From: Lachnospiraceae bacterium
Lineage (GTDB): Bacteria > Bacillota > Clostridia > Lachnospirales > Lachnospiraceae
Length of the DNA: 64,000 nt
Assembly: GCA_021199655.1 (NCBI GenBank)
Contig: JAJQHQ010000110.1
Coordinates: forward strand, 1-64,000
Direction: 5' to 3'
The notes under the pieces were generated by a model. The model did not search any database, was not told where the DNA came from, and saw only the letters and a program-made list of their open reading frames with translations. A program made the position numbers and the translations under genes. The first letter of the stretch is position 1. Every line of letters starts with the position of its first letter. This document shows positions 1-64,000 of this stretch, one piece after another.

Positions 1-28
1 CATTTAAAATGGGGCGAAATCGTTACAT

Positions 29-1462
29 TCACAGCGCAGCTGTGAATAGTAACGCAGGCTTTTCTTTCAGGATTGCCTTAAGCTCCCCCACCAGATACAG
101 GGATCCGGCGCAGAACAGCATCCCGTCCCCTTTTAACCGTAATGCCGTCTCAAACGCTTCCCGCACGTCCTTTTCTACAAGAACCGGGATTTGCGGATTC
201 GCATCTGCCCGCGGCGCAGGTCCCTCATCTGTCCCGTGATCAGCAGTGCTCGTACCGGAACAGCCGCCCAGACAGCTCCGGAAGGCTTCCGCAAGCCGTT
301 CTGCCGGTACGACGCGGGAACCTCCGACCTGCGTCACCACCACCGCGGAAAGCTGTATGCCCTCGCAGATCTCGCGGATCATCTTCCCGTATTCCTTATC
401 CGACACTGCAGAAAACAAAAGCGTTATCCTGCGCGGCTGCTCCCGTTCAGACTCACCGTCCGCCGGCAGCCGTGTCTTTCCCTGCACGCTCTGCACCGTG
501 CGGATAAATTCCTGTATCCCGTCTGCATTGTGCGCGCCGTCGAGCACTACGCCGGGCAGCACAGTCTCCATTCGTCCCGGCCAGCGGGTCAGGGCAATCC
601 CTTCCACGGCCTGTGCCGTACTGATCGAATGCTCCGGGTCGATCACCCGCAGTGCCATCAGCGCCAGCGAGCTGTTTACTACCTGATACGGCGCCAGATA
701 CGGCACCGTTACTTTTATTTTTTCATCATAACCGCAATCCAGAAGAAAATCAATGCTTTTATCCGTTTTTCCCAGTATTTGGCTCATCGACGCATCATAG
801 CGGTAAGCGCGCGCGTGCATATCAGCGGCTGTCTTCGCGATCACCGCATCTGCCTCCGGATTCCGCCCGTCATAGACCACGGGGACGCCTTCTTTGATGA
901 TGCCTGCCTTCTCTCCGGCAATCTTCGTCACAGTATCGCCCAGATATTCCATATGATCCAGACTGATGCTCGTGATCACACAGGCGATCGGATGCTCCAC
1001 GAGGTTTGTCGCGTCCAGCCGTCCGCCCAGCCCGGTCTCCAGCACCAGGTATTCGACCTTTTCTTCCCTGAAGATCAGAAGTCCGGCCGCAAACAGCAGT
1101 TCAAAATACGCCGGATGCGCGAATCCGTCCGCGATCATTTCCTTCGTCACGTCCAGTACGCGTGTCAGCGCGCGGGCAAACTTTTCATGTGAAACCTGCT
1201 CCCCGTCAATCTCAAACCGCTCCGTGATCTCCACCAGATGCGGCGAGGTAAACAGCCCCACATGTTTTCCGGCATTCAGAAGAATTGACGCCAGAAATGC
1301 GCAGACACTGCCCTTTCCGTTCGTCCCGGCCACATGGATGACCTTCATCTCCCGTTCCGGATGGCCGATCCTCTCAAGCAGCTCGCGGGTATTTTCCGGC
1401 CCGTTCTTCTTCGTAAATTTCGGTGTGTTTTCTATGTAATCCACCGCTTCTGTATAATTCAT
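29..1462 (-). CDS. folC: folylpolyglutamate synthase / dihydrofolate synthase
   Basis: ATP-dependent cytoplasmic ligase that adds glutamate to (dihydro)folates. The Mur-ligase-like P-loop is visible as AGTNGKGS near residue 46, followed by the family's SPHL motif. I start at the Met of MNYTEAVDYI because GGGAGAG lies 8 bases upstream; an in-frame start 36 bases further upstream lacks a site. At about 477 residues it is longer than the usual 430. The excess sits in two Gly/Ser/Thr/Asp-rich loops in the C-terminal domain, one around GTSTADHGTDEGPA. Monocistronic as far as the window shows; its downstream end meets the window edge. Confidence 0.93.
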   Translation of the reverse strand: MNYTEAVDYIENTPKFTKKNGPENTRELLERIGHPEREMKVIHVAGTNGKGSVCAFLASILLNAGKHVGLFTSPHLVEITERFEIDGEQVSHEKFARALTRVLDVTKEMIADGFAHPAYFELLFAAGLLIFREEKVEYLVLETGLGGRLDATNLVEHPIACVITSISLDHMEYLGDTVTKIAGEKAGIIKEGVPVVYDGRNPEADAVIAKTAADMHARAYRYDASMSQILGKTDKSIDFLLDCGYDEKIKVTVPYLAPYQVVNSSLALMALRVIDPEHSISTAQAVEGIALTRWPGRMETVLPGVVLDGAHNADGIQEFIRTVQSVQGKTRLPADGESEREQPRRITLLFSAVSDKEYGKMIREICEGIQLSAVVVTQVGGSRVVPAERLAEAFRSCLGGCSGTSTADHGTDEGPAPRADANPQIPVLVEKDVREAFETALRLKGDGMLFCAGSLYLVGELKAILKEKPALLFTAAL

Positions 1463-1678
1463 AAAATGCTCTCTCCCTTCAGCATGGCTGCCCTGCAAAA
1501 CACGCTGTCGCTATTGTACTCTCCGCCCCTTTTTAATTCAAGAAATATTTATCGCAGATTTCGCCAGATTTTGTATAGTGAAAAAAAATGCTTTTTCTTA
1601 CGTCGTTTCCTATTAAAAAAAGATTCCAGATTTCTTCTATGGACATAAGCAGGCCAAAATGTTATACTTTCGCCAAAT

Positions 1679-1715
1679 GCTGCAGGATAATGCTGCCAAA
1701 AAAGCTTCCTGCAGC
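1679..1715. repeat. inverted repeat between folC and the secreted protein gene
   Basis: GCTGCAGGA and TCCTGCAGC form a 9-bp perfect inverted repeat with an 18-base spacer, 80 bases before the secreted protein start. It could be an operator or a transcript hairpin; nothing in the sequence decides which. Confidence 0.4.
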
Positions 1716-1750
1716 GAGTGAACAGACAGTTATACAAAGCAAAGAAAGGA

Positions 1751-1779
1751 TGTAACTGCCCAATGTCGTTGCAGTTACA
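1751..1779 (+). promoter_or_regulatory. leader hairpin abutting the ribosome binding site
   Basis: TGTAACTGC and GCAGTTACA form a 9-bp perfect stem with an 11-base loop, ending a few bases before the AAAGGA site of the gene that starts at 1796. Its position suggests an effect on translation or mRNA stability. Confidence 0.45.
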
Positions 1780-1795
1780 AAAGGATAATAAAATC

Positions 1796-2812
1796 ATGAG
1801 AAAAAAAGGAATGGTCCTGTTATCGGCACTGGCTGCAGTTTCTCTGCTCTGCGGATTTAACAGCGCCGAAACTGTCGAAAGCGTTCTGGAAAAGTCATCC
1901 GAATTTTCGGCTTCATCGACAGATATGTCCTCCAATTTTACACTGAACTGCGATATTGATATCAATATCGGAGACGGGGAAACAACCACCGCGATCGCCG
2001 TCCTCGCGGACGCGGATTTTGATATTCAGACCATCCTGGATCCCTTTGCCGCATCCGTAGAAGGCGGCGTAAACCTGTCCACCTTCGGCGTGGGAGAGGA
2101 GATCACAGTAAAGACCTATATCATCAGCAGCGACGAGAGTGTTGCTACCTATGCCTATACCGAGGACTCTGCCTCCGATGAAGAAGGCGAAGGTACCTGG
2201 ACGTACAGCCTGGTCTCCGCGGACGAATACGACCTGCAGTCTTTGCTCGACCTCTCTTCTTCCCTTGATTACAGCCAGATGGAACAGCTGGGACTTACCT
2301 GGGAGCTTTCCGATGAGGCAGCTGATCTTGACGGCAGCGAATGCTATCTGCTTACGGCCGTCATCGATTCTTCCAACCTGCGCACGGTCATTGACAAGAC
2401 GGAAGAACTTGTCGGCACAGAATTTTCGGACGAGATGGGGCTTGACGATGAGACCGTCAGCATGATAGAGGAAATGCTGGACGGCCTGAAGATCAATATC
2501 AAATACTATATCAATACGGCGGACTACCGTCCGGTCGCTCTTAACATTGACCTGAATGACACCGATCTGACCACGCTCAATTCTTACGTGACCACCCTTG
2601 TCGCCGGATACTTTGACAGTGAAGACTCCGATACCACGACGACCGTGGAGGTTGTTCTCAATGATCTGTCCATGGTATACACGTTTACTGACGACTCTGT
2701 AGAAGCGATCACCGTTCCGGAAGAAGCTCTGGAAGCGGTCGCTTCCGGCGAAGCGGAAAGTCTTGAGGACCTTACAGATGAACTGACGGGCACAGAGGAT
2801 GACGAAGCGTAA
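1796..2812 (+). CDS. secreted protein, DUF6612-like
   Basis: Predicted exported protein of 338 residues. The start is set at MRKKGMVLLS because AAAGGA precedes it and a signal peptide follows directly: basic MRKK, a hydrophobic stretch to about residue 20, then a likely cut near NSA/E. A cysteine is present at LLCG but the preceding residue is Leu, so it is a poor lipobox. The body is acidic and Ser/Thr-rich, with long beta-like runs and a fold-like layout resembling the DUF6612 family of Clostridia lipoproteins (recognised by style, not by a search). No catalytic motif is seen. A strong terminator follows. Confidence 0.75.
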   Translation: MRKKGMVLLSALAAVSLLCGFNSAETVESVLEKSSEFSASSTDMSSNFTLNCDIDINIGDGETTTAIAVLADADFDIQTILDPFAASVEGGVNLSTFGVGEEITVKTYIISSDESVATYAYTEDSASDEEGEGTWTYSLVSADEYDLQSLLDLSSSLDYSQMEQLGLTWELSDEAADLDGSECYLLTAVIDSSNLRTVIDKTEELVGTEFSDEMGLDDETVSMIEEMLDGLKINIKYYINTADYRPVALNIDLNDTDLTTLNSYVTTLVAGYFDSEDSDTTTTVEVVLNDLSMVYTFTDDSVEAITVPEEALEAVASGEAESLEDLTDELTGTEDDEA

Positions 2813-2883
2813 AAATCACGGTGCAGGATCACAACAGGCAGCGCAGCCTGAAAGCAGACTGTGCACAGGCAGATAACAGAAAA

Positions 2884-2908
2884 GGGGGCTGGTATGCCCC
2901 CTCTTTTT
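2884..2908 (+). terminator. intrinsic terminator
   Basis: GGGGGC and GCCCCC pair around TGGTAT and are followed by TCTTTTT. It ends the secreted protein gene and separates it from the convergent protease gene. Confidence 0.85.
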
Positions 2909-2918
2909 GCCCCTGTTC

Positions 2919-4856
2919 TTATCCTGGCAGACTGTCCCGCACACACAGCGCCCCATAGCCTGCCTGGTTATTTGGCCACTGTGTAAAGCCGGGCAGCTGC
3001 CGTGCGCCGCGGTGCAGGCAGGCCCGCACTTTTTCTCCGTAAAGATACGGGTCCCGCCCACGCAGGATACCCCATTCCATCAAAAGCGCGGCGGCGCCGG
3101 TCACAAACGGCGCGGCAAAGGAAGTGCCGGAGACGCTCACATAACCGCCGCCGACCGCGGTGGTGGTAATATCCACGCCGGGAGCGACCAGATCCGGCCG
3201 GTTGAGATACGGCGTATCCGGCCAGCCGCGGCCGGAAAAGGACGCAAAAGAGTCCAGACGCGCGTCGTAAGCGCCGACCGCAATGACCCGCGCAGCCGTC
3301 GAAGGGATCGTCATGGTCGTGTCCGGCGTCGGCGTCAGGAAACGCGTGTTTTCATTTCTTGCGCGGCCGTCCGGCATCCAGATGGAATACTCTCCTGTGA
3401 CAATCCGCCTGGGCCGCAGCAAAATCCGCCAGATACCGCTGTCGATGTACTCTTCCTCCGGCACAAAATCAATATAAATTTCCTGCTCCGCCTGATAAGG
3501 TCCGGGTTCGCCATAGTAAACCAGAATATCCGTGAATCCGAGCCGGTAACGGACCGTTCCAATCTCCTCCCAAAACGGTCCGGCCGTCCGCCCGTCAGGG
3601 TGCTCAATCATGATCTCAAATTCATCCGCATAATTCTTCCAGATCTGCAGATTCATAGTGGGCTCAAAATCGCTGATGAGGAATTCGATCACGTCAGAAG
3701 TTTCATTGCTCAGCTTCCCCGACACATGCCCGCCGGTATTCCCCTCATTTCCTGTCCCGGCAACGATCACACTCCGCCCCCGCTGCGCCATCATATCAAT
3801 GTACGTCTCTACAAGCGAACTTCCACGGTGAGAGCCGTACACATTGCCAAAGCTTAAATTGAGCGCCACCGGCTGCGCAAACTCTTCCGCTTTTCGCATC
3901 ACGTATTCGACGGCCTGCATCAGTTCTGTCGTGCTGGGAAACCCATCCGGCCGCGGCGATCCAAGCTTCACCACTAGAATATCGCTCTTCGCGGCAATGC
4001 CGCGGTACGGATTGCCGGAAGCGCGCCCATTTCCCGCCGCGATGCCAAGCACCTCCGTGCCATGACCGCTGAAATCCTGCTCCGGCACCAGTGCCAGCCC
4101 CGCCGCGCGGGAGCCGGCCGCCAGCGCGGCGTTGATATCCCCCTGCGTATATTCCACGCCGCGCGTAAAACCGGCCGGAATATGGCCGAGCTGCCCCGCT
4201 TCTTTTCCCGCTCCCTTCTGTTCATCCCAATCACCGATCTCCCTGCCAGCTTCTTCCAGATAATCTGCTGCCTCGCCATTTGCTGTCTCACCATTCGTTG
4301 CCCCGGCATCCGCTGCTATCTCACCATTCGTCACCCCATCATCCGCTGCTTCCTGCACTCTGTCCGCAGGCAGCACTGCGCTCTGGTCCCAGATTGCCCG
4401 AATGCGCGTGCTGCCATCTTCTTTTCGGAAATCCGGATGAAAATAATCCACCCCGGAATCGATCACCGCGACCAGCACTCCCTCCCCGAACAGATCATAC
4501 GGGGCCGTCTGCAGTGCATACACGCAGGAGGCCGTTCTTCCGATCGACACACTAAAATAGAGGCGCCTGGGCTTTTCCACATATTCGATCTGCGGAAGCG
4601 CCGCCAACGCCTCGATCTGATTCCGGGTAGCGGTCAGGATCGCGTAGCCGCCGGAAAGCCCCACGCTCTCCATTGATCCAGGATCTGCCGGAAGTACAGC
4701 CAGAAGCTCCTGATAACTGCCGCTGTAACGCACGATCACTTCCCAGGTCCGCTCTCCCTGATCATAACCCACGTCCAGTTCTTCTGATTTTTCCAGTTCT
4801 TCCTTCGTCGCATCCAACGCAAGATTCAGCAGATTATCCAGCTTCTGATCTTCCAT
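2919..4856 (-). CDS. subtilisin-like serine protease (S8, Csp-like)
   Basis: S8 family peptidase of 645 residues. The full catalytic set is visible: Asp133 (VIDSGVD), His265 (GHGTEVLG), oxyanion Asn370 (GTGNEGN) and Ser579 (SGTSFAAP), so it should be active. The architecture, with a roughly 100-residue N-terminal prodomain-like part, no signal peptide, and a jelly-roll insert between Asn and Ser, matches the Csp-like proteases of Clostridia, which process spore germination or other proteins. I start at MEDQKLDNLL, preceded by GAGGCGAGG. An odd low-complexity stretch (residues about 170-225, repeated TNGE units) lies between the Asp and His motifs. The exact substrate is unknown. Confidence 0.88.
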   Translation of the reverse strand: MEDQKLDNLLNLALDATKEELEKSEELDVGYDQGERTWEVIVRYSGSYQELLAVLPADPGSMESVGLSGGYAILTATRNQIEALAALPQIEYVEKPRRLYFSVSIGRTASCVYALQTAPYDLFGEGVLVAVIDSGVDYFHPDFRKEDGSTRIRAIWDQSAVLPADRVQEAADDGVTNGEIAADAGATNGETANGEAADYLEEAGREIGDWDEQKGAGKEAGQLGHIPAGFTRGVEYTQGDINAALAAGSRAAGLALVPEQDFSGHGTEVLGIAAGNGRASGNPYRGIAAKSDILVVKLGSPRPDGFPSTTELMQAVEYVMRKAEEFAQPVALNLSFGNVYGSHRGSSLVETYIDMMAQRGRSVIVAGTGNEGNTGGHVSGKLSNETSDVIEFLISDFEPTMNLQIWKNYADEFEIMIEHPDGRTAGPFWEEIGTVRYRLGFTDILVYYGEPGPYQAEQEIYIDFVPEEEYIDSGIWRILLRPRRIVTGEYSIWMPDGRARNENTRFLTPTPDTTMTIPSTAARVIAVGAYDARLDSFASFSGRGWPDTPYLNRPDLVAPGVDITTTAVGGGYVSVSGTSFAAPFVTGAAALLMEWGILRGRDPYLYGEKVRACLHRGARQLPGFTQWPNNQAGYGALCVRDSLPG

Positions 4857-4882
4857 ACCGCCTCGCCTCATAGAACAGAATA

Positions 4883-4910
4883 TGCCCGGCCGCCGTGCAG
4901 CTGCCGGGCA
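4883..4910 (-). terminator. GC-rich hairpin downstream of the small acidic gene
   Basis: TGCCCGGC and GCCGGGCA pair perfectly. It lies between the 5004-5363 gene and the protease gene on the minus strand; the T tract is weak, so termination may be partial. Confidence 0.45.
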
Positions 4911-5003
4911 AACGTTTATTGGTATTCTATGCGGTTTTCGAAGCATTTGTTCTCAAAAAAGTCGCAATTTAGTCGCAGAGTTGCTCTCTCCACGTTTTTC
5001 CGC

Positions 5004-5363
5004 TTATCCAATCAGACTCTTCGCACTCGAAACAAGAATTCTCACGGAATTCACATCAAAGGTTTCCACGTCCATCAACTGCACAGCGCTGTTTACCAGG
5101 CCTGCCGCATCAGCATTTGTCTCCGCCAGAGTTCGCGCCGCACTTTCAAGCAGACTTTTTGCGGCAGAACGGTTTGACTCCGGGTCGGAATCCAGAAGAG
5201 TAACCGCACTTTCAAGAAGGAATGCCGGATCTGTATCCGCAGCATCCGCATTCTCATCCATGTTCGCATCCACATTCTCAGTGGAATCACTGTTCGTATC
5301 ATAACTAATCCGGTAGATTTCAGAAATCCCATGCCAAAACCTGCGTACATATTTGTCCTCCAT
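5004..5363 (-). CDS. small acidic protein of unknown function
   Basis: 119 residues, not recognised. The middle is strongly acidic (DANMDENADAADTD), followed by two amphipathic helical segments rich in Leu, Ala and Ser (LLESAVTLLDSDPES, then KSLLESAARTLAE) that look like paired helices. No signal peptide or membrane segment. The ORF's ATG is followed, not preceded, by the good GGAGG sequence; that site would suit an ATG in another frame at 5350, whose product looks artefactual. The true start or the 5' sequence may therefore be wrong. It lies between the protease and the DUF805 gene on the same strand. Confidence 0.55.
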   Translation of the reverse strand: MEDKYVRRFWHGISEIYRISYDTNSDSTENVDANMDENADAADTDPAFLLESAVTLLDSDPESNRSAAKSLLESAARTLAETNADAAGLVNSAVQLMDVETFDVNSVRILVSSAKSLIG

Positions 5364-5411
5364 TGTTTCCGGATTTTTCAGGTATTGATTTCTTTATCAA
5401 TCTGCCACCTG

Positions 5412-5795
5412 TTATCTGCCGTAATATTCCCTGTCCTGTTCATAAAGTATTCTTTCTTCATTCGGCCCCCATTCATTATCCTGATCACTTTTCTTTGCAC
5501 ATATCCACATAATCAGAATACTGCCAATTGCAAACGGCATCAGAAGCATACTTAAAACGCAAAAAGCTGTACTTTTTCCAGCATCGTGATACCGTTTGCT
5601 TATAAGAAGAAATTCATAGACTACATATATGATGCAAACAATCATGAGCAGCATCTCTATCTGTTCAGAGTCGTAATTTGAAGATTCTCCCAGAATCAAA
5701 AAAACAATTCCAAATCCTATCAGATTTGATATAAACCACGCAATCCAAAAATACAGTCTGGAAATTCTCTTCACTTTCCAGTTAAATGGTCTCAT
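5412..5795 (-). CDS. DUF805 family membrane protein
   Basis: 127-residue integral membrane protein. It shows the DUF805 pattern: an N-terminal SRLYFW segment, the RYHDAGKS motif between membrane helices, and a C-terminal WICAKKSD...NEWGPN tail. Four hydrophobic segments can be counted. The start is preceded by AAGGAGAGG at good distance. The molecular role of DUF805 proteins is not established. No clear operon partner. Confidence 0.85.
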   Translation of the reverse strand: MRPFNWKVKRISRLYFWIAWFISNLIGFGIVFLILGESSNYDSEQIEMLLMIVCIIYVVYEFLLISKRYHDAGKSTAFCVLSMLLMPFAIGSILIMWICAKKSDQDNEWGPNEERILYEQDREYYGR

Positions 5796-5828
5796 TTTTC
5801 ATCCTCTCCTTATGCAAAATGATTTGAA

Positions 5829-6014
5829 TTACCCGACACCAATTTTTTGAATCGCATATCCAATACTCACTCCTTCCACGATATCCAATTCCTTGCAATC
5901 AAGAACCTTTCAAAGAATCTCTTTCAGCTTATTTAAAAAGGTATCTTCTCCTTTGTTACAGACATCAGAATTTAGTGATTGCTCTGAGTATAGCAGGTTC
6001 CATTTCTGGGTTCC
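5829..6014 (-). pseudogene. possible decayed coding remnant
   Basis: The 353-base gap between the DUF805 and amidase genes holds no intact gene. On the minus strand one frame reads as protein-like sequence (LYSEQSLNSDVCNKGEDTF, then NKLKEIL), stops at one in-frame TGA and resumes as KVLDCKELDIVEGVSIGYA to a TAA. Composition resembles a real C terminus, but the family is not recognised and no start is present. It may equally be chance. Confidence 0.25.
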
Positions 6015-6148
6015 CTACGAAAATTCTTAATATTGTTAAAAACAGAGGTCTCCAATTTTCTACTGCCACACACTTATACTCTTAAGAAAAAGTTCCGAAA
6101 TTAATCGTTCTCCGATGATAAAATAAAATCAATCGAGGAGGAACGTTC

Positions 6149-6916
6149 ATGAATTACAAATATCAGGAGAAAAACCCAAGTGACAGTACAGGCACAAATG
6201 ACCACCCTTATAATATAGACAGCGTTTCTCAAAATGGTAGAAATGATTCGCCGGACGAATTTGACAAGCATATTTCCTCGTGCAAGCCAAAGCCACAATG
6301 GAAAATTGCACGTCAGCGATTCTTACGGCGAAGAATTACGGCCATCCTCTCCGGATGTACTGTGCTGCTCCTGCTTGTATTTCTAATCCATAATTTCCGT
6401 TTGGATTCCGGCAAACCGGTTCCCTTACTTAATAAAGACTGGGTAACAATCTCCCTGCTCCCGGAAAACCAGTATTCCAGACCCGGGATTCAGATAGAGC
6501 AGATCAATGCAGTTGTTGTACATTATGTTGGAAATCCCGGAACAACAGCGGAAGAAAACCGAAGCTATTTTGCAGGGCTTGCGACATCGGGCGATGCCTA
6601 CGCAAGCAGCCATTTCATCATTGGACTTGACGGCGAAATCCTTCAATGTGTGCCTATGGATGAAGTTGCCTACTGCTCGAATAACCGGAACTATGACACG
6701 ATTTCCATCGAATGCTGTCATCCAGGCGAAGACGGTGCTTTTACTTCCGAAACATATTCTTCTCTGATCCGGCTGCTTCGTACCCTGTGCCAGATGTATC
6801 ATTTAACAGAAGAAGATATCCTCCGCCATTACGATGTGAGTGGAAAATCCTGCCCATTATATTACGTGGAACATGAGAATGCATGGGAACAGTTAAAAAT
6901 AGATGTGTTCAGTTAA
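6149..6916 (+). CDS. membrane-anchored N-acetylmuramoyl-L-alanine amidase (Amidase_2)
   Basis: 255 residues; predicted peptidoglycan hydrolase cutting the lactyl-amide bond between MurNAc and the stem peptide. Residues 1-60 are polar and cytoplasmic, 63-82 form one membrane helix, and the rest is an extracellular amidase_2/PGRP domain. Zinc ligands appear as His125 (VVVHYVG), His227 (RHYDV) and Cys235 (GKSCP). The ATG is preceded by GAGGAGGA. The type II anchor with an N-terminal cytoplasmic tail is common for sporulation and cell-wall amidases of Clostridia. A terminator follows the gene. Confidence 0.88.
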   Translation: MNYKYQEKNPSDSTGTNDHPYNIDSVSQNGRNDSPDEFDKHISSCKPKPQWKIARQRFLRRRITAILSGCTVLLLLVFLIHNFRLDSGKPVPLLNKDWVTISLLPENQYSRPGIQIEQINAVVVHYVGNPGTTAEENRSYFAGLATSGDAYASSHFIIGLDGEILQCVPMDEVAYCSNNRNYDTISIECCHPGEDGAFTSETYSSLIRLLRTLCQMYHLTEEDILRHYDVSGKSCPLYYVEHENAWEQLKIDVFS

Positions 6917-6966
6917 ATCAAGAGAATTTTATTTTTTCATCCGTATGCATAAATTTCATCAAAAGC

Positions 6967-7010
6967 AAAGGATTCCGTCCTAATGAATCATTAGTCGGAA
7001 TCCTTTTTTA
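6967..7010 (+). terminator. intrinsic terminator
   Basis: AAAGGATTCCG and CGGAATCCTTT form an 11-bp perfect stem followed by TTTT. It ends the amidase gene and may also act weakly for the convergent SPFH gene. Confidence 0.85.
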
Positions 7011-7091
7011 TAGTAATTACTGCTTATAATAATACTGGTTTATCTCCAGCTTATACCGGCTGGCAATGGTTAAGATACGTGTTGCCCCCTC

Positions 7092-8048
7092 TTACTCCTC
7101 TTCTGTTTCCGTCTGAGTGGTTTCCGTAAGGGAGCTGATATCCAGTATCATACCGGAACCATCCGAGGTCACTTTCGGGAGCACGCCGTCCCATTTTTCC
7201 AGATACATCTGCAGCAGGATCTTCTCGGAGAGGGAATCATTCAGAAGCTCGTTTGCTTCCGCCTCACCCTGCGCCTGTATCACTGCCGCATCCGCCTCGG
7301 CCTGTGCCTGCGTTTTCTTCACCGTTGCCTCTGCCTCGGCAGCTTCAATGTTTTTCTGGTTTTCAATCTGCTGCTGCTCATAAGCAAGCTGGGCAGTCTG
7401 TTTAGCCGCGATCGCCTCGTTGTAGCTGTCCTCAAAATCCGCATTGGAAATCGTCACCTTGTTCACCATGATAACGCCTTCCCCGTATTTTTCATTTAAG
7501 GCAGACTGCAGGTTCTCCTGCGTAAGCGGCTCGATCACGCTGCGGTTGGTCGCATCCTCATCAGAAAGCGTCTTGCTGCTGGATTTGATGGATGACGCCA
7601 CCAGGCTCTGTGTTACCATATTATTCTCATAACTTGAAACATTCGCGTAGATCCATGCGGCCTTCCCGGAGCTGATCTGGTATGTAACCGTAACACCGTC
7701 ATAATATACCGCAGTACGGTTTGAAGTCTCCGACCATATCTCCCCATTAAAGGTAAGGTCCTGCTGTTTGCAGTTTACCTGCTTAATCGACTGGATAAAC
7801 GGAGCTTTCCAGTTAAACCCGTTTGGGACGGATGCTTCACTGATCTGCCCAAACGTGGTTTTGACGCCAGCATATCCGGTCGGTATGATCACGAACGAAT
7901 TCGCGAAGATAAATATCACTGCACCTAAAACGGCTGCCGCTACACCGATGGAACGTTTTTGCTGCTGTTTTTTTACTGTGAGCACTGCGATAAATACAAT
8001 GCCACTGATAATTAATCCAATCCCTATGTAAGCTAAAATCGTAGTCAT
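7092..8048 (-). CDS. SPFH / prohibitin-like membrane protein
   Basis: 318 residues. Two hydrophobic segments (about residues 4-25 and 37-55) anchor the N terminus; an SPFH domain follows, then a long Ala/Glu/Gln-rich coiled coil (about 200-270, with EAEATVKKTQAQAEADAA) and a short acidic Thr/Glu tail. Such stomatin/prohibitin relatives oligomerise into membrane scaffolds and often organise proteases or lipid domains. The start has AAGGAG 8 bases upstream. The unusual point is regulation: the 230-base leader carries a candidate yybP-ykoY manganese riboswitch with an overlapping terminator. The specific role is unknown. Confidence 0.9.
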   Translation of the reverse strand: MTTILAYIGIGLIISGIVFIAVLTVKKQQQKRSIGVAAAVLGAVIFIFANSFVIIPTGYAGVKTTFGQISEASVPNGFNWKAPFIQSIKQVNCKQQDLTFNGEIWSETSNRTAVYYDGVTVTYQISSGKAAWIYANVSSYENNMVTQSLVASSIKSSSKTLSDEDATNRSVIEPLTQENLQSALNEKYGEGVIMVNKVTISNADFEDSYNEAIAAKQTAQLAYEQQQIENQKNIEAAEAEATVKKTQAQAEADAAVIQAQGEAEANELLNDSLSEKILLQMYLEKWDGVLPKVTSDGSGMILDISSLTETTQTETEEE

Positions 8049-8096
8049 AATCTTTCTCCTTCATTTGGTGTATTGTATTCGTTGGCTTGGTAATCT

Positions 8097-8138
8097 TTAC
8101 TTCCTGCAAAAATCCAAATCCTTTTGGCGTTTTCCCAT
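8097..8138 (-). CDS. possible 13-codon leader ORF
   Basis: Between the riboswitch terminator and the SPFH gene, ATG starts a 13-residue ORF (MGKRQKDLDFCRK) preceded by AAAGGAGG at 4 bases. TTTTGGC and GCCAAAA (8122-8128 and 8154-8160) pair across this site and could hide it. This may be a leader peptide or a chance ORF. Confidence 0.25.
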   Translation of the reverse strand: MGKRQKDLDFCRK

Positions 8139-8156
8139 CCCGCCTCCTTTTTTGCC

Positions 8157-8280
8157 AAAAGAAAAAGACTTCTGCTACAAATCGTAACAAAAGTCTTGTT
8201 TTTAATCCTACCCGTACAACGCTGTTGCATTGCAGTCCTGACGGTTCGAAAGCTGTCCAGCCAACTACTCCCTCTTGATG
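8157..8280 (-). promoter_or_regulatory. yybP-ykoY (Mn2+) riboswitch candidate with terminator
   Basis: In the SPFH leader, read on the minus strand, CAAGAG (8272-8277) can pair with CUUUUG (8188-8193) as P1. Directly inside P1 come GGAGUAG at the 5' side and AACAAGA at the 3' side, the hallmark segments of the yybP-ykoY class, with CCGUCA between. The 3' P1 strand overlaps the stem AAGACUU/AAGUCUU (8165-8197), which is followed by UUUUCUUUU. This is a typical ON switch layout: metal binding favours P1 and disrupts the terminator. Recognised from consensus by eye; no covariance search was possible. Confidence 0.72.
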
Positions 8281-8286
8281 GGATGA

Positions 8287-8315
8287 AATTTACCACATCG
8301 TTAATTATTTGTCAA
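8287..8315 (-). promoter_or_regulatory. sigma-A promoter of the SPFH transcript
   Basis: TTGACA (8310-8315), 17-base spacer, TAAATT (8287-8292) on the minus strand. Transcription would begin a few bases before P1 of the riboswitch. Confidence 0.75.
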
Positions 8316-8519
8316 TTTCGTTTTCATGTCTTTCTTTTACATTTTCATTAATATTTCTGAAGAACTGTTGCATTCATTTTAAATGGTATCAGAGGAAGAT
8401 AAGAGGTTAAGAAAACCTGTGAATCATTTCCCGCTTTCCCTCATATACTAATCATGGACTTCATAGTAAACAAAAGCGGCATTATGGCAACATCTCCGGT
8501 GGAATATTCATCCCTCCTG

Positions 8520-8548
8520 TTGACAAGCCGACCACAGTTTGCTATAGT
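8520..8548 (+). promoter_or_regulatory. strong sigma-A promoter of the Abi-linked RNA
   Basis: A near-consensus promoter: TTGACA (8520-8525), 17 bases, TATAGT (8543-8548). It fires into the short RNA at about 8555. Confidence 0.85.
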
Positions 8549-8554
8549 ATGTTC

Positions 8555-8622
8555 AGTGATCGTGTTGCGGAAACTTGCGAAGCCCGCGGCCGGGGGAGAG
8601 CCTTCGGGTCTCTCCCTCTTTT
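8555..8622 (+). ncRNA. candidate small RNA antitoxin upstream of the Abi gene
   Basis: The promoter is followed by about 68 bases ending in an intrinsic terminator. Hairpin 1 pairs GUUGCGG (8564-8570) with CCGCGGC (8584-8590). Hairpin 2 is GGGAGAG-CC, a UUCG tetraloop, GG-U-CUCUCCC (8594-8616), followed by UCUUUU. The ribosome binding site and start of the HEPN protein lie only 10-20 bases after the terminator, so the protein is made by readthrough, as in type III toxin-antitoxin loci. The RNA could equally be an attenuator leader. Confidence 0.6.
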
Positions 8623-8640
8623 ACATATCAGGAGTACGTT

Positions 8641-9582
8641 ATGGCGAAAGTAAAAGCATTCTCAGATTTTGAGCATCAATTATATATATTATCATCAGAA
8701 AAAAATATCATCATTCAGGACGCTGACTTTGCGAAGAATACTCTGGAACGGATTGGATATTTTCCATTAATCGGCGGATATAAGCATCTGTTTCGTATCC
8801 CTTTCACAAAAACGTATAAATCAGGGACCACTTTTGAAGAAATCGTTGCCCTCTATGATTTTGATGCAAATTTAAGAGAATTGTTTTTTAAATATCTGCT
8901 TGAGATTGAACGCCATCTGCGTTCACTTATATCCTATTATTTTTCAGAAAAATATGGGGAATCGCAGACAGCCTATCTGGATGTAAAAAATTTCAATTAC
9001 ACCAATAGAAACAAAAAGACTATAATCCGTCTGGTAGGAACCTTACAGCATGCTACGACAACGACTGATTATGCATACATAAATCACTACAGAGATTCCT
9101 ATGGAAATATTCCACTCTGGGTTCTGGTCAATGTCCTTACCTTTGGAAATCTCTCAAAAATGTATCAGGTGCTTCCCCAGACCTTACAATCAAAAATCTG
9201 CAAATCAATAAAAACCGTCAATCCAAAGCAGATGGGGCAGTTTTTATCATGTCTCACAAAATTCAGGAATGTATGTGCCCATGGGGAACGACTGTTCACA
9301 TATAAAACAGTAGATGCCATAGCTGATCTCCCTATCCACGCAAAGATGCACATTCCAATGGACGCAGAGCAATATATTTATGGGAAGAAAGATTTATTTG
9401 CCGCTGTCATTGCTTTCCGCTATCTTCTCCCCAAACAGGAGTTTTGCCGATTTAAGCGAAGCCTTAACAAATTGATTGCCGATTTAAATAAATCTGTTGT
9501 GCACATAAGTGAAGAGGAATTATTAAAACAGATGGGGTTTCCACCCAACTGGAAGGACATCACCAGATACCGCATTCCCTAA
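8641..9582 (+). CDS. Abi_2 (AbiF/AbiD-like) HEPN family protein
   Basis: 313 residues. The start at MAKVKAFSDF is preceded by AGGAG; a longer in-frame extension would run through the terminator and is rejected. Abi_2 hallmarks are present: NIIIQDADFAKNTLERIGYF near residues 22-41, the GYKHLF and GTTFEEI segments, LEIERHLRSLISYYF at 88-102, and the HEPN-type R-x4-H motif RNVCAH (Arg209, His214). Abi_2 proteins act in abortive phage infection and are HEPN RNases or relatives. Location behind a strong promoter, short structured RNA and terminator suggests an RNA-controlled toxin. A hairpin follows. Confidence 0.88.
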   Translation: MAKVKAFSDFEHQLYILSSEKNIIIQDADFAKNTLERIGYFPLIGGYKHLFRIPFTKTYKSGTTFEEIVALYDFDANLRELFFKYLLEIERHLRSLISYYFSEKYGESQTAYLDVKNFNYTNRNKKTIIRLVGTLQHATTTTDYAYINHYRDSYGNIPLWVLVNVLTFGNLSKMYQVLPQTLQSKICKSIKTVNPKQMGQFLSCLTKFRNVCAHGERLFTYKTVDAIADLPIHAKMHIPMDAEQYIYGKKDLFAAVIAFRYLLPKQEFCRFKRSLNKLIADLNKSVVHISEEELLKQMGFPPNWKDITRYRIP

Positions 9583-9614
9583 ACAGCGATTTCAGGATTC
9601 ACCAAATCAGCGCA

Positions 9615-9650
9615 ACGGCCCGGACAAAACAGTCCGGGCCGTAAAAATTT
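9615..9650 (+). terminator. hairpin after the Abi gene
   Basis: ACGGCCCGGAC and GTCCGGGCCGT form an 11-bp perfect stem with a six-base loop; the T tract comes after five A residues, so strength is uncertain. Confidence 0.6.
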
Positions 9651-9696
9651 TCATACCTCAGAACAAATCAGTGACATAAAATAAACATGTTGCCTG

Positions 9697-10044
9697 TCAC
9701 TGGTACGAATATGAATTTCCATCCAGATCATATACTCCTGTCACGCTGCTCCCATCCGATAATATCTGCCGCACCGTCAGGCTGTCCTCATCAAGTTTTA
9801 AATAGCAGCCTTTCGCCTCCATGATCTTTTTCCCTTCGAAGAGTCCTAAGCGCAGGAAGAAAACCATGCAGGATAAAGAAGCGGCCAGAAGATATACTGT
9901 TTCGAAATCTGTCCGGATGAGCACCACCACATAAACGCAAATCGCCGATACCAGGGCACTGACCGCCGCGGTCAAAAGATGCCGGTCGCGCAAATCCATT
10001 AGTTCATACGTTTCTTCTTCCGTTGCTTCCAAAACCAAGATCAT
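9697..10044 (-). CDS. small membrane protein of unknown function
   Basis: 115 residues, not recognised. An acidic N terminus (EATEEETYELMD) precedes two hydrophobic helices (about residues 24-43 and 48-66) with a short turn; the C-terminal 45 residues are soluble and beta-like, ending in DLDGNSYSYQ. AAGGAGGGAG lies directly before the ATG. No operon partner is evident. The two-helix plus small domain layout resembles PH-like membrane proteins, but that is only a guess. Confidence 0.65.
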   Translation of the reverse strand: MILVLEATEEETYELMDLRDRHLLTAAVSALVSAICVYVVVLIRTDFETVYLLAASLSCMVFFLRLGLFEGKKIMEAKGCYLKLDEDSLTVRQILSDGSSVTGVYDLDGNSYSYQ

Positions 10045-10106
10045 CTCCCTCCTTTATCCTCGCTTTTGCTTATCCGCGTTTGCAGGCATGAAAAACGGCA
10101 GCCCCA

Positions 10107-10544
10107 TCAGGCTGCCCTCTGTTTTATTGCCTTTCTGTTTTCCATCAATTCGCTGCAGCAGTTTATCACTTCCTGACACCGGTAATAGGAAAACTGCCCG
10201 ATGTGCATCTCTTTCCTGCCAAGATTCATCTTATTCCCGATCCAGATGTAGGCTTCTTTCCGTGTCATATAGCCCTCTTTCCAGATGGCATCCAGCGCCC
10301 TGTGCGCTTCGATCCGAGCGTGCCGCAGATCGGAGTTGGCCAGCGTCCCCTTCGGCTGCAGGTTGTGGTCATGCGCGCCAACATAAGAATCACAGGCCGG
10401 ATATCCGGTACAGACATACAGATGCCCGCTTTCATTTAAGCAGTTCTCTTTATAGACATAAGAGGCCGGCCGGAGAACTGCCTTCCTTCCGCAGTACGGA
10501 CACCAGATATCCGCCGGAACTAGTTTCTTTTGTTTCTTAGCCAT
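10107..10544 (-). CDS. zinc-ribbon protein, DUF3268-like
   Basis: 145 residues. A four-cysteine zinc ribbon is visible: CPYC near residue 15 and Cys pairs in CTGYPACDSYVG near 46-55. The C-terminal half is helical and basic (DALWK-like, MTRKEAYIWIGNKMNL) as in the DUF3268 zinc-finger proteins often carried by phages and conjugative elements. AGAGGTGG precedes the ATG. The neighbours 10650-11537 are remnants of an integrated element, which supports a mobile origin. Function unknown. Confidence 0.75.
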   Translation of the reverse strand: MAKKQKKLVPADIWCPYCGRKAVLRPASYVYKENCLNESGHLYVCTGYPACDSYVGAHDHNLQPKGTLANSDLRHARIEAHRALDAIWKEGYMTRKEAYIWIGNKMNLGRKEMHIGQFSYYRCQEVINCCSELMENRKAIKQRAA

Positions 10545-10649
10545 AAAACCACCTCTTTCTCATCCGTTTCTTTTATTGTAAAAAAATCCGGCCTCGCGGT
10601 TCAAGTGGTTTTTCTAAACTTTTTCTAAATTTTTCTCTTAAACCATCCT

Positions 10650-11053
10650 TTACGCATAACGCCTGATGATCCGTGTGATGATTCCTTCCGCCACCTCAAA
10701 GCTGTCGTTAATCTTGGTGGCGACAAATCCGACCTGGTCGCGCTTTGCCGGGAGCGATGTGGTGCTGCAAAAATGGGAGACCGCATTGCCCCCGATGGAA
10801 AGCCGGATAAAATAAGTGCCCTTGTAAATGTCCGTCACGATCCCCGCGTACTTCCCGTTTTTATGACACTTTTTGAGATTATCCTTATTGGTATTCGCCC
10901 CAGTCTTGGCATTTACAGAAATCGAGATGTCATCAATGGACTTCATCTGGATATTTTCCACCGCTACCAGCACCAGATCTCCAACGGAATACTTCTCTCC
11001 GGCGTCCACCATCCATTCCCAGGCCATATCCCGCGCATGGACAGATACCTCAA
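10650..11053 (-). pseudogene. 3' fragment of an S1-domain protein of mobile elements
   Basis: About 134 codons without their own start. The sequence begins at VEVSVHARDMAWEWM and continues through KYSVGDLVLVAVENI, an S1-like RNA-binding fold, to RIIRRYA. This matches, from memory, the C-terminal part of S1-type proteins found in integrative conjugative elements. The open frame runs on upstream only through out-of-frame doc sequence, so the apparent 165-residue ORF is a junction artefact. It marks one end of a deletion. Confidence 0.65.
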
Positions 11054-11256
11054 CGCATGATTTTTTACAAGGCCGTAGCCAAGACGCGCTGCCTTTTGTT
11101 GGATAGAAGAAAAAGCATCCGTGCCCCAAAGCCTTGAAATGGTGCACTTAATGCGGAATCAAGCAGTCCTTCATCACGGAGTCCATCACTGCCACCGCTT
11201 TCTTCCAGAAGCTGCGCATGCAGCAATAAAACCTGCTTTTTCGAAAGAACAATCAT
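11054..11256 (-). pseudogene. doc: truncated, frameshifted Doc toxin (Fic fold)
   Basis: Starts with ATG overlapping the phd stop (ATGA), as in intact phd-doc operons. The first 44 codons are Doc-like (GLRDEGLLDSALSAPFQGFG). One base is missing in a G4 run at 11124-11127; with five Gs the frame would continue GTDAFSSIQQKAARLGYGLV then KNHA, a classic Doc segment. After KNHA the sequence switches abruptly to the S1-like fragment, so the catalytic HPFxxGNKR motif is lost. The toxin is dead regardless of the frameshift. Confidence 0.82.
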
Positions 11257-11495
11257 TTCGCCAGCACCTCGTATGCCTCCTTATTTTTTGCAAGGAACCG
11301 TCTGGATACAGAAAGGACATCTTCATCTTTTGCTATCTGTTCTTCTTCAGCAGAATCAAATTCAATAAGCAGGTAACGAGGCGTGTTGTTCTTCAAAATA
11401 ACAACCGGTCCGCTTTCATCGACCATGCGGGCAACCCGTGAAAAATTCTGGTTAGCCTCCGTGATGGAGACAAGATTTCTCGTATTTACATTCAT
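11253..11495 (-). CDS. phd: Phd/YefM family antitoxin
   Basis: 80 residues from the start MNVNTRNLVSI. The preferred ATG has GGGGG about 8 bases upstream; another ATG two codons earlier is too close to the site. The N-terminal half is the Phd DNA-binding part (TEANQNFSRVARMVDESG, then VVILKNNTPRYLLIEF); the C-terminal half is a charged toxin-binding tail. It normally neutralises Doc and represses its own promoter. Its toxin partner is broken, so it may persist as an orphan repressor or antitoxin. Confidence 0.85.
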   Translation of the reverse strand: MNVNTRNLVSITEANQNFSRVARMVDESGPVVILKNNTPRYLLIEFDSAEEEQIAKDEDVLSVSRRFLAKNKEAYEVLAK

Positions 11496-11622
11496 GTGCA
11501 TAACCCCCGTTTCATTTGATATCGTTAGTATACACACAATTTAGGATAAATTCAACCTATTATTAGGTTTCCAAATAACGTTTTCTGGCTATCAAACATC
11601 CTACCGATAGAATTATCGATAT

Positions 11623-11785
11623 TTAAAAATCATTTCGTGCAAACGGTTCCCTAAGTTCTTCATCCAAAAGAAAAATCACCGTCTCATTCGTACCGCCACA
11701 AAGGACAATACATTATCCTGCAGATAAAGGCGAATGGGCACCACATAGTCAATGATGGCACTCTCGCCTTCCATCCGGCAAATAG
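11623..11785 (-). pseudogene. truncated copy of the 3' end of the 16.1-16.85 kb gene
   Basis: About 137 bases match 16114-16250 at roughly 87 percent by eye, in the same orientation. Read in frame it gives MEGESAIIDYVVPIRLYLQ, a one-base deletion, then GGTNETVIFLLDEELREPF and ARNDF with a stop. The 5' two thirds of the gene are absent. Together with the complete gene it brackets the LysR-demethylase-MFS module as direct repeats. Confidence 0.85.
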
Positions 11786-11872
11786 ATGCAAAAAACTTTG
11801 CATAAGCTGCTGCTTCCGTCGCGGCAGTCACAGCTTGCAGATTTCTTATAAGCTCGTAAGAAATATTACAGA

Positions 11873-11912
11873 ATAAAAAACGCAGCTGTCGAAATTTTTT
11901 TCGACAACCGCG
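11873..11912 (-). terminator. intrinsic terminator of the MFS gene
   Basis: On the minus strand CGCGGTTGTCGAAA pairs with TTTCGACAGCTGCG and is followed by TTTTTT, just after the MFS stop. Confidence 0.88.
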
Positions 11913-11919
11913 AGTTTTC

Positions 11920-13104
11920 CTATTCTGTTCTCGGTAATAATATTGCAATTGCTGCACAGATTAACATACAGATTCCTCCTGCCAAAAACAGGATGTTATA
12001 ATTTCCTGCAGAAATTGGCACAAGAATATAACCAGGAATCACAACAGCACCAATCAGCTCGATTGTTGAAATAAACCCTCCAGCCGTTCCTGCATATAGA
12101 GGCCCTACTCCTTTCAGCTGTACAGGCAGTCCGAGCAAAAGGGGAATACTGCCCCCAACGAAAATGCCTGTGAGAAGCATTGCCGCGCCCAGAAGAATCC
12201 CCGCCGGAACATAACTAACGCTAAATCCCGTTCCGAAAAACGCCAATATCGCAAAGAGTATCACCGTTTTCTTTACACTTCGCAGTTTTTCCGCCACAAT
12301 CGGTGCAATAAAGCAGCTTAAAAAACACCCAATCGTATAGACAGCGGAATATGTACCTGCTGCCACAGCGTCAATACCTCTTTCCTGCAGTGCCGTCGGC
12401 GCAAATGACCCTATTACAACATTTGCTCCCATGATTGCCATCATACACGCTGCAATGATATAGATATTTTTGTTCTTAACCACAACCTTAAGACCGTCAA
12501 TTACTCCCGGTTCGCCTGCATGATCTTTTTCAAAGCCGGATTCTTCCGGAACCTTATACAGGACGATCCATAGAATAAATGCTATCACTCCGCCAATCGC
12601 TGATACAGTCGATGCCGCTTTTCTTGATGAGAATAAAGACGTGGTTGCCAAAGCTACCGCCATAGCGATTGTGGAAGCCCCCATCACGATTCCCATTTTG
12701 CCAGTCACTTTCTCAGGTGTGTACCATCCACTGATCAGCTTTGCCTGATTACAATTGATAAATGCTGCACCAACCCCGATCATAAAAAGCGCAGCAAACA
12801 ACATGAAATAAGAACCTGAGAGAGCTGCAAGGATGGTTCCGATCATAGTGATTCCGATAGCTATTCCCATAACAAGCTTTGGATTGAATTTATCAATCAT
12901 CATGCCTGCCTCCAGTGAGAGCAGAATAGCAGGGATCATTGGTGCCGTAAACAGGGACGAAAACTGGCTGGCTGAAATATTGAATTCAGACATAATAGAA
13001 GCAGCAAATGGAGATAATTGATATTGCGCATAGTTTGGAATAAAATTTGCGACGCATAATGCAACCAGCATCATGCAGCCATAATTTTTCTTTGATTTGC
13101 TCAT
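11920..13104 (-). CDS. MFS transporter
   Basis: 394 residues with about twelve hydrophobic segments, hence a single polytopic permease of the major facilitator superfamily. The loop after helix 2 carries GMMIDKFNPKLVMGI, an MFS A-like motif. AAAGGAC precedes the ATG. It lies downstream of the demethylase gene on the same strand, 280 bases away, and ends in a strong terminator. With a LysR regulator and a LigM-like demethylase as neighbours it probably imports or exports the methoxylated substrate or its product; this is inference from context. Confidence 0.88.
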   Translation of the reverse strand: MSKSKKNYGCMMLVALCVANFIPNYAQYQLSPFAASIMSEFNISASQFSSLFTAPMIPAILLSLEAGMMIDKFNPKLVMGIAIGITMIGTILAALSGSYFMLFAALFMIGVGAAFINCNQAKLISGWYTPEKVTGKMGIVMGASTIAMAVALATTSLFSSRKAASTVSAIGGVIAFILWIVLYKVPEESGFEKDHAGEPGVIDGLKVVVKNKNIYIIAACMMAIMGANVVIGSFAPTALQERGIDAVAAGTYSAVYTIGCFLSCFIAPIVAEKLRSVKKTVILFAILAFFGTGFSVSYVPAGILLGAAMLLTGIFVGGSIPLLLGLPVQLKGVGPLYAGTAGGFISTIELIGAVVIPGYILVPISAGNYNILFLAGGICMLICAAIAILLPRTE

Positions 13105-13177
13105 AACATTGTCCTTTCAGTTTTCCCGGAATATCTTCTGCATCTTTACCCTTACTGATATTTTAATATCTGTCTAT

Positions 13178-13324
13178 CTAATCGAGTAGGAGGCGGCTTG
13201 ACGACTCCTACTCGTCCGCGTGGTTGCTGCGTGCCAGTGGCACGCGTTTAGCAACGACCGGAGCGGCAGCGGAGATGCGGACAGCACAGTTGTCATATAC
13301 CTTATGCGCCCCTGCGCATTTTAA
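13178..13324. repeat. intergenic structured repeat
   Basis: Begins with CGAGTAGGAG, paired with CTCCTACTCG after 12 bases, then a hairpin around GCGTGCCAGTGGCACGC, and ends with CTTATGCGCCCCTGCGCAT. Related sequence recurs near 31589-31664 and a short match (ATCGAG-AGGAGGCGGCTT) near 47507. It lies in the gap between the demethylase and MFS genes. Confidence 0.5.
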
Positions 13325-13325
13325 G

Positions 13326-13352
13326 CTTCCCACACCTATAAGATGTGGGAAG
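13326..13352 (-). terminator. hairpin downstream of the demethylase gene
   Basis: CTTCCCACA and TGTGGGAAG pair perfectly; only a short T tract follows on the minus strand, so it may attenuate rather than stop transcription into the MFS gene. Confidence 0.5.
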
Positions 13353-13387
13353 TCCGAGACATTCATAAATATCGAAAAGATACAGTG

Positions 13388-14701
13388 TTATTCCAGACCG
13401 GAAGGAACTGTTGTCAGATCATAGTCCTTATTATCTGCGACACCATGGATATACGGGAACTTTGCTATCGTTGCACGAAGATTTTTGATTTTCTTTCCAT
13501 AATCTCCCCACTGAACCAGCACTTCTGTTCCTTCAACCGCCTGATCCACATCGATAATTGCATGACTTACCATAGTATGGAAATGCGAGCTAAAAGTTGG
13601 GTCTGCAGAAATACCGATCTTATTTCCGTTCTTATCCGTCACATAATCCTGATGCCCACCAGCCGGCTGCGGATCAGCGCATGGCAGATCTATGTATTTA
13701 TAAGGATCATCTGTAAACTGGGAGCGATACACGTCCGCAATATCATCCGCATTAAATTCCAGCGTAACCAGCTTCCTCTTCGGCGCTGCTAATTCCTTTT
13801 CCAGTGCTTCGCGTCCCGTAAAGTCATGATCAAATCTTGCCATCCAGCCCCAGTCACATTCTACTGCGGTACGGAATCTGGCACGTTTGTCCTCCGGGTC
13901 AACACTTCCTCTGCAGTCAAGAGTAAACGGAGCACTTGCGCAAAAATCAGGATACTGATAAAGAGAAGATTCAAAATTAACAGTCATCTGCGCATATCCG
14001 GCAAATGTATGATTCACCGTATAATCTTTCCATCCCATTCTCTTTAATCCCATTGGCAGTCCAACTTCAGCAATCTTATCATAAACGGCCGGGCCATCTT
14101 CTGCTGCACCATGCACTTCATAAGCCAGCGTCCCACTCATACCAATTCGGCAGATCTCAAGTTCAGCATCTATACCCGGGATGGTAATCGGCTTAAAATC
14201 CAAAAATTTGACATCCCGCAGGCTGGTCTGTGTTACCTTTTCAAGGATCGTCAGCGATAAAGGACCGGACATCTGGAAAATAAAGCACTGATTCATAGTA
14301 TATTCGCAATTATAGTTTCCACTCTGTAACGCCTGAATATAGGGAACGCTGCAGCCGGCTGTTGTACGGAATGTGTCATCTGCATCTTTAAAGAAAAGTG
14401 CATGATTGGCAACCAACCCATCCGGGGTCAGCGCAACCAGATGCTTGCATTTACCGACTTTCCATTTGTAAACGTTATTGATGCTGCAATCAGACATCAG
14501 TTTTTCCGCATCCGGGCCTTTAAATACTTCTTCACTTCCGGATAAGCCGGCATGAATGTAAGAAGAACTAAAATAACTTTCCCCGACTTCCATAAAGGGA
14601 TCGCCTTCCCAGGGAATGATCTTAGTCATAATATTCCCATATCGGAATACCTGATCGTTACATGTAGCTGCGTCCAAAAGATTCGTTGCCTGTCTTGCCA
14701 T
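13388..14701 (-). CDS. THF-dependent O-demethylase, LigM/DesA-like (GcvT fold)
   Basis: 437 residues. The whole protein is GcvT/aminomethyltransferase-like, and several segments fit the LigM/DesA branch that moves a methyl group from methoxy-aromatics to tetrahydrofolate: RFDHDFTGREALE, RKLVTLEFNADDIADVY, and YKYIDLP. The usual glycine-cleavage operon partners are absent. AGGTGAGG lies upstream of the ATG. A LysR gene precedes it and an MFS permease follows, all on one strand, so a small catabolic unit for a methylated compound is likely. Substrate is unknown; other methyl donors such as betaine-type or sulfonium compounds cannot be excluded. Confidence 0.75.
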   Translation of the reverse strand: MARQATNLLDAATCNDQVFRYGNIMTKIIPWEGDPFMEVGESYFSSSYIHAGLSGSEEVFKGPDAEKLMSDCSINNVYKWKVGKCKHLVALTPDGLVANHALFFKDADDTFRTTAGCSVPYIQALQSGNYNCEYTMNQCFIFQMSGPLSLTILEKVTQTSLRDVKFLDFKPITIPGIDAELEICRIGMSGTLAYEVHGAAEDGPAVYDKIAEVGLPMGLKRMGWKDYTVNHTFAGYAQMTVNFESSLYQYPDFCASAPFTLDCRGSVDPEDKRARFRTAVECDWGWMARFDHDFTGREALEKELAAPKRKLVTLEFNADDIADVYRSQFTDDPYKYIDLPCADPQPAGGHQDYVTDKNGNKIGISADPTFSSHFHTMVSHAIIDVDQAVEGTEVLVQWGDYGKKIKNLRATIAKFPYIHGVADNKDYDLTTVPSGLE

Positions 14702-14751
14702 TTTGTTTACCTCACCTTTCGTTAATTTGTTTGATCGCTTTTGGTATTCAT

Positions 14752-14780
14752 ATTATATCTGCGTCAAACTCAAAAGTGAA
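14752..14780 (-). promoter_or_regulatory. promoter of the demethylase gene
   Basis: On the minus strand TTCACT (14775-14780), 17 bases, TATAAT (14752-14757), about 50 bases before the demethylase start. The weak -35 fits an activator-dependent promoter. Confidence 0.7.
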
Positions 14781-14790
14781 ATAACGCTTC

Positions 14791-14805
14791 TGCATAGCTT
14801 ATGCA
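14791..14805. promoter_or_regulatory. candidate LysR operator
   Basis: TGCATAGCTTATGCA is an interrupted palindrome just upstream of the -35 box of the demethylase promoter and right after the LysR gene end, the expected place for an activator site. Confidence 0.5.
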
Positions 14806-14825
14806 ATTTTCAGATAAGCCATGTA

Positions 14826-15716
14826 TCAGGCATAGCAGATTCGGATAATGGACAAGAGCAGCTGTATTCCTGGATTTTTATTTGCATTCTCCCAGACAAC
14901 ACTGACATCGCAGGAATAATTCTCTGGCATAATGTAACGGCTGACTATTTTACTACCATAAACCGTCAGGTTAACCATAGGAGCAATATAAACGCCGCCG
15001 GTCTCCTCCAGAATCCACGGGACCTCGTCAAAATTATTAACAGGAATGGTTGCTCTGATCTCCACCCCGTATTCTTCCAGCATACGTTCCATCTCAATAT
15101 TTGATTTTGTTATTTGCAGTGTTTCTTCAGGGCAGAGAAGTTTTTCTCCATTCAAAGCTGACGCATCAATCTCAGAAAGCCCTGCCAGTGGATGATGGAC
15201 AGATACAAACAAAGAATATGGGATTTTGAGAAACGCCTCCGACTGCAGATCTGCATTCTCACAATAACTGGCACCATAAATGATAGCCGCATCCAGTTTC
15301 CCGCTCAGCAGATTTTTTTCCAGTTCAACAGGCTGATAAGGATGTAAAACCAGCCGAACCTTCGGATACTTCCGATGAAATGTTTCTCTTATACGTGCTA
15401 CATAATAATCTTTATCATAATAGAGATAACCAACATGGAGTTCTCCGCCTTCTGCATCTACCTGACGGGCGATCCGTTCGATCAGTACCTCATATTCCAG
15501 CAATATCTTCTGAAAAGAATGCAATGCTTCCTCCCCCTGCACGGTAAGTGCAAAAGAGTTCCTGGAACGATCGATCAGTTTTGTTTTCAGTTCATTTTCT
15601 AACGCTGCAATATGTCTGCTAAGTGCCGGCTGCGCTATATATAATTCCTCTGCGGCCCGCGAAAAATTCTGTACATTGGCCAACGTCACAAATTCGCGCA
15701 TCAAAGAGAGCTTCAT
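14826..15716 (-). CDS. LysR family transcriptional regulator
   Basis: 296 residues. The N-terminal winged HTH is clear (MREFVTLANVQNFSRAAEEL, then IAQPALSRHIAALE), followed by a periplasmic-binding-like effector domain (about residues 90-296). I start at MKLSLMREF, preceded by AAGGAAGG; an upstream in-frame extension has no site. It sits 124 bases upstream of the demethylase gene in the same orientation, and a palindrome in the gap is a candidate binding site, so it probably activates demethylase and permease in response to the substrate. Confidence 0.9.
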   Translation of the reverse strand: MKLSLMREFVTLANVQNFSRAAEELYIAQPALSRHIAALENELKTKLIDRSRNSFALTVQGEEALHSFQKILLEYEVLIERIARQVDAEGGELHVGYLYYDKDYYVARIRETFHRKYPKVRLVLHPYQPVELEKNLLSGKLDAAIIYGASYCENADLQSEAFLKIPYSLFVSVHHPLAGLSEIDASALNGEKLLCPEETLQITKSNIEMERMLEEYGVEIRATIPVNNFDEVPWILEETGGVYIAPMVNLTVYGSKIVSRYIMPENYSCDVSVVWENANKNPGIQLLLSIIRICYA

Positions 15717-15902
15717 TTTTGACCTTCCTTCCTCAAAATCCATATGATTATATATTCGAATAACCATTACACCATTTGAGTCTTATATAAAAAATTATAA
15801 CATGGAAAGCATTAAAAAAAATATAATTTTTCAACATTTCCATATCACAAGCAATTCCATCCGTTGTTTTCTCTTCTTTCTTGGCAAAACAATAAAATAA
15901 TA

Positions 15903-15947
15903 GCCTGCGCCGCCGAACGTACAAAATTTTCGACAGTTGCGGGCTAC
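15903..15947 (-). terminator. imperfect hairpin downstream of the secreted protein gene
   Basis: On the minus strand TAGCC...GGCTA bracket a smaller CGAA/TTCG stem, followed by TTATTTTATT. It resembles the MFS terminator in its GTCGAAAA core. The rest of the 380-base gap 15717-16096 shows no gene. Confidence 0.45.
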
Positions 15948-16096
15948 GTTGACTTATACTTACAATCTGCAAGATAGATTTAAAAGATGAATGATTCACT
16001 ATCTTCTGCAGCATGTACTCTATCTGCCACCTTCTGCGGTTCTCCAACAGCAAGTTTTAGAAATATATCTGGCAATTCTTTCTGAGTATTCCTTTT

Positions 16097-16852
16097 TTAA
16101 TAATCATTACAAGCAAACGGCTCCCCCAGTTCTTCATCCAGAAGAGAAATCATCGTCTCGTTCGTACCGCCATAAAGGACAATACATTCCTCCTGCAGAT
16201 AAAGGCGAATGGGAGCCACATAATCAATGACCACACTCTCGCCCTCCATCCCAAACATGGAAGGATCGTCCGCATCAAACGCTTCAGATACCGCCTCCGC
16301 CATTTCACTGTCGGCATAGTGAAAGACTGAAATCCATCCAAGAGTGACCGTATAATTGACTTCCTCATCCGGATCTCCTTCCGGGTCATCTTCTTCTGCC
16401 GAAGGCCAGATCGTCAGACTATCCGCATACTCAGAGCAATACTCACTTACACCCTTTGAAAATTCAATCTGGAAGCCCTCGCTTTCAATCAGTTCTGCCA
16501 CAGTTGCCGCCATCTCTGATATTTCCAGACGTTCAATATCCAATGCAATAATCTGAGCCGGATAGGTCTCCATGACCATACCATTATAGGTAATCTTTAC
16601 GGTATCATCCACAGTAACTGTATCAAAAAATTCTTCGAGCTGTGCATCATCAACTTCATCTAAACCAACATACATCTGGTCAGCGTTGTCGTATTCCTCC
16701 GTGTCAAAATTTGGTTGCACAAGAATAGAAGCCTCCTCTATCTCCAATACGGTCGCGCAAAAGGTTTTCTCCTCCGTTTCTTCTTCGGCGCACACCGGAA
16801 GTGCCATCAAAGCACAGAAAACAGATACTATAATTGCAACGTTTTTCTTCAT
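16097..16852 (-). CDS. secreted acidic protein, DUF3221-like N-terminal part
   Basis: 251 residues. Signal peptide MKKNVAIIVSVFCALMALPV, then CA/EEE as the likely cut. Residues about 30-105 resemble the OB-like DUF3221 fold (CATVLEIEEASILVQ, then VDDTVKITYNGMVMETYPAQI). The C-terminal half is acidic and unrecognised. AAAGGAGATC precedes the ATG. A decayed copy of its last 50 codons lies at 11623-11785 in the same orientation, beyond the demethylase module. Function unknown; extracellular, possibly cell-surface. Confidence 0.75.
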   Translation of the reverse strand: MKKNVAIIVSVFCALMALPVCAEEETEEKTFCATVLEIEEASILVQPNFDTEEYDNADQMYVGLDEVDDAQLEEFFDTVTVDDTVKITYNGMVMETYPAQIIALDIERLEISEMAATVAELIESEGFQIEFSKGVSEYCSEYADSLTIWPSAEEDDPEGDPDEEVNYTVTLGWISVFHYADSEMAEAVSEAFDADDPSMFGMEGESVVIDYVAPIRLYLQEECIVLYGGTNETMISLLDEELGEPFACNDY

Positions 16853-16940
16853 TCTGATCTCCTTTATTTTCTGAGAGTTCTGTTGTCCGATTCCTGACCT
16901 GTATTAATTCCCCAGTTCTCCTAAAAGCCAAAAGGTAACA

Positions 16941-16974
16941 AAAAAGCCGACAAATTATTTTACAATTCATCGGC
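16941..16974 (-). terminator. intrinsic terminator of mazEF
   Basis: On the minus strand GCCGA and TCGGC pair and are followed by TTTTTTG, just beyond the mazF stop. Confidence 0.6.
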
Positions 16975-16995
16975 CCTTCGCTATTGTAATTTAAA

Positions 16996-17319
16996 TCAAC
17001 TGTCCTGTCTGCCAGAAGGATAATAATCAAAAATACTCTGGATAGCATCTGTAATGTCCATAATACTATCTATTTTCAGTTCCCCTGTCTTCTTGTAACC
17101 ACGAACCCGCAGGTCTAATATTTTCAACTGCTCACACAGAACACCCCCCTGCGTATCGTTCCATGTAACTGGGATATGCAGCGGATCAGCCATAGCATTG
17201 CGCAGAACCGGACAGGCTATGATCTGTTCTGACTGGTTAAAAAAATCCTTGCTGACAACAACTACCGGAAAAGAGAGGTTTTCAACTTTTAAAATATCCC
17301 CTTGCGAGATTGGAAACAT
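16996..17319 (-). CDS. mazF: MazF/PemK-type endoribonuclease toxin
   Basis: 107 residues from MFPISQGDIL, 4 bases after the mazE stop; the longer open frame upstream only overlaps mazE and is rejected. Family features are the N-terminal QGDI(L) start, PVVVVSKDFFN, the ACPVLRN strand, and CEQLKILDLR, which holds the region that contributes to the active site. It should cut mRNA at a short motif when released from MazE. The gene appears intact, unlike the doc and yoeB toxins of this window. Confidence 0.87.
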   Translation of the reverse strand: MFPISQGDILKVENLSFPVVVVSKDFFNQSEQIIACPVLRNAMADPLHIPVTWNDTQGGVLCEQLKILDLRVRGYKKTGELKIDSIMDITDAIQSIFDYYPSGRQDS

Positions 17320-17323
17320 GATA

Positions 17324-17566
17324 TTACCACATCTCCCTTCCGCTCGGCTCGCCCCATGACATTTCCTCATAAGGGCCAAGTTTACCGCCATACTCTGCAG
17401 CCCGCTCCTCCAGTGTCTTATGTCGGAACGTCTTAGATAATACAATATCTCCGTTTACCACTTTTACATCAAGATACTCATTTAAATAAATCCCCAACGA
17501 ATCCAATAACTCTTTCGACAGGCGGATTCCCTGGCTGTTCCCCCATGCTTTTACCTGTGCTACCAT
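17324..17566 (-). CDS. mazE: MazE/AbrB-type antitoxin
   Basis: 80 residues. The swapped-hairpin AbrB DNA-binding part is typical: VKAWGNSQGIRLSKELLDSL, then LDVKVVNGDIVLSK. The C-terminal tail (LEERAAEYGGKLGPYEE) would wrap the MazF toxin. It probably represses the operon through the palindrome at 17644-17663, which overlaps the -10 box. It is the first gene of a two-gene operon with mazF. Confidence 0.9.
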   Translation of the reverse strand: MVAQVKAWGNSQGIRLSKELLDSLGIYLNEYLDVKVVNGDIVLSKTFRHKTLEERAAEYGGKLGPYEEMSWGEPSGREMW

Positions 17567-17643
17567 ATGCCTCCATCTCCCTTCAGCATCTGAATAAAAA
17601 ACAGACGTTTATGCAAAATTTACCCTTTTAGCTTTATATAGTT

Positions 17644-17674
17644 GGTATATACAAAGTATATCCCATGTCTTCAA
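17644..17674 (-). promoter_or_regulatory. mazEF promoter with overlapping operator
   Basis: On the minus strand TTGAAG (17669-17674), 17 bases, TATATA (17646-17651). An inverted repeat GGATATAC/GTATATACC covers the -10 region, as expected for autorepression by MazE. Confidence 0.65.
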
Positions 17675-17877
17675 TAAAAGCAAGCGGAACAAGCCGGTTT
17701 TAGTGCCTTTGGCTTTAAAAACTAACAAAAGCCTCAAATATCCTTTTACTGGCCGGATTTACATCATGCAAAAGGCGCCGCATAATACCAGACAGGTATC
17801 AGCGACGTCTTTGTCATTGGAAAGTTTAGTACAGATTCAAAAAATAGTCAAATACATATTACAATTTCCATATAAAA

Positions 17878-17967
17878 TCAGGCTTCTGTATCACTTACCG
17901 TTTCTTCTGCGTCATCTCCCGCCGCATCAGAAGCCCCAGCCTCATCAAGTATATCCGCATCCACTTT
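17878..17967 (-). other. in-frame acidic extension after the ATPase stop
   Basis: Directly after the TAA of the 17968-19362 ATPase the same frame stays open for 29 codons (KVDADILDEAGASDAAGDD then AEETVSDTEA) to a TGA. It has protein-like acidic composition. It may be a lost tail, the end of an older gene, or a product of stop readthrough. The rest of the gap up to mazE (17567-17967) holds only the mazEF promoter. Confidence 0.35.
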
Positions 17968-19362
17968 TTATTTCCAAAGATCCTTCAGTGTTATGACTGT
18001 TACAGGATCTTCAACTCCATCTAAAATTACCGGTGACCTGGAGATGAAAACATATTGATAGCAGTTCATGCCGGTTGCCTTGACCTGTGATATCTCTTCG
18101 CGGATCACAGAGGCCGGGATATATTCCTTTCGGAATTTGACCTCATAGAAGATATATCCGTTTTCATCCTGCGTAACAATATCGAATTCTCCGTTTCGGC
18201 GTTCCGCAGGGAGATCGTAATAATATTTGCCAATTTTCTCTATGGCCGGCGAAATTTTCCCTGCCCGGTTCTTTCGAATCAAATACTGCTTACAGATCTC
18301 TTCAAAATAATGCGGCACATAGATCGATTCAAAATCCTCCTGGACGTATTTCTCAAAAAATACTCTCGGATCCATAATTTTTCTCTGAGAAGCATATCGA
18401 AAAATATACCGATAGTAGAAAGCGGATAGCGGATCACTGATGTGATAACTTGCTTTTCTTTTGTTTCCCTCATCATTGATGGGGGTTCTTTTCTCCACAA
18501 CTTCCATATTGGAGAGTTTATCAAGTACATCCACCAGTGTGGGGCCGCTGGATACATGCGACTGATCCAGAATGTCTTTGTACTTTGAATAACCTCTGGC
18601 CAGGGCCTCAAACACCTCATTCGCATTTGTTATTTTGGAAATTTCCGCATTCAGGTACATGGAAACCTCATTTTCCAAACGCGATTCCGGAGCAACCAGG
18701 AGTTCCATCAGGTTCTCTTCCACGGAAACAGAGTCGTCCACCAACCGGTTATAATAGGGAATTCCGCCGAACACAGAATAGATTTTCACCCTGTCTTCTT
18801 CAGAAAAACCCGGATAGAACTCTGCCGACTCATAATAATCCATGGGCTTCAAATTGATGGTGAGATCAATGCGCCCATACAAAGGATTGGTATGCTCCAG
18901 CAGATTTCTCATGATCTCTACATAGGAGCCCAGAATAATAAAGGTCAGCTTTGCTGAGTCTCTGTACTTATCAATCAATGTCTGCAGAATGCTGTCCATG
19001 CCTTTGATATTTTCCCGGAGGTATGGGTATTCATCCAGAACGAAGATCATATTTTCTTCGCAGGATCTCTGGAACACATACTCTATAACTTCTTCCATTG
19101 ACTTATACCCAAGCTTTGGAAGCTGCAGTCTTTCGGACAAAATCGTACAGATGTCCCGGGCATTGCTTTCTTCTGCAACCTGTTTGCATTCATAATAGAT
19201 GCTCTGTATCGCCGTGTTTTTCAGCAGCTGCTTCACCAGCTCGCTTTTTCCCACGCGTCTGCGCCCGTAAATCAGGACTGTCTGCATTGCTTCAGCTTTG
19301 TTCGACCTGGCTATTACGCGATTTAGTTTATTCAGCTGTTCCGTTCTTCCGATAAACTTCAT
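17968..19362 (-). CDS. ATPase with DUF234 nuclease-like domain
   Basis: 464 residues. Walker A is GRRRVGKS near residue 32, Walker B FVLDEYPYL near 111-119, so an active AAA-type (archaeal ATPase-like) P-loop protein. A winged-helix part follows, then the C-terminal DUF234 domain with a PD-(D/E)xK-like core (GEFDIVTQDENGYIFYEVK). Such proteins are frequent and variable in anaerobe genomes and are suspected in DNA transactions or defence; none has a firm function. GGAGG lies about 13 bases upstream of the ATG, rather far. A promoter lies at 19401-19428. Confidence 0.85.
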   Translation of the reverse strand: MKFIGRTEQLNKLNRVIARSNKAEAMQTVLIYGRRRVGKSELVKQLLKNTAIQSIYYECKQVAEESNARDICTILSERLQLPKLGYKSMEEVIEYVFQRSCEENMIFVLDEYPYLRENIKGMDSILQTLIDKYRDSAKLTFIILGSYVEIMRNLLEHTNPLYGRIDLTINLKPMDYYESAEFYPGFSEEDRVKIYSVFGGIPYYNRLVDDSVSVEENLMELLVAPESRLENEVSMYLNAEISKITNANEVFEALARGYSKYKDILDQSHVSSGPTLVDVLDKLSNMEVVEKRTPINDEGNKRKASYHISDPLSAFYYRYIFRYASQRKIMDPRVFFEKYVQEDFESIYVPHYFEEICKQYLIRKNRAGKISPAIEKIGKYYYDLPAERRNGEFDIVTQDENGYIFYEVKFRKEYIPASVIREEISQVKATGMNCYQYVFISRSPVILDGVEDPVTVITLKDLWK

Positions 19363-19400
19363 TTTATTCGGTCGCCTCCGACTCGGTTTTATCCGAATAT

Positions 19401-19428
19401 ATTATAGCACACTTTTTCTGTTTTACAA
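19401..19428 (-). promoter_or_regulatory. promoter of the DUF234 ATPase gene
   Basis: On the minus strand TTGTAA (19423-19428), 16 bases, TATAAT (19401-19406), 39 bases before the start codon. Confidence 0.65.
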
Positions 19429-19622
19429 TCCCTGTTCGGATCCGCTTATATGATTCGTTTTTCCTGCAAAAACAATCATAACAGCTGCATGGGGGCTTCT
19501 TCCGTTCCCATTCCAGCATTTCATCCCTAAAATCGATTTATATTCTGAAATCGAAACATAAATTGATTTTTGTTTGTGCACGTTCCTTATTCAGAACAAA
19601 ATATTCGGTATTCCTCCCATTT

Positions 19623-21065
19623 TCATTCCACCGTCACCATCTCCGGCCTGGTCTTATAATACGCGGCTCTTGAAAGCCTGCTTTCCTCCAGATACTGGTT
19701 CTTCACAAGATTTCCAAGCACCTGCTTCCGCAGATAAGTAGAATCACTGATTCCCAGATGTCCCGCAATCTCCGAAGCCTTATGAGCCTGATGATAGCAG
19801 AATGAAAGAACCTTGCTGTCATAGGCGGTCCCGTCCGGCACCGGAGCAAACAGAAGCACAGGAAGCGAGCTATCTTCTACCCCTTCCATATATGTCAGAT
19901 CCGGCAGCACCAGAGTAAAATGATCCGACGACGAACAGATATACGGGCGATGCAGTTCGTCCTGCCCCGCATATTCTTCCATAATTTTATCAAAACCGGT
20001 CCCGGCGGCCTCCATGACATTGCAGCTCACCAATACAGAGACGATCAGTTCATTTCTTCTTTTTGAAGTAATCCCTGACAGATCATATGTCTTTCCCAGT
20101 TTTTCTCCTCTGTAAAAACTGCCCGGTGACGATATTTCCAGTCTGTCTTTAAACATATCGACCTGAATCTGCGTTCCGTCCAGAAAATAGTCACGATGCG
20201 CCACTGCGTTGATCACACCCTCAAACAGAGCCCTCTGCGGGTATGCGTCAATATTTTTTCTTGTACTTTCCAATTTTATCATGGAATGATTCATACGCTG
20301 TGTCACAAATTCCATCATATAATTGATCACGGAAATCATGTTCCCGTGAAAGCGATTGATCGTCACGATCCTTTCGCTTCCCTTCGTGAACCCGGAAAAT
20401 AAGGAACACTGTACCTCCGTCTTTTTGCCCTGATAATCATCTTCGAACAGAACCGCACCATTCGCAAGGAATCCCTCTTCATCATAAAATCCCATGGACT
20501 GCAGAGCTTTCTCTGTCAAAGCCTTCCCATTATTATGAGAAGCGTAAAAGCTGCGCAGTATCGTAAAATCTGCTGCTTCATATTTTCTGTCTGAAGTCAG
20601 AGTATCATACTGCGTATTTTTGCTTTTCACGCTCATCTCAATAATTTCCTCATAGGTCGCCCCGTTTGTAAATCCATCCCTTCGCATAAAAATAGAAGGT
20701 ATGCTCCTGTATTTCAGGATAACCGGCTTTACAGCAGATTCCAGAATCCGGATATGAAGGATGAAACGTTCCGTCCCTTTTATCTCATAACGGACAAACG
20801 ACAGTTTCATCTGCGGTCTCGGCACCAGATGCTCGTTCACCTGATTGTTAAAATAATTGCGCTCGTTATCCGCACCAGCCCGATCAAAACCAATCAGCTG
20901 ATTCGTCTTATCCTCCACGCCTACATAAAAGTCTCCGCCTGACGCATTCGCAAAACCCGCTATGGTTTTCAGCCATCCAACAACATCCTCCCTGTTTAGT
21001 CGGCTTTTACACTCAAATCTGTCATTTTCCAGCTGAATATCATTTATAATTTCTTCCAGATACAC
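19623..21065 (-). CDS. AlbA_2 / ATP-binding regulator (divergent AAA-4 type)
   Basis: 480 residues with a GTG start (VYLEEIINDI) placed 6 bases after GGGAGGTGAG; a GTG eight codons upstream lacks a site. Residues about 10-140 form the AlbA_2/Schlafen-like domain (ENDRFECKSRLN, GGDFYVGVEDKTNQLIGF). A GHKL-type ATPase part follows with NAVAHRDYF and GTGFDKI, then a C-terminal winged helix (ASEIAGHLGISDSTYLRKQV). Such proteins are annotated as transcriptional regulators or RecG-like helicase relatives. The ten-iteron array just upstream is a natural candidate for autoregulation. Confidence 0.85.
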   Translation of the reverse strand: MYLEEIINDIQLENDRFECKSRLNREDVVGWLKTIAGFANASGGDFYVGVEDKTNQLIGFDRAGADNERNYFNNQVNEHLVPRPQMKLSFVRYEIKGTERFILHIRILESAVKPVILKYRSIPSIFMRRDGFTNGATYEEIIEMSVKSKNTQYDTLTSDRKYEAADFTILRSFYASHNNGKALTEKALQSMGFYDEEGFLANGAVLFEDDYQGKKTEVQCSLFSGFTKGSERIVTINRFHGNMISVINYMMEFVTQRMNHSMIKLESTRKNIDAYPQRALFEGVINAVAHRDYFLDGTQIQVDMFKDRLEISSPGSFYRGEKLGKTYDLSGITSKRRNELIVSVLVSCNVMEAAGTGFDKIMEEYAGQDELHRPYICSSSDHFTLVLPDLTYMEGVEDSSLPVLLFAPVPDGTAYDSKVLSFCYHQAHKASEIAGHLGISDSTYLRKQVLGNLVKNQYLEESRLSRAAYYKTRPEMVTVE

Positions 21066-21126
21066 AGGCTCACCTCCCGAACAATACACGCTGCAGAATA
21101 TACGTTTTCTATTTTTTTCAAGTATA

Positions 21127-21235
21127 CTTCAATATCATTTCAAAGTCAACTTCAACATCATTTCAATAATCACTTCAATATCACTTCAATATCACTTCAA
21201 TATATACTTCAATGCCACTTCAATATCACTTCAAT
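21127..21235 (-). repeat. ten phased iterons (ACTTCAATATC)
   Basis: TTCAA cores begin at 21128, 21139, 21151, 21162, 21174, 21185, 21196, 21208, 21219 and 21230, so at 11-12 base steps on the + strand; the complement TATTGAAGTG reads toward the regulator gene. One core in the opposite sense (TTGAA) follows at 21142 of the next turn, near 21241. Such spacing places each copy on one DNA face, as in operator arrays. Confidence 0.9.
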
Positions 21236-21480
21236 TCATCTTGAAGTACTATAATAGAATTTCCCAAATGCGCCCTTTTTATAAAATCCGTATGTTCAGT
21301 GCTTTCACCACAGTTACTAAACTTCTTCTTGCGCGCTTCTGCGCAAAAAAAACCCCGAAAATCAGATTCCTCTGACTCCCGGGGACTGCTCATTTCTGCC
21401 TTTTTGCCCTGCTTAATATGTCCTGCGTTATTTAGCCTGCGTTATCCTTTCTGTATTTAACCTGCGTTGCTCTTTCTGCT

Positions 21481-21993
21481 CTACTCTTCCAGCATCGTAT
21501 TGATCCGGCGGAATTTATGCGTCTCCTGCCGCTCCAGATTCTCCCAGATCGTCCCGGCGAGCTCCGCCAGCACACTGTCTCCAAACGCGATCTGACCGCC
21601 GTAGATACTCATGCCTTCCGCAATGGCCTGCTGCGCCTCACAATATTCGTCGTAATGCTCATCGCCCTCGCAGAAATCCTTCTGCACGTCGATCCCATAT
21701 CTCACCTTAAAAAGCTCCGCCAGTTCTTCCCTGTTTCCGGCCTGCTTCTGTCCGAAAAAAACAGGGCCAAGCACATCATAAAGAAGCTGCTTCTGATATT
21801 CCGCCAGCCCGCTTTCCTCGCACGCTACGAGATAGCGGCTTCCCGGCGCACCTGAGGATTTCCCGGCGGTACCCGGTTTTCCGGAGGTACCCGGTTTCCC
21901 GGCCGCACAGATCTCTCCCGCCGCACTGTTTTCTCCGTCTCCACTATCTTCTGCATCCGGATTCCATATTAATTTTTTCCACTCAACAGCCAT
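21481..21993 (-). CDS. hypothetical protein with Gly/Lys/Pro linker
   Basis: 170 residues, family not recognised. N terminus MAVEWKKLIWNPDAED, then a low-complexity stretch (about 20-52) with GKPGTSGKPGTAGK repeats, then a helical soluble domain (SRYLVACEESGLAEYQKQLL to the end) containing KVRYGIDVQKDFCEGDEHY. No signal or membrane segment. AAAGGG precedes the ATG. The linker is one of several lineage-type inserts in this window. Gene reality is likely from codon pattern and site; function is unknown. Confidence 0.65.
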   Translation of the reverse strand: MAVEWKKLIWNPDAEDSGDGENSAAGEICAAGKPGTSGKPGTAGKSSGAPGSRYLVACEESGLAEYQKQLLYDVLGPVFFGQKQAGNREELAELFKVRYGIDVQKDFCEGDEHYDEYCEAQQAIAEGMSIYGGQIAFGDSVLAELAGTIWENLERQETHKFRRINTMLEE

Positions 21994-22177
21994 ATCTGCC
22001 CTTTGCTCTCCGGCAGCCGATATCGTTCACTTTGAGGGGTTCACATAAACACATTCTTATCGTATCTTATCATGTTTAAAATGTCAACAGGTTTTTCGAT
22101 ATTAACTTCAAGATTTAATTTTGCTTCTTTTTATATGTGTTGCTCTGTTCAACTGCTTCCGCCCCGTTGTTTCTATT

Positions 22178-22816
22178 TTACTCATTCGGCAGTTTTCCGA
22201 ACCGGATACGGATATATGCCTCGATGGCCTCCAGCACTCCGTCAAAGCCCAGCTTCTGGCTGTTCAGACACAGATCGTAGTTTCTCGCGTCGTTCCACTT
22301 ATTCCCGGTATAGTAATTGTAAAAATCACTGCGGGCTTTGTCTGTCTTCTCCACTAATTTCTCCGCCTCATTCGGGCGGCAGGCGTACCGTTCGATCGCC
22401 TGGCGGGTACAATAAGCCTTCGGCGCGTGCACAAACACGCTGACCAGTCCCGGAAAATCCTTGAGCACATAATCCGCGGCGCGGCCGATCACCACGCAGG
22501 ACTCCCTTTCCGAAAGGTCACGGATGATCTTTGCCTGATAATTAAACAGGTTGTGGTCGCTGACAAACTCCTCACTTGACGGAGAGATCAGGCGGCCCTT
22601 GTACTCGCCCTTCGTTTTCTCGAAAATCGGAGCCCGTTTCAGCTTCTCATCCTTTTCGTGAAACAGCGCTTCATTGATACCGCTCTCCTCCGAAGCCATC
22701 CGAAGCACCTCTTTGTCGTAGCATTTGATCCCCAGATCCTTTGCCAGCATCTCTCCGACCGTCTTCCCTCCGCTGCCAAACTGACGCGCAATGGTGATAA
22801 CAATGTTCTGCTCCAT
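22178..22816 (-). CDS. cytidylate kinase-like protein
   Basis: 212 residues. P-loop ARQFGSGGKTVGEMLA near residue 10-25, then LGIKCYDKEVL, and CCR-type segments GRAADYVLKDFPGLVSVFVHAP as in the cytidylate-kinase-like family (PF13189). These are nucleoside monophosphate kinase-fold proteins whose substrate is often untested; the canonical Cmk NMP-binding layout is not obvious. AGGGGGTG lies 7 bases before the ATG. Downstream of nothing evident on this strand; followed by the hypothetical at 21481-21993. Confidence 0.85.
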   Translation of the reverse strand: MEQNIVITIARQFGSGGKTVGEMLAKDLGIKCYDKEVLRMASEESGINEALFHEKDEKLKRAPIFEKTKGEYKGRLISPSSEEFVSDHNLFNYQAKIIRDLSERESCVVIGRAADYVLKDFPGLVSVFVHAPKAYCTRQAIERYACRPNEAEKLVEKTDKARSDFYNYYTGNKWNDARNYDLCLNSQKLGFDGVLEAIEAYIRIRFGKLPNE

Positions 22817-22886
22817 ACTGACACCCCCTGTTCCCTTATATTATGCCTGTTTTATTCTTTTTTATTTGACAGGCATTTTTGTATTT

Positions 22887-22984
22887 TCACTGTTTTTGCT
22901 GTTTTTGCTGTTTTTGCTGCTTTTGCTGCTTTTGCTGCTTTTGCTGCTTTTGCTGCTTTTGCTGTTTTTGCTGTTTTTGCTGCT
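22887..22984. repeat. 9-bp microsatellite (TTTTTGCTG)
   Basis: About ten copies of a nine-base unit, TTTTTGCTG changing to CTTTTGCTG in the middle. It gives poly-Leu or Ser-Lys-Ser ORFs in different frames, none with a credible start. It lies in the otherwise empty 530-base gap 22817-23345 between the kinase-like gene and livF. Confidence 0.9.
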
Positions 22985-23203
22985 TGAACTTTTGAGCTTT
23001 GTTTTATGTTTTTCCGGTTTTCTTTGTGTCATTAGTGTAACAGTTTCTACCGTTTCTGGCAAGTTGTTTTTTGAAATTCTTTTTAAAAAGGTTTTTTACA
23101 GATTTTTCGAAATATTATGTCGAATGTTTTGTTCAATTTATGAAAATCAGGCAACCTTTTTCGTCCATATACTCGCGTGTCTCGCCAATCCGTTCCGCTC
23201 AAC

Positions 23204-23247
23204 AATAAAAAGAGACTGCCGGAAAACAACTGTTTTCAGACAATCTC
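23204..23247 (-). terminator. intrinsic terminator of the liv operon
   Basis: On the minus strand GAGA...GAAAAC pairs with GTTTTC...TCTC around AGTT, followed by TTTTTATT, about 100 bases after the livF stop. Confidence 0.8.
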
Positions 23248-23345
23248 CTTCTCTTCATTTCTATATTTCCATGTTGGATGAACACTGCCGCAGATTTTTC
23301 TGATTCTTTTAATCTGCTCAATCCATTCGCTCACAGCAAGTCTCT

Positions 23346-24056
23346 TTACTCTCCCAGATACGCCTTCTTGATCGATTCATCGTCCATCAGATCCGCCGCA
23401 CGGCCTTCCTGCACGATGTTGCCGGTCTCCAGCACGTATGCGCGGTCCGCGATGCCAAGCGCCTTCTTCGCGTTCTGCTCCACCAGAAGCACGGTCGTGC
23501 CGCTCGCGCTCACACTCTGGATGATATCAAAAATCTCATTGACCAGGATCGGCGACAGACCCATCGACGGCTCGTCCATCAGAATGATGCGCGGATTCGA
23601 CATCAGAGCACGTCCCATGGCAAGCATCTGCTGCTCGCCGCCGGAGAGCGTTCCGGCTACCTGATTTTTGCGCTCCTCCAGACGGGGAAAGCGCTTGTAT
23701 ACTTTCTGGAGACTGTCCTCAATCTCCTCTTTATCCGATCTGGAATACGCGCCCATCTTCAGATTCTGATAAACGGTAAGCTGGGAAAACACACGGCGGC
23801 CTTCCGGTACATGCGCCATCCCCAGTTTTACGATTTTGTGGGCGGGCGTTTTCGTGATATCCTGCCCTTCAAAAATCACCTGACCTGCTTTCGGCTTAAT
23901 CAGGCCGGTCACTGTATGAAGAATCGTCGTCTTTCCGGCGCCGTTGGCTCCGATCAGCGCAATGATCTCTCCCTCGTTGACCTCGAAAGAAATCCCCTTG
24001 ATGGCCCGGATCACGCCGTAGTAGACTTCCAGATCTTTTACTTCCAGCATTGCCAT
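23346..24056 (-). CDS. livF: branched-chain amino acid ABC transporter ATPase LivF
   Basis: 236 residues, the second ATP-binding subunit of a high-affinity branched-chain amino acid (Leu/Ile/Val-type) importer. Walker A GANGAGKT near 36, signature LSGGEQQML near 137, Walker B RIILMDEPSMGL near 155. The GIADRAYVLETGNIVQEG tail is typical of LivF. Start preceded by AGAGGAG. Last gene of livKHMGF, 15 bases after livG. Confidence 0.95.
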   Translation of the reverse strand: MAMLEVKDLEVYYGVIRAIKGISFEVNEGEIIALIGANGAGKTTILHTVTGLIKPKAGQVIFEGQDITKTPAHKIVKLGMAHVPEGRRVFSQLTVYQNLKMGAYSRSDKEEIEDSLQKVYKRFPRLEERKNQVAGTLSGGEQQMLAMGRALMSNPRIILMDEPSMGLSPILVNEIFDIIQSVSASGTTVLLVEQNAKKALGIADRAYVLETGNIVQEGRAADLMDDESIKKAYLGE

Positions 24057-24071
24057 AATAGTTCTCCTCTT

Positions 24072-24833
24072 TTACTCTCCAAGGTAAGCCGTGATCACCT
24101 GCGGATCCCGCAGTACCGTCGCGGTCTTTCCCTGAGAAAGCACCTCTCCGAAGTTCAGCACGGTCAGTTCTTCGCAGATACCTGACACCAGTTTCATATC
24201 ATGCTCGATCAGAAGAATGGTCACGCCGAAATGATCCCGTACGAAGTGAATGGTATCCATCAGCTCTTTCGTCTCATTCGGGTTCATACCGGCAGCCGGC
24301 TCATCCAGGAGCAGCAGCTTCGGATCTGTGGCAAGCGCTCTCGCAATCTCCAGCTTACGCTGTCTGCCGTAAGGAAGATTCGAAGCCTTATAATCAGCCA
24401 CACCGTCCAGATCAAAGACCTTCAGAAGCTCCAGCGCCTTTTCATCCATCTCTTTCTCTACCTTGCGATATTTCGGTGTGTGGAAGATGCTGGAGAAAAG
24501 AGAATATTTATACTCATTCTGAAGCGCCGCCTTTACATTGTCCAGAACGGGAAGATCCTTGAACAGGCGGATATTCTGGAACGTACGGGCGATGCCGCAT
24601 CTGCAGATTTCCGCGGTGCTCTTCCCGACAATGCTCTCGCCGTCCAGAAGCACCGTACCCTCGCTCGGCTTATAGACGCCGGTCAGCAGATTGAAGACCG
24701 TCGTCTTGCCCGCGCCGTTCGGTCCGATCAGCCCGTAAAGAGCGCCCTTTTCCACTGTCAGGTCAAGCGCATTGACCGCGCGCAGACCGCCGAAAGAAAT
24801 ACCGAGATTTTTTACCTCTAACATTGCAGACAT
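24072..24833 (-). CDS. livG: branched-chain amino acid ABC transporter ATPase LivG
   Basis: 253 residues. Walker A GPNGAGKTT near 37, signature LPYGRQRKLEIARAL, Walker B LLLLDEPAAGMNP, all intact. The LPYGRQR variant of the signature and the long insertion between the two are characteristic of LivG. It starts one base after the livM stop, with GGAGGG inside the end of livM, so translation is probably coupled. Confidence 0.95.
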   Translation of the reverse strand: MSAMLEVKNLGISFGGLRAVNALDLTVEKGALYGLIGPNGAGKTTVFNLLTGVYKPSEGTVLLDGESIVGKSTAEICRCGIARTFQNIRLFKDLPVLDNVKAALQNEYKYSLFSSIFHTPKYRKVEKEMDEKALELLKVFDLDGVADYKASNLPYGRQRKLEIARALATDPKLLLLDEPAAGMNPNETKELMDTIHFVRDHFGVTILLIEHDMKLVSGICEELTVLNFGEVLSQGKTATVLRDPQVITAYLGE

Positions 24834-24834
24834 A

Positions 24835-25902
24835 TCACTCGCCCTCCTTCGCGGATTTATGGAAAAAGCGGCTCATAAGGCGTTCCCGCATCTCCAGCGC
24901 TTTCGGCGACCAGTTGACCAGCATCATCACGATCAGCACGATCGCGTAGATCAGCATACGATAATCCGACAGGAACCGCAGCATCTCCGGAAGCACCGTC
25001 AGTATCACAGCCGCAATGATCGAGCCGCGCATATTGCCGATCCCGCCCAGGACTACGAATACGAGTGCAAGGATAGACGTGTTGAAATTAAATTTGGATG
25101 CCTGCAGCGTGGACAGGTTGTGTGAATAGAGCGCCCCTGCCGCCCCCGCCAGCGCCGCCGATACCGTGAAAGCCATCAGCTTGTATTTCGTGACATTGAT
25201 ACCGATCGACTCCGCGGCTATCCGGTTATCACGGATTGCCATGATCGAACGGCCGTCGCGGGAATTGATCAGATTCAGAACAATAAACAGCGAAATCAGG
25301 ATCAGAATCACGCCGACCAGAAACGTGGAGCATTTTGTGATGCTCGTAATGCCCTGCGGGCCGCCTAAAATGATCTGCCCGTCCGCCTCCATATTCAGAG
25401 AAAACTGATCCTGCGTAGAAACGTGGAATCCGTTTTCATCCAGACCAATGTAGAAAATATTGATCACGTTTTTGATGATCTCGCCGAAAGCCAGCGTCAC
25501 GATCGCCAGATAGTCGCCGCGCAGACGCAGGACCGGAATACCGATCAACAGACCAAATATCGCGGCCACAGCCGCCCCGATCAGGATTGCAAGGAAAAAG
25601 CGCAGCGGCATAAACGTAATCACTTCCTCCGTGCACTTGGAAAAGAATGCGCTGGAGAACGCGCCGACACACATAAAACCGGCATGCCCAAGACTTAATT
25701 CCCCGGAAATGCCGACCACCAGATTCAGCGAAATAGCCAGAACCACGTAAACGCAGATCGGAACCAGCAGTCCTGACAGAAGACTGGAGAGATTGCCGGA
25801 CGCCTTCCAGGCTTCCATAATCGCAAACGCAAGAATCACGATCGCGTAAGTGATCAGGTTGCTCCTGAAATTTTTCTGTTTCATTTTTTCAACTTTTTCC
25901 AT
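24835..25902 (-). CDS. livM: branched-chain amino acid ABC transporter permease LivM
   Basis: 355 residues, about nine membrane segments. The LSLGHAGFMCVGAF motif and the cytoplasmic EAA-like loop (AIRDNRIAAESIGINVTKYKL) identify LivM. It dimerises with LivH to form the membrane channel. The N terminus is basic (MEKVEKMKQKNFR). AAGGTG precedes the ATG and overlaps the livH end. Confidence 0.95.
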   Translation of the reverse strand: MEKVEKMKQKNFRSNLITYAIVILAFAIMEAWKASGNLSSLLSGLLVPICVYVVLAISLNLVVGISGELSLGHAGFMCVGAFSSAFFSKCTEEVITFMPLRFFLAILIGAAVAAIFGLLIGIPVLRLRGDYLAIVTLAFGEIIKNVINIFYIGLDENGFHVSTQDQFSLNMEADGQIILGGPQGITSITKCSTFLVGVILILISLFIVLNLINSRDGRSIMAIRDNRIAAESIGINVTKYKLMAFTVSAALAGAAGALYSHNLSTLQASKFNFNTSILALVFVVLGGIGNMRGSIIAAVILTVLPEMLRFLSDYRMLIYAIVLIVMMLVNWSPKALEMRERLMSRFFHKSAKEGE

Positions 25903-25911
25903 GAGCGCACC

Positions 25912-26796
25912 TTACACTTTCTCTTGAATGTGCTTACCGAACAGGCCGGTAGGCTTCACAAGAAGCACAATAATCAGCACTCCGAACACGATTGCGTCCG
26001 CAAGCTGTGATGAAATATATGCTTTTCCCAGAATCTCGATCACGCCGAGCAGAATGCCGCCGATCATAGCTCCAGGGATGGAGCCGATACCGCCGAACAC
26101 TGCCGCCACAAACGCCTTAATACCCGGCATGGAACCGGTATAAGGGGACAGCGACGGATACGCAGAGCAAAGGAGCACACCGGCAATCGCTGCCAGTCCG
26201 GAGCCGATCGCGAACGTCAGGGCGATCGTCCCGTTGACATTGATGCCCATCAGCTGCGCGGCGCCCTTATCCTCAGAAACCGCGAGCATCGCCTGCCCCG
26301 GCTTCGATTTATTGATAAAGAGTGTCAGCACTACCATGATCACGATACAGCTTATGATCGTCACCAGCGTCGTTCCCGAAATCGTCAACGCGCCCCCGGC
26401 AAGCTTCAGACTTGGCAGATTCACCACCGACTGGAAGCTCTTCGGCGTAGAGCCAAAGATCAGGAGCACCGCGTTCTGCAGAAAATAGCTGACGCCGATG
26501 GCAGTGATCAGCACAGCCAGCGGCGACGCCGCCTCCAGGAGGGGCCGGTAAGCGATGGTCTCAATCACAATACCCAGCACTGTGCATACCACAATCGCCA
26601 CCAGAACCGCAGTCACTGAATTGCCGCCGTAGTACATTATCACTGAAAACGCGGCGTAAGCGCCGACCATGATCACGTCCCCGTGCGCAAAATTCAGCAT
26701 TTTCGCAATACCATACACCATGGTATAGCCAAGCGCGATTATGGCATATACACTACCGAGGCTGATACCATTGATTAAATAAGAAATAAAACTCAT
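25912..26796 (-). CDS. livH: branched-chain amino acid ABC transporter permease LivH
   Basis: 294 residues from MSFISYLINGISLG, chosen because AGAGG lies 7 bases upstream; a longer frame begins at an ATG without a site. About eight membrane segments, with the family motifs YAIIALGYTMVYGIAKMLNF, AHGDVIMVGAY and GGIGSIPGAMIGG. Partner of LivM. A hairpin precedes it at 26886-26916, so it is transcribed less than livK. Confidence 0.95.
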   Translation of the reverse strand: MSFISYLINGISLGSVYAIIALGYTMVYGIAKMLNFAHGDVIMVGAYAAFSVIMYYGGNSVTAVLVAIVVCTVLGIVIETIAYRPLLEAASPLAVLITAIGVSYFLQNAVLLIFGSTPKSFQSVVNLPSLKLAGGALTISGTTLVTIISCIVIMVVLTLFINKSKPGQAMLAVSEDKGAAQLMGINVNGTIALTFAIGSGLAAIAGVLLCSAYPSLSPYTGSMPGIKAFVAAVFGGIGSIPGAMIGGILLGVIEILGKAYISSQLADAIVFGVLIIVLLVKPTGLFGKHIQEKV

Positions 26797-26885
26797 AAGA
26801 TACCTCTGTTTTGTCATAGTTCAGAACCGCTCGCTGCTGTTCTGAATAAATCATGCAGCGTGCGGCATCAGCCGCATTGCCACAA

Positions 26886-26916
26886 AACAGGGGGCTGCCA
26901 CCTGCAACCCCCTGTT
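26886..26916 (-). terminator. partial terminator between livK and livH
   Basis: AACAGGGGG and CCCCCTGTT pair across 13 bases; on the minus strand TTTTG follows. Such leaky hairpins raise binding-protein levels over the membrane parts. Confidence 0.65.
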
Positions 26917-27004
26917 GGGTTCTCTTCGGTTTCCCAAATAACCTGTTACATCCGTTTCCCGGACTTCTTCGATACAGGAGTCTTCGTGATCCCGTCGCCG
27001 GAAA

Positions 27005-28156
27005 TTACAGACCTACGTAAACGCCGTCCTGAATCACAACGGCCTTCGGGCTCTTGGAAACCTCGCCGTCTGCCGTCCAGACCATACCTTCACCAGTCAA
27101 TCCGTCCATGGTGATCTCTACCATCGCTGCCTGCAGTGCGTCGCTGATTGTAGACGCATCCGCGCTCGGATCCAGTTCTGTGGTCTCAAGGGCAGTCTTG
27201 ATCACGTATACACAGTCATATCCATCCGCCGCGAACTGGTTCGGAATCTCACCATAAAGATCCTGATAGGTCGCTACGAAATTCTGAGTCAGTTCGTCCT
27301 CAGCGTCTGCGGAGAACGGAGTCAGGAGCATAACGCCCTCAGCCAGAGACAGGTCAAAGCCTTCCATGGAAAGAATGCCATCCATACCGTCTACACCAAA
27401 CCACAGCGGGCTGTACTCCATAGAAGAAGCCTGTGTGAATACGATAGAAGCCTCATTGTAGTAGAACGGAAGGAATACCAGCTCAGCACCGGCATCGATC
27501 ATCGCCTGGATCTGTGTGGAGAAATCCGTCTTGCTGTCAGAGGTAAACGCTTCTGCAGCAACAATTTCAAAATCATAATTCTCCGCCTCAGTACGGAACG
27601 TTGCGTAGATACCGGATGAATATACGTCGGAGCTGTCATAGATCACGCCAACCTTGGTCACATCCAGATTCTCACCGATGTACTGCGCGGAAGCAGAACC
27701 CTGTGACGGATCAGAGAAACACATACGGAATTCGTTATCACCATACGAAATCGTATCTACTGCAGACGCTGACGGTGTGATCATAAAGATATTGTCCTCA
27801 GCTGCCAGCGGAGCAACTGCCAGACACGGAGCCGTGGTAACCGTACCAACCAGAGCCTGCATACCCCAGTCCTTCAGGGTATTGTAAGCATTGACAGACT
27901 TCTCTGCGTCATGCTCATCATCCTCAGCCTGGAACTCGATCTGATAACCATTGATGCCGCCAGCCGCATTGATTTCGTCAACCGCGATCTGCGCGCCGTT
28001 CATCGCTGCGGAACCATATGCGGAAGCTGCGCCGGTGATCGGTCCGATACCGCCGATCTTCCAGGTCAGATCCTCATCAGCAGATGCTACTGTTGCGAAG
28101 CAGCCTGCTACCATAGATGCACAGAGAGCTACGCTAAGTGCTTTTTTGAATTTCAT
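27005..28156 (-). CDS. livK: branched-chain amino acid ABC transporter substrate-binding lipoprotein
   Basis: 383 residues. The signal peptide ends in a lipobox VAGC with Cys19, so the protein is lipid-anchored at the membrane surface; an ASA/DE signal-peptidase I site lies nearby. A periplasmic-binding fold type I follows (GGIGPITGAASAYGSA, DEINAAGGINGYQIE, PSASAVDTISYGDNEF). The ligand is likely a branched-chain or similar neutral amino acid; the binding site is not resolved by sequence. GAGGAGGA lies 9 bases upstream. First gene of livKHMGF behind a strong promoter. Confidence 0.93.
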   Translation of the reverse strand: MKFKKALSVALCASMVAGCFATVASADEDLTWKIGGIGPITGAASAYGSAAMNGAQIAVDEINAAGGINGYQIEFQAEDDEHDAEKSVNAYNTLKDWGMQALVGTVTTAPCLAVAPLAAEDNIFMITPSASAVDTISYGDNEFRMCFSDPSQGSASAQYIGENLDVTKVGVIYDSSDVYSSGIYATFRTEAENYDFEIVAAEAFTSDSKTDFSTQIQAMIDAGAELVFLPFYYNEASIVFTQASSMEYSPLWFGVDGMDGILSMEGFDLSLAEGVMLLTPFSADAEDELTQNFVATYQDLYGEIPNQFAADGYDCVYVIKTALETTELDPSADASTISDALQAAMVEITMDGLTGEGMVWTADGEVSKSPKAVVIQDGVYVGL

Positions 28157-28298
28157 AATATTTTGTCCTCCTCTTATTTTTTTTCGAAAATTTCAATCTG
28201 CGGCAGATTCTCGCTCGTGTTCAGTTCCTGCCGGAATCCGCGTCTGTTGCCGAATCCTTACGGAATCCGCGCGAATTCGTGAAATTCCCATCTATTGA

Positions 28299-28327
28299 AC
28301 TATACTCACATAAAATGTATTTGTCAA
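28299..28327 (-). promoter_or_regulatory. strong promoter of the liv operon
   Basis: On the minus strand TTGACA (28322-28327), 17 bases, TATAGT (28299-28304), near consensus; the start codon is about 140 bases further on. Confidence 0.8.
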
Positions 28328-28430
28328 GAAATTTTGCGTTTTTTCTGGATACATTTGTCCGTGCAGGGCGGATACCACCTACCGTCTGCTTGCGGATGCC
28401 CAGGCTGCGTGTCCGAAGCAGGTGTGACAT

Positions 28431-29870
28431 TTAGTACGCCTTCCCCCAGTACACCATGTGCTTCGCCGGCTTCCCGCACCAGATACAGGTATCGCCGATC
28501 TCTTCCTGCTCAAACGGCATGCAGCGGCTTGTCACACCAACTTCTTCCTTGATCGCGTCCTCGCATTCCTGGCAGCCGCACCACATTGCCTTGATGAAGC
28601 CCGGCTTCTCGTCCGCGATCTGCTTAAACTCTTCTTTCGTCGTCGCCGTGTAAGTGTGGGTGTCGCGGTGTTCTCTCGCGCGCTCCAGCATATCCTTCTG
28701 GATCGTATCCAGAACCTCAGCCACCTTCTCCGGCAGCTCGGCGATCGCGGCAGTGATCTTCTCCCGCGTGTCGCGGCGCACGATCACAGCGTTGCCCGCC
28801 TCGATGTCCTTCGGTCCCAGCTCGATGCGCACCGGAATGCCGCGCATCTCCTGCTCGGAGAATTTCCAGCCCGGGCTCTTTTCAGAGTCGTCCAGCTTCA
28901 CGCGCAGACCGCTCGCAATAAGCGCCTCTTTCACCTCATTTGCTTTTTCCAGCACGCCTTCCTGCTGCTGACGGATCGGGATGATCATTACCTGTGTCGG
29001 CGCAATGCGAGGCGGCAGCTTCAGTCCGCTGTTGTCTCCGTGCACCATGATGATAGCGCCAATCATGCGCGTCGTCATGCCCCAGGAGGTCTGATGTACG
29101 TATTTCAGTGTATTATCCTTATCCGCAAACTGGATTCCAAACGCCTTTGCAAATCCATCGCCGAAGTTATGGCTCGTGCCGGACTGCAGCGCCTTGCCGT
29201 CATGCATCAATGACTCGATGGTGTAAGTCGCCTCCGCGCCCGCGAACTTCTCTTTATCCGTCTTGCGGCCTTTGATCACCGGAATCGCCAGCACTTCCTC
29301 GCAGAAATCCGCATACACATTCAGCATCTGGATCGTGCGCGCCTCGGCCTCCTCAGCGGTCGCGTGCGCCGTATGGCCTTCCTGCCACAGGAACTCCCGG
29401 GAACGCAGGAACGGACGGGTCGTCTTTTCCCAGCGCACCACGGAACACCACTGATTGTATACCTTCGGCAGATCGCGGTACGACTGGATATCATTCTTAT
29501 AAAAATCACAGAACAGCGTCTCCGAAGTCGGACGCACGCACATACGCTCCTGCAGCGGCTCCAGGCCGCCATGCGTCACCCACGCCACCTCCGGCGCAAA
29601 GCCCTCAACGTGATCCTTTTCCTTCTGCAGCAGGCTCTCCGGAATGAACATCGGCAGATAGACATTCTCCACTCCGGTCTCCTTAAACCGCTTATCCAGC
29701 TCTTTCTGAATATTCTCCCAGATCGCGTAGCCCGCGGGCTTGATCGCCATGCAGCCCTTCACACTTGTGTATCCCGCAAGCTCCGCCTTCTTCACTACAT
29801 CCGTGTACCACTGCGCAAAGTCCTCCTCCATTGAGGTGATGGACTCCACCAGCTTCTTTTCCTTCGCCAT
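28431..29870 (-). CDS. proS: prolyl-tRNA synthetase (archaeal/type 3)
   Basis: 479 residues, the short archaeal/eukaryote-like form without the INS editing domain. Class II motifs are visible ([34 protein letters not shown]). The C-terminal zinc-type region has CGC..C, C, and CIWCG ending in the usual Tyr (WGKAY). It charges tRNAPro. AGGAGGGATATC precedes the ATG. No T-box is visible in its 200-base leader, only a sigma-A promoter. Confidence 0.95.
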
Positions 29871-29907
29871 GATATCCCTCCTGGTTTCTTTCCTATATAT
29901 AAAATAT

Positions 29908-29958
29908 CGTAACTGTTCAATACCTTCACAGTTTCGAGGTACTATCCTGAATAGTCAC
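29908..29958. repeat. dispersed palindromic repeat, copy 1
   Basis: GTAACTGTTCAATACCTTC followed by CACAGTTTCGAGGTACTATC CTGAATAGT; it joins two repeat types (GTAACTGTTCAGTACC and ACTATTCAGGACAGTACCTC in reverse). It lies in the proS leader. Other copies are at 52080, 53549, 54956, 57830, 60667 and 62318. Confidence 0.7.
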
Positions 29959-30056
29959 AAAATATTTTCTTATTTATATTTATAACAAGTGCCGGATAAC
30001 GTTTCTGCCCCAAAGAGCCGAAAACGTGTTGCTCTGCACTTTCTAAGCCTTTGTCT

Positions 30057-30085
30057 ATACTAATAATTCAAGCGCAATTTGTCAA
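30057..30085 (-). promoter_or_regulatory. promoter of proS
   Basis: On the minus strand TTGACA (30080-30085), 17 bases, TAGTAT (30057-30062). A nearly identical 35-base block holds the promoter of the next ATPase gene at 31753-31781. Confidence 0.75.
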
Positions 30086-30173
30086 CAATTATCATGACCA
30101 TTTTTTGCTCCTGTATCATAACTGTTTTTGTTCAGGCTCTGGTTTTGCAACGCTGCCAGGCTCACATTAAGAG

Positions 30174-31511
30174 TTATAGAAACATCGCCATATAAAGCGG
30201 CAAATGCACCACGTCCTCTCTGATAAGAATGTCTTTCGTATATAAAATATACGCCTGACCGATTTTTCCTCTGAATTTTCTTTTAAATTTGTCCAGAGAG
30301 GAATGTTTTCGGTAAGCGCCGGACTTTACCTCCACCGGGCATATTTTCTTTTTTTGACGGATCAGGAAATCAATTTCCATATGATTTTCTCTGTTGTCAG
30401 TATCAGAGCGGGAATAGAAATATAATCTGTGCCCCTTTGCCCGAAGCTCCTGTGCCACGATATTTTCCATCAGCATTCCTTCATTGACATGCAGCCTGTC
30501 CAGAAGAATATCCCGGTATAATTCATTATCCGTGAAGGAATCATCCATGAAGGAATGTGTGACCAGAAGGCCCGTATCCCCCATATAACACTTTCTGGTA
30601 CTGTGTTCCCCGCTCATGGACAATCCAACCGTTGGATCCGTCGCGTTATAGCAGGCATTGACGATCATCGCCTCCGACAGCCACAGAAACGCGTTTTCAT
30701 AGTCCCTCGTCCTGGCTTCCCGGCTGATTCCGGAAAGCCTGTATTTCTTTTCTGTTTTGGAAAGCTGCGCCGGCATTTCATCAAATATGGCAAGAACCTT
30801 TGCCTCATATCCTTTTGCGAACTTTGTTACGTCTTCCCGGTATAAAGTCAGTATCCTTTTTTTGATTCGATCCGCACTCTCAAAGTTCCTGGTCTGCAAA
30901 TAAGCTTCCACCGCCTGCGGCATTCCTCCCACAAGCATATACTGTCGATAATCATTCATGACCCGCCGATGGACAGCCTGACCGACCGGTTCCAGGTTTT
31001 CATAACATTTCCTCAGATATGGAATCGACGTTTCGTCTCCCATTGCCCAGAGGAATTCCTCAAAATCCATAGGAAACATTTCCAGATGCTCTTCCTCGGA
31101 AGGGATCACAATATCCTCCACATTCATCCGCAGCGAAATCAAAGAACCTGTTTCCAGATAATCATATCTTCCGTCAGCCACAAGATATTTCACAAGCTCA
31201 CGCGCTTTCGGGTACCTCTGAACTTCATCAAAAATAACCAGAGTTTCTCTCGGCTGCAGGGATGTCCTGTAGTAAGCGGCCAGTTTATTAAAAAACAGGC
31301 TCAGATCGTTTGTATCATGCTCAAACATGTCCCTCACATCCGATGGCAGATGCGCAAAATCAATCAGAATATAGCTTTGATATTCGTTTTTTGCGAATTG
31401 CTCCGCGATATAGCTTTTCCCCACGCGCCTGGCTCCATCAATCAGCAGGGCGCAGGTTCCCTGGTCTTTCTCTTTCCATTCCAGCAGTTTTTCGTAGATT
31501 TTTCTTTTCAT
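30174..31511 (-). CDS. AAA_14/DUF4143 family ATPase
   Basis: 445 residues from MKRKIYEKLL, preceded by GGAGAAG; an upstream in-frame extension has no site. Walker A DGARRVGKS near residue 27, Walker B TLVIFDEVQRYPKA near 92; no recognised arginine finger. The C-terminal DUF4143 part has a PD-(D/E)xK-like core (HMEIDFLIRQKKKICPVEVK). Family function unsettled; often linked to mobile or defence contexts. Its 5' leader carries 34-bp tandem repeats and a promoter that is also found in front of proS. Confidence 0.88.
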   Translation of the reverse strand: MKRKIYEKLLEWKEKDQGTCALLIDGARRVGKSYIAEQFAKNEYQSYILIDFAHLPSDVRDMFEHDTNDLSLFFNKLAAYYRTSLQPRETLVIFDEVQRYPKARELVKYLVADGRYDYLETGSLISLRMNVEDIVIPSEEEHLEMFPMDFEEFLWAMGDETSIPYLRKCYENLEPVGQAVHRRVMNDYRQYMLVGGMPQAVEAYLQTRNFESADRIKKRILTLYREDVTKFAKGYEAKVLAIFDEMPAQLSKTEKKYRLSGISREARTRDYENAFLWLSEAMIVNACYNATDPTVGLSMSGEHSTRKCYMGDTGLLVTHSFMDDSFTDNELYRDILLDRLHVNEGMLMENIVAQELRAKGHRLYFYSRSDTDNRENHMEIDFLIRQKKKICPVEVKSGAYRKHSSLDKFKRKFRGKIGQAYILYTKDILIREDVVHLPLYMAMFL

Positions 31512-31666
31512 GGCTTCTCCAGTCTGATCGGCTTTTTTCAAAGGCCGGTTCTCTCAAAACAATCCTATCGTTCACTGTTTTTAATTATCGAGCGGCAGTT
31601 TGATCGCGCCAGGCGCAGACAGCGTAAGCTGTCATAATTCCTTATGCGCCTGTGCGCATTATACCC

Positions 31667-31752
31667 CGAAAAGGCAGGTTTATGCAAGCCACAGTTTTCA
31701 CGAAAAGGCAGATTTATACAAGTCAAGGCTTTCACCAAAAGGCAGTTTAACA
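31667..31752. repeat. 34-bp tandem repeat
   Basis: Two 34-base units start with CGAAAAGGCAG (31667-31700 and 31701-31734, about 80 percent alike) and a third partial unit starts CAAAAGGCAG. They lie in the 5' leader of the ATPase transcript, next to its promoter. Confidence 0.8.
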
Positions 31753-31781
31753 GTACTAATAATTCGAGCGCAATTTGTCAA
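31753..31781 (-). promoter_or_regulatory. promoter of the AAA_14 ATPase gene
   Basis: On the minus strand TTGACA (31776-31781), 17 bases, TAGTAC (31753-31758). About 34 of 35 surrounding bases match the proS promoter block. Confidence 0.7.
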
Positions 31782-31914
31782 CAATTATTGAAAAACCGCG
31801 CTCTTGAATCTGTCTCAATCTGTTTTTATTTAATTTATATGTGGGCTTTACTACTGATATGTGATATTATATGTTTGCTGTCGACTCGTTCCAGCAGGAA
31901 GGAGGTGATGACAT

Positions 31915-32016
31915 ATGGCAGCTTTCGCTATCGGTTTCTTCGTTTCTGTCGGAGCAAGTGTGGTTGGGAATTACATATACGACTGCATGAGCAAATGGCT
32001 GGGCAGAAATAATTAG
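31915..32016 (+). CDS. 33-residue hydrophobic peptide, possible type I toxin
   Basis: MAAFAIGFFVSVGASVVGNY followed by IYDCMSKWLGRNN. One membrane helix (residues 3-22) then a short basic tail with KWL. A perfect AAGGAGGTGATGACAT site precedes the ATG, and an extended -10 (TGATATTAT, near 31860-31870) and terminator (32060-32104) frame it as a compact transcript. The shape, helix plus charged KWL tail, resembles the small membrane toxins common in Clostridia, some controlled by antisense RNA. No antisense gene is proven here. Confidence 0.65.
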   Translation: MAAFAIGFFVSVGASVVGNYIYDCMSKWLGRNN

Positions 32017-32059
32017 ATAGCAACAGCCTGAACGGAACAGCTCACCGTAACGAGCGAGA

Positions 32060-32104
32060 ACCCCCCAGAGGACCAGCCCTCCTCTGGGGGGGTTCGCTTT
32101 TTGT
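32060..32104 (+). terminator. intrinsic terminator
   Basis: AACCCCCCAGAGGA and TCCTCTGGGGGGTT pair and are followed by CGCTTTTTG. It ends the small peptide transcript and separates it from the convergent giant gene. Confidence 0.85.
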
Positions 32105-32166
32105 GTCATATGGCGCTATCGCTTTCTTCTGACTGGAACCAAGTATACGCCAGAAGGATGTAAAAG

Positions 32167-35100
32167 TCAACCATCAAGTTGCTTTTTTCTTCTGTAATCG
32201 CTGCCCGCTAACAGGATTCCCATTGCCGCGATCATAAGGGCAAACCAGATCGTCAGCGGTGTGTCGTCGCCGGTCTGTACAGAATTCGCCTCTGTCTCTG
32301 ATTCAGTCTGCGCATTCGTTTCTGTCGCCGGTGTTTCCTCTTCCAACAATACGTTTGTGATAGTCACGCTCTTCTCTGTATGGTCCGCGTCGAGGATAAT
32401 GTTCTCATTGTCCACACTTACCCTGTATCCGAAAGCTGCGTCCTGCGCTACCGGTGTCCCGTCCGCATCTACTTCCGTCACATAGAGGTTCGTATCACTG
32501 CTGGTCAGGATCTGCGTTTCCACCGTCACGGTCACCTGCGATTTTCCTGCCATATCCAGTGCCACGATATTCTCTGATACCTCATCTGAGAGGGTGGTAA
32601 ATGCCGCGTCCTCAAAGATTCCGACATAGAAGACCTCATTGCTTGCCACCGCATTACCCGAAGCATCTGTGACTTTCTTGGTAATGCTCAGATGTCCTTC
32701 CATGCTGTAATAGCCGTCAGGAATTTCCATAAACTCATTATCAAGGGAAACCGCCGCCACGCTTCCCGATCCTTCGGTAGCAGCTTTGCTGCCATTTACA
32801 AAGTTCGCATAATACAGCGTGCCGTCCTCCACGGCGCCGGAAGCAATCGCGTTGCCTGCCGCATCACATTCGCTTACATAATAGGTCGTATCTTTCTCCA
32901 GGTTTGCAAATACAACTGTAGATGTATGAGCATCCTCAAAGCCGAGAGCCATGACCTCCGATACACGGTTTGTGCAGGAGTCATCCGAATACAGCGCCAC
33001 GTAGAAGGCCGCGTTTTCAGCGCAGATTGCGATACCGTCGCAGGAAAGCGTCTTCGTCACGGAAATCGATGGTCCGGTCTTTGTTTCGCTTTCGGTCTCT
33101 GTCTGCTTTTCAGTCTCGGTCTCCGATTCGAATTCCGTCTGCGTCTCGCTCTCGGTCTCCGTCTGCGTCTCACTTTCTGTTTCAGACTGCGCTTCGCTCT
33201 CAGATTCAGACTCGGTCTCCGTCTGCTTTTCGCTTTCGGTCTCTGTCTGCGGATTTGTCTCCGGCTCGGTTGGCGTATCGCTCGGGGTGTCGCTCGGAGT
33301 ATCACTCGGGGTGTCGCCCGGAGTATCACTCGGCGTGTCGCTCGGGGTGTCACTCGGAGTATCACTCGGAGTGTCGCTCGGAGTGTCGCTCGGCGTGTCA
33401 CTCGGAGTGTCGCTCGGCGTGTCGCCCGGGGTGTCGCTCGGAGTATCACTCGGAGTGTCGCTCGGCGGCGTGTCGTCCGGAGTGTCGTCCGGTTTCGTCT
33501 GAATTCTCGCGTCGTACATTGTCACCGTCTGAATCTCTCCGGTCGCCTCCACTGTGAACATTTTCTTTGAAGCTACCTCATAGCCATCCGGCGCCTGTTT
33601 CTCCACCAGCATGTAATTTCCTGCAGGCAGGCGGTCGATCTCATGAACCGTTCCGTCCGTCACCCAGAAGTCGATCAGATTGCCGGCCGTATCGTATACT
33701 TCCAGTGTCGCCCCGGCGAGTTCCTCTCCGGTCGTCTGATCTTTCTTGCTTACCTGTACCTTCGTGTAATCATTTGTAAACGCTGCCTCAACTGCCATCG
33801 TCTCTGCCGTCTGAGATCCGTCAAAGCTGATATTAACAATCTCGTCTGACAGCACATAGCCTGCCGGAGCACCGATTTCTTTTACATAGTATTCTCCGAG
33901 CGGCAGATCAATGTTGAACTCTACTGTACCGTCCTCACCCGTCGTTACCGATGCGAGCAGGGTATCTTCCGCAATCCGCACTCCGCTGAATGTCATGTCT
34001 TCCGCCGTATACAGTCCGAATACCGCGTCTTTTACCGGTGTGCTGCCATCCGGCTCGGTCTTCACGACAGATACGGCAGCTTTCATACGCTTATTTTCCA
34101 CTTCGACATCCACGATGGCAATGATTTCCTGCTTCTCGTTAAAGCCCAGCACCACCGATACCGGGGTGGTATCCTTAAGATAGCCGGTTCTACCTTCTGC
34201 CTCCACCAGCTCATAATCACCCAGCGGCAGGTCGGTAAATGTCGCCTTGCCGTCCGCATCCGTGGTCGCTGTCCCGACTTTATCTCCTTTGTTGTAGATC
34301 ACAGTTCCCTGAATCGTAATGTCTTCTGCGGCATGCAGCTCAAAGGTAACATCCTCAAGCGTTCCCTTCTCATAGGAGAATGTGTAATCGGGGACATCAA
34401 TCGTACTTAAGACTTCGCCGGTCTTGGTCACTGTGATCGAGCCATACAACAGGTCATCCACGATGGTAATATTCGAAACCTCACTTCCGTCCATCGTCAC
34501 AACACCGTACTTATCGATCGTGAAGGTTACATCATCCGCCTGTTTGAACCCATATGGCGTTACCGTCTCACTGATCACATAGGTGCCGGCCGGAATTCCG
34601 ATAATCTCGATCATGCCGTTCTGCGCCGTGATCATTTCCTCATTTGATTCATTCCCATCCGTAACCTTCGCGCCGTCCGCAGTCGTCGTTACAATCCGGA
34701 CTGCCTCTTTCGTATCCGCGTTCGTAATGGTCAGCACCGCGCCGACTACCGCCGCGTCATCGTAACCGCTGATCTTGGCAAGCTTCAAAGAGGTCGGAGC
34801 ATCCTCCATCTCCACTTCCACAGCTGTGCCGGAGTCGCTCACTTTAATCTCGATATCATCTGCCAGTGCGTATCCGGCAGGTGCGCTTACCTCGTGAAGC
34901 GTGTAGATTCCGGCAGTCAGATAATCTATCTCATGTACGGTCCCGTCACTTACCCATTCGTCCGCGACTTTACCGTTAGAATCCAGCAGCTGCAGCATCG
35001 CGCCAGCCAGAGCATCACCGGTCACGCTGTCTGTCTTGGAAATCTTTACTTTCGTGTAATCATTTGTGAAGCTTTCCGTGACAGATACGGTTGCTGTACT

Positions 35101-38100
35101 CGTATCGGCGTCCGCCGCCAAAGTGTCATGAAAATCAATTTCCTGTTTCTCGTCCGAAAGCACATAGCCATCCGGCGCGGAAATCTCCTGTACGTAATAC
35201 TTTCCATATGGCAGGTCGATGACGAACGACGCCTCACCCTTGCTGTCTGTTGTGACAGATTCAAGCCGGGTATCCGCCGGAATCAGGGTCGTCCCTATGG
35301 TCATTTCCTCCGCCGTATACAGGCCGAACTCCGCATTTTCAACCGGCGTGGTTCCGTCCGGCTCGGTCTTTGCCACAGACACCGCCAGCTTTATGCGGTC
35401 GTTCTCCACGGTCACATTCACTGCATCGATATCTGTCTTAGCGCCATTTCCATCATAGCCCACCGACACCGCAATTGGATCGGAATTCAGAAGATAGCCG
35501 CTCCAGCCCGCCGTCTCAATCAGGTAATAATTCCCGCGCGGCAGGTTTTCGAACGTTGCTGTACCATCCTCGCCAGTAGTCGTTTCTGCGATAAGTTTAC
35601 CTTTTTCATAGACCACAGAATTCTGTACTTTGATCTCTTCCGCTGCATACAGTTTAAATGTAACGCCCGAGAGAGCCCCATCCTTGTAAGTAATCGTGTT
35701 GTTCTGCAGGTTGAAGGTATTCAGTACCTCGCCGGTCTTTTTCACGGTGATCGAACCATAGTCCAGCTCATCCACAATGGTGATCTGGTTGCCATTTACA
35801 GCTGTTCCGCCGACTTTCACCGTACCGTCGCTGTCAATGGTAAAGGAAACCACATCCGCCGTCTCATAGCCTTCCGGTGTTACGGTCTCTGTAATGGTAT
35901 AATTGCCAGCCGGAATCCCGGTGAGCGAAATCACGCCGTTGGATGCAGTCACCGTTCCCAGGCTTGAACCATCTGCCCCGGTAACGTCCGCGCCAGTTTC
36001 CGTGATAGTCACAACTCGTACCACACTGTCTGTATCCGCATTTTTGATGGTCAGTTCTGCGCCAACAACCACCGAATCATCAAAACCGCTCACTTTACTC
36101 AGCTTCAGGCTGGTCAGCTCATCCTTCATAGTTACTTCAAGGACTTCCGCTGTTTCGGTCACGGTAAACTTCACGCCATCCGACAGCGCATATCCTGCGG
36201 GCGCCTCTTTTTCACGAAGCGTGTATTCTCCCTTCGGCAGCCGGTCAATCTCATAAGCTGTATCCGTACTTGTCCACGTATAGAGGATTTCCCCGGAGGA
36301 GCTGATCACCTGCAGGGCAGCTCCCGGCAGCGCGTTGCCTTCACTGTCCGTCTTCAGGATTTTTACCTTCGTATAATCGTTCGTAAACGATGCGGAGAGG
36401 GTCAGCGTCTCTTCCGTCTGTTTGCCGTCAAAATCGATCTCGTACTTCTCAGTGGAAAGCACATAGCCGTCCGGCGCTGAAATCTCCTGTACATAATATT
36501 CACCAAGCGGCAGGTCGATACTAAACGTGGCCTTGCCGTCCGCCCCTGTCATCACGGTCGAAAGAAGTGTATCCGCCGCCACCGTGACGCCGCCAAACGT
36601 CATTTCTTCCGCTGTATAAAGGCCAAACACGGCTTTTTCAAGAGCCTTCGTCTCATCGCCAAGCTCCGTCTTCACCAGAGAAACGCTCAGCTTCATCCGT
36701 TTGTTTTCCACAGAGGTCGCTGCGTCAACTACATTCGACAGGTTGCCCTGCTCGTCAAAGCCGACTACGACCGATACCGAAGTCTTATCCTCAAGATAGC
36801 CAGTCGTTCCGGCCTTTTCTACCAGGTAATAATTTCCGCGCGGCAGATCTTTAAAGGTCGCCGTGCCGTCTGCACCAGTAGTCTTCGTATCGATCAGGTC
36901 ATCCTTTGCGTAGATCAGAGTATTCTGTACCTTGATGTCCTCCGCTGCGTACAGATCAAATGTCACATCCGGAAGCGTTCCATCGTCATAGTTAAACGTA
37001 TAGTCCGCATCCTGCGATACCGTAACAGTGCTCAGAACTTCACCGGTCTTGGTGACGGTGATCGAGCCATAGAGCAGTTCGTCCGTGATCGTGATCTCGT
37101 TCGAGTCCACTTTCTTTCCATCTATTCTCACTACGCCGTATTCATCAATCGTGAATGTCACATCCGCAGCTGTCACAAAGCCATCCGGCGTTGTGGTCTC
37201 GCTGATCGTATACGTCCCGGCTTTCAGCCCGGTAATCTCAACCGCCTTGCCTGCTGTAGTAGTGACGGTTCTCACATCAGCAGAATTTTCTGCATTCGTG
37301 ATGGTCGGCACCGCACCGGCCACAAGCGTCGTGTTGTCATAGCCGCTCACCTTGCTGATTGTCAAACCGTTAACCTTATTGGTGACGCCAATCGTTTCCG
37401 GGATCACCTCGACTGCATCCGCCTCAAGCTCACCGTCTCCGTCAGAATCCACGCCATCGGCGTCTATCAGTGTAAAGTCATTATCGTCAATCGTAAATTC
37501 ATGCTTTGTCGTACTCAGGATGTAGCCATCCAGGGTCTCCGTCTCCACAAGGACATAATCCCCATATGGCAGGTTTACGATCTTAATCTGCCCGCTGGAA
37601 TCGGTCGTCAGCGTCTTATTCGGGGAGGAACTGTCAATGAAATACGCCTGCTCCGCACTTGACCAGTCTACATAATATGCATCGCCTGCCGTATCCCGCA
37701 GCTCATATTTCACGCCCTGCAGGGCTGCCCCATTGCTGCTGGTCTTTGTAAGCACCACTTCACCATTGTAACTCTGACCATTCGTGAAGGTCGCCAGCAC
37801 GCCTTCTTCTTCCGGATCATAGGTGAAATTGAATGTCATCTCCTTGGTAGAATCATCGCTTCTGGTGACATTCAGCAGCGTAGTCTTCCCGGATGCCGCC
37901 TCGACAATCTTATACGTATGGCCGGATTCAATATATCCTCCGTTATTCACACCATTGATGATGCGGTGCGGCGTGAGCTCTGTCTCAACATTCGGAGTCA
38001 CTTCCAGAGTCTTTACCAGTGTCTCTGTCTCATTTCCCTGCTGATCCGTCGTCACTTCATAGACATAGAAGGTATAGGTATCATCATCGCTCATAGCAGC

Positions 38101-41100
38101 TGACGGATCTGTCACAACCTTCTTGATCGACGGTGCGTCCGGGATCTTCACGCCTACCTTCGGCGGCTCCGGTGTCAGTTCAATGGAGCCAACATAATAC
38201 CGATAGCCGAACGCGTTCCAGGCGATCATAAGCGGTTCCGCGTTATTTTGAATTTCCGAGTCAAATGTCACCTGCAGCGTATAGCCGCTCGGAAGAACGA
38301 AATCTGAAGCCATTGTCACACGGAACGAGTGGGTAGAACTATCCGCCGTCGACGACCAGGCAGATGCGCCATTCCAGTCGCTGTCAGTATAAGCGGTCTT
38401 GTTCGAATAGGAAATACTGTATTCGGAAGCCTGCAGCGGGATCTCATCGCCATTCTCATCGAACATGGTCACCGTGATATTCGCGTCGTCCGCCAGAGCA
38501 AGGGTAAATTCCGAGCCTCTTGACTGGTTTAAGTTCACCGCGCCGGTATCGTCAATGTCCGCCAGAGAGTCGATGATCACGACATTTTCAAAATTCTTTG
38601 CGGAACGATTCAATACTCGCAAGGTAAATGTTACGATATCTTCTGCCGCATCCACAACAATATAATTCTTATTGCCGTTTGCATAATCTTCCGCTGTACC
38701 GTTATAGCCGTATCCGTAATTTTCCTGCTCATCCTTTTCTTCAATCTTCTGATAAGAAGATGATGCATACTCCTCGCTGCCAAAAACATATTCCGGATCT
38801 TGTACCTGTACAGTCAGAGCCGCGAAATAGTTCTCGTCTTTCACAGAGAACGGAATCTCATCAAGATACAGGCTATAGCCGGAAGGCGCTACCACCTCTT
38901 TTAAGTAATAGCTGCCAACAGGGAGACCACTGATATAGATCTTCCCGCCATAGCTTGTCAGCCGGCTGTATTCATAACCGGTTCCGGTTGCACTGTAGAC
39001 ACGTCCATTTTCATTTTTTTCACCGGTATAATACAGCTTCACAAGATTATCATCTGAATCATATAATTTGAACACGATAGTATTGCTTTCAATCAGTTTC
39101 CCCTCCGTATCCAGTTTCGCGACCATCACATCGCCTGAATTGTGGCAATCTGTAATGGTAACTGTCAGGTCTTCATAATAGTGAGCACCTGTGATAGTAA
39201 TCTCCATGGAATCCGCCAGTTCATAGCCTTCCGGAGCATCCGTTTCCACGATAGTATATTTCCCCATCGGGAGTTTATTTACAGAAAGGATACCATCTGT
39301 TGTAGTAAGGGTAGAAACTGTTCCGTCAGCATCATAATCGTATTCGCCCGCATTCAGGACAAAATTCATTACATTTTCATTTTCATCCTTTATCTCAAAC
39401 GAAGCAGTGTCAGATGTAATCGTAGTACCCTGAGAATCCACCTTCGTCAAAGTAAAATTACCCGTGTTGTGCTGGTTCGTTACCGTCACTTCCAACGGCG
39501 TAACGTAATTCGAAGCTGTCACCGTAAAGGTTGTGTCTGCAATTACGGCATAACCGGCGGGTGTCTGTGTTTCGACCAGAGTATATGTCCCTGCCGGCAG
39601 GTACTTAACAGAAACCTTCCCATCAGCAGTCTCGATAGTATCAAGCGTATTTTCAGCAGCTATGTTGCTTACGTAATAGCCGTCAGAATCTTTCGTAAAA
39701 AATACCAGATTGCCATCGCTGTCATAAACCTGGAACTTAACGACATCGTCAGTTATCACATTGCCTTTATCATCCTGTTTTGTTACATTGACATGTCCCG
39801 TCCCGATCGTGTTGCTGAATGTAACAAACCGCGTCGATGTGGAAGAGATCATACTATAAAAGTTTGTTGTACCGAGGCCATAGCCCAACGGAGCAAACGT
39901 TTCTTTCAGATAATAGGTCTGAGCAGAAGCTGTCCAGTTTGAGCCGGTGTTATAATAGCAATAATATGGCAGTCCGGTCAGCGTTACTTTCCCAGCCGCT
40001 GTTTCGATTTCTGTAACGCAGCCGCTGTCCACCTCAGAAGCAGTGACATATTCGTAACAGCTGGAGATGACATTTTGATTATCATCCAGCAGATTGTCCA
40101 GTCTCCTGAAATATACGGGATCGGTATACTCGGAGTCTTTATAGAGTTCGAATTTGACCGTATCGGTCATTATATCCCCATGTTCATCCGTCTTTGTGAT
40201 TTCTACGTTTCCAGCGCATTCCTTATTCGAAACATTCATTGTATATACACTGGATGTCTTACTTAAGCGAAATTCTGTCCAGGCCCCCATTATAGTTCCG
40301 GTTGAATAATAGTAGCCATCAGGAGCAGCTATCTCGTATAAATAATAATCCTTATTTTGTGAAAGCCCCGTAATATAAAGTTTTCCGCCATATGTTTCCA
40401 GCTCTTTCACAGTATCTGTATCATCCGTCCCGGCCAGTCGATACAGATGCCCCAGTGCATCATCAACCCCCATATCAACAAAGCTATACGCTTTACTTAA
40501 ATTACTGGCAAGAGAAGCTGAATACGTAACTGTAAACTTCGCTTCATCAGAAGTAATCAGATTTCCATCTGTATCCAGCTTGTTTACCTGTAAAGCAGTT
40601 CCGTCTCCAATATATTCATTCTCAACCGTTACAAGCTTAGTTTCGCTCGTCCATTGCTTGTCTGTAACTTCAAACTCAATCAATTCATCCATTTTCTTAT
40701 AATTTGTCGGGGCCGCAGTTTCTTCAAGATAGTAAGTCCCTACAGGCAAATTATATAAATAGACAGTCGAACTCGAAACTGTCAGCTCACACAGATCATC
40801 CGCAGATTCCGAATAATAAAACGAATCGGAGTTCTGTGTAAAATAAACAGGATTCTTACTTTCGTCATATATTTTGTAGCTTACAGACGCATCGTCACTA
40901 AAACTGATCGCATTTCCGTCTGTATCTGTCTTTTTAATGCTCACTGATCCGCTGCGGGTTAAGTAGTTTTTGAAAGTAATCGCAGTGCCCAATCCCTCAT
41001 ATACAAAATCAACATACTGCAGCACCCCATTAGCGACCTGCGTCGTCTCCCAGTCAAAGCTTTCCGCATCAATATCAATTCCGTATGTATTGACCAGGTT

Positions 41101-44100
41101 ATAGCTGCTCCTGTCATCCGTATAAAGATACAAACTGCCGATGGTTTCCTGCAGCCGATACTGTTCTCCCTCTTCAAGACTTAACCCGGCATCAGCAAGC
41201 GCCTGATCCAGGTACAGGGCATATCCGGCCTGCAGCTTAAATGTATATATACTTGTATATTTCTTAGTATCTGAGTCATATTTAGATAAATTGAAAGTAT
41301 ACTCCTTATCGCCAATAAACTCCGGCAGTGACGTAAGCAGGTTTCCATTTATATCATACAGTTCTTTTGCAACAACGATTTCTTCCTGCTCCGGCCGCCA
41401 TACTACATCCGTTGTATCTTCATACAGCCGTTTAATAAGGGAAATATTATCATCATAAATCGTATAAATGTAGCCAAACAGGTTGTGATATTCGGTATCA
41501 TAATCCGCATCATCTCTGGTCGTCACAGAATAGTTGAAGTACAGCATATCCGCATCCTCGAGGGTTACTGTATCATCAAATACTACCCGGAACGCACGGT
41601 CATCCTGTGAGTAAACGGTATGCCAGATCGATTCATCCTCAGCGGCAGCGAAATCTACATTGTATACGGTATCATTTGTAGACATCGGATGTCGGCCGCC
41701 ATGCAGTGCATTTTCTGTATACATGACCGTATAATGAGATGGATCAATTACTTCCTTATTCCCATTCGTACGAAGAATAAAAGCCTCAAAGCTATCCGTA
41801 TTTACCGTATATCCTCCGCCCGGCTCATCCGTCTCAATGCCGCCGTTGGTTCCCGGCAGCAGATCATAAAAGATAATATTCTGGAGTTTTGACTGCGTAT
41901 AGTTGGATGTCTGGTACAGGTAAGACATCATCTGCAATGTGAAATCAACTGTCTTTGTACCAGTAATTTCGTCAATGTAAACCAGACTGGATTTGGAATT
42001 CACTTCATCATCCGTTTTCTTATTAATGTATTTTTCACCATCTGTCGCGATTACGGAAACCCAGTCATTGGCGTAAATGCCGGTATCATCGTATTCCTGC
42101 GAAGCATCCTGAAGAGACCATCCTGACATATTGTCTATTGAGAGATAGCAGGTATTATAATACCAGTCCAGAAGCTCCTCTTCCATGCCCGTGTAAATAT
42201 AAACCTCCAGTGTTGCCCCTGCCGGGAAATTCTTCAGCAGGTCTTGCACTGTGGCATTACAGTTCTCTGTTAAATCAAGATTATATACGTTTCTGACTAC
42301 CGCCGCTCCCGTTACCTTTGAAGTATAATCCGCAGTCTCTGTAGAATCCGGAGTCAAATAACTATAATCATCAGACATATAATAGAAAGTATATGCGTCT
42401 GCCCCGCTGATTACCACCGCGTAATAACCGTAAATTTTAAAAGGCTGGTCAATCTTTTCAACAAGCTGAGAAGTATCAATATCCGCAACACCGTCATTCG
42501 TAACTGTCACCTTCCAGATAACACTGCTCCGGTAATCGTGCGTCGCATGAATGCCATCTACTAATGAATAATAGATCCCGTTTCCGGTATCGGCATCCGT
42601 TGAAAATACAGAGCCATCCAAACCATAAACCACAGAATCCCAATCCAGGTTTTCATAATATGCTCCGGATTTATCCTTATCAGCGATATCATAGGTAAAA
42701 TATGCTTCCTTTTCTATCGTTGCTGATTTCGGAACCGTAATGTTCAGATCGATGCCACTGATTATATAATTATTACCGATCGGGCCTTTATGGTCGCCAT
42801 TATAAACATAGTCCGTTACATTTCGGATAGCGGTACCGGCTCTGCCGCTCATGGCATCATAATAACTCATTGAACAACGTGTATATCCTGTCGCAGTGCT
42901 CCCTGTACCGCCGGCTTTGAACAGATTCATGTCCATTTTTGCGGAGGACCAGCAAACAAGATTGCCAATATTGGAGGATCCAACATAGCTGCTATATTTC
43001 GCTCCGGTCCCGTCTCCCAGATATTCCGCATGAATCCGGCAGGCATAGGCAATCGTCACACAATTCATTGCCGGAAGCGTGCCGTTTAAAGACAGGCTGA
43101 CCACATTGCTGTTCGTCGTCGAAGACTGATAATTACCTGAATAGCTCTGGCCGGATATATTTACTGTTGATTGGACCCATTCATAAGTATTCTTATAATA
43201 GGTTGTAAAATCCGTACCATAGCCACCCAGCGCATTCATGGATGCAGCACCGATCTTACCATCTGTATCTACCGTGCAGACCCCCAGGTATTCATACCCG
43301 GCAGGCAATTTGTCCCAGAGATACGTATCAGACAGATTAAGATCCTGATCCGAGTCATTAAACAGTGTCACAAAGAACACCATTACATCATCATCATATG
43401 ATGTGAGCTGAATGGAATTCGTCGTGTTCTTCGCAGAGTAATTTGTGGCAGCAGTGCCTGCCATTAATTCATCATAAGTCGTTACGCATGCTATTCCTTT
43501 GTCTACGCCATATGACGCAGTGCTATTGTCTGCACAGGTCATATTGACAGCGGAGCAGACCTTTTGTTTCGGATTATATAGATTGGATACGTTTTGTGTA
43601 CAGCTGGCACCCGTTTTGCTGTCCGTACTGGCTGTACCGGCATTGCAGCTTCCGTCATTTACATAACTGGAATTAAATGAAAAGATACAATTCCCGCCTG
43701 GTGTTACTGTATACCTTTCAGAAGCATTTACATAACATGTATAAGTTCCTGTGGAGCCCGATGGTTTCTCCAATGTCCAGTGCACACTGTGATTCAGTTT
43801 AGCCTGCTTCGGATTCGAACTCGTATGCACCGTGTAGACCAGATAAAACCCCTGCCCGGGAGACAGAATCTGAGAACTGCCTGCCGATAACGATACCTTT
43901 ACCGCGCTGCTGCCTGAAGATGTATTCACATTAAATGTATAGGCGCTGCTTAGATTGTTCTTAAAAGTAGAGGGATTTGCCGGATAATAATAATAGCCAT
44001 TCGGATAATAATCCCGTATACATATCGCAGATGCATTTGTCAAAGAAGCGGCGCCGCTTCCTGACTCAATCAAATAGGAATACATTCCACCACAATACGC

Positions 44101-47100
44101 TCCGTTTTCACCTAAACAGTATTTATAACTGATATCTGTACTTGCATATGACGATGAGAGCGTGTTAAATCCAACAAATTCAATACTGGATGATGCTCCA
44201 TTGAAATACAGGTCAATGTCCGTTTTACTCAGATCAATATCTTCCGTGCCGTCATTTGCAAAATAGGAATAATATGTAATATATTCCCCGTTTTGAATCT
44301 GGCTGGAATAAGTAAGCTCATTGACATTTTTCAGGAACGCATTTATCACTGCTTCTCCATCATCATAGTTGCTTCCGTTTTTCCCCAGAACGCCCGTCTG
44401 AACAAAGATACGATCCTCCAACGTATGAGTAACCGTCGCTGTAATGGAAGTGCCCAAAATCGCAGCAGTATTATCGGGGGTAGTGCCGGAAGATTGAATG
44501 GTATACAGATATTGACTGTACGCATCACCAGAAGGCATATTAAGAACAAATGCCTGAGAAATTGTTTCGCCTGCTTTGATTCTCACGCCATAAATATATG
44601 GGCCGCCAACATACTGTGAAGAGAGTGTATCAATTCTGTCCGAATACTTTGTTAAACCGCTCGCAGTTACATAAGAAGCAACTATATTGTCATAAGATCC
44701 AAACGAACCGTCGCTTCCGGAATAAAGACTATAAGAGCCACCATACCCATTCGTGCCATAGCACGACATCCAGTAACCCCATGCAGCTCCGCCCGTACTT
44801 ACAATACTTTTTGTTACTGTATCATATGAGTAATATCCTGCAAGCGGATTGATATCGCCCAAATTCACGTACAGGTTTTTTTCGGAATTATTTGTCAATG
44901 TAATGGAATATAATACAGCTCCGCCATTATACAGCGTGTCCGAATAATTACTGGAAGACGTACCTTCATAGGAGGATGCCAGATAGCCATCGACCGCATT
45001 ATAGTCAAAAAGGATTTCTTTTGATAATTCCAGATCATCATCAGCAGAAGGAGATTCCCAGACGCCTGCAGGAATCACGACCACCTGATCACTAAAATCG
45101 CTGCTATTCCAAATGAAATGTGCAGTATTTGAAATTCCTCCCGTTGTCAGTACTTCTACTTCATAGGTGATCTCCAAAACGTCAGAACCATCTACCTGAA
45201 TATTCCCACAGAAAGCATTATAAAAAGTAGCTGCTGTCACCTCACTGATATCGTCGGCAGAAGATATCGTGATCAATTCAGAATATCCGACTGTAAGCCC
45301 CAGTTCCTTAAGTGCCTCAACGCTCTCATCTGTTATCTTTGCGTTTTTTGAATAAATAACATCATAAAAGAATCCGGTCATTCCGGTACGGCTGTCATTT
45401 GTAAGGGTAACCGTGTATTCATATTTATCGCCAGCTTCCGCATACCTTACGCTTGCTTCTTTTTCCAGAGTGAAATCAAATGTATCCGCAGCAATAGAAA
45501 CACTTTTTTGAGCATTCAGGGAAATATCATCTATGCTGACGCAAGGCACAAAAGTCGCTTTTACCGTATTATCAATCACTTCATCGCCGGTAAAAACATA
45601 TTCCTCAGATACCAGAAGGCTTTCCGAACAAAGCTTCACGCTAAGCTGCGAAATCATATTATAATCATCTGTCAGAATCCCTTCCGCATCCCTGTTCGGA
45701 TTCGATGTTGTGATGACAAAGCTTGCCTTATCCAGCTCATCACTGACTTCCAGGTCACTTAAGGTATACTCGAATGTGCCGCAGGATACAGCAATCACCT
45801 GCGCCGTTCCAGCATAGATTCCGTCATCCTTCAATTCCATCGAATCCGGGAATGTCAGTCCATCCGGCAAAGTAATAGTCTCTTCCACAGATGTACTCTC
45901 TGTCCAGATCACGCCTGTCGCAGCTTTATTCTTATCCACACTGAACGTATATGTAATATCATCGCTCAATGTCCCCTCTGTCTTTGCCTCAATCTCAGAA
46001 ACAGATGCGGTCTTTTCCAGATTCTCCCATAAAAACGAAGATGTCCACTCCAGAGAAATATCCTCGCAAAGGTAATCGTTTGATCCATCTCCTACCGTAT
46101 GTGTGATTTCCGGCACAAGAACGAGTGTCTCCACCGGGCCATAAATACCGTTCGGAACACAAAACTCCAGTTCCATCTCAACGGATGTACCTGCCGGCAT
46201 AACATATTCCAGATATTCCGCGACCGCGTCTCCATTGATATCATACTCATAAGCATGCGTCACGGTAATGGTCAGCTTCGAATTATCCTCGCTCGAATAA
46301 ACAATCTCATCGTCTACCAGATCCAATAACGTAGCAGCGGTGTTCATGTTCCCTTCCGCATCCTGCATATACAGGCGCACTGTCGCCTTGTCGCCGTCAT
46401 TTGTCGCGGAATAAGAGGTCTTGACCGTGACAAGATGATTCTCACCAGTCTTTACAGAGTCCTCCTCTTCCGATTTCATCTTGATCACAACACCCTCATT
46501 GACAACTTTTTCACTCTCTTCAGCTCCTACGCTCCCGAGCCCTCCGCTTGACTGTGCTTCAAAGTAAGCAGATAATGCCGTCAAACGTGCAGTATTCACA
46601 CTCGACTGATTTTCCGCCGAAAGCGCGTTATATGCACTATAAACAGCCTGCATCTGGTTATAAACCGCGTTCAGGCTGTCCTCGTCCATTCCATCCAAAT
46701 CAGTTGTAGCAGGAAGTGCTTCGATCAGCTCCTGCACACAGGTAACGCAATCTCCTGCGGTATTCCCATGCACGCAGGTCTCCGCGCCGCTTCCCATTCC
46801 AATGGTACCTTCCGGGTCTGTTTCTGCGTTGGTCTCTGCGTTAGCTTCAGCGTTGGTTTCCGCATTTGATTCCGTTCCAATACTGTTTCCAACAGCCCCG
46901 CCCGTATTCGCGTTCGTACCCGCAGAAGCGCCTTCACCACTCTCTGAGCCGCTCGCTCCTTCTGAGCCGGCATCTTCTTCCGAGCCCGCTGCTGCATTAT
47001 TGCCTTCACCGGCATCCGCTGTACTCCCCGCCTCGGTTTCAGTCTCAGATTCCGTCTCTGTCTTTTCCGCAGCCGCTTCCTCAGATACCGCCGTTATCGC

Positions 47101-47229
47101 GGCAGTCTCTGACGTCTCCGCGCCCGTGCCGCTTTCACTCGCAAACGCGCTCGTCGGCACGCTCGTCACGCAAAGTGACAGCGCCATGAACAGTGCCATT
47201 GCTTTCTGTTTTAAACTCTTCTTTTTCAT
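32167..47229 (-). CDS. giant wall-anchored surface adhesin (5020 residues)
   Basis: Signal peptide MKKKSLKQKAMALFMALSLC, cut near AFA/SES; an Ala/Glu/Thr/Gly-rich stretch to about residue 150; a small domain at 153-235; a long beta-rich region to about 2080 with isopeptide/DUF11-like elements; six SpaA/Cna-B-like domains at 2090-2830 (each ending in a motif such as GTYYLEETAAP); further domains to about 3260; then a four-domain block repeated three times (3285-4570), an SDTP repeat, a Glu/Ser/Thr-rich stalk, two more Cna-B-like domains, and a QTGD-type sorting motif (VQTGDDTP, about 4984), membrane helix and RRKKQ tail. It should be a sortase-linked adhesin or pilus-like backbone. AAGGGGGAT precedes the ATG. 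Confidence 0.9.
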   Translation of the reverse strand: MKKKSLKQKAMALFMALSLCVTSVPTSAFASESGTGAETSETAAITAVSEEAAAEKTETESETETEAGSTADAGEGNNAAAGSEEDAGSEGASGSESGEGASAGTNANTGGAVGNSIGTESNAETNAEANAETNAETDPEGTIGMGSGAETCVHGNTAGDCVTCVQELIEALPATTDLDGMDEDSLNAVYNQMQAVYSAYNALSAENQSSVNTARLTALSAYFEAQSSGGLGSVGAEESEKVVNEGVVIKMKSEEEDSVKTGENHLVTVKTSYSATNDGDKATVRLYMQDAEGNMNTAATLLDLVDDEIVYSSEDNSKLTITVTHAYEYDINGDAVAEYLEYVMPAGTSVEMELEFCVPNGIYGPVETLVLVPEITHTVGDGSNDYLCEDISLEWTSSFLWENLEKTASVSEIEAKTEGTLSDDITYTFSVDKNKAATGVIWTESTSVEETITLPDGLTFPDSMELKDDGIYAGTAQVIAVSCGTFEYTLSDLEVSDELDKASFVITTSNPNRDAEGILTDDYNMISQLSVKLCSESLLVSEEYVFTGDEVIDNTVKATFVPCVSIDDISLNAQKSVSIAADTFDFTLEKEASVRYAEAGDKYEYTVTLTNDSRTGMTGFFYDVIYSKNAKITDESVEALKELGLTVGYSELITISSADDISEVTAATFYNAFCGNIQVDGSDVLEITYEVEVLTTGGISNTAHFIWNSSDFSDQVVVIPAGVWESPSADDDLELSKEILFDYNAVDGYLASSYEGTSSSNYSDTLYNGGAVLYSITLTNNSEKNLYVNLGDINPLAGYYSYDTVTKSIVSTGGAAWGYWMSCYGTNGYGGSYSLYSGSDGSFGSYDNIVASYVTASGLTKYSDRIDTLSSQYVGGPYIYGVRIKAGETISQAFVLNMPSGDAYSQYLYTIQSSGTTPDNTAAILGTSITATVTHTLEDRIFVQTGVLGKNGSNYDDGEAVINAFLKNVNELTYSSQIQNGEYITYYSYFANDGTEDIDLSKTDIDLYFNGASSSIEFVGFNTLSSSYASTDISYKYCLGENGAYCGGMYSYLIESGSGAASLTNASAICIRDYYPNGYYYYPANPSTFKNNLSSAYTFNVNTSSGSSAVKVSLSAGSSQILSPGQGFYLVYTVHTSSNPKQAKLNHSVHWTLEKPSGSTGTYTCYVNASERYTVTPGGNCIFSFNSSYVNDGSCNAGTASTDSKTGASCTQNVSNLYNPKQKVCSAVNMTCADNSTASYGVDKGIACVTTYDELMAGTAATNYSAKNTTNSIQLTSYDDDVMVFFVTLFNDSDQDLNLSDTYLWDKLPAGYEYLGVCTVDTDGKIGAASMNALGGYGTDFTTYYKNTYEWVQSTVNISGQSYSGNYQSSTTNSNVVSLSLNGTLPAMNCVTIAYACRIHAEYLGDGTGAKYSSYVGSSNIGNLVCWSSAKMDMNLFKAGGTGSTATGYTRCSMSYYDAMSGRAGTAIRNVTDYVYNGDHKGPIGNNYIISGIDLNITVPKSATIEKEAYFTYDIADKDKSGAYYENLDWDSVVYGLDGSVFSTDADTGNGIYYSLVDGIHATHDYRSSVIWKVTVTNDGVADIDTSQLVEKIDQPFKIYGYYAVVISGADAYTFYYMSDDYSYLTPDSTETADYTSKVTGAAVVRNVYNLDLTENCNATVQDLLKNFPAGATLEVYIYTGMEEELLDWYYNTCYLSIDNMSGWSLQDASQEYDDTGIYANDWVSVIATDGEKYINKKTDDEVNSKSSLVYIDEITGTKTVDFTLQMMSYLYQTSNYTQSKLQNIIFYDLLPGTNGGIETDEPGGGYTVNTDSFEAFILRTNGNKEVIDPSHYTVMYTENALHGGRHPMSTNDTVYNVDFAAAEDESIWHTVYSQDDRAFRVVFDDTVTLEDADMLYFNYSVTTRDDADYDTEYHNLFGYIYTIYDDNISLIKRLYEDTTDVVWRPEQEEIVVAKELYDINGNLLTSLPEFIGDKEYTFNLSKYDSDTKKYTSIYTFKLQAGYALYLDQALADAGLSLEEGEQYRLQETIGSLYLYTDDRSSYNLVNTYGIDIDAESFDWETTQVANGVLQYVDFVYEGLGTAITFKNYLTRSGSVSIKKTDTDGNAISFSDDASVSYKIYDESKNPVYFTQNSDSFYYSESADDLCELTVSSSTVYLYNLPVGTYYLEETAAPTNYKKMDELIEFEVTDKQWTSETKLVTVENEYIGDGTALQVNKLDTDGNLITSDEAKFTVTYSASLASNLSKAYSFVDMGVDDALGHLYRLAGTDDTDTVKELETYGGKLYITGLSQNKDYYLYEIAAPDGYYYSTGTIMGAWTEFRLSKTSSVYTMNVSNKECAGNVEITKTDEHGDIMTDTVKFELYKDSEYTDPVYFRRLDNLLDDNQNVISSCYEYVTASEVDSGCVTEIETAAGKVTLTGLPYYCYYNTGSNWTASAQTYYLKETFAPLGYGLGTTNFYSMISSTSTRFVTFSNTIGTGHVNVTKQDDKGNVITDDVVKFQVYDSDGNLVFFTKDSDGYYVSNIAAENTLDTIETADGKVSVKYLPAGTYTLVETQTPAGYAVIADTTFTVTASNYVTPLEVTVTNQHNTGNFTLTKVDSQGTTITSDTASFEIKDENENVMNFVLNAGEYDYDADGTVSTLTTTDGILSVNKLPMGKYTIVETDAPEGYELADSMEITITGAHYYEDLTVTITDCHNSGDVMVAKLDTEGKLIESNTIVFKLYDSDDNLVKLYYTGEKNENGRVYSATGTGYEYSRLTSYGGKIYISGLPVGSYYLKEVVAPSGYSLYLDEIPFSVKDENYFAALTVQVQDPEYVFGSEEYASSSYQKIEEKDEQENYGYGYNGTAEDYANGNKNYIVVDAAEDIVTFTLRVLNRSAKNFENVVIIDSLADIDDTGAVNLNQSRGSEFTLALADDANITVTMFDENGDEIPLQASEYSISYSNKTAYTDSDWNGASAWSSTADSSTHSFRVTMASDFVLPSGYTLQVTFDSEIQNNAEPLMIAWNAFGYRYYVGSIELTPEPPKVGVKIPDAPSIKKVVTDPSAAMSDDDTYTFYVYEVTTDQQGNETETLVKTLEVTPNVETELTPHRIINGVNNGGYIESGHTYKIVEAASGKTTLLNVTRSDDSTKEMTFNFTYDPEEEGVLATFTNGQSYNGEVVLTKTSSNGAALQGVKYELRDTAGDAYYVDWSSAEQAYFIDSSSPNKTLTTDSSGQIKIVNLPYGDYVLVETETLDGYILSTTKHEFTIDDNDFTLIDADGVDSDGDGELEADAVEVIPETIGVTNKVNGLTISKVSGYDNTTLVAGAVPTITNAENSADVRTVTTTAGKAVEITGLKAGTYTISETTTPDGFVTAADVTFTIDEYGVVRIDGKKVDSNEITITDELLYGSITVTKTGEVLSTVTVSQDADYTFNYDDGTLPDVTFDLYAAEDIKVQNTLIYAKDDLIDTKTTGADGTATFKDLPRGNYYLVEKAGTTGYLEDKTSVSVVVGFDEQGNLSNVVDAATSVENKRMKLSVSLVKTELGDETKALEKAVFGLYTAEEMTFGGVTVAADTLLSTVMTGADGKATFSIDLPLGEYYVQEISAPDGYVLSTEKYEIDFDGKQTEETLTLSASFTNDYTKVKILKTDSEGNALPGAALQVISSSGEILYTWTSTDTAYEIDRLPKGEYTLREKEAPAGYALSDGVKFTVTETAEVLEVTMKDELTSLKLSKVSGFDDSVVVGAELTIKNADTDSVVRVVTITETGADVTGADGSSLGTVTASNGVISLTGIPAGNYTITETVTPEGYETADVVSFTIDSDGTVKVGGTAVNGNQITIVDELDYGSITVKKTGEVLNTFNLQNNTITYKDGALSGVTFKLYAAEEIKVQNSVVYEKGKLIAETTTGEDGTATFENLPRGNYYLIETAGWSGYLLNSDPIAVSVGYDGNGAKTDIDAVNVTVENDRIKLAVSVAKTEPDGTTPVENAEFGLYTAEEMTIGTTLIPADTRLESVTTDSKGEASFVIDLPYGKYYVQEISAPDGYVLSDEKQEIDFHDTLAADADTSTATVSVTESFTNDYTKVKISKTDSVTGDALAGAMLQLLDSNGKVADEWVSDGTVHEIDYLTAGIYTLHEVSAPAGYALADDIEIKVSDSGTAVEVEMEDAPTSLKLAKISGYDDAAVVGAVLTITNADTKEAVRIVTTTADGAKVTDGNESNEEMITAQNGMIEIIGIPAGTYVISETVTPYGFKQADDVTFTIDKYGVVTMDGSEVSNITIVDDLLYGSITVTKTGEVLSTIDVPDYTFSYEKGTLEDVTFELHAAEDITIQGTVIYNKGDKVGTATTDADGKATFTDLPLGDYELVEAEGRTGYLKDTTPVSVVLGFNEKQEIIAIVDVEVENKRMKAAVSVVKTEPDGSTPVKDAVFGLYTAEDMTFSGVRIAEDTLLASVTTGEDGTVEFNIDLPLGEYYVKEIGAPAGYVLSDEIVNISFDGSQTAETMAVEAAFTNDYTKVQVSKKDQTTGEELAGATLEVYDTAGNLIDFWVTDGTVHEIDRLPAGNYMLVEKQAPDGYEVASKKMFTVEATGEIQTVTMYDARIQTKPDDTPDDTPPSDTPSDTPSDTPGDTPSDTPSDTPSDTPSDTPSDTPSDTPSDTPSDTPGDTPSDTPSDTPSDTPTEPETNPQTETESEKQTETESESESEAQSETESETQTETESETQTEFESETETEKQTETESETKTGPSISVTKTLSCDGIAICAENAAFYVALYSDDSCTNRVSEVMALGFEDAHTSTVVFANLEKDTTYYVSECDAAGNAIASGAVEDGTLYYANFVNGSKAATEGSGSVAAVSLDNEFMEIPDGYYSMEGHLSITKKVTDASGNAVASNEVFYVGIFEDAAFTTLSDEVSENIVALDMAGKSQVTVTVETQILTSSDTNLYVTEVDADGTPVAQDAAFGYRVSVDNENIILDADHTEKSVTITNVLLEEETPATETNAQTESETEANSVQTGDDTPLTIWFALMIAAMGILLAGSDYRRKKQLDG
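33262..33483 (-). repeat. 12-bp tandem repeat encoding (SDTP)n
   Basis: About sixteen 12-base units (AGCGACACCCCG type) code for SDTP with two GDTP variants, plus DDTP units at one end. The repeat is inside the giant gene and forms a flexible spacer near the cell-wall anchor. Copy number of such repeats often varies between isolates. Confidence 0.92.
33520..37374 (-). repeat. three-copy ~1.3-kb super-repeat in the giant gene
   Basis: Blocks starting at SKVSGYDNTT (about 37374), SKVSGFDDSV (about 36121) and AKISGYDDAA (about 34799) each contain the same four domain types in order: S-GYD unit, GSITVTKTGEV unit, SVxKTEPDG/TAEEM unit, and KVxxxKTD unit. Copies differ by many substitutions, so they are old relative to fresh tandem duplications. 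Confidence 0.85.
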
Positions 47230-47325
47230 CTTAATCCCCCTTGGTGCAGATGTGTAAAGCTGAAATGACCTGTGCCGGATTTATGTTACACTTTTACATA
47301 AATACAGGACCTGTAAATTTGAATC

Positions 47326-47357
47326 ATTGTAACACCATTGCCCCCCCCCCGAATCAA
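47326..47357 (-). promoter_or_regulatory. promoter of the giant adhesin with a ten-G spacer
   Basis: On the minus strand TTGATT (47352-47357) and an extended -10 TGTTACAAT (-10 TACAAT at 47326-47331) are separated by 20 bases that include ten consecutive Gs (47341-47350 as C on the + strand). Loss of three Gs would give a 17-base spacer. The start codon is about 97 bases downstream. Confidence 0.7.
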
Positions 47358-47506
47358 GAGAGTTTGGGCAGTTTCGTAAAATTTTCGTAAATGTTTCCTC
47401 GCTTTTCGTGAATTCTGTCCAACGCTTTTTCAGCATTTGTCGTCCGTCCATTGACATTCCCGTGCATATCGTAACCACTTCGCCGCTTTCGCGCAGGTCG
47501 TCGCGA

Positions 47507-47527
47507 ATCGAGCAGGAGGCGGCTTTA
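47507..47527. repeat. short copy of the intergenic ATCGAG repeat
   Basis: ATCGAGCAGGAGGCGGCTT matches 18 of 19 bases of the start of the repeat at 13178. Confidence 0.4.
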
Positions 47528-47552
47528 GCTGCAAAACTCCCTTGCACCCAAA

Positions 47553-47580
47553 AAGAAAAAGCCCCGAAGGGCTTTTTCTG
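47553..47580 (-). terminator. bidirectional terminator
   Basis: AGAAAAAGCCC and GGGCTTTTTCT form an 11-bp stem with loop CGAA and T tracts on both sides. It ends the 47590 gene, just before the giant gene promoter. Confidence 0.82.
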
Positions 47581-47589
47581 TATTCTGCT

Positions 47590-49335
47590 TTATATTTCCG
47601 GCGTATATTCTTCCTTCTCACACACAACCCTGCATTTCTTTTTAAAGCAGGCAATCCCATACTTATAAATCGTACGATATCCTTTCCGTTTCAACTCCTG
47701 CGTGTAGTCCATCCGCTCAATCTGAGTCATAGCATCATCGCACCCGGCAGTGAACTGTGCATTTTCAGCATACTTAAACTCGATGATTATACCAATATCT
47801 TCCTTTTCGATTTCGACCCTCACATCACAATAGCCGTCTCCACTATCCGCATTTGTTTTCGATTTCCAGCCGTCTATGTTGGCAAGAATCCCTATCATCA
47901 GACCGTGATAGAGGATTTCCTTTTTATCTTTCTGAACGCCGGAATCCCTGACCGTAATCGAATCATAAAGATAGGAAGTAAGCAGCTTCTGCGTGCCCGC
48001 CGCATCGCCGGTCTTCAGGGCATCACGGAATTCCTCCAGCCGCCTGCTGTTCTTCCTTACCATATCGTTAAAATATGCTGTGATCTGTCTGGTGAAAATT
48101 CTCCCGATCTCCCTGTTGGGAATGACAAGCTGATAAATGCCGGCTTCCTCCGCAGTGCCGCGCCGGGTCAGATATCCCGTTGCGAACAGTACGCTCCATA
48201 TGTTTTCAATCGAATCATAAAGCCGGTTGTATGTCAGGTCTTCATGTATTTCTTTCTTAATAGCCTCTCCTGCTACCAGCGCTTCAATTTCACTTTTGGT
48301 CTGCTCATTGCCGGATTTTTCTATTAATCGGCGTACCACGTCATTGCCGCTTGTATTTGACCAGTAATCCCGGGGCATTGCAGCAGGATTCCATGTCAGT
48401 TCATAACAGTAGCTTATCACGTCCCAGGGACAGTATACATTTACGTCTCCAAACAGATACCCGTCATACCACGCCTTAACCGTATCATAGTTCTTTATCA
48501 GCCCATAATATTCCAGCATTGTTTTTACTTCATCATCTGTAAATCCAAAATATTCGTCAAAATGAACCGTTGTTACAGAAAGGACGTTCAGGTTGTTCAG
48601 ACCCGTAAAAATGCTTTCCTTCGCTGCTCTCAGGCACCCGGTAAGCACAGCAAAATACAGGCTGTCATTTGTTTTCAGCGCCTGGTTAAACATATTGCGT
48701 ATCAGCGTGATCATCTGTTCATAATAATTTTTTTCATGTGCCTTTGCCAACGGTACATCATATTCATCTATCAGAATAATCACCTTTTTCCCGTAATGGC
48801 GGCACAGCAGAGAAGAAAGTGTTTTCAAGCTCCCCACAAGCGCAGGATCTGACATGGCATAAACATTCTTCCCTGTTGTATCAATCGTAATCAGCTGCTT
48901 ATAGATTTCTTTTTCTTCCTCTGACAGTACATCACTGTCCAGCAGGAAACGAAAACGCATAGCCTCATCTCCGATGAGGGTACTCAGAAAGGTGCGCGCC
49001 GAAGCAAAATCATCCCCATCGACAGATTTTAAACTGAGAGAGATGACCGGGAACTTTCCCATGTATTCTTTGCACAAAGCCTTCTCGCTTGAGATCTCCA
49101 GTCCGTCAAAGACGGACGTATCACAGCCAATTTCAAAAAATGCTTTCAGCATACTCATATTTAAGGATTTTCCAAAGCGCCGCGGGCGGGTAAACAGGTT
49201 TACCTTCCCCCACGCGCTCAACAAATCCCGGATCATTGCCGTCTTGTCAACGTAATAAAATCCTTCTGTGCGAATCTCCTCAAAGTTCTCTATGCCTACC
49301 GGGAGTTTTTTATTCCTGCTGATCTTATCATTCAT
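47590..49335 (-). CDS. AAA-ATPase_like / PDDEXK_9 protein (DUF1703 type)
   Basis: 581 residues. The N-terminal ATPase-like part has the family opening LPVGIENFEEIRTEGFYYVD, then a Walker A-like FTRPRRFGKS near residue 49 and Walker B LIDEYDVPL near 200. The C-terminal part has a PD-(D/E)xK-like core (DVRVEIEKEDIGIIIEFKYA). Such proteins are abundant in gut Clostridia and Bacteroides; function is unproven. Only a weak AAAG-type site lies before the start. Confidence 0.85.
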   Translation of the reverse strand: MNDKISRNKKLPVGIENFEEIRTEGFYYVDKTAMIRDLLSAWGKVNLFTRPRRFGKSLNMSMLKAFFEIGCDTSVFDGLEISSEKALCKEYMGKFPVISLSLKSVDGDDFASARTFLSTLIGDEAMRFRFLLDSDVLSEEEKEIYKQLITIDTTGKNVYAMSDPALVGSLKTLSSLLCRHYGKKVIILIDEYDVPLAKAHEKNYYEQMITLIRNMFNQALKTNDSLYFAVLTGCLRAAKESIFTGLNNLNVLSVTTVHFDEYFGFTDDEVKTMLEYYGLIKNYDTVKAWYDGYLFGDVNVYCPWDVISYCYELTWNPAAMPRDYWSNTSGNDVVRRLIEKSGNEQTKSEIEALVAGEAIKKEIHEDLTYNRLYDSIENIWSVLFATGYLTRRGTAEEAGIYQLVIPNREIGRIFTRQITAYFNDMVRKNSRRLEEFRDALKTGDAAGTQKLLTSYLYDSITVRDSGVQKDKKEILYHGLMIGILANIDGWKSKTNADSGDGYCDVRVEIEKEDIGIIIEFKYAENAQFTAGCDDAMTQIERMDYTQELKRKGYRTIYKYGIACFKKKCRVVCEKEEYTPEI

Positions 49336-49462
49336 TATTCTTTCACGCCCTTTTCACAGTATTTCGCCTTACAGTCAGCGATCCCTGAGCTTTTCCAATG
49401 CGGCAGACAGATCTGTCAGACAACGGCTTCCACCAATACCTTATCTCCCACCAGAATATCTG

Positions 49463-50454
49463 TTACCCCAATCTTCTTATTTTTATTAAATCGGTGATAA
49501 ACTGGTTCTTGTCCCGCAATTCCGGGTAGTCCCGTACCTTTCCGATCAGAGACTGATACAGGGAATTCGTCTCGTTCACTAAGAGCTTAACTGCTTCCAG
49601 AAAACCGTCCTTCGTCCAGGCGCTGGCTTTTGTCGGGAAATCCTTATTTCCAGCTATGCGTTCATCTATCAGCTTGCAAAGTCTGGAGACCAGATAAGGA
49701 TAACCGGAAGTGTAAGCATATATCCTGTCAGCCATTTCATCCATGTTCATTCCGGTATGCCAGTCCGTCTCATATTCCTTTAACATCCCGGCAATGTTAG
49801 CAGGAGAAAAACTCATATCCACAAGAAAATCGGCCGCAATATTCCATGGGCTGTTCTCTTTGTGTTCCTCTTCCGGCCGAATCTTTTTTTCACATTCCGA
49901 ACATCATATACTCCCGCAAGAATAACTGATTGAAATGTCGGTGTAATATCGCTTGTCAGATAAGCTGCCCTCAGTTGAGCAAGAAAATCCAGAAATACCT
50001 GATTATTCGTCGCGGTATCCACTTCATCAATCATCAGAACAATACGCTTCCCGGAGCCTGCACACCACAGATAGAATACCTTAAACAATGCCTGGAGGGA
50101 ATTGATCCGCGCCGTTCCATCCACAAACGCCGTCAGCTTTTCTTTTATCCCTTCAGGAAACTTCTTTACGAAAAACAGCAATTCTTCTGAAAAAGCGGCA
50201 ACAAATGACTGTTCATTTTCAAAAGACAATGCGCTCATTCGCTGAAAATCAAGGCTCACTATGGTATAATCATCTTTCAGATAATCGTTAAGAGCACGCA
50301 ATGTCGTAGTCTTCCCATACTGCCTTGCCCGATTAATCGTGAAATAAGCGCCGGAATCAACCATCCCCCTGATCTCTTCCAGCCTGGATGTTAAATCAAC
50401 CATATAATGCCTGTCCGGTCTGCATACACCGTTCACATTAAAAGTCTTTGTCAT
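49463..50454 (-). pseudogene. frameshifted AAA-like ATPase
   Basis: The first frame (50454 down) gives MTKTFNVNGVCRPDRHYMVD, a Walker A-like NRARQYGKTTTL near residue 46 and Walker B IVLMIDEVDTATN near 146, then reads out of frame after VRNVKKR. The second frame (49822 down) continues IRPEEEHKENSPWNIAAD FLVDMSFSPANI in the proper family sense if one A is added to the seven-A run at 49884-49890. The C terminus also looks eroded after FITDLI. Either decay or a homopolymer error. Confidence 0.78.
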
Positions 50455-50569
50455 TTTATCACACCCGCTTTCACCATTACACCTGCTCCTTTACACAGCT
50501 GCGCTTTAATCTCTTTAGCTCATTATAACTGTCCAAAACGCATTTGTCCACGGCCGCCCGGATATTTCA

Positions 50570-51778
50570 TCACTGTTTTTCCTTTTCTTCCAGCAGAAAA
50601 CGGATCGCGTTTTTATGAATGATACCCTCCCTTGAAAAATCCATTTTATCAAAGGAAATGACGTACTTGGGATAATTGTCAGGTATATCCAGGAATGCCT
50701 GAAATTCGCGATCAATCACTTTCTGATCATAAAGATAATAGGCGACCTGATAGTATTCCTTCTGCTGTCCTTTCACCGCGACAAAGTCAACCTCACCTTT
50801 CCTTGTCTTTCCCACATACACATCATACCCGCGCACCAGTAGTTCGTTGTAAACCACATTTTCCAGCATGGCCCCCATTTCCAGCTTAAATCCGGAATTT
50901 CGGATTCTCCCCAGTCCCATATCTGTCAGATAATATTTATCCATTTTTGTCAGAATCCGTTTGCCGCGGATGTCATAACGGCTGGCACGCTCCATGATGA
51001 GAGAGGATGTAATATATTCCAGATAATTATAAATCGTCTCTTTGGACACTTTTCGATTCTCACTCAGAAAATAATCCGTCACAGACTGAACAGAAAAGCT
51101 CTGAGAAGGATTACAGACAAGATACTCCACCAGCCGGTTAAACAAATCAATATCTTTGATTCCGCCTCGCTGTACGATATCCCTCAAAACAATCGTGTCG
51201 AACAGATCGCGCAGAAACGTCTTCGTCTGCTCTTCGGTTTCCATCTGAAAACGCTGCGGCATCCCGCCCCAGTTCATATAATCCAGCAAAATCTCATCTG
51301 TAACCGATTCCTTCTCAAGAGCCCTGATCTCACAGACTTCTGAAAAAGAAAATGGATACATGCGTAAGCTCACCGTTCTGCCGGAAAGATAAGTTGCCAG
51401 TTCTCCGGACAACAGTTTTCCGTTTGATCCGGTAATAAAAATGCTGGTGTCATATTTCATCCGGATCGAATTGATCACACGTTCAAATTCCGGCACGGTC
51501 AGAATCTCATCAAAGAAAAGATAATATTTTTTCTCTGTCACAATCTTCCCTTTTATATATTCATGCAGATCTTCTCCCGAGCGGATAAAAGAATAATCGT
51601 AATCTTCAAAATTCAGATAAAAAATCTGCTCTTTTGCAATCCCCTGCTCCCGTAATTCGTCCATAATCTGAGTCAGCAGCACGGATTTCCCGCATCTGCG
51701 TATCCCTGTGATCACCTTGATCAGATCCAAATGATAAAAATCCCGGATTTTTGACAGATAATACTCTCTTTTGATCAT
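50570..51778 (-). CDS. DUF4143 family ATPase
   Basis: 402 residues from MIKREYYLSK, with AGGTGG upstream; an in-frame GTG four codons earlier overlaps that site. Walker A GIRRCGKSVLL near residue 30, Walker B YYLFFDEILTV near 87, and a winged-helix part (LSENRKVSKETIYNYLEYI). The C-terminal nuclease-like core is visible as KGEVDFVAVKGQQKEYYQV. A perfect 12-bp inverted repeat covers its likely promoter at 51847-51883. Function unknown; family widely spread in anaerobes. Confidence 0.87.
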   Translation of the reverse strand: MIKREYYLSKIRDFYHLDLIKVITGIRRCGKSVLLTQIMDELREQGIAKEQIFYLNFEDYDYSFIRSGEDLHEYIKGKIVTEKKYYLFFDEILTVPEFERVINSIRMKYDTSIFITGSNGKLLSGELATYLSGRTVSLRMYPFSFSEVCEIRALEKESVTDEILLDYMNWGGMPQRFQMETEEQTKTFLRDLFDTIVLRDIVQRGGIKDIDLFNRLVEYLVCNPSQSFSVQSVTDYFLSENRKVSKETIYNYLEYITSSLIMERASRYDIRGKRILTKMDKYYLTDMGLGRIRNSGFKLEMGAMLENVVYNELLVRGYDVYVGKTRKGEVDFVAVKGQQKEYYQVAYYLYDQKVIDREFQAFLDIPDNYPKYVISFDKMDFSREGIIHKNAIRFLLEEKEKQ

Positions 51779-51846
51779 TTTCCACCTCACGATTTCCCGT
51801 TAAACAGAAATTCTTTTCTGTTTATTTTACCATTTCCCGTTCTTTT

Positions 51847-51903
51847 TGTAAAGATAGTCCATTATAATCGAACTATCTTTACAGATTTTAATTTTAGTTC
51901 GAT
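51847..51903. promoter_or_regulatory. nested inverted repeats upstream of the DUF4143 gene
   Basis: TGTAAAGATAGT (51847-51858) and ACTATCTTTACA (51872-51883) form a perfect 12-bp inverted repeat around a spacer that holds TATAAT on the minus strand. A second pair, ATCGAACT (51867-51874) and AGTTCGAT (51896-51903), overlaps it. This looks like a repressor operator at the promoter. Confidence 0.6.
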
Positions 51904-52079
51904 TGAATCAGTCATTTGTTCATATTATTCATGCAAACCTGTTTCAGCCAACCATTGTAACTGTTTTGTACCCCGCAGTTCCCATATTCCATATCCTCAT
52001 ACCATATTTTTACATTATCCATCTTATCTTGTGTTCTTTTCACTGATGATGTAAAATCGGGGTAACCATTCTGTACCTT

Positions 52080-52310
52080 CGTAACTGTTCAGTCCCTTCT
52101 CAGTTACATATCTTCAAAGCTGCGGGGAACTGTTACAGTTCAGAAGCGGATACCGGATGTCCCATCCGGCACTTTCGGGATCCTAAAAACACTCAGAATC
52201 CGCTCATTTTGACCAAAAAACATGGTCAAAATGGCTACTTCTTCGTGTTTTTGCGGTCCCCAAGGTCATGAATAGGAACGCAAGCGTTCCATTCCTGACC
52301 TTTTGTCCCT
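52080..52310. repeat. palindrome-rich intergenic region (dispersed repeat, copy 2)
   Basis: Starts with GTAACTG...CAGTTAC (52081-52107), then GAACTGTTACAGTTC near 52130, a GGATGTCCCATCC hairpin, ATTTTGACC...GGTCAAAAT, and AGGAACGcaagCGTTCC inside an AGGTCA/TGACCT stem near 52262-52304. No gene is seen in 51904-52343. Confidence 0.7.
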
Positions 52311-52343
52311 TGTATCATCATATTAAAAAGAAAGGAGCCCACC

Positions 52344-53270
52344 ATGATCGATCTTCATATGCACAGCAGCGCGTCCGACGGCTCGGATTCCATCCCCGAG
52401 CTGCTTGCCTGTCTGCAAAAAGCGGGCATTGATACCTTCGCGGTGACTGACCATGATACGATTGACGGCGCGGTGGAGATGGAGACGGCCACCCGGGCGC
52501 TGAATCTTCATTATATAAAGGGCATTGAGTTTTCCTGCGTCACACCGCTGCGCAAGTGCCATCTGCTCGGCTACCGTTACGACGCGAACGATCCGGTGTT
52601 TTTATCGGCCATCCGCGAGGGCAATGACCTCCGGCTGGCCAAGCTGGAGCGGAGGCTGGCATTTTTGCAGGAGACGTACCATGTCGAATTTACCGATGAA
52701 GAGCTTGCCTGGCTGCACAGTCAGAAAAGCCCCGGCAAGCCGCATCTGGCGGACCTGCTCTTAAAACGGGGCATTGGAAAAAGCCGTGACGATATCATAC
52801 AAAATTATTTCCGCGGGGCAGATGCTAATTACACTGCAAAGATCAGCCCTGCCGGATCTGACAGCAACTATGCCGGCAGCAACCCGGATCGTATGATCGA
52901 AGAAAATCATCAAAAAGACCGCGACCGGATTGCGGCGCGCACCGCCATTTCCGGCATTCTGCACGCGGGCGGCATTCCCGTCTGGGCGCATCCTTTAGGC
53001 GGGGAGGGGGAACGGCTGCTTACAGAGCACGAATTTAAGGAACAGCTTCAATACCTGATCCGGCAGGGTCTTGGCGGACTGGAATGCCATTATTCCCGCT
53101 ATAATGAAGAGCAGGTATTATTCCTGCGGGCACAGGCCGTAAAGCATGATCTGCTGATCAGCGGCGGCAGCGATTATCACGGGACGCGCAAAACGATCGC
53201 CCTCGGAACGCTGAACGCATACGGAGCACCGGTCAGTGAGGAGGAGCTGACGATCCTGCAGGAGCTGTAA
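52344..53270 (+). CDS. PHP domain phosphoesterase (RNase AM/TrpH-like)
   Basis: 308 residues. Metal-site motifs are intact: HMHSSASDG (5-13), TDHDT (33-37), GIPVWAHPLG and SGGSDYHG near the C terminus. This is the short PHP family that removes 5' nucleotides or phosphates from RNA or 3',5'-bisphosphonucleotides. AAAGGAG lies upstream. A Ser/Asn/Gly-rich insert (PAGSDSNYAGSNPDRM) interrupts the middle. Stand-alone gene on the plus strand. Confidence 0.9.
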   Translation: MIDLHMHSSASDGSDSIPELLACLQKAGIDTFAVTDHDTIDGAVEMETATRALNLHYIKGIEFSCVTPLRKCHLLGYRYDANDPVFLSAIREGNDLRLAKLERRLAFLQETYHVEFTDEELAWLHSQKSPGKPHLADLLLKRGIGKSRDDIIQNYFRGADANYTAKISPAGSDSNYAGSNPDRMIEENHQKDRDRIAARTAISGILHAGGIPVWAHPLGGEGERLLTEHEFKEQLQYLIRQGLGGLECHYSRYNEEQVLFLRAQAVKHDLLISGGSDYHGTRKTIALGTLNAYGAPVSEEELTILQEL

Positions 53271-53364
53271 TTATTCAGCGCAGCAGGCCACAGACCGCCT
53301 TCTTCGAAGGCTATATGCCGCTAAGCGTCATATGTCTGAGGCTTGATGGGCGTTCCGCCCATCC

Positions 53365-53421
53365 CGAAATGAAAAGACAGCCTTTAGCAGGTAAACCTGC
53401 ACAGTCTGTCTTTTCATTTCG
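53365..53421. repeat. long perfect hairpin
   Basis: CGAAATGAAAAGACAG and CTGTCTTTTCATTTCG form a 16-bp perfect stem; inside lies GCAGGT/ACCTGC. It follows the PHP gene and is followed by TTCTGAACTGTTGC, the repeat core found elsewhere. It could terminate PHP transcripts. Confidence 0.8.
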
Positions 53422-53453
53422 ATGCTGTTCTGAACTGTTGCACAATTTTACTC

Positions 53454-53482
53454 TTGCGCGCAGTTTCGCACTATGCTACACT
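53454..53482 (+). promoter_or_regulatory. candidate promoter of serA
   Basis: TTGCGC (53454-53459), 17 bases, TACACT (53477-53482), with a roughly 175-base leader holding the repeat copy at 53549-53574. Confidence 0.5.
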
Positions 53483-53548
53483 AATAAACTGTTGTGGGTG
53501 TGCCGTGCGCACGCCGTTCGTAACGATGTTCTATAATTACACGTAGCT

Positions 53549-53574
53549 GTACAGGTACTGAACAGCACAGTAAC
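53549..53574. repeat. dispersed palindromic repeat, copy 3
   Basis: GTACAGGTACTGAACAGCAC then AGTAAC, the reverse of the GTAACTGTTCAGTACC core, within the serA leader. Confidence 0.6.
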
Positions 53575-53664
53575 AGGTATTGTAATTACGCAGCTGTGGT
53601 GATAAAGAATCATTATCAGTTATGCGATTACACGAGAATAAGCGAGAAACCGAGGAGAACCATT

Positions 53665-54831
53665 ATGACAAAAATCTGCTGCCTGAATCCCATCTCCGAG
53701 ATGGGGACAAACAATCTGACCAACGACTATGAACTGACACAGAATCTGAACGAGGCGGACGCCGTGCTGGTACGAAGCGCGGATATGCACTCGCTGGAAT
53801 ATCCGGAAAGTCTGGTCGCCATCGCGCGTGCCGGCGCCGGTGTCAATAATATCCCGCTGGACCGCTGCACCGAGGAAGGCATCGTGGTCTTCAACACGCC
53901 GGGAGCGAACGCGAACGGCGTAAAGGAGCTGGTGCTGGCCGGGATGCTGCTCGCCGCGCGGGATATCGACGGCGGTATCCGCTGGGTCGAGGAGAACCGT
54001 GAGGATGAGACAATTTCCAAAGACATGGAAAAAGCGAAGAAACAGTTTGCCGGCAGCGAACTGAAGGGCAAAACACTTGGCGTGATCGGCCTTGGAGCGA
54101 TCGGTATCGAAGTAGCGAACGCGGCGGACGCGCTCGGCATGCACGTCATTGGCTACGATCCGTACCTCTCCGTGAGCGGAGCGCTGCGGCTCTCCCGTCA
54201 GGTGAAGATCGTGGAGACGCCGGGCTCCATCTACGCGAACTGCGACTACATTACCCTGCATGTGCCGCTTCTTGACAGCACACGCGAGATGATCAATAAA
54301 GAAGCGATTTCCATGATGCGCGACGGCACCGTGATCCTGAATTATGCGCGTGACCTGCTGGTCTGCGACGACGACATCGCGGAAGGCCTTGCCTCCGGCC
54401 GCATCCGCCGCTACATGACGGATTTCCCGACCCCGAAGACCTGTCACATGAAAAACGTCATCGCCACACCGCATCTGGGCGCTTCGACCGCCGAGTCGGA
54501 GGACAACTGTGCGGTGATGGCTGTTGACGAGCTGCGCGACTTCATCGAGACCGGCCGCATCCGCAATTCAGTCAACTATCCGAGCTGCACGCTTCCGCCG
54601 GAAAAATGCGCATGCCGCATCTGCATTATGAATGTGAACCGGCCGAACATGATCGTGAGCTTTTCCTCCCTGCTCTCGCAGGCGGGCATCAACATCCCGA
54701 ACATGACGAACAAAAGCCGGGGTGAGGCAGCCTACACGCTGATCGACTGCGACACCCTGCCGGATGAATCCGTCATTGAAAAAATCCGCGCCATCGATGG
54801 TGTGAAAAAAGTGCGGGTCATCTATTACTAA
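53665..54831 (+). CDS. serA: D-3-phosphoglycerate dehydrogenase
   Basis: 388 residues, catalysing the first step of serine synthesis from 3-phosphoglycerate with NAD. I start at MTKICCLNPI, preceded by CGAGGAG; an upstream in-frame extension is not supported. Rossmann motif GLGAIGIEVANAADALG, catalytic-type NYARDL (Arg), and TPHLGASTAES (His). The C-terminal ACT-like part (NRPNMIVSFSSLLSQAGINI) probably gives serine feedback. serC is not adjacent. A terminator follows at 54910. Confidence 0.95.
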   Translation: MTKICCLNPISEMGTNNLTNDYELTQNLNEADAVLVRSADMHSLEYPESLVAIARAGAGVNNIPLDRCTEEGIVVFNTPGANANGVKELVLAGMLLAARDIDGGIRWVEENREDETISKDMEKAKKQFAGSELKGKTLGVIGLGAIGIEVANAADALGMHVIGYDPYLSVSGALRLSRQVKIVETPGSIYANCDYITLHVPLLDSTREMINKEAISMMRDGTVILNYARDLLVCDDDIAEGLASGRIRRYMTDFPTPKTCHMKNVIATPHLGASTAESEDNCAVMAVDELRDFIETGRIRNSVNYPSCTLPPEKCACRICIMNVNRPNMIVSFSSLLSQAGINIPNMTNKSRGEAAYTLIDCDTLPDESVIEKIRAIDGVKKVRVIYY

Positions 54832-54909
54832 AGCACTGCGCGTACAAAACAGAGAATATAAGAGCCTTTGTACACGTAAAAAACAAAAACTGTTACCTGA
54901 AAAAAACAT

Positions 54910-54949
54910 CCCCGGAATTTCCAGATGAAATTTCCGGGGTATATTTTTA
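54910..54949 (+). terminator. intrinsic terminator of serA
   Basis: CCCCGGAA and TTCCGGGG with an inner TTTC/GAAA pair, followed by TATATTTTTAT. Confidence 0.85.
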
Positions 54950-54955
54950 TGTCTC

Positions 54956-55002
54956 ACTACTATACAGGACAGCATCTCGCACTCGCTACGAGGTACGTAT
55001 GA
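54956..55002. repeat. dispersed palindromic repeat, copy 4 (second type)
   Basis: ACTATACAGGACAGCATCTC then GCACTCGCTACGAGGTACGT; closely like the left half of the copy at 62318. Lies just beyond the fucosidase stop. Confidence 0.65.
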
Positions 55003-55013
55003 GGTCTCCGACT

Positions 55014-56462
55014 TTACTTATTCAGAATGACTTCAATCACCGTATCCACCGGATCCGGGAGCACCGGGTCGCCGCCAAGGTTCGCAAACACGATATCCGG
55101 GTAATTGCTGTAGACCCAGTCGCTGACGACCGGGATCTCTGCGCCGGTCGCCAGATAGCGGATCGCCTCGACCTCCTCGCGCTTCACGCCAATGAGCGGC
55201 ACCGCGCCCACTGTGTTCTCAAACACATGATAGTAGAGACGGTGATCCCCGGCGGTCACGCGGCCATAGTCCGGCTTGTCCATGGGAATTTTCTGATCCG
55301 TACCCTTTCCGGTCACCCCGTTACCGTTTTGTTCCTCGTTCTCCGATAACGTTTCGCAGCCACCCTGTTCCGTATTTTCCGTTATAGCCCCGCAGTGACC
55401 CTCATCCGTATTTTCCACCGTTGCCCTGCCGCATCCATAGATGCTGCGGCCGTTTTTATCCATCCATTTTCCGATCTCCTCCAGCCTTTCTGTCGCTTCC
55501 GGCGGGAAATTGCCCCGTGCGTCCGGCCCGACATTTAAGAGCATGTTGCCGCCCTTCGAGACGCACTCCACCAGCTTACGAATCAGCATAGACGCAGGCT
55601 TATAAAAATGATCAGTCGCGTGGTAGCCCCAGTTGTTGTTCATGGTGAAGCAGGCTTCCCAGACGAGATCATTGCCGTTCACATCCTGCATCCCCTGTGG
55701 GGGGATGATCTGCTCCGGACTGACAAAATCCCCGTGGTAAGGCGTCGGATGCCCTTCCGCCAGAGAGCCGAAGCCCTCGCCGCTCACTTCCAGTCGATTG
55801 TCAATGATGACATCCGGCTGCAGGGAGCGTACCATCTGCACCAGCTCAGTCGCTTTCCACGCCTCGCCGCGCAGCTCATTGTAGGAAAAATCGAACCACA
55901 GAATATCAAGCTTCCCGTAATTCGTGCAGAGCTCACGCACCTGATTGTGCATGTAGGTCAGATAGCGGTCAAAATCACGCCCCTCATCGCTGTAAGCCGG
56001 ATTTTCCCGCATCGGATGAATCGGGTCAGTGCAGTGCGGGTAGTCTTCATGATGCCAGTCCAGAAGCGAATAATACAGGCCGACCTTCAGCCCCTCCGCG
56101 CGCACCGCCTCCACGAACTCTCCGACCAGATCCCGGCCGCATTTTGTATTCGTCGATTTAAAATCCGTATACTGGCTGTCAAACAGACAGAACCCGTCAT
56201 GATGCTTCGCGGTCAGAACCATGTACTTCATGCCTGCCCGCTTCGCGGCCCGCGCCCACGCGCGCGGGTCATAATCTACCGGATCAAACTCGCGAAAATA
56301 CTGCATATAGGTCTCTTCCGGCATCCGCTCCTGACTGCGCACCCATTCGCCCCGCGCCGGGATCGAATAGAGTCCCCAGTGCAGGAACATACCGAACCGC
56401 GCTTCCTGAAACCACTGCATCCGCTTTTCGTATGCTTCCCGGTCAAACTTATACTCTTCCAT
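55014..56462 (-). CDS. alpha-L-fucosidase (GH29)
   Basis: 482 residues. The GH29 N-terminal barrel is clear (FGMFLHWGLYSIPARGEW, TAKHHDGFCLFDS, LDILWFDFSYNE); Asp in LWFDF is the likely nucleophile. It releases terminal fucose, consistent with mucin or milk-oligosaccharide use. No signal peptide, so it is probably intracellular. GGAGGAGG precedes the ATG. A low-complexity Glu/Asn/Gly stretch (around ENTDEGHCGAITENTEQGG) sits between catalytic and C-terminal parts. It overlaps the ThrE small subunit by 14 bases, so co-translation is possible. Confidence 0.93.
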   Translation of the reverse strand: MEEYKFDREAYEKRMQWFQEARFGMFLHWGLYSIPARGEWVRSQERMPEETYMQYFREFDPVDYDPRAWARAAKRAGMKYMVLTAKHHDGFCLFDSQYTDFKSTNTKCGRDLVGEFVEAVRAEGLKVGLYYSLLDWHHEDYPHCTDPIHPMRENPAYSDEGRDFDRYLTYMHNQVRELCTNYGKLDILWFDFSYNELRGEAWKATELVQMVRSLQPDVIIDNRLEVSGEGFGSLAEGHPTPYHGDFVSPEQIIPPQGMQDVNGNDLVWEACFTMNNNWGYHATDHFYKPASMLIRKLVECVSKGGNMLLNVGPDARGNFPPEATERLEEIGKWMDKNGRSIYGCGRATVENTDEGHCGAITENTEQGGCETLSENEEQNGNGVTGKGTDQKIPMDKPDYGRVTAGDHRLYYHVFENTVGAVPLIGVKREEVEAIRYLATGAEIPVVSDWVYSNYPDIVFANLGGDPVLPDPVDTVIEVILNK

Positions 56463-56937
56463 ACTTTTCCTCCTCCATCATACGCTGCATCTGCTTTTTC
56501 TTTATCCAGTGGTACCGCCTCTGATAATGCATGACGATCGAGACGATCGCGAAGCCGATGCCCAGCCCCACCAGCGAATGAAGACAAACTTCAAGATGTT
56601 CACTGAGCAGCGCTGAATCCTTCAGAATCAGCCCGATCATCGTAAAATAGAACGACCGTCCTGGCGTCAGCGGGATGATAGACGGATACAAAAACACCGT
56701 AGACGGATTTTTCGTGTGTATCGCCATGCCTTCCGCGTACAGGCCCGCCGCCAGCGCCGCGAAAAAGTAATAAATAAAGCTTTCTGCCGTACATTCCCGT
56801 ACTAACAGCCAGACCACCCGGGTCACCGCGCCGCCGAGCCCTGCAAAAATCAGATATTCCCGCCGGATCTGATAGACCGCGCCAATACACAGCGCCGATC
56901 CAAACGAGCAGATGATCAGTTTTATCGCTTCTCCCAT
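56449..56937 (-). CDS. threonine/serine exporter, small subunit (ThrE_2/DUF3815)
   Basis: 162 residues with about five membrane segments. It matches the short ThrE_2 (DUF3815) half of split threonine/serine exporters, with SALCIGAVYQIRREYL at the N terminus and PSIIPLTPGRSFYFTMIGLI in the middle. GGAGATTG lies upstream. It follows the large subunit gene with an 88-base gap and overlaps the fucosidase start. Together the two halves would export Thr or Ser. Confidence 0.85.
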   Translation of the reverse strand: MGEAIKLIICSFGSALCIGAVYQIRREYLIFAGLGGAVTRVVWLLVRECTAESFIYYFFAALAAGLYAEGMAIHTKNPSTVFLYPSIIPLTPGRSFYFTMIGLILKDSALLSEHLEVCLHSLVGLGIGFAIVSIVMHYQRRYHWIKKKQMQRMMEEEKYGRV

Positions 56938-57025
56938 ACAATCTCCATTCCGCCGCTTCTATTCACCAAACGGCTAAATTATGCAGCAAACAGTCACAAT
57001 GATATGCATACCAGAATGAACACTA

Positions 57026-57796
57026 CTATGTCAGCCCGCCCATCAGCAGCATGATACTCGCGAGAAAGCCTCCCGCGATCGCGACCGTCTCCAGGATCAG
57101 CTTGAGCAGCTCGATGATTCCGTTGATCTCATTTCCGGACAACAGGTTCCGGAACGAATTGACCATCGGAATGCCCGGTATCAGCCTCAGGCTGTTGACG
57201 ATCATCACCGTGGAATAACCGTCCAGATAGCCGATCTTATCAAAGAAAATAGCAACCGTCCCCACAATAAAAGCGCTCACAATATTGTAAATGATCTTGT
57301 TAAAGATCAGCTTCCGCAGGTAAATCCCGGACAAAAAGACCAGCACCGTATTCAGCAGAATGATCGACAGATCCCGCAGGCTCCCGTCATAAATGCCGTT
57401 CAGACAGACTGCGGACATCAGAGAAAACAGAAGCACCGCCCACGTCGGGTATTCGTTCACATCCAGCGCCTTTTCCAGCATTTCTCGCAGTTCTTCCGGC
57501 GGCGGCGTTTCCGCACACACCTTTCTGGAGAGCTGGTTGAGCTGACTTAAACGTCCGAGATGAATATGAAGCCCTCCGCGGACGCACCGCTGCGCGGACA
57601 CCTGCTCCCCGTATTTTCCCTCCAGGCTCAGCGACAGAAAGCAGTCCAGCGCAAAAAACTGGACATCCCGGCACTCATAGCTGTCACAGACCCGGTACAC
57701 GGTATCTCTGACCCGCTCGATATTTGCTCCGCACAGGATCAGACTTTCCCCGAGCCGGAGCGCAAAGTCAAGTACATGTTCGATATCCTCTTTCAT
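57026..57796 (-). CDS. threonine/serine exporter, large subunit (ThrE/DUF1212)
   Basis: 256 residues. Soluble N-terminal half with ALRLGESLILCGANIERVRD, then about five membrane segments; NSLRLIPGIPMVNSFRNLL is the conserved ThrE core. AGAGGAAC precedes the ATG. Partner of the 56449-56937 gene; the pair acts as one split exporter. First of a gene run leading into the fucosidase. Confidence 0.88.
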   Translation of the reverse strand: MKEDIEHVLDFALRLGESLILCGANIERVRDTVYRVCDSYECRDVQFFALDCFLSLSLEGKYGEQVSAQRCVRGGLHIHLGRLSQLNQLSRKVCAETPPPEELREMLEKALDVNEYPTWAVLLFSLMSAVCLNGIYDGSLRDLSIILLNTVLVFLSGIYLRKLIFNKIIYNIVSAFIVGTVAIFFDKIGYLDGYSTVMIVNSLRLIPGIPMVNSFRNLLSGNEINGIIELLKLILETVAIAGGFLASIMLLMGGLT

Positions 57797-57829
57797 AATG
57801 TTCCTCTTTGAACGATTCTTTAATTTCTT

Positions 57830-57856
57830 TAATTGTTCAGTACCTTTTCAATTACT
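57830..57856. repeat. dispersed palindromic repeat, copy 5
   Basis: TAATTGTTCAGTACCTTTTC then AATTAC, a variant of the GTAACTGTTCAGTACC core, in the gap between rsmI and the exporter. Confidence 0.6.
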
Positions 57857-57930
57857 GATTCTAAAGCTTTCCCGCGTTTTCATTCGCTTGTCAGAAAATT
57901 AAATTTCCGTCATGATTTCCCGAAACATTT

Positions 57931-58944
57931 TTACAGGGATTCATCGCTCTTTTCAAGCAGCGCTGCATACACTTCCCTCTTCGACATCCCGCGATCCTTC
58001 GCAGCCTGTTTCATCGCCGCCTTGCGGTCCATGCCCTGCGACTCATACAGCGCCACATGCCCGGAAACGCTCATTTCCTCCCATTGCTTCTGATCCTCGC
58101 GTTCCAGTTCCTTCCGGCTGCGCCCTTCCATCACAATCACACATTCCCCGCGCGGCTCATTTTCCCGGTACCAGACAAGGGCGTTTTCAAGTGTCGTCGC
58201 AAACACCGTTTCATGCTTTTTTGTCAGCTCGCGGCAGATCGTCGCGCGGCGGTCGCCGAGCGCCTCATAAAGTTCCTCCAGCGTGCGGACGAGACGATGC
58301 GGAGCTTCGTAAAGGATAGTGGTGCGCGTCTCTGTCTTCAGCTCCTCCAGAATCTGCCGGCGCTCTTTTTTATCTGCCGGAAGAAATGCTTCAAAGCAAA
58401 AGCGCCGCGTCGGAAGTCCGGAAAGTGTGAGCGCCGTCACGCAGGCACAGGCTCCCGGCAGCGAGGTCACTTCTATTCCCGCCTCCATGCAAAGCCGCAC
58501 CAGATCTTCACCCGGATCGGAGATCCCCGGCGTTCCGGCGTCCGTGATCAGGGCGACGCTGCTGCCTGACAGCATTTTCGCGATCAGGACATGCGCCTTT
58601 TCGATACGGTTGTACTCGTGATAACTCGTCATCGGCGTGTGAATGTCAAAATGATTCAGCAGCTTGATGCTGCCTCGTGTATCCTCGGCCGCGATCAGAT
58701 CTACCTCTTTCAGCGTGCGGATGACTCGCATCGTGATGTCTTCCAGGTTGCCGATAGGGGTCGCGCAGAGGTAGAGGCGGCCTGGTTTTGTATCGGATTT
58801 TGTATCAATTTTTGTATCGGTTTGTGTACCTGTTTTTGCACCGATCACTGCATGAGAGTCCATTCGTTCATTTTGCAGTTCAGAAACTGCTCCTGTGATT
58901 AACTCTTCCTGCGTTTTTTTATGTATGTGATTTATTTTTTCCAT
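57931..58944 (-). CDS. rsmI: 16S rRNA (cytidine-1402-2'-O)-methyltransferase
   Basis: 337 residues. The tetrapyrrole-methylase-fold signature is intact: LYLCATPIGNLEDIT, EDTRGSIKLL, DAGTPGISDPGE, LPGACACVTAL. It methylates C1402 of 16S rRNA with SAM. AGAGGAATCT precedes the ATG, so the 50-residue N-terminal extension, which contains a Thr/Asp/Lys-rich repeat (GTQTDTKIDTKSDTKPG), appears to be real. The C-terminal tail with KREVYAALL is typical of RsmI. Upstream neighbour is the PanE-like gene. Confidence 0.93.
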   Translation of the reverse strand: MEKINHIHKKTQEELITGAVSELQNERMDSHAVIGAKTGTQTDTKIDTKSDTKPGRLYLCATPIGNLEDITMRVIRTLKEVDLIAAEDTRGSIKLLNHFDIHTPMTSYHEYNRIEKAHVLIAKMLSGSSVALITDAGTPGISDPGEDLVRLCMEAGIEVTSLPGACACVTALTLSGLPTRRFCFEAFLPADKKERRQILEELKTETRTTILYEAPHRLVRTLEELYEALGDRRATICRELTKKHETVFATTLENALVWYRENEPRGECVIVMEGRSRKELEREDQKQWEEMSVSGHVALYESQGMDRKAAMKQAAKDRGMSKREVYAALLEKSDESL

Positions 58945-58982
58945 AGATTCCTCTCACATCTGACACTGCACCCATACCGGGT

Positions 58983-59879
58983 TTATTTTCTTGTCAGCAG
59001 CCGGTAAAATTCCTCATTCTGCGGAACCGGAATGCCATGTCTGCGCCCCAGGGCACACACCGTTCCGGCAAACAGCTCTACCTCCGTCTGACGTCCTGCC
59101 AGAGCGTCCTGCCGCATCGACGGCTGGCCGGTGGGCGCAAGGCCATCGATGGTGTTCAGCCATCCCTGCAGGTCTTCTTCCGTCAGCTGAATGCCTTCCG
59201 CCGCGGCAACACTTCCGGCTTCCTTCATCGCAGTCACCATGATGTCCCTGTATTTTCCCGGCTTCTGCACTCCTCCATAATCCACGCCAAAGACCGCGCA
59301 GGTCTGGTTCACTCCCACATTCAGCATCCATTTGCTGTAAAGCTGATGGCGGATGTCTTCCGGTACCTTATATTCCAGACCGGTCCGCTCAAAAAATTCC
59401 TCCGCCTCGCAGACAGCCTCGCTTCGCGAGGAATCCTTTTCGCCAAACGCGATATAACCCACCTTGCTGTAAAAGACCTGCCGATTTTTCCTGGTGGCGT
59501 CCATCCCCTGTACACAGGAGTACAGCAGCCGCTTAGGCTTCAGGATATTTTCAATCATCTGCTCCGAAGACACCCCGTTCAAAAACGACATCACGATCGT
59601 CCGCTCTCCGCAAAAAGGCCGCGCCATCTCCATTGCCTCTTCCAGCGCCATATATTTGACAGCAAAAATAAGCAGATTCACCTCTTCGCCTTCTTCCGGC
59701 GTCACATAGCGAAAGTCGCATTTCTTTCCGTTTGCATATACCCCTTCCGTCTGATAGCGGCGGATACGCTCCCCATCGGCGATGATCAGCAGGTCTTCCC
59801 TGTCCATCTTCTCCAGAAGCTGGCTCCCATAGAGCACGCCCAGCGCTCCCAGACCCACAATTCCAACTGTTTTTATCAT
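58983..59879 (-). CDS. ketopantoate reductase family protein (ApbA/PanE)
   Basis: 298 residues. N-terminal NADP-binding GLGALGVLYGSQLL, then the family helical domain with KWMLNVGVNQTCAVFG. It reduces 2-dehydropantoate in pantothenate synthesis or a related 2-oxoacid; panB/C/D are not here, so the substrate is not certain. AGAGGTGAG precedes the ATG. Just upstream of rsmI, on the same strand, with a 38-base gap. Confidence 0.85.
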   Translation of the reverse strand: MIKTVGIVGLGALGVLYGSQLLEKMDREDLLIIADGERIRRYQTEGVYANGKKCDFRYVTPEEGEEVNLLIFAVKYMALEEAMEMARPFCGERTIVMSFLNGVSSEQMIENILKPKRLLYSCVQGMDATRKNRQVFYSKVGYIAFGEKDSSRSEAVCEAEEFFERTGLEYKVPEDIRHQLYSKWMLNVGVNQTCAVFGVDYGGVQKPGKYRDIMVTAMKEAGSVAAAEGIQLTEEDLQGWLNTIDGLAPTGQPSMRQDALAGRQTEVELFAGTVCALGRRHGIPVPQNEEFYRLLTRK

Positions 59880-59894
59880 AATTGTTTCTCACCT

Positions 59895-60179
59895 CTAAAT
59901 AATTATCGTTTTATATTGACCGGTATTCTCTGCCTGTCTTTTTATGATCCTGACCTTTACTGCTCCATTCGCCGCTTCTTCATTTAAAAACGCAACCAAA
60001 TGCTCTGTTTTATCATAGTCGGCATAATCTCCAAACCAGGTTTTGTCCGCATATTGATAAAATTTTCCTAAATACTGCTTTATGCAGTCCAGTATCTCCG
60101 CCGGGCCTTCGATAATGTCTGCCATATTGGAATTCTCACACTCCATTAAAGCGATTTTTGTAAGCACACTGTTTTTCAT
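59895..60179 (-). CDS. hypothetical protein
   Basis: 94 residues, not recognised. Soluble, with the aromatic-rich KFYQYADKTWFGDYADYD motif and a basic C-terminal VKVRIIKRQ. AGGAGATG lies 11 bases upstream, slightly far. Between the MazG-like and PanE-like genes on the same strand. No membrane segment or signal peptide. Function cannot be proposed. Confidence 0.55.
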   Translation of the reverse strand: MKNSVLTKIALMECENSNMADIIEGPAEILDCIKQYLGKFYQYADKTWFGDYADYDKTEHLVAFLNEEAANGAVKVRIIKRQAENTGQYKTIII

Positions 60180-60262
60180 TTATGCGCATCTCCTGCCTGC
60201 TGTCATGCCCGTTACAGAACTTTCAGGCTTGTCTAAAACTGCGAGGTTCATCTAAAACAATA

Positions 60263-60589
60263 TCATGCTTCTCTATTTACAGATTTCTCTACCGCAAATC
60301 CGTCCGGATACCGTGCTTTCAATTTGTCAATATTCATTTTCAGAATATCTTCCAACGGATAACCGATTGCCATGGCCGTCTCCGCCAGATACCAGGCCAC
60401 ATCCCCCAGTTCCATGGCCAGATGTTCCGTATCGAGTTCATGCCCCTGTGCCAGATGTTTCTTTACAATATCGATTACCTCGCCGGACTCCCCACACAGC
60501 CCCATAACGCCATTGAGCAGGATGTCCTTTTTCTCCAGTTTCGGATTCAGCGTCCGCATCGCCATATCCTGATATTCATTAATTGTCAT
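60263..60589 (-). CDS. MazG-like nucleotide pyrophosphohydrolase
   Basis: 108 residues from MTINEYQDMAM; a GTG six codons upstream overlaps the GGAGGG site and is rejected. The MazG/EExxD metal-site pattern is visible as GLCGESGEVIDIVKK and MELGDVAWYLAETA. It hydrolyses (non-canonical) NTPs as housecleaning or phage-related enzyme. Stand-alone gene. Confidence 0.87.
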   Translation of the reverse strand: MTINEYQDMAMRTLNPKLEKKDILLNGVMGLCGESGEVIDIVKKHLAQGHELDTEHLAMELGDVAWYLAETAMAIGYPLEDILKMNIDKLKARYPDGFAVEKSVNREA

Positions 60590-60666
60590 GTAATTGTTCC
60601 CTCCCACTTAGCTGCCGTTCCTGTCTCACACAACAATACACTATGGGCAATCAAACTTGCGCGAAT

Positions 60667-60743
60667 TGTAACTGTTCAGTATCTTCACAGTTACAAGCAC
60701 AAATCCATGCAAAATTCGCTTTCAGCGAATGGATTTGTGCTTT
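60667..60743. repeat. dispersed palindromic repeat, copy 6
   Basis: TGTAACTG...CAGTTACA (60668-60694), then AAGCACAAATCCA and TGGATTTGTGCTT (13-bp perfect, 60695-60742) with a TTCGCT/AGCGAA hairpin inside. It lies between MazG-like and yoeB. Confidence 0.8.
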
Positions 60744-60774
60744 GCATCATGATTCACTTTTACAGGCCGACACA

Positions 60775-61042
60775 CTAATCTTCATAATGTCCCCGGCAAG
60801 ATATTATTCGTATACTATCTGTCTGATCTATCTCGTATACAAGCCTGTATACTTCGTCAATGCGCCGCGAATATCCGGGACGGCACCGCAACTTTTCAGG
60901 CTTGCCGATTCCATCTAAAGCACCATTCACGCGAATATCCTTTATAAGAGCATTTATCCCGCTTTAGTGTCTTTTTATCCTGTACTTGCCAATACAGGTA
61001 ATCCTCGAATGCTTCTTTGGAGAAGGTAACGTCATTATTCAT
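60775..61042 (-). pseudogene. yoeB: YoeB/Txe toxin, frameshifted
   Basis: The ATG lies in the yefM stop region (ATGAATAA), as in intact yefM-yoeB operons. The frame reads MNNDVTFSKEAFEDYLYWQV then QDKKTLKR, then breaks; removing one G from the GGG at 60958-60960 restores INALIKDIRVNGALDGIGKP, RRIDEVYRLVYEID and RIISCRGHYED to a TAG. Region length 268 is not a multiple of three. Catalytic end residues are present but out of frame. Confidence 0.85.
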
Positions 61043-61295
61043 CGGCCATCCTTTCCAGTTCTTCGAAAGACTTTACTACAACTTCGCCGCGCTCTAACTG
61101 TTCAAAGCTTCTGTCTAACTTCGTCAGATACTCCGCATTTCGTTTTGCCTTTTGCAAATCGTTGTATTCCTGTTCGGACACAATGACAACGTTGCGATTT
61201 TGCCGCCGGGACACAATTACAGGCTCACCGTTATAAGCAATGTCCATGTAATCTTTCATATTTGACCGAACATCAACCGCTCTCGCCGCAATCAT
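61035..61295 (-). CDS. yefM: YefM/Phd antitoxin
   Basis: 86 residues. The N-terminal DNA-binding part (AARAVDVRSNMKDYMDIAYN, GEPVIVSRRQNRNVVIVSEQ) is intact; the C-terminal charged tail would bind YoeB. AAGGCGGTG lies before the ATG. Its overlapping yoeB is frameshifted, so this may now serve as an orphan antitoxin or repressor. Confidence 0.87.
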   Translation of the reverse strand: MIAARAVDVRSNMKDYMDIAYNGEPVIVSRRQNRNVVIVSEQEYNDLQKAKRNAEYLTKLDRSFEQLERGEVVVKSFEELERMADE

Positions 61296-61421
61296 ATTTG
61301 CACCGCCTTTCTTGTACTATTTACCGTACTGTTTACTGTACAATAAGTATAAGATATTATTCCAGAAATGTTAATGTGTCATGTATGAGAATCGTGAATA
61401 GCTTTATGCTTCCGCTTCTGA

Positions 61422-61595
61422 AGTGAAAAAATAGCTTCTATCGTAAAACACGGCAGTTTATACAGAATTACCGTATCGAATCTGCTCGGCCGCGCACAGA
61501 CAAGTACAACAATGAATATTTATTCTCACGCACTTAAAAAGAAAGATCAGGAAGCCGCTGATACTCTGAGTAATATGCTGAAAAGAAACGCATAA
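61422..61595 (+). pseudogene. C-terminal remnant of a tyrosine recombinase
   Basis: No start; the frame gives LYRITVSNLLGRAQTSTTMN then IYSHALKKKDQEAADTLSNM LKRNA and a TAA. This is the end of a phage-type integrase: box with LG(H/R), STTMNIY (catalytic Tyr) and helical tail. The usual His of LGH is Arg. It marks a lost integrative element. The rest of 61296-61624 shows no gene. Confidence 0.85.
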
Positions 61596-61624
61596 AATTC
61601 CAAAAACGTTAACTAATTTTGTCT

Positions 61625-62176
61625 TTACAGACTCCCTTTCAGTTCCGCAAAGTCTATCAGCAAATCCCCGTTGTAAATTCCTGCAGGCACCCTGTCTGAC
61701 ATCGTATAACTGCCGCCATTCTCGCCTTTAAAGTCATAGACAGTGACAGAGTCCTTCTCATGATCAACAATCCAATATTCCAGGACACCGGCCTTGCGGT
61801 ATTTGAACATCTTCTTGAAATAATCCATTGACCTGCTTGACGATGAAACGATCTCAATCACCCAGTCTGGCGCTCCATTACAGCCTTTATCATCCAGTTT
61901 GGACGGATCGCACACCACTGTAATATCCGGTTCAAGATAATTATAATCATCCTCATTCAGAAAGACTGCAAACGGTGCGGCATAGACCTTACATTTTCCT
62001 TTATTGTCCTGAATGTAGCTGCTTATACATCTAGACAAAAACATACTAATCTCCTGATGTATTCTTGACGGAGTTGCCATATCATACATAACGCCATCTA
62101 TTAGTTCTGCTCTCTCGCCGTCTGGCAGGTCATAGATATCCTGTACCGTGTAAACTCGCTCTTTTGCTAATGGCAT
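61625..62176 (-). CDS. Uma2 family endonuclease-like protein
   Basis: 183 residues from MPLAKERVYT, with GGGGGTG upstream; a longer frame is not supported. Uma2/DUF820 features: YTVQDIYDLPDGERAELIDG, EPDITVVCDPSKLDDKG, PDWVIEIVSSSS and EYWIVDHEKD, a PD-(D/E)xK-like core (D-E-K-type residues appear intact). Role uncertain; often in mobile regions. The copy of the palindromic repeat lies upstream. Confidence 0.85.
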   Translation of the reverse strand: MPLAKERVYTVQDIYDLPDGERAELIDGVMYDMATPSRIHQEISMFLSRCISSYIQDNKGKCKVYAAPFAVFLNEDDYNYLEPDITVVCDPSKLDDKGCNGAPDWVIEIVSSSSRSMDYFKKMFKYRKAGVLEYWIVDHEKDSVTVYDFKGENGGSYTMSDRVPAGIYNGDLLIDFAELKGSL

Positions 62177-62317
62177 TATAACACCCCCAGTTCTTTTATG
62201 CAGACAGTATAACATAAACAGACGGCTACTTCCATACCCTGTTTCAAATCGTGGCATGGAACAGCCGCTTCATTCAATTATGCGCATTTCGCTGTATATA
62301 AGAATTTAATAGAGAAA

Positions 62318-62456
62318 TCGTAACTATTCAGGACAGTACCTCGCACTTGCTGCGAGGTACGTATGAAAACATAAATATTACAAGGGAAAATCCCATCGCG
62401 CAGCGATTTTAAATGGATTTTCCCTCGTAACGGTGAAGGTACTGAACAGTTACGAG
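62318..62456. repeat. dispersed palindromic repeat, copy 7 (composite)
   Basis: Left CGTAACTATTCAGGACAGTA, a small hairpin ACCTCGCA/TGCGAGGT, then GGGAAAATCC...GGATTTTCCC around ATCGCGCAGCGAT, and right GTGAAGGTACTGAACAGTTA CGA. Ends form a long inverted repeat (about 139 bases), like a MITE. Confidence 0.78.
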
Positions 62457-62460
62457 CAAT

Positions 62461-62496
62461 CATCGAAAAAGAGCCGAATCAGGCTCTTTTTCGATG
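62461..62496 (-). terminator. terminator of the sigma/anti-sigma operon
   Basis: CATCGAAAAAGAGCC and GGCTCTTTTTCGATG form a 15-bp perfect stem; T tracts on both sides. Confidence 0.88.
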
Positions 62497-62534
62497 TGGA
62501 AATTAATATGATAGCGGCACAACTATAATTTGAA

Positions 62535-63143
62535 TCAGTCTACAATCGTATACGCGTCAGAGGAACCCTCCGGCGAATCCGATGATGTCAGGCTATATCC
62601 GCCGCTGCCATTTGACTTTATGTCGAAATAGGTCATCGTCCCATTATCTTTGATTGCCACTTTACAGCTTTTGCTGCTTCCGGACAGATATTCTGTAATA
62701 TCCACTTTATGGGACTCGTAATAAAGCCATATAGTGCCGTCTTCATCAGTCTCTACACTGGTCGAAAAGCCCTCAAAGACTTCATCGGCAGAGAGCGCGG
62801 TCTCTTCTCCTGAAGCACTTATGGAAACACCTTTGCCATAAGCTTCCTGAGTAGTACCATCTTCTGTCCAGGTAAATGTATAACTGTCATCTGTTTCGAC
62901 AGTCACATCCACAACTTTCTGTTCGCCATTAATCCATCCATGGATTCTGGTCTGAATGCCGCCAAGATCTGTAGCATAGGCAGTCATGCTTCCTGCCACG
63001 ATGGCCGCGCAGGCACATGCTGCGATAAGCTGTTTTCTGCGGCTGTTTCTTTTATTTTTCTGCATTTTTTCTACCTCCAAAGAAATGTGATCGGAGGCAT
63101 GAAGCACCGAAAACGCCTCTTTGTATTTCTCCTTATTCGTCAT
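62535..63143 (-). CDS. anti-sigma-like membrane protein
   Basis: 202 residues. Short cytoplasmic N terminus (MTNKEKYKEAFSVLHASDHI), basic region KNKRNSRRK, one membrane helix (about 37-56), and an extracellular acidic Ser/Thr/Gly-rich C-terminal half with no enzyme motif. Its start overlaps the end of the sigma gene by 11 bases, with AAGGAGG inside the sigma gene, so translation is coupled. It very likely inhibits that sigma factor and senses an external signal. Confidence 0.75.
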   Translation of the reverse strand: MTNKEKYKEAFSVLHASDHISLEVEKMQKNKRNSRRKQLIAACACAAIVAGSMTAYATDLGGIQTRIHGWINGEQKVVDVTVETDDSYTFTWTEDGTTQEAYGKGVSISASGEETALSADEVFEGFSTSVETDEDGTIWLYYESHKVDITEYLSGSSKSCKVAIKDNGTMTYFDIKSNGSGGYSLTSSDSPEGSSDAYTIVD

Positions 63144-63615
63144 CGTCCCATTCCTCCTTTAATGCTTCTCGAAGAAGTTTACGTCCCCGCATGAGCCGGA
63201 TTTTTATATTTGATTCGCTCAAATTTAATATTTCCGCAATTTCCCGCACCGAATAATCCTCATAATAATACAGGTGTATAACAATCCGTTGCTTTTCCGG
63301 CAGCTTCATAACCTGGGCAAAAAGGTTTTCCGAATCGTCACTTTTAAATTGCAGTGTTTCCGTGTATTCATCCAGAGAAACCCGGTTCCTGCGCCAAAAC
63401 GATCGGTTGATATCTTTCGCCCTGTTGATTGCCACCCGTAACAGCCAGGAACGAATGCGCTGTTCATCTTCAAAGCATTTTTCTGATAAATAGTATTGAA
63501 GGAACGTATCCTGAACCACGTCATCCGCATCCGCAGCATTTTTACAGATATGGAATGCAGCAGCAAATACATTATCCTTGTATCGTTCCAGCAATACTTC
63601 TGTTGGTATTTTCAT
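63133..63615 (-). CDS. ECF-type sigma-70 family RNA polymerase sigma factor
   Basis: 160 residues. Region 2 is seen as FAAAFHICKNAADADDVVQD TF, and region 4 as KLPEKQRIVIHLYYYEDYSV REIAEILNLSESNIKIRLMRG with a helix-turn-helix. No sigma-1.1 part. GGGAGCGC precedes the ATG. Two-gene operon with the anti-sigma-like gene, ending in a strong terminator. Confidence 0.93.
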   Translation of the reverse strand: MKIPTEVLLERYKDNVFAAAFHICKNAADADDVVQDTFLQYYLSEKCFEDEQRIRSWLLRVAINRAKDINRSFWRRNRVSLDEYTETLQFKSDDSENLFAQVMKLPEKQRIVIHLYYYEDYSVREIAEILNLSESNIKIRLMRGRKLLREALKEEWDDDE

Positions 63616-63956
63616 GAGCGCTCCCTATCACATGGATATGTGAAATCACTACATTTTTAGTTTCGAGACAGGGTTCTTTTATTTTGTCTGTCTTAAAAGG
63701 CCTTTCACTAATAAAACGATTCTAACCGGAAAATGGTTACAAAAAAATTTACTTTTTTTGAAAAATTTCTGCTGCAGCCCTGCCTGCACATCTGCCTCAT
63801 GTAGCTATTTTAGTGATTGAATGGAATTAACGCTTAACATTACTCTACAGTCAAAATGGTGTATTCTGAGGCATTTTAAAATATAATATGCTTACCTGAG
63901 GAGCCGGGGGACGTCTCTCACCTGAACTGAGTACCTATCGGGGAGGAGTGATTATT
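63616..63956. other. intergenic region between sigma gene and holin-like ORF
   Basis: No gene is seen. A candidate -10 TATAAT lies at 63882-63887 for the holin-like ORF, and GAGCCGGGGGACG...ACCTATCGGGGAGG forms its leader. AT-rich; no clear terminator. Confidence 0.4.
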
Positions 63957-64000
63957 ATGAGTACATACGAAGGAATCATGGTTTTACTGACTGTTGCTTC
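63957..64000 (+). CDS. holin-like toxin ORF, partial
   Basis: MSTYEGIMVLLTVA and onward, cut by the window end. MSTYE followed by a hydrophobic helix is typical of the small holin-like toxins (Hol-Tox) of Firmicutes. GGGGAGGAGTG lies 9 bases before the ATG. The antisense partner, if any, is outside the window. Confidence 0.65.
   Translation, partial: MSTYEGIMVLLTVA

Follow-up and report, generated by a model that had tools for sequence, protein, structure and literature searches.

In Neisseria meningitidis the spacer of the porA promoter contains a poly-G tract, and one G more or less alters transcription, as given in the sections consulted of PMC3899988; the same sections describe hifA/hifB of Haemophilus influenzae, where a (TA)n repeat changes the -10/-35 spacing for an adhesive structure (PMC3899988). 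According to the parts consulted of two further papers, Neisseria gonorrhoeae fetA carries a homopolymer between -10 and -35 that is 10-14 long among strains (PMC5320596), and slippage of G-tracts controls the sortase-dependent pili of Bifidobacterium breve, the authors mentioning G-tracts in promoter spacers too (PMC9187656). Here we describe a ten-G tract in the promoter spacer of a gene for a giant adhesin-like protein, found in a window (the whole stretch of DNA that was analyzed, 64,000 nucleotides) from a Lachnospiraceae bacterium. Phase variation in gut Clostridia has been discussed mostly as DNA inversions. If poly-G promoters work in Lachnospiraceae, for which a gut origin is plausible, an abundant commensal family would vary its surface by cheap, Neisseria-like slippage.

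As far as the consulted parts of these sources go, our locus is like porA in that a poly-G tract separates the -35 from the -10 in the promoter of a gene for a surface protein, but porA encodes a Gram-negative outer-membrane porin and the link between length and expression is experimental there, whereas ours is sequence-based (PMC3899988). The extended -10 and the giant SpaA-repeat adhesin are further differences from porA. With fetA the locus shares a homopolymer in the -35/-10 spacer, although the fetA tract consists of Cs and its strain variation is documented (PMC5320596). The likeness to hifA/hifB lies in a repeat within the promoter spacer and an adhesive product, but that repeat is a dinucleotide in a divergent promoter (PMC3899988). 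Bifidobacterium breve is a gut commensal with G-tract slippage and a surface structure, the sortase-dependent pili, but the tracts examined in that species lie within genes and act as frameshift switches, and it belongs to another phylum (PMC9187656).

We consider it likely that the adhesin is served by a promoter of its own in which the ten Gs act as a hypermutable spacer, and that slippage varies adhesin transcription as in phase-variable promoters of the porA/fetA type. What leads us to this reading is the promoter anatomy together with tract lengths of 10, 9 and 8 in orthologous promoters and the recurrence of such spacers in the family, often before secreted proteins. If it is true, deep sequencing of the tract lengths could reveal the expression states of the adhesin, which consensus assemblies conceal.

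Anatomy of the adhesin promoter

The gene (32167..47229, minus strand) is an open reading frame for 5020 residues. Its product carries a signal peptide and 17 SpaA (prealbumin-like) stretches and is thus a secreted, adhesin-like protein, presumably exposed on the surface; its C-terminus consists of QTGD, a hydrophobic segment and a basic tail, which we take to be sorting-signal-like. A promoter/terminator scan placed a terminator-like hairpin (47554..47579, minus strand) 3' of the upstream AAA-ATPase/PD-(D/E)XK gene (47590-49335), and because this hairpin separates the upstream gene, the adhesin probably needs a promoter of its own.

On the minus strand the promoter (47326..47357) reads TTGATT-C-G10-CAATGGTGT-TACAAT. 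The -35-like hexamer TTGATT (47352..47357) is followed by a single C (47351), the ten Gs (47341..47350), CAATGGTGT (47332..47340) and, overlapping the latter, a TGn extended -10, TGT-TACAAT (47326..47334, with TACAAT at 47326..47331). The ten Gs between TTGATT and TGTTACAAT form a slip-prone homopolymer (8 or more) inside the promoter of one gene. The first-pass annotation had described TTGATT and an extended -10 held 20 bases apart with ten Gs, and the coordinates bear this out exactly. The end of the -10 lies 96 nt from the start of the adhesin reading frame, and a ribosome-binding-like AAGGGGG (47236..47242, minus strand) precedes the ATG at 47229; the related genome G001 has the same AAGGGGGAT.

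The annotation had also proposed that changes of one to three Gs would carry the spacer through the best range of 16-18, and this was right only in part. Two and three losses do bring the spacer to 18 and 17, but a single loss leaves it at 19 and 16 takes four. The assembled allele, with its spacer of 20, misses the best range and would have to lose three Gs to reach 17. Since one loss gives 19 and 18-16 requires two to four, this allele is predicted to be weak or reliant on the extended -10, an element that can reduce the importance of the -35 and so counts against a spacing switch. Because a single slip misses 16-18 and an extended -10 is present, tuning may be likelier for this promoter than clean ON/OFF switching. 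What stands of the annotation's phase-variation reading is a real promoter with a slip-prone spacer, supported by the recurrence in the family and by a tract that is kept in both close orthologues at other lengths; a single slip into 16-18 does not stand.

In the mechanism that we propose, replication slippage would add or remove Gs in the spacer, and each gain or loss would shift the -35 relative to the extended -10 both in distance and in rotation. RNA polymerase would then initiate transcription of the giant adhesin gene more or less often, and the population would be mixed for adhesin level, with surface variation as the presumed benefit.

Related promoters in the genus, family and class

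We compared this promoter with those of its genus in a sample of 47 genomes including this one (46 others), one genome per species. With 372 residues from the N-terminal part of the adhesin as query, matches were obtained in 7 of the 47, this genome among them, and close orthologues over most of the query were present in G040 (74%) and G001 (58%). Their promoters read CTTGC-G9-TCAAACGGTGT-TATAAT in G001 and CTTGAT-G8-TAAAGTGT-TATAAC in G040. The nine and eight Gs lie at the position equivalent to our ten, CTTG is kept in both, and the -10 is again extended (TGT-TATAAT and TGT-TATAAC, respectively). A TTG-type -35, poly-G and an extended -10 are retained in all three genomes that have a close adhesin copy, and when the three are aligned, CTTG and the G run are conspicuous amid diverged flanks; the aligner displaces the G040 -10, whose position was read from the locus sequences instead. 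The tract is therefore retained with a different length (10, 9 and 8) in related genomes, in a comparison that runs from species to species. With the TTG hexamer as the starting point, this genome has a spacer of 20, G001 one of 18 and G040 one of 15, and one step takes the first to 19 and the last to 16. The G001 -35 (TTGCGG) is weak and merges into the G tract, which counts against the switch reading. A distant relative of the adhesin, in G019, which matches part of the query at 32% identity, has no upstream run of at least six Gs, and at least three more adhesin-domain genes in the genus lack a repeat at that place; both points count against the switch reading. A search of phage records gave no copy, and scanning viral contigs for this promoter gave nothing.

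A second promoter of like design in this genome, TTGAAT-CGC-G9-TAATGC-TATAAT, is located upstream of a 270-aa DUF6591 protein and speaks for the reading proposed here. The region is present in one of the 46 other genus genomes, G013, where the promoter is identical including the nine Gs and lies inside a region 92% identical. As far as these two sequences go, the second promoter shows retention without length change; the difference between species is thus not universal, which counts against a switch.

To count such promoters we used the pattern TTGANN-N{0,8}-G7-N{3,14}-TANAAT, with the same pattern reversed as the control. The pattern was chosen after this promoter had been seen, which counts against the following numbers. 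The genus gave 9 matches in 8 genomes and 1 with the reversed control, which had 0 in this genome. In the family (397 genomes) there were 51 matches in 39 genomes against 10; the 51 include the two of this genome, and two overlapping matches represent one site. The excess was smaller in the class (291 genomes), with 34 matches against 12, and 8 of the 34 came from the single genome G599 and 4 from Lachnospiraceae itself. Spacers of 15-18 were found in 36 of the 51 family matches, compared with 13 expected from the freedom that the pattern itself leaves, although where hexamers were ambiguous the script chose the one nearest 17, slightly favouring this count. The spacer was 15 in 9 of the 16 seven-G sites and 17-19 in 12 of the 18 ten- and eleven-G sites, a trend that is partly built in, because a longer tract lengthens any spacer; the spacers of the seven-G sites are, for their part, far shorter than the pattern permits. 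Two orthologous promoters, in G436 and G120, have the form TTGATTTTTC-G-TGGATATAAT, with elements that are identical apart from the tract, which is 10 Gs long in the former and 9 in the latter.

Many of these sites precede genes for secreted proteins. Starting from 56 sites (8 from the genus and 48 from the family census, the window site omitted), of which 4 without a reading frame were dropped, a signal peptide was scored in 27 of 52 downstream reading frames and in 13 of 87 others at the same loci (Fisher p 4.6e-6). This p is optimistic, since the score is heuristic and several sites are related. The score, a home-made one, missed three clear cases (L065, L138 and L143) when we inspected them by eye. 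The other 25 of the 52 sites precede genes that do not score as secreted, which counts against the association. Poly-G spacer promoters could be a general Lachnospiraceae way of varying secreted proteins. Our literature search, with family or gut terms and with most subscription journals outside its coverage, returned no report of such Lachnospiraceae promoters.

Two sets of matches were concentrated in few genomes. The class-level genome G599 (~1.1 Mb) has eight of the class matches, with tracts of 9-14 Gs, and one promoter sequence occurs there at two places, with 11 and with 12 Gs. Seven matches with 10-11 Gs (L145-L151) come from G453 and G144, two genomes of a different genus in the family. 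Each of the seven lies upstream of a gene for a signal-peptide protein, and four of these proteins are similar at the N-terminus.

G runs are scarcer than chance in the genome of the window (3.98 Mb, 110 contigs). GGGGGG matched 10 times in the window against a shuffle mean of 24. In the whole genome there are 14 internal runs of at least 8 Gs and 4 of at least 9, where ~62 and ~15 are expected from base composition by a simple independent-base estimate using the G+C of the window. Two of the four runs of at least 9 sit in TTGA...TANAAT promoter-like spacers.

Alternative explanations for the tract

The main rival to a change of -35/-10 spacing is a change of operator distance. Three TTTACGAAA-like direct repeats lie upstream of the -35 on the minus strand (47372..47412; at 47372-47380, at 47383-47391 and, as TTCACGAAA, at 47404-47412). 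Judged from sequence they are a possible operator, and the promoter, given its extended -10, could depend on a regulator bound to them, with the tract altering the distance and rotation between operator and -10. Bordetella fim promoters are of this kind, having the tract between the activator site and the -10 and a poor or absent -35. Consistent with such an arrangement, the repeats start at 47372, 47383 and 47404, that is, 11 and 21 bp apart and near whole helical turns; a 28-bp stretch with the two -35-proximal repeats is identical in G001, where the third is absent; and a related palindrome stands before two paralogue promoters, one of which has an adjoining G9. The TTG-type -35, however, is kept in all three genomes, and G040 retains the poly-G but has no clear TTTACGAAA repeats. 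The TTTACGAAA motif, with one mismatch allowed, occurs 26 times in the window against 19 expected, no clear excess, and its palindrome form is limited to 2 of the 47 genus genomes. Weighing these points, we regard the operator-distance explanation as unlikely and a change of -35/-10 spacing as the better account.

It is also conceivable that the promoter is real but its G run arose by chance or is fixed, with a spacer that is constant within the species and no switching. That the ten-G allele comes from one genome only would agree with this, as would the identical tract length in G013 at the second site, but the depletion of G runs in this genome, the differing lengths in both close orthologues and the family-wide excess over the reversed control make a fixed run distinctly improbable. 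Still less credit is due to the idea that the poly-G motif is a look-alike and the working promoter of the adhesin lies elsewhere. Such a motif might well have the spacer of 20 seen in the assembly and escape a consensus scan with spacers 16-18, and our scan of 47180-47700 on both strands indeed found no promoter; the same -10 and -35-like elements are, nevertheless, retained in two other species, and consensus scans of ~500 nt upstream with spacers 16-18 revealed no other gene-strand promoter in this genome, G001 or G040. An alternative promoter in the 5' leader of the adhesin was sought by the consensus scan as well, and none was found. As for an assembly or two-colour sequencing artefact, another contig of this genome (G000:C105:11479-11530, L043) does terminate in 52 Gs, probably by a two-colour artefact, and for this reason that run, the fifteenth, was excluded from the G-run counts. 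The ten-G tract, in contrast, lies inside a contig of 64.6 kb, is bordered by flanks of its own and has G9 and G8 counterparts at the equivalent place in other MAGs, which rules out this source for practical purposes.

Other repeats in the genome and genus

The 14 internal runs of at least 8 Gs comprise 2 promoter spacers, 3 frame changes, 1 signal peptide and 8 others. A G10 (G000:C34:41066, L038) stands where a long reading frame changes, and the piece downstream matches Sulfatase, PF00884. At two further reading-frame changes there is a G8, one with a downstream piece that matches Hexapep (G000:C12:3241, L033) and one with a signal-peptide-like frame upstream and no domain match downstream (G000:C72:7866, L040). 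Another G8 is in frame within a signal peptide, with no domain match (G000:C95:54110, L042). These four runs are probable cases of coding phase variation and count in favour of the slippage reading.

Searching the genus for the adhesin domains gave 16 matches, which we classified by upstream repeat. Four have a poly-G spacer (the window, G001:C37, G040:C164 and, with seven Gs, G036:C117), in three (GACA)n precedes the gene (G000:C18, G036:C121 and G001:C123), and in four a run of G7-G9 stands upstream or within the coding sequence (G000:C17, G030:C54, the second gene of G001:C123 and G020:C106). One has only the remnant GACAGACA (G030:C125), and in four we found no repeat (G000:C4, G036:C129, G019:C136 and G036:C52, the start of the last not located). 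Repeats like TTTACGAAA also occur upstream of adhesin promoters other than that of the window, as a palindrome in G030 and G036 (L095 and L098) where the window has direct repeats, and may possibly be the site of a shared regulator. The palindrome TTTCGTAAA...TTTACGAAA was rejected as a genus-wide operator, being found in 2 of 47 genomes only.

The second class of repeat, (GACA)n, forms arrays in 14 of the 47 genus genomes. For 19 distinct promoters the upstream sequence could be read, and in every one the array starts 2-5 nt 3' of the best -10, whereas 2000 shuffles of the upstream 45 nt gave 4.1 such cases on average and 11 at most. The tally covers the loci fetched rather than every array, and it leaves out 9 rows that repeated a promoter start (mostly one site listed twice) as well as 4 arrays truncated at the end of a contig. 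Because the arrays start so close past the -10, transcripts should start within the repeat; if this is true, (GACA)n would be a repeat switch anchored at the start site, a mechanism other than the usual change of spacing. We see about an even chance that the giant SpaA-type adhesins of the genus make up a repertoire with repeat-driven expression, through poly-G spacers and (GACA)n past the -10, and that the poly-G device is general in Lachnospiraceae.

The (GACA)n loci with sigma-A-like promoters carry 6.5-19 units (L159-L164, L166-L172, L176, L178, L181, L183, L184 and L188). Several arrays precede adhesin-like genes and others do not. An identical promoter start recurs at three loci with arrays of different length: 11.5 units in L179, 8.25 in L187 and 14.75 or more in L167, whose array runs up to the end of the contig.
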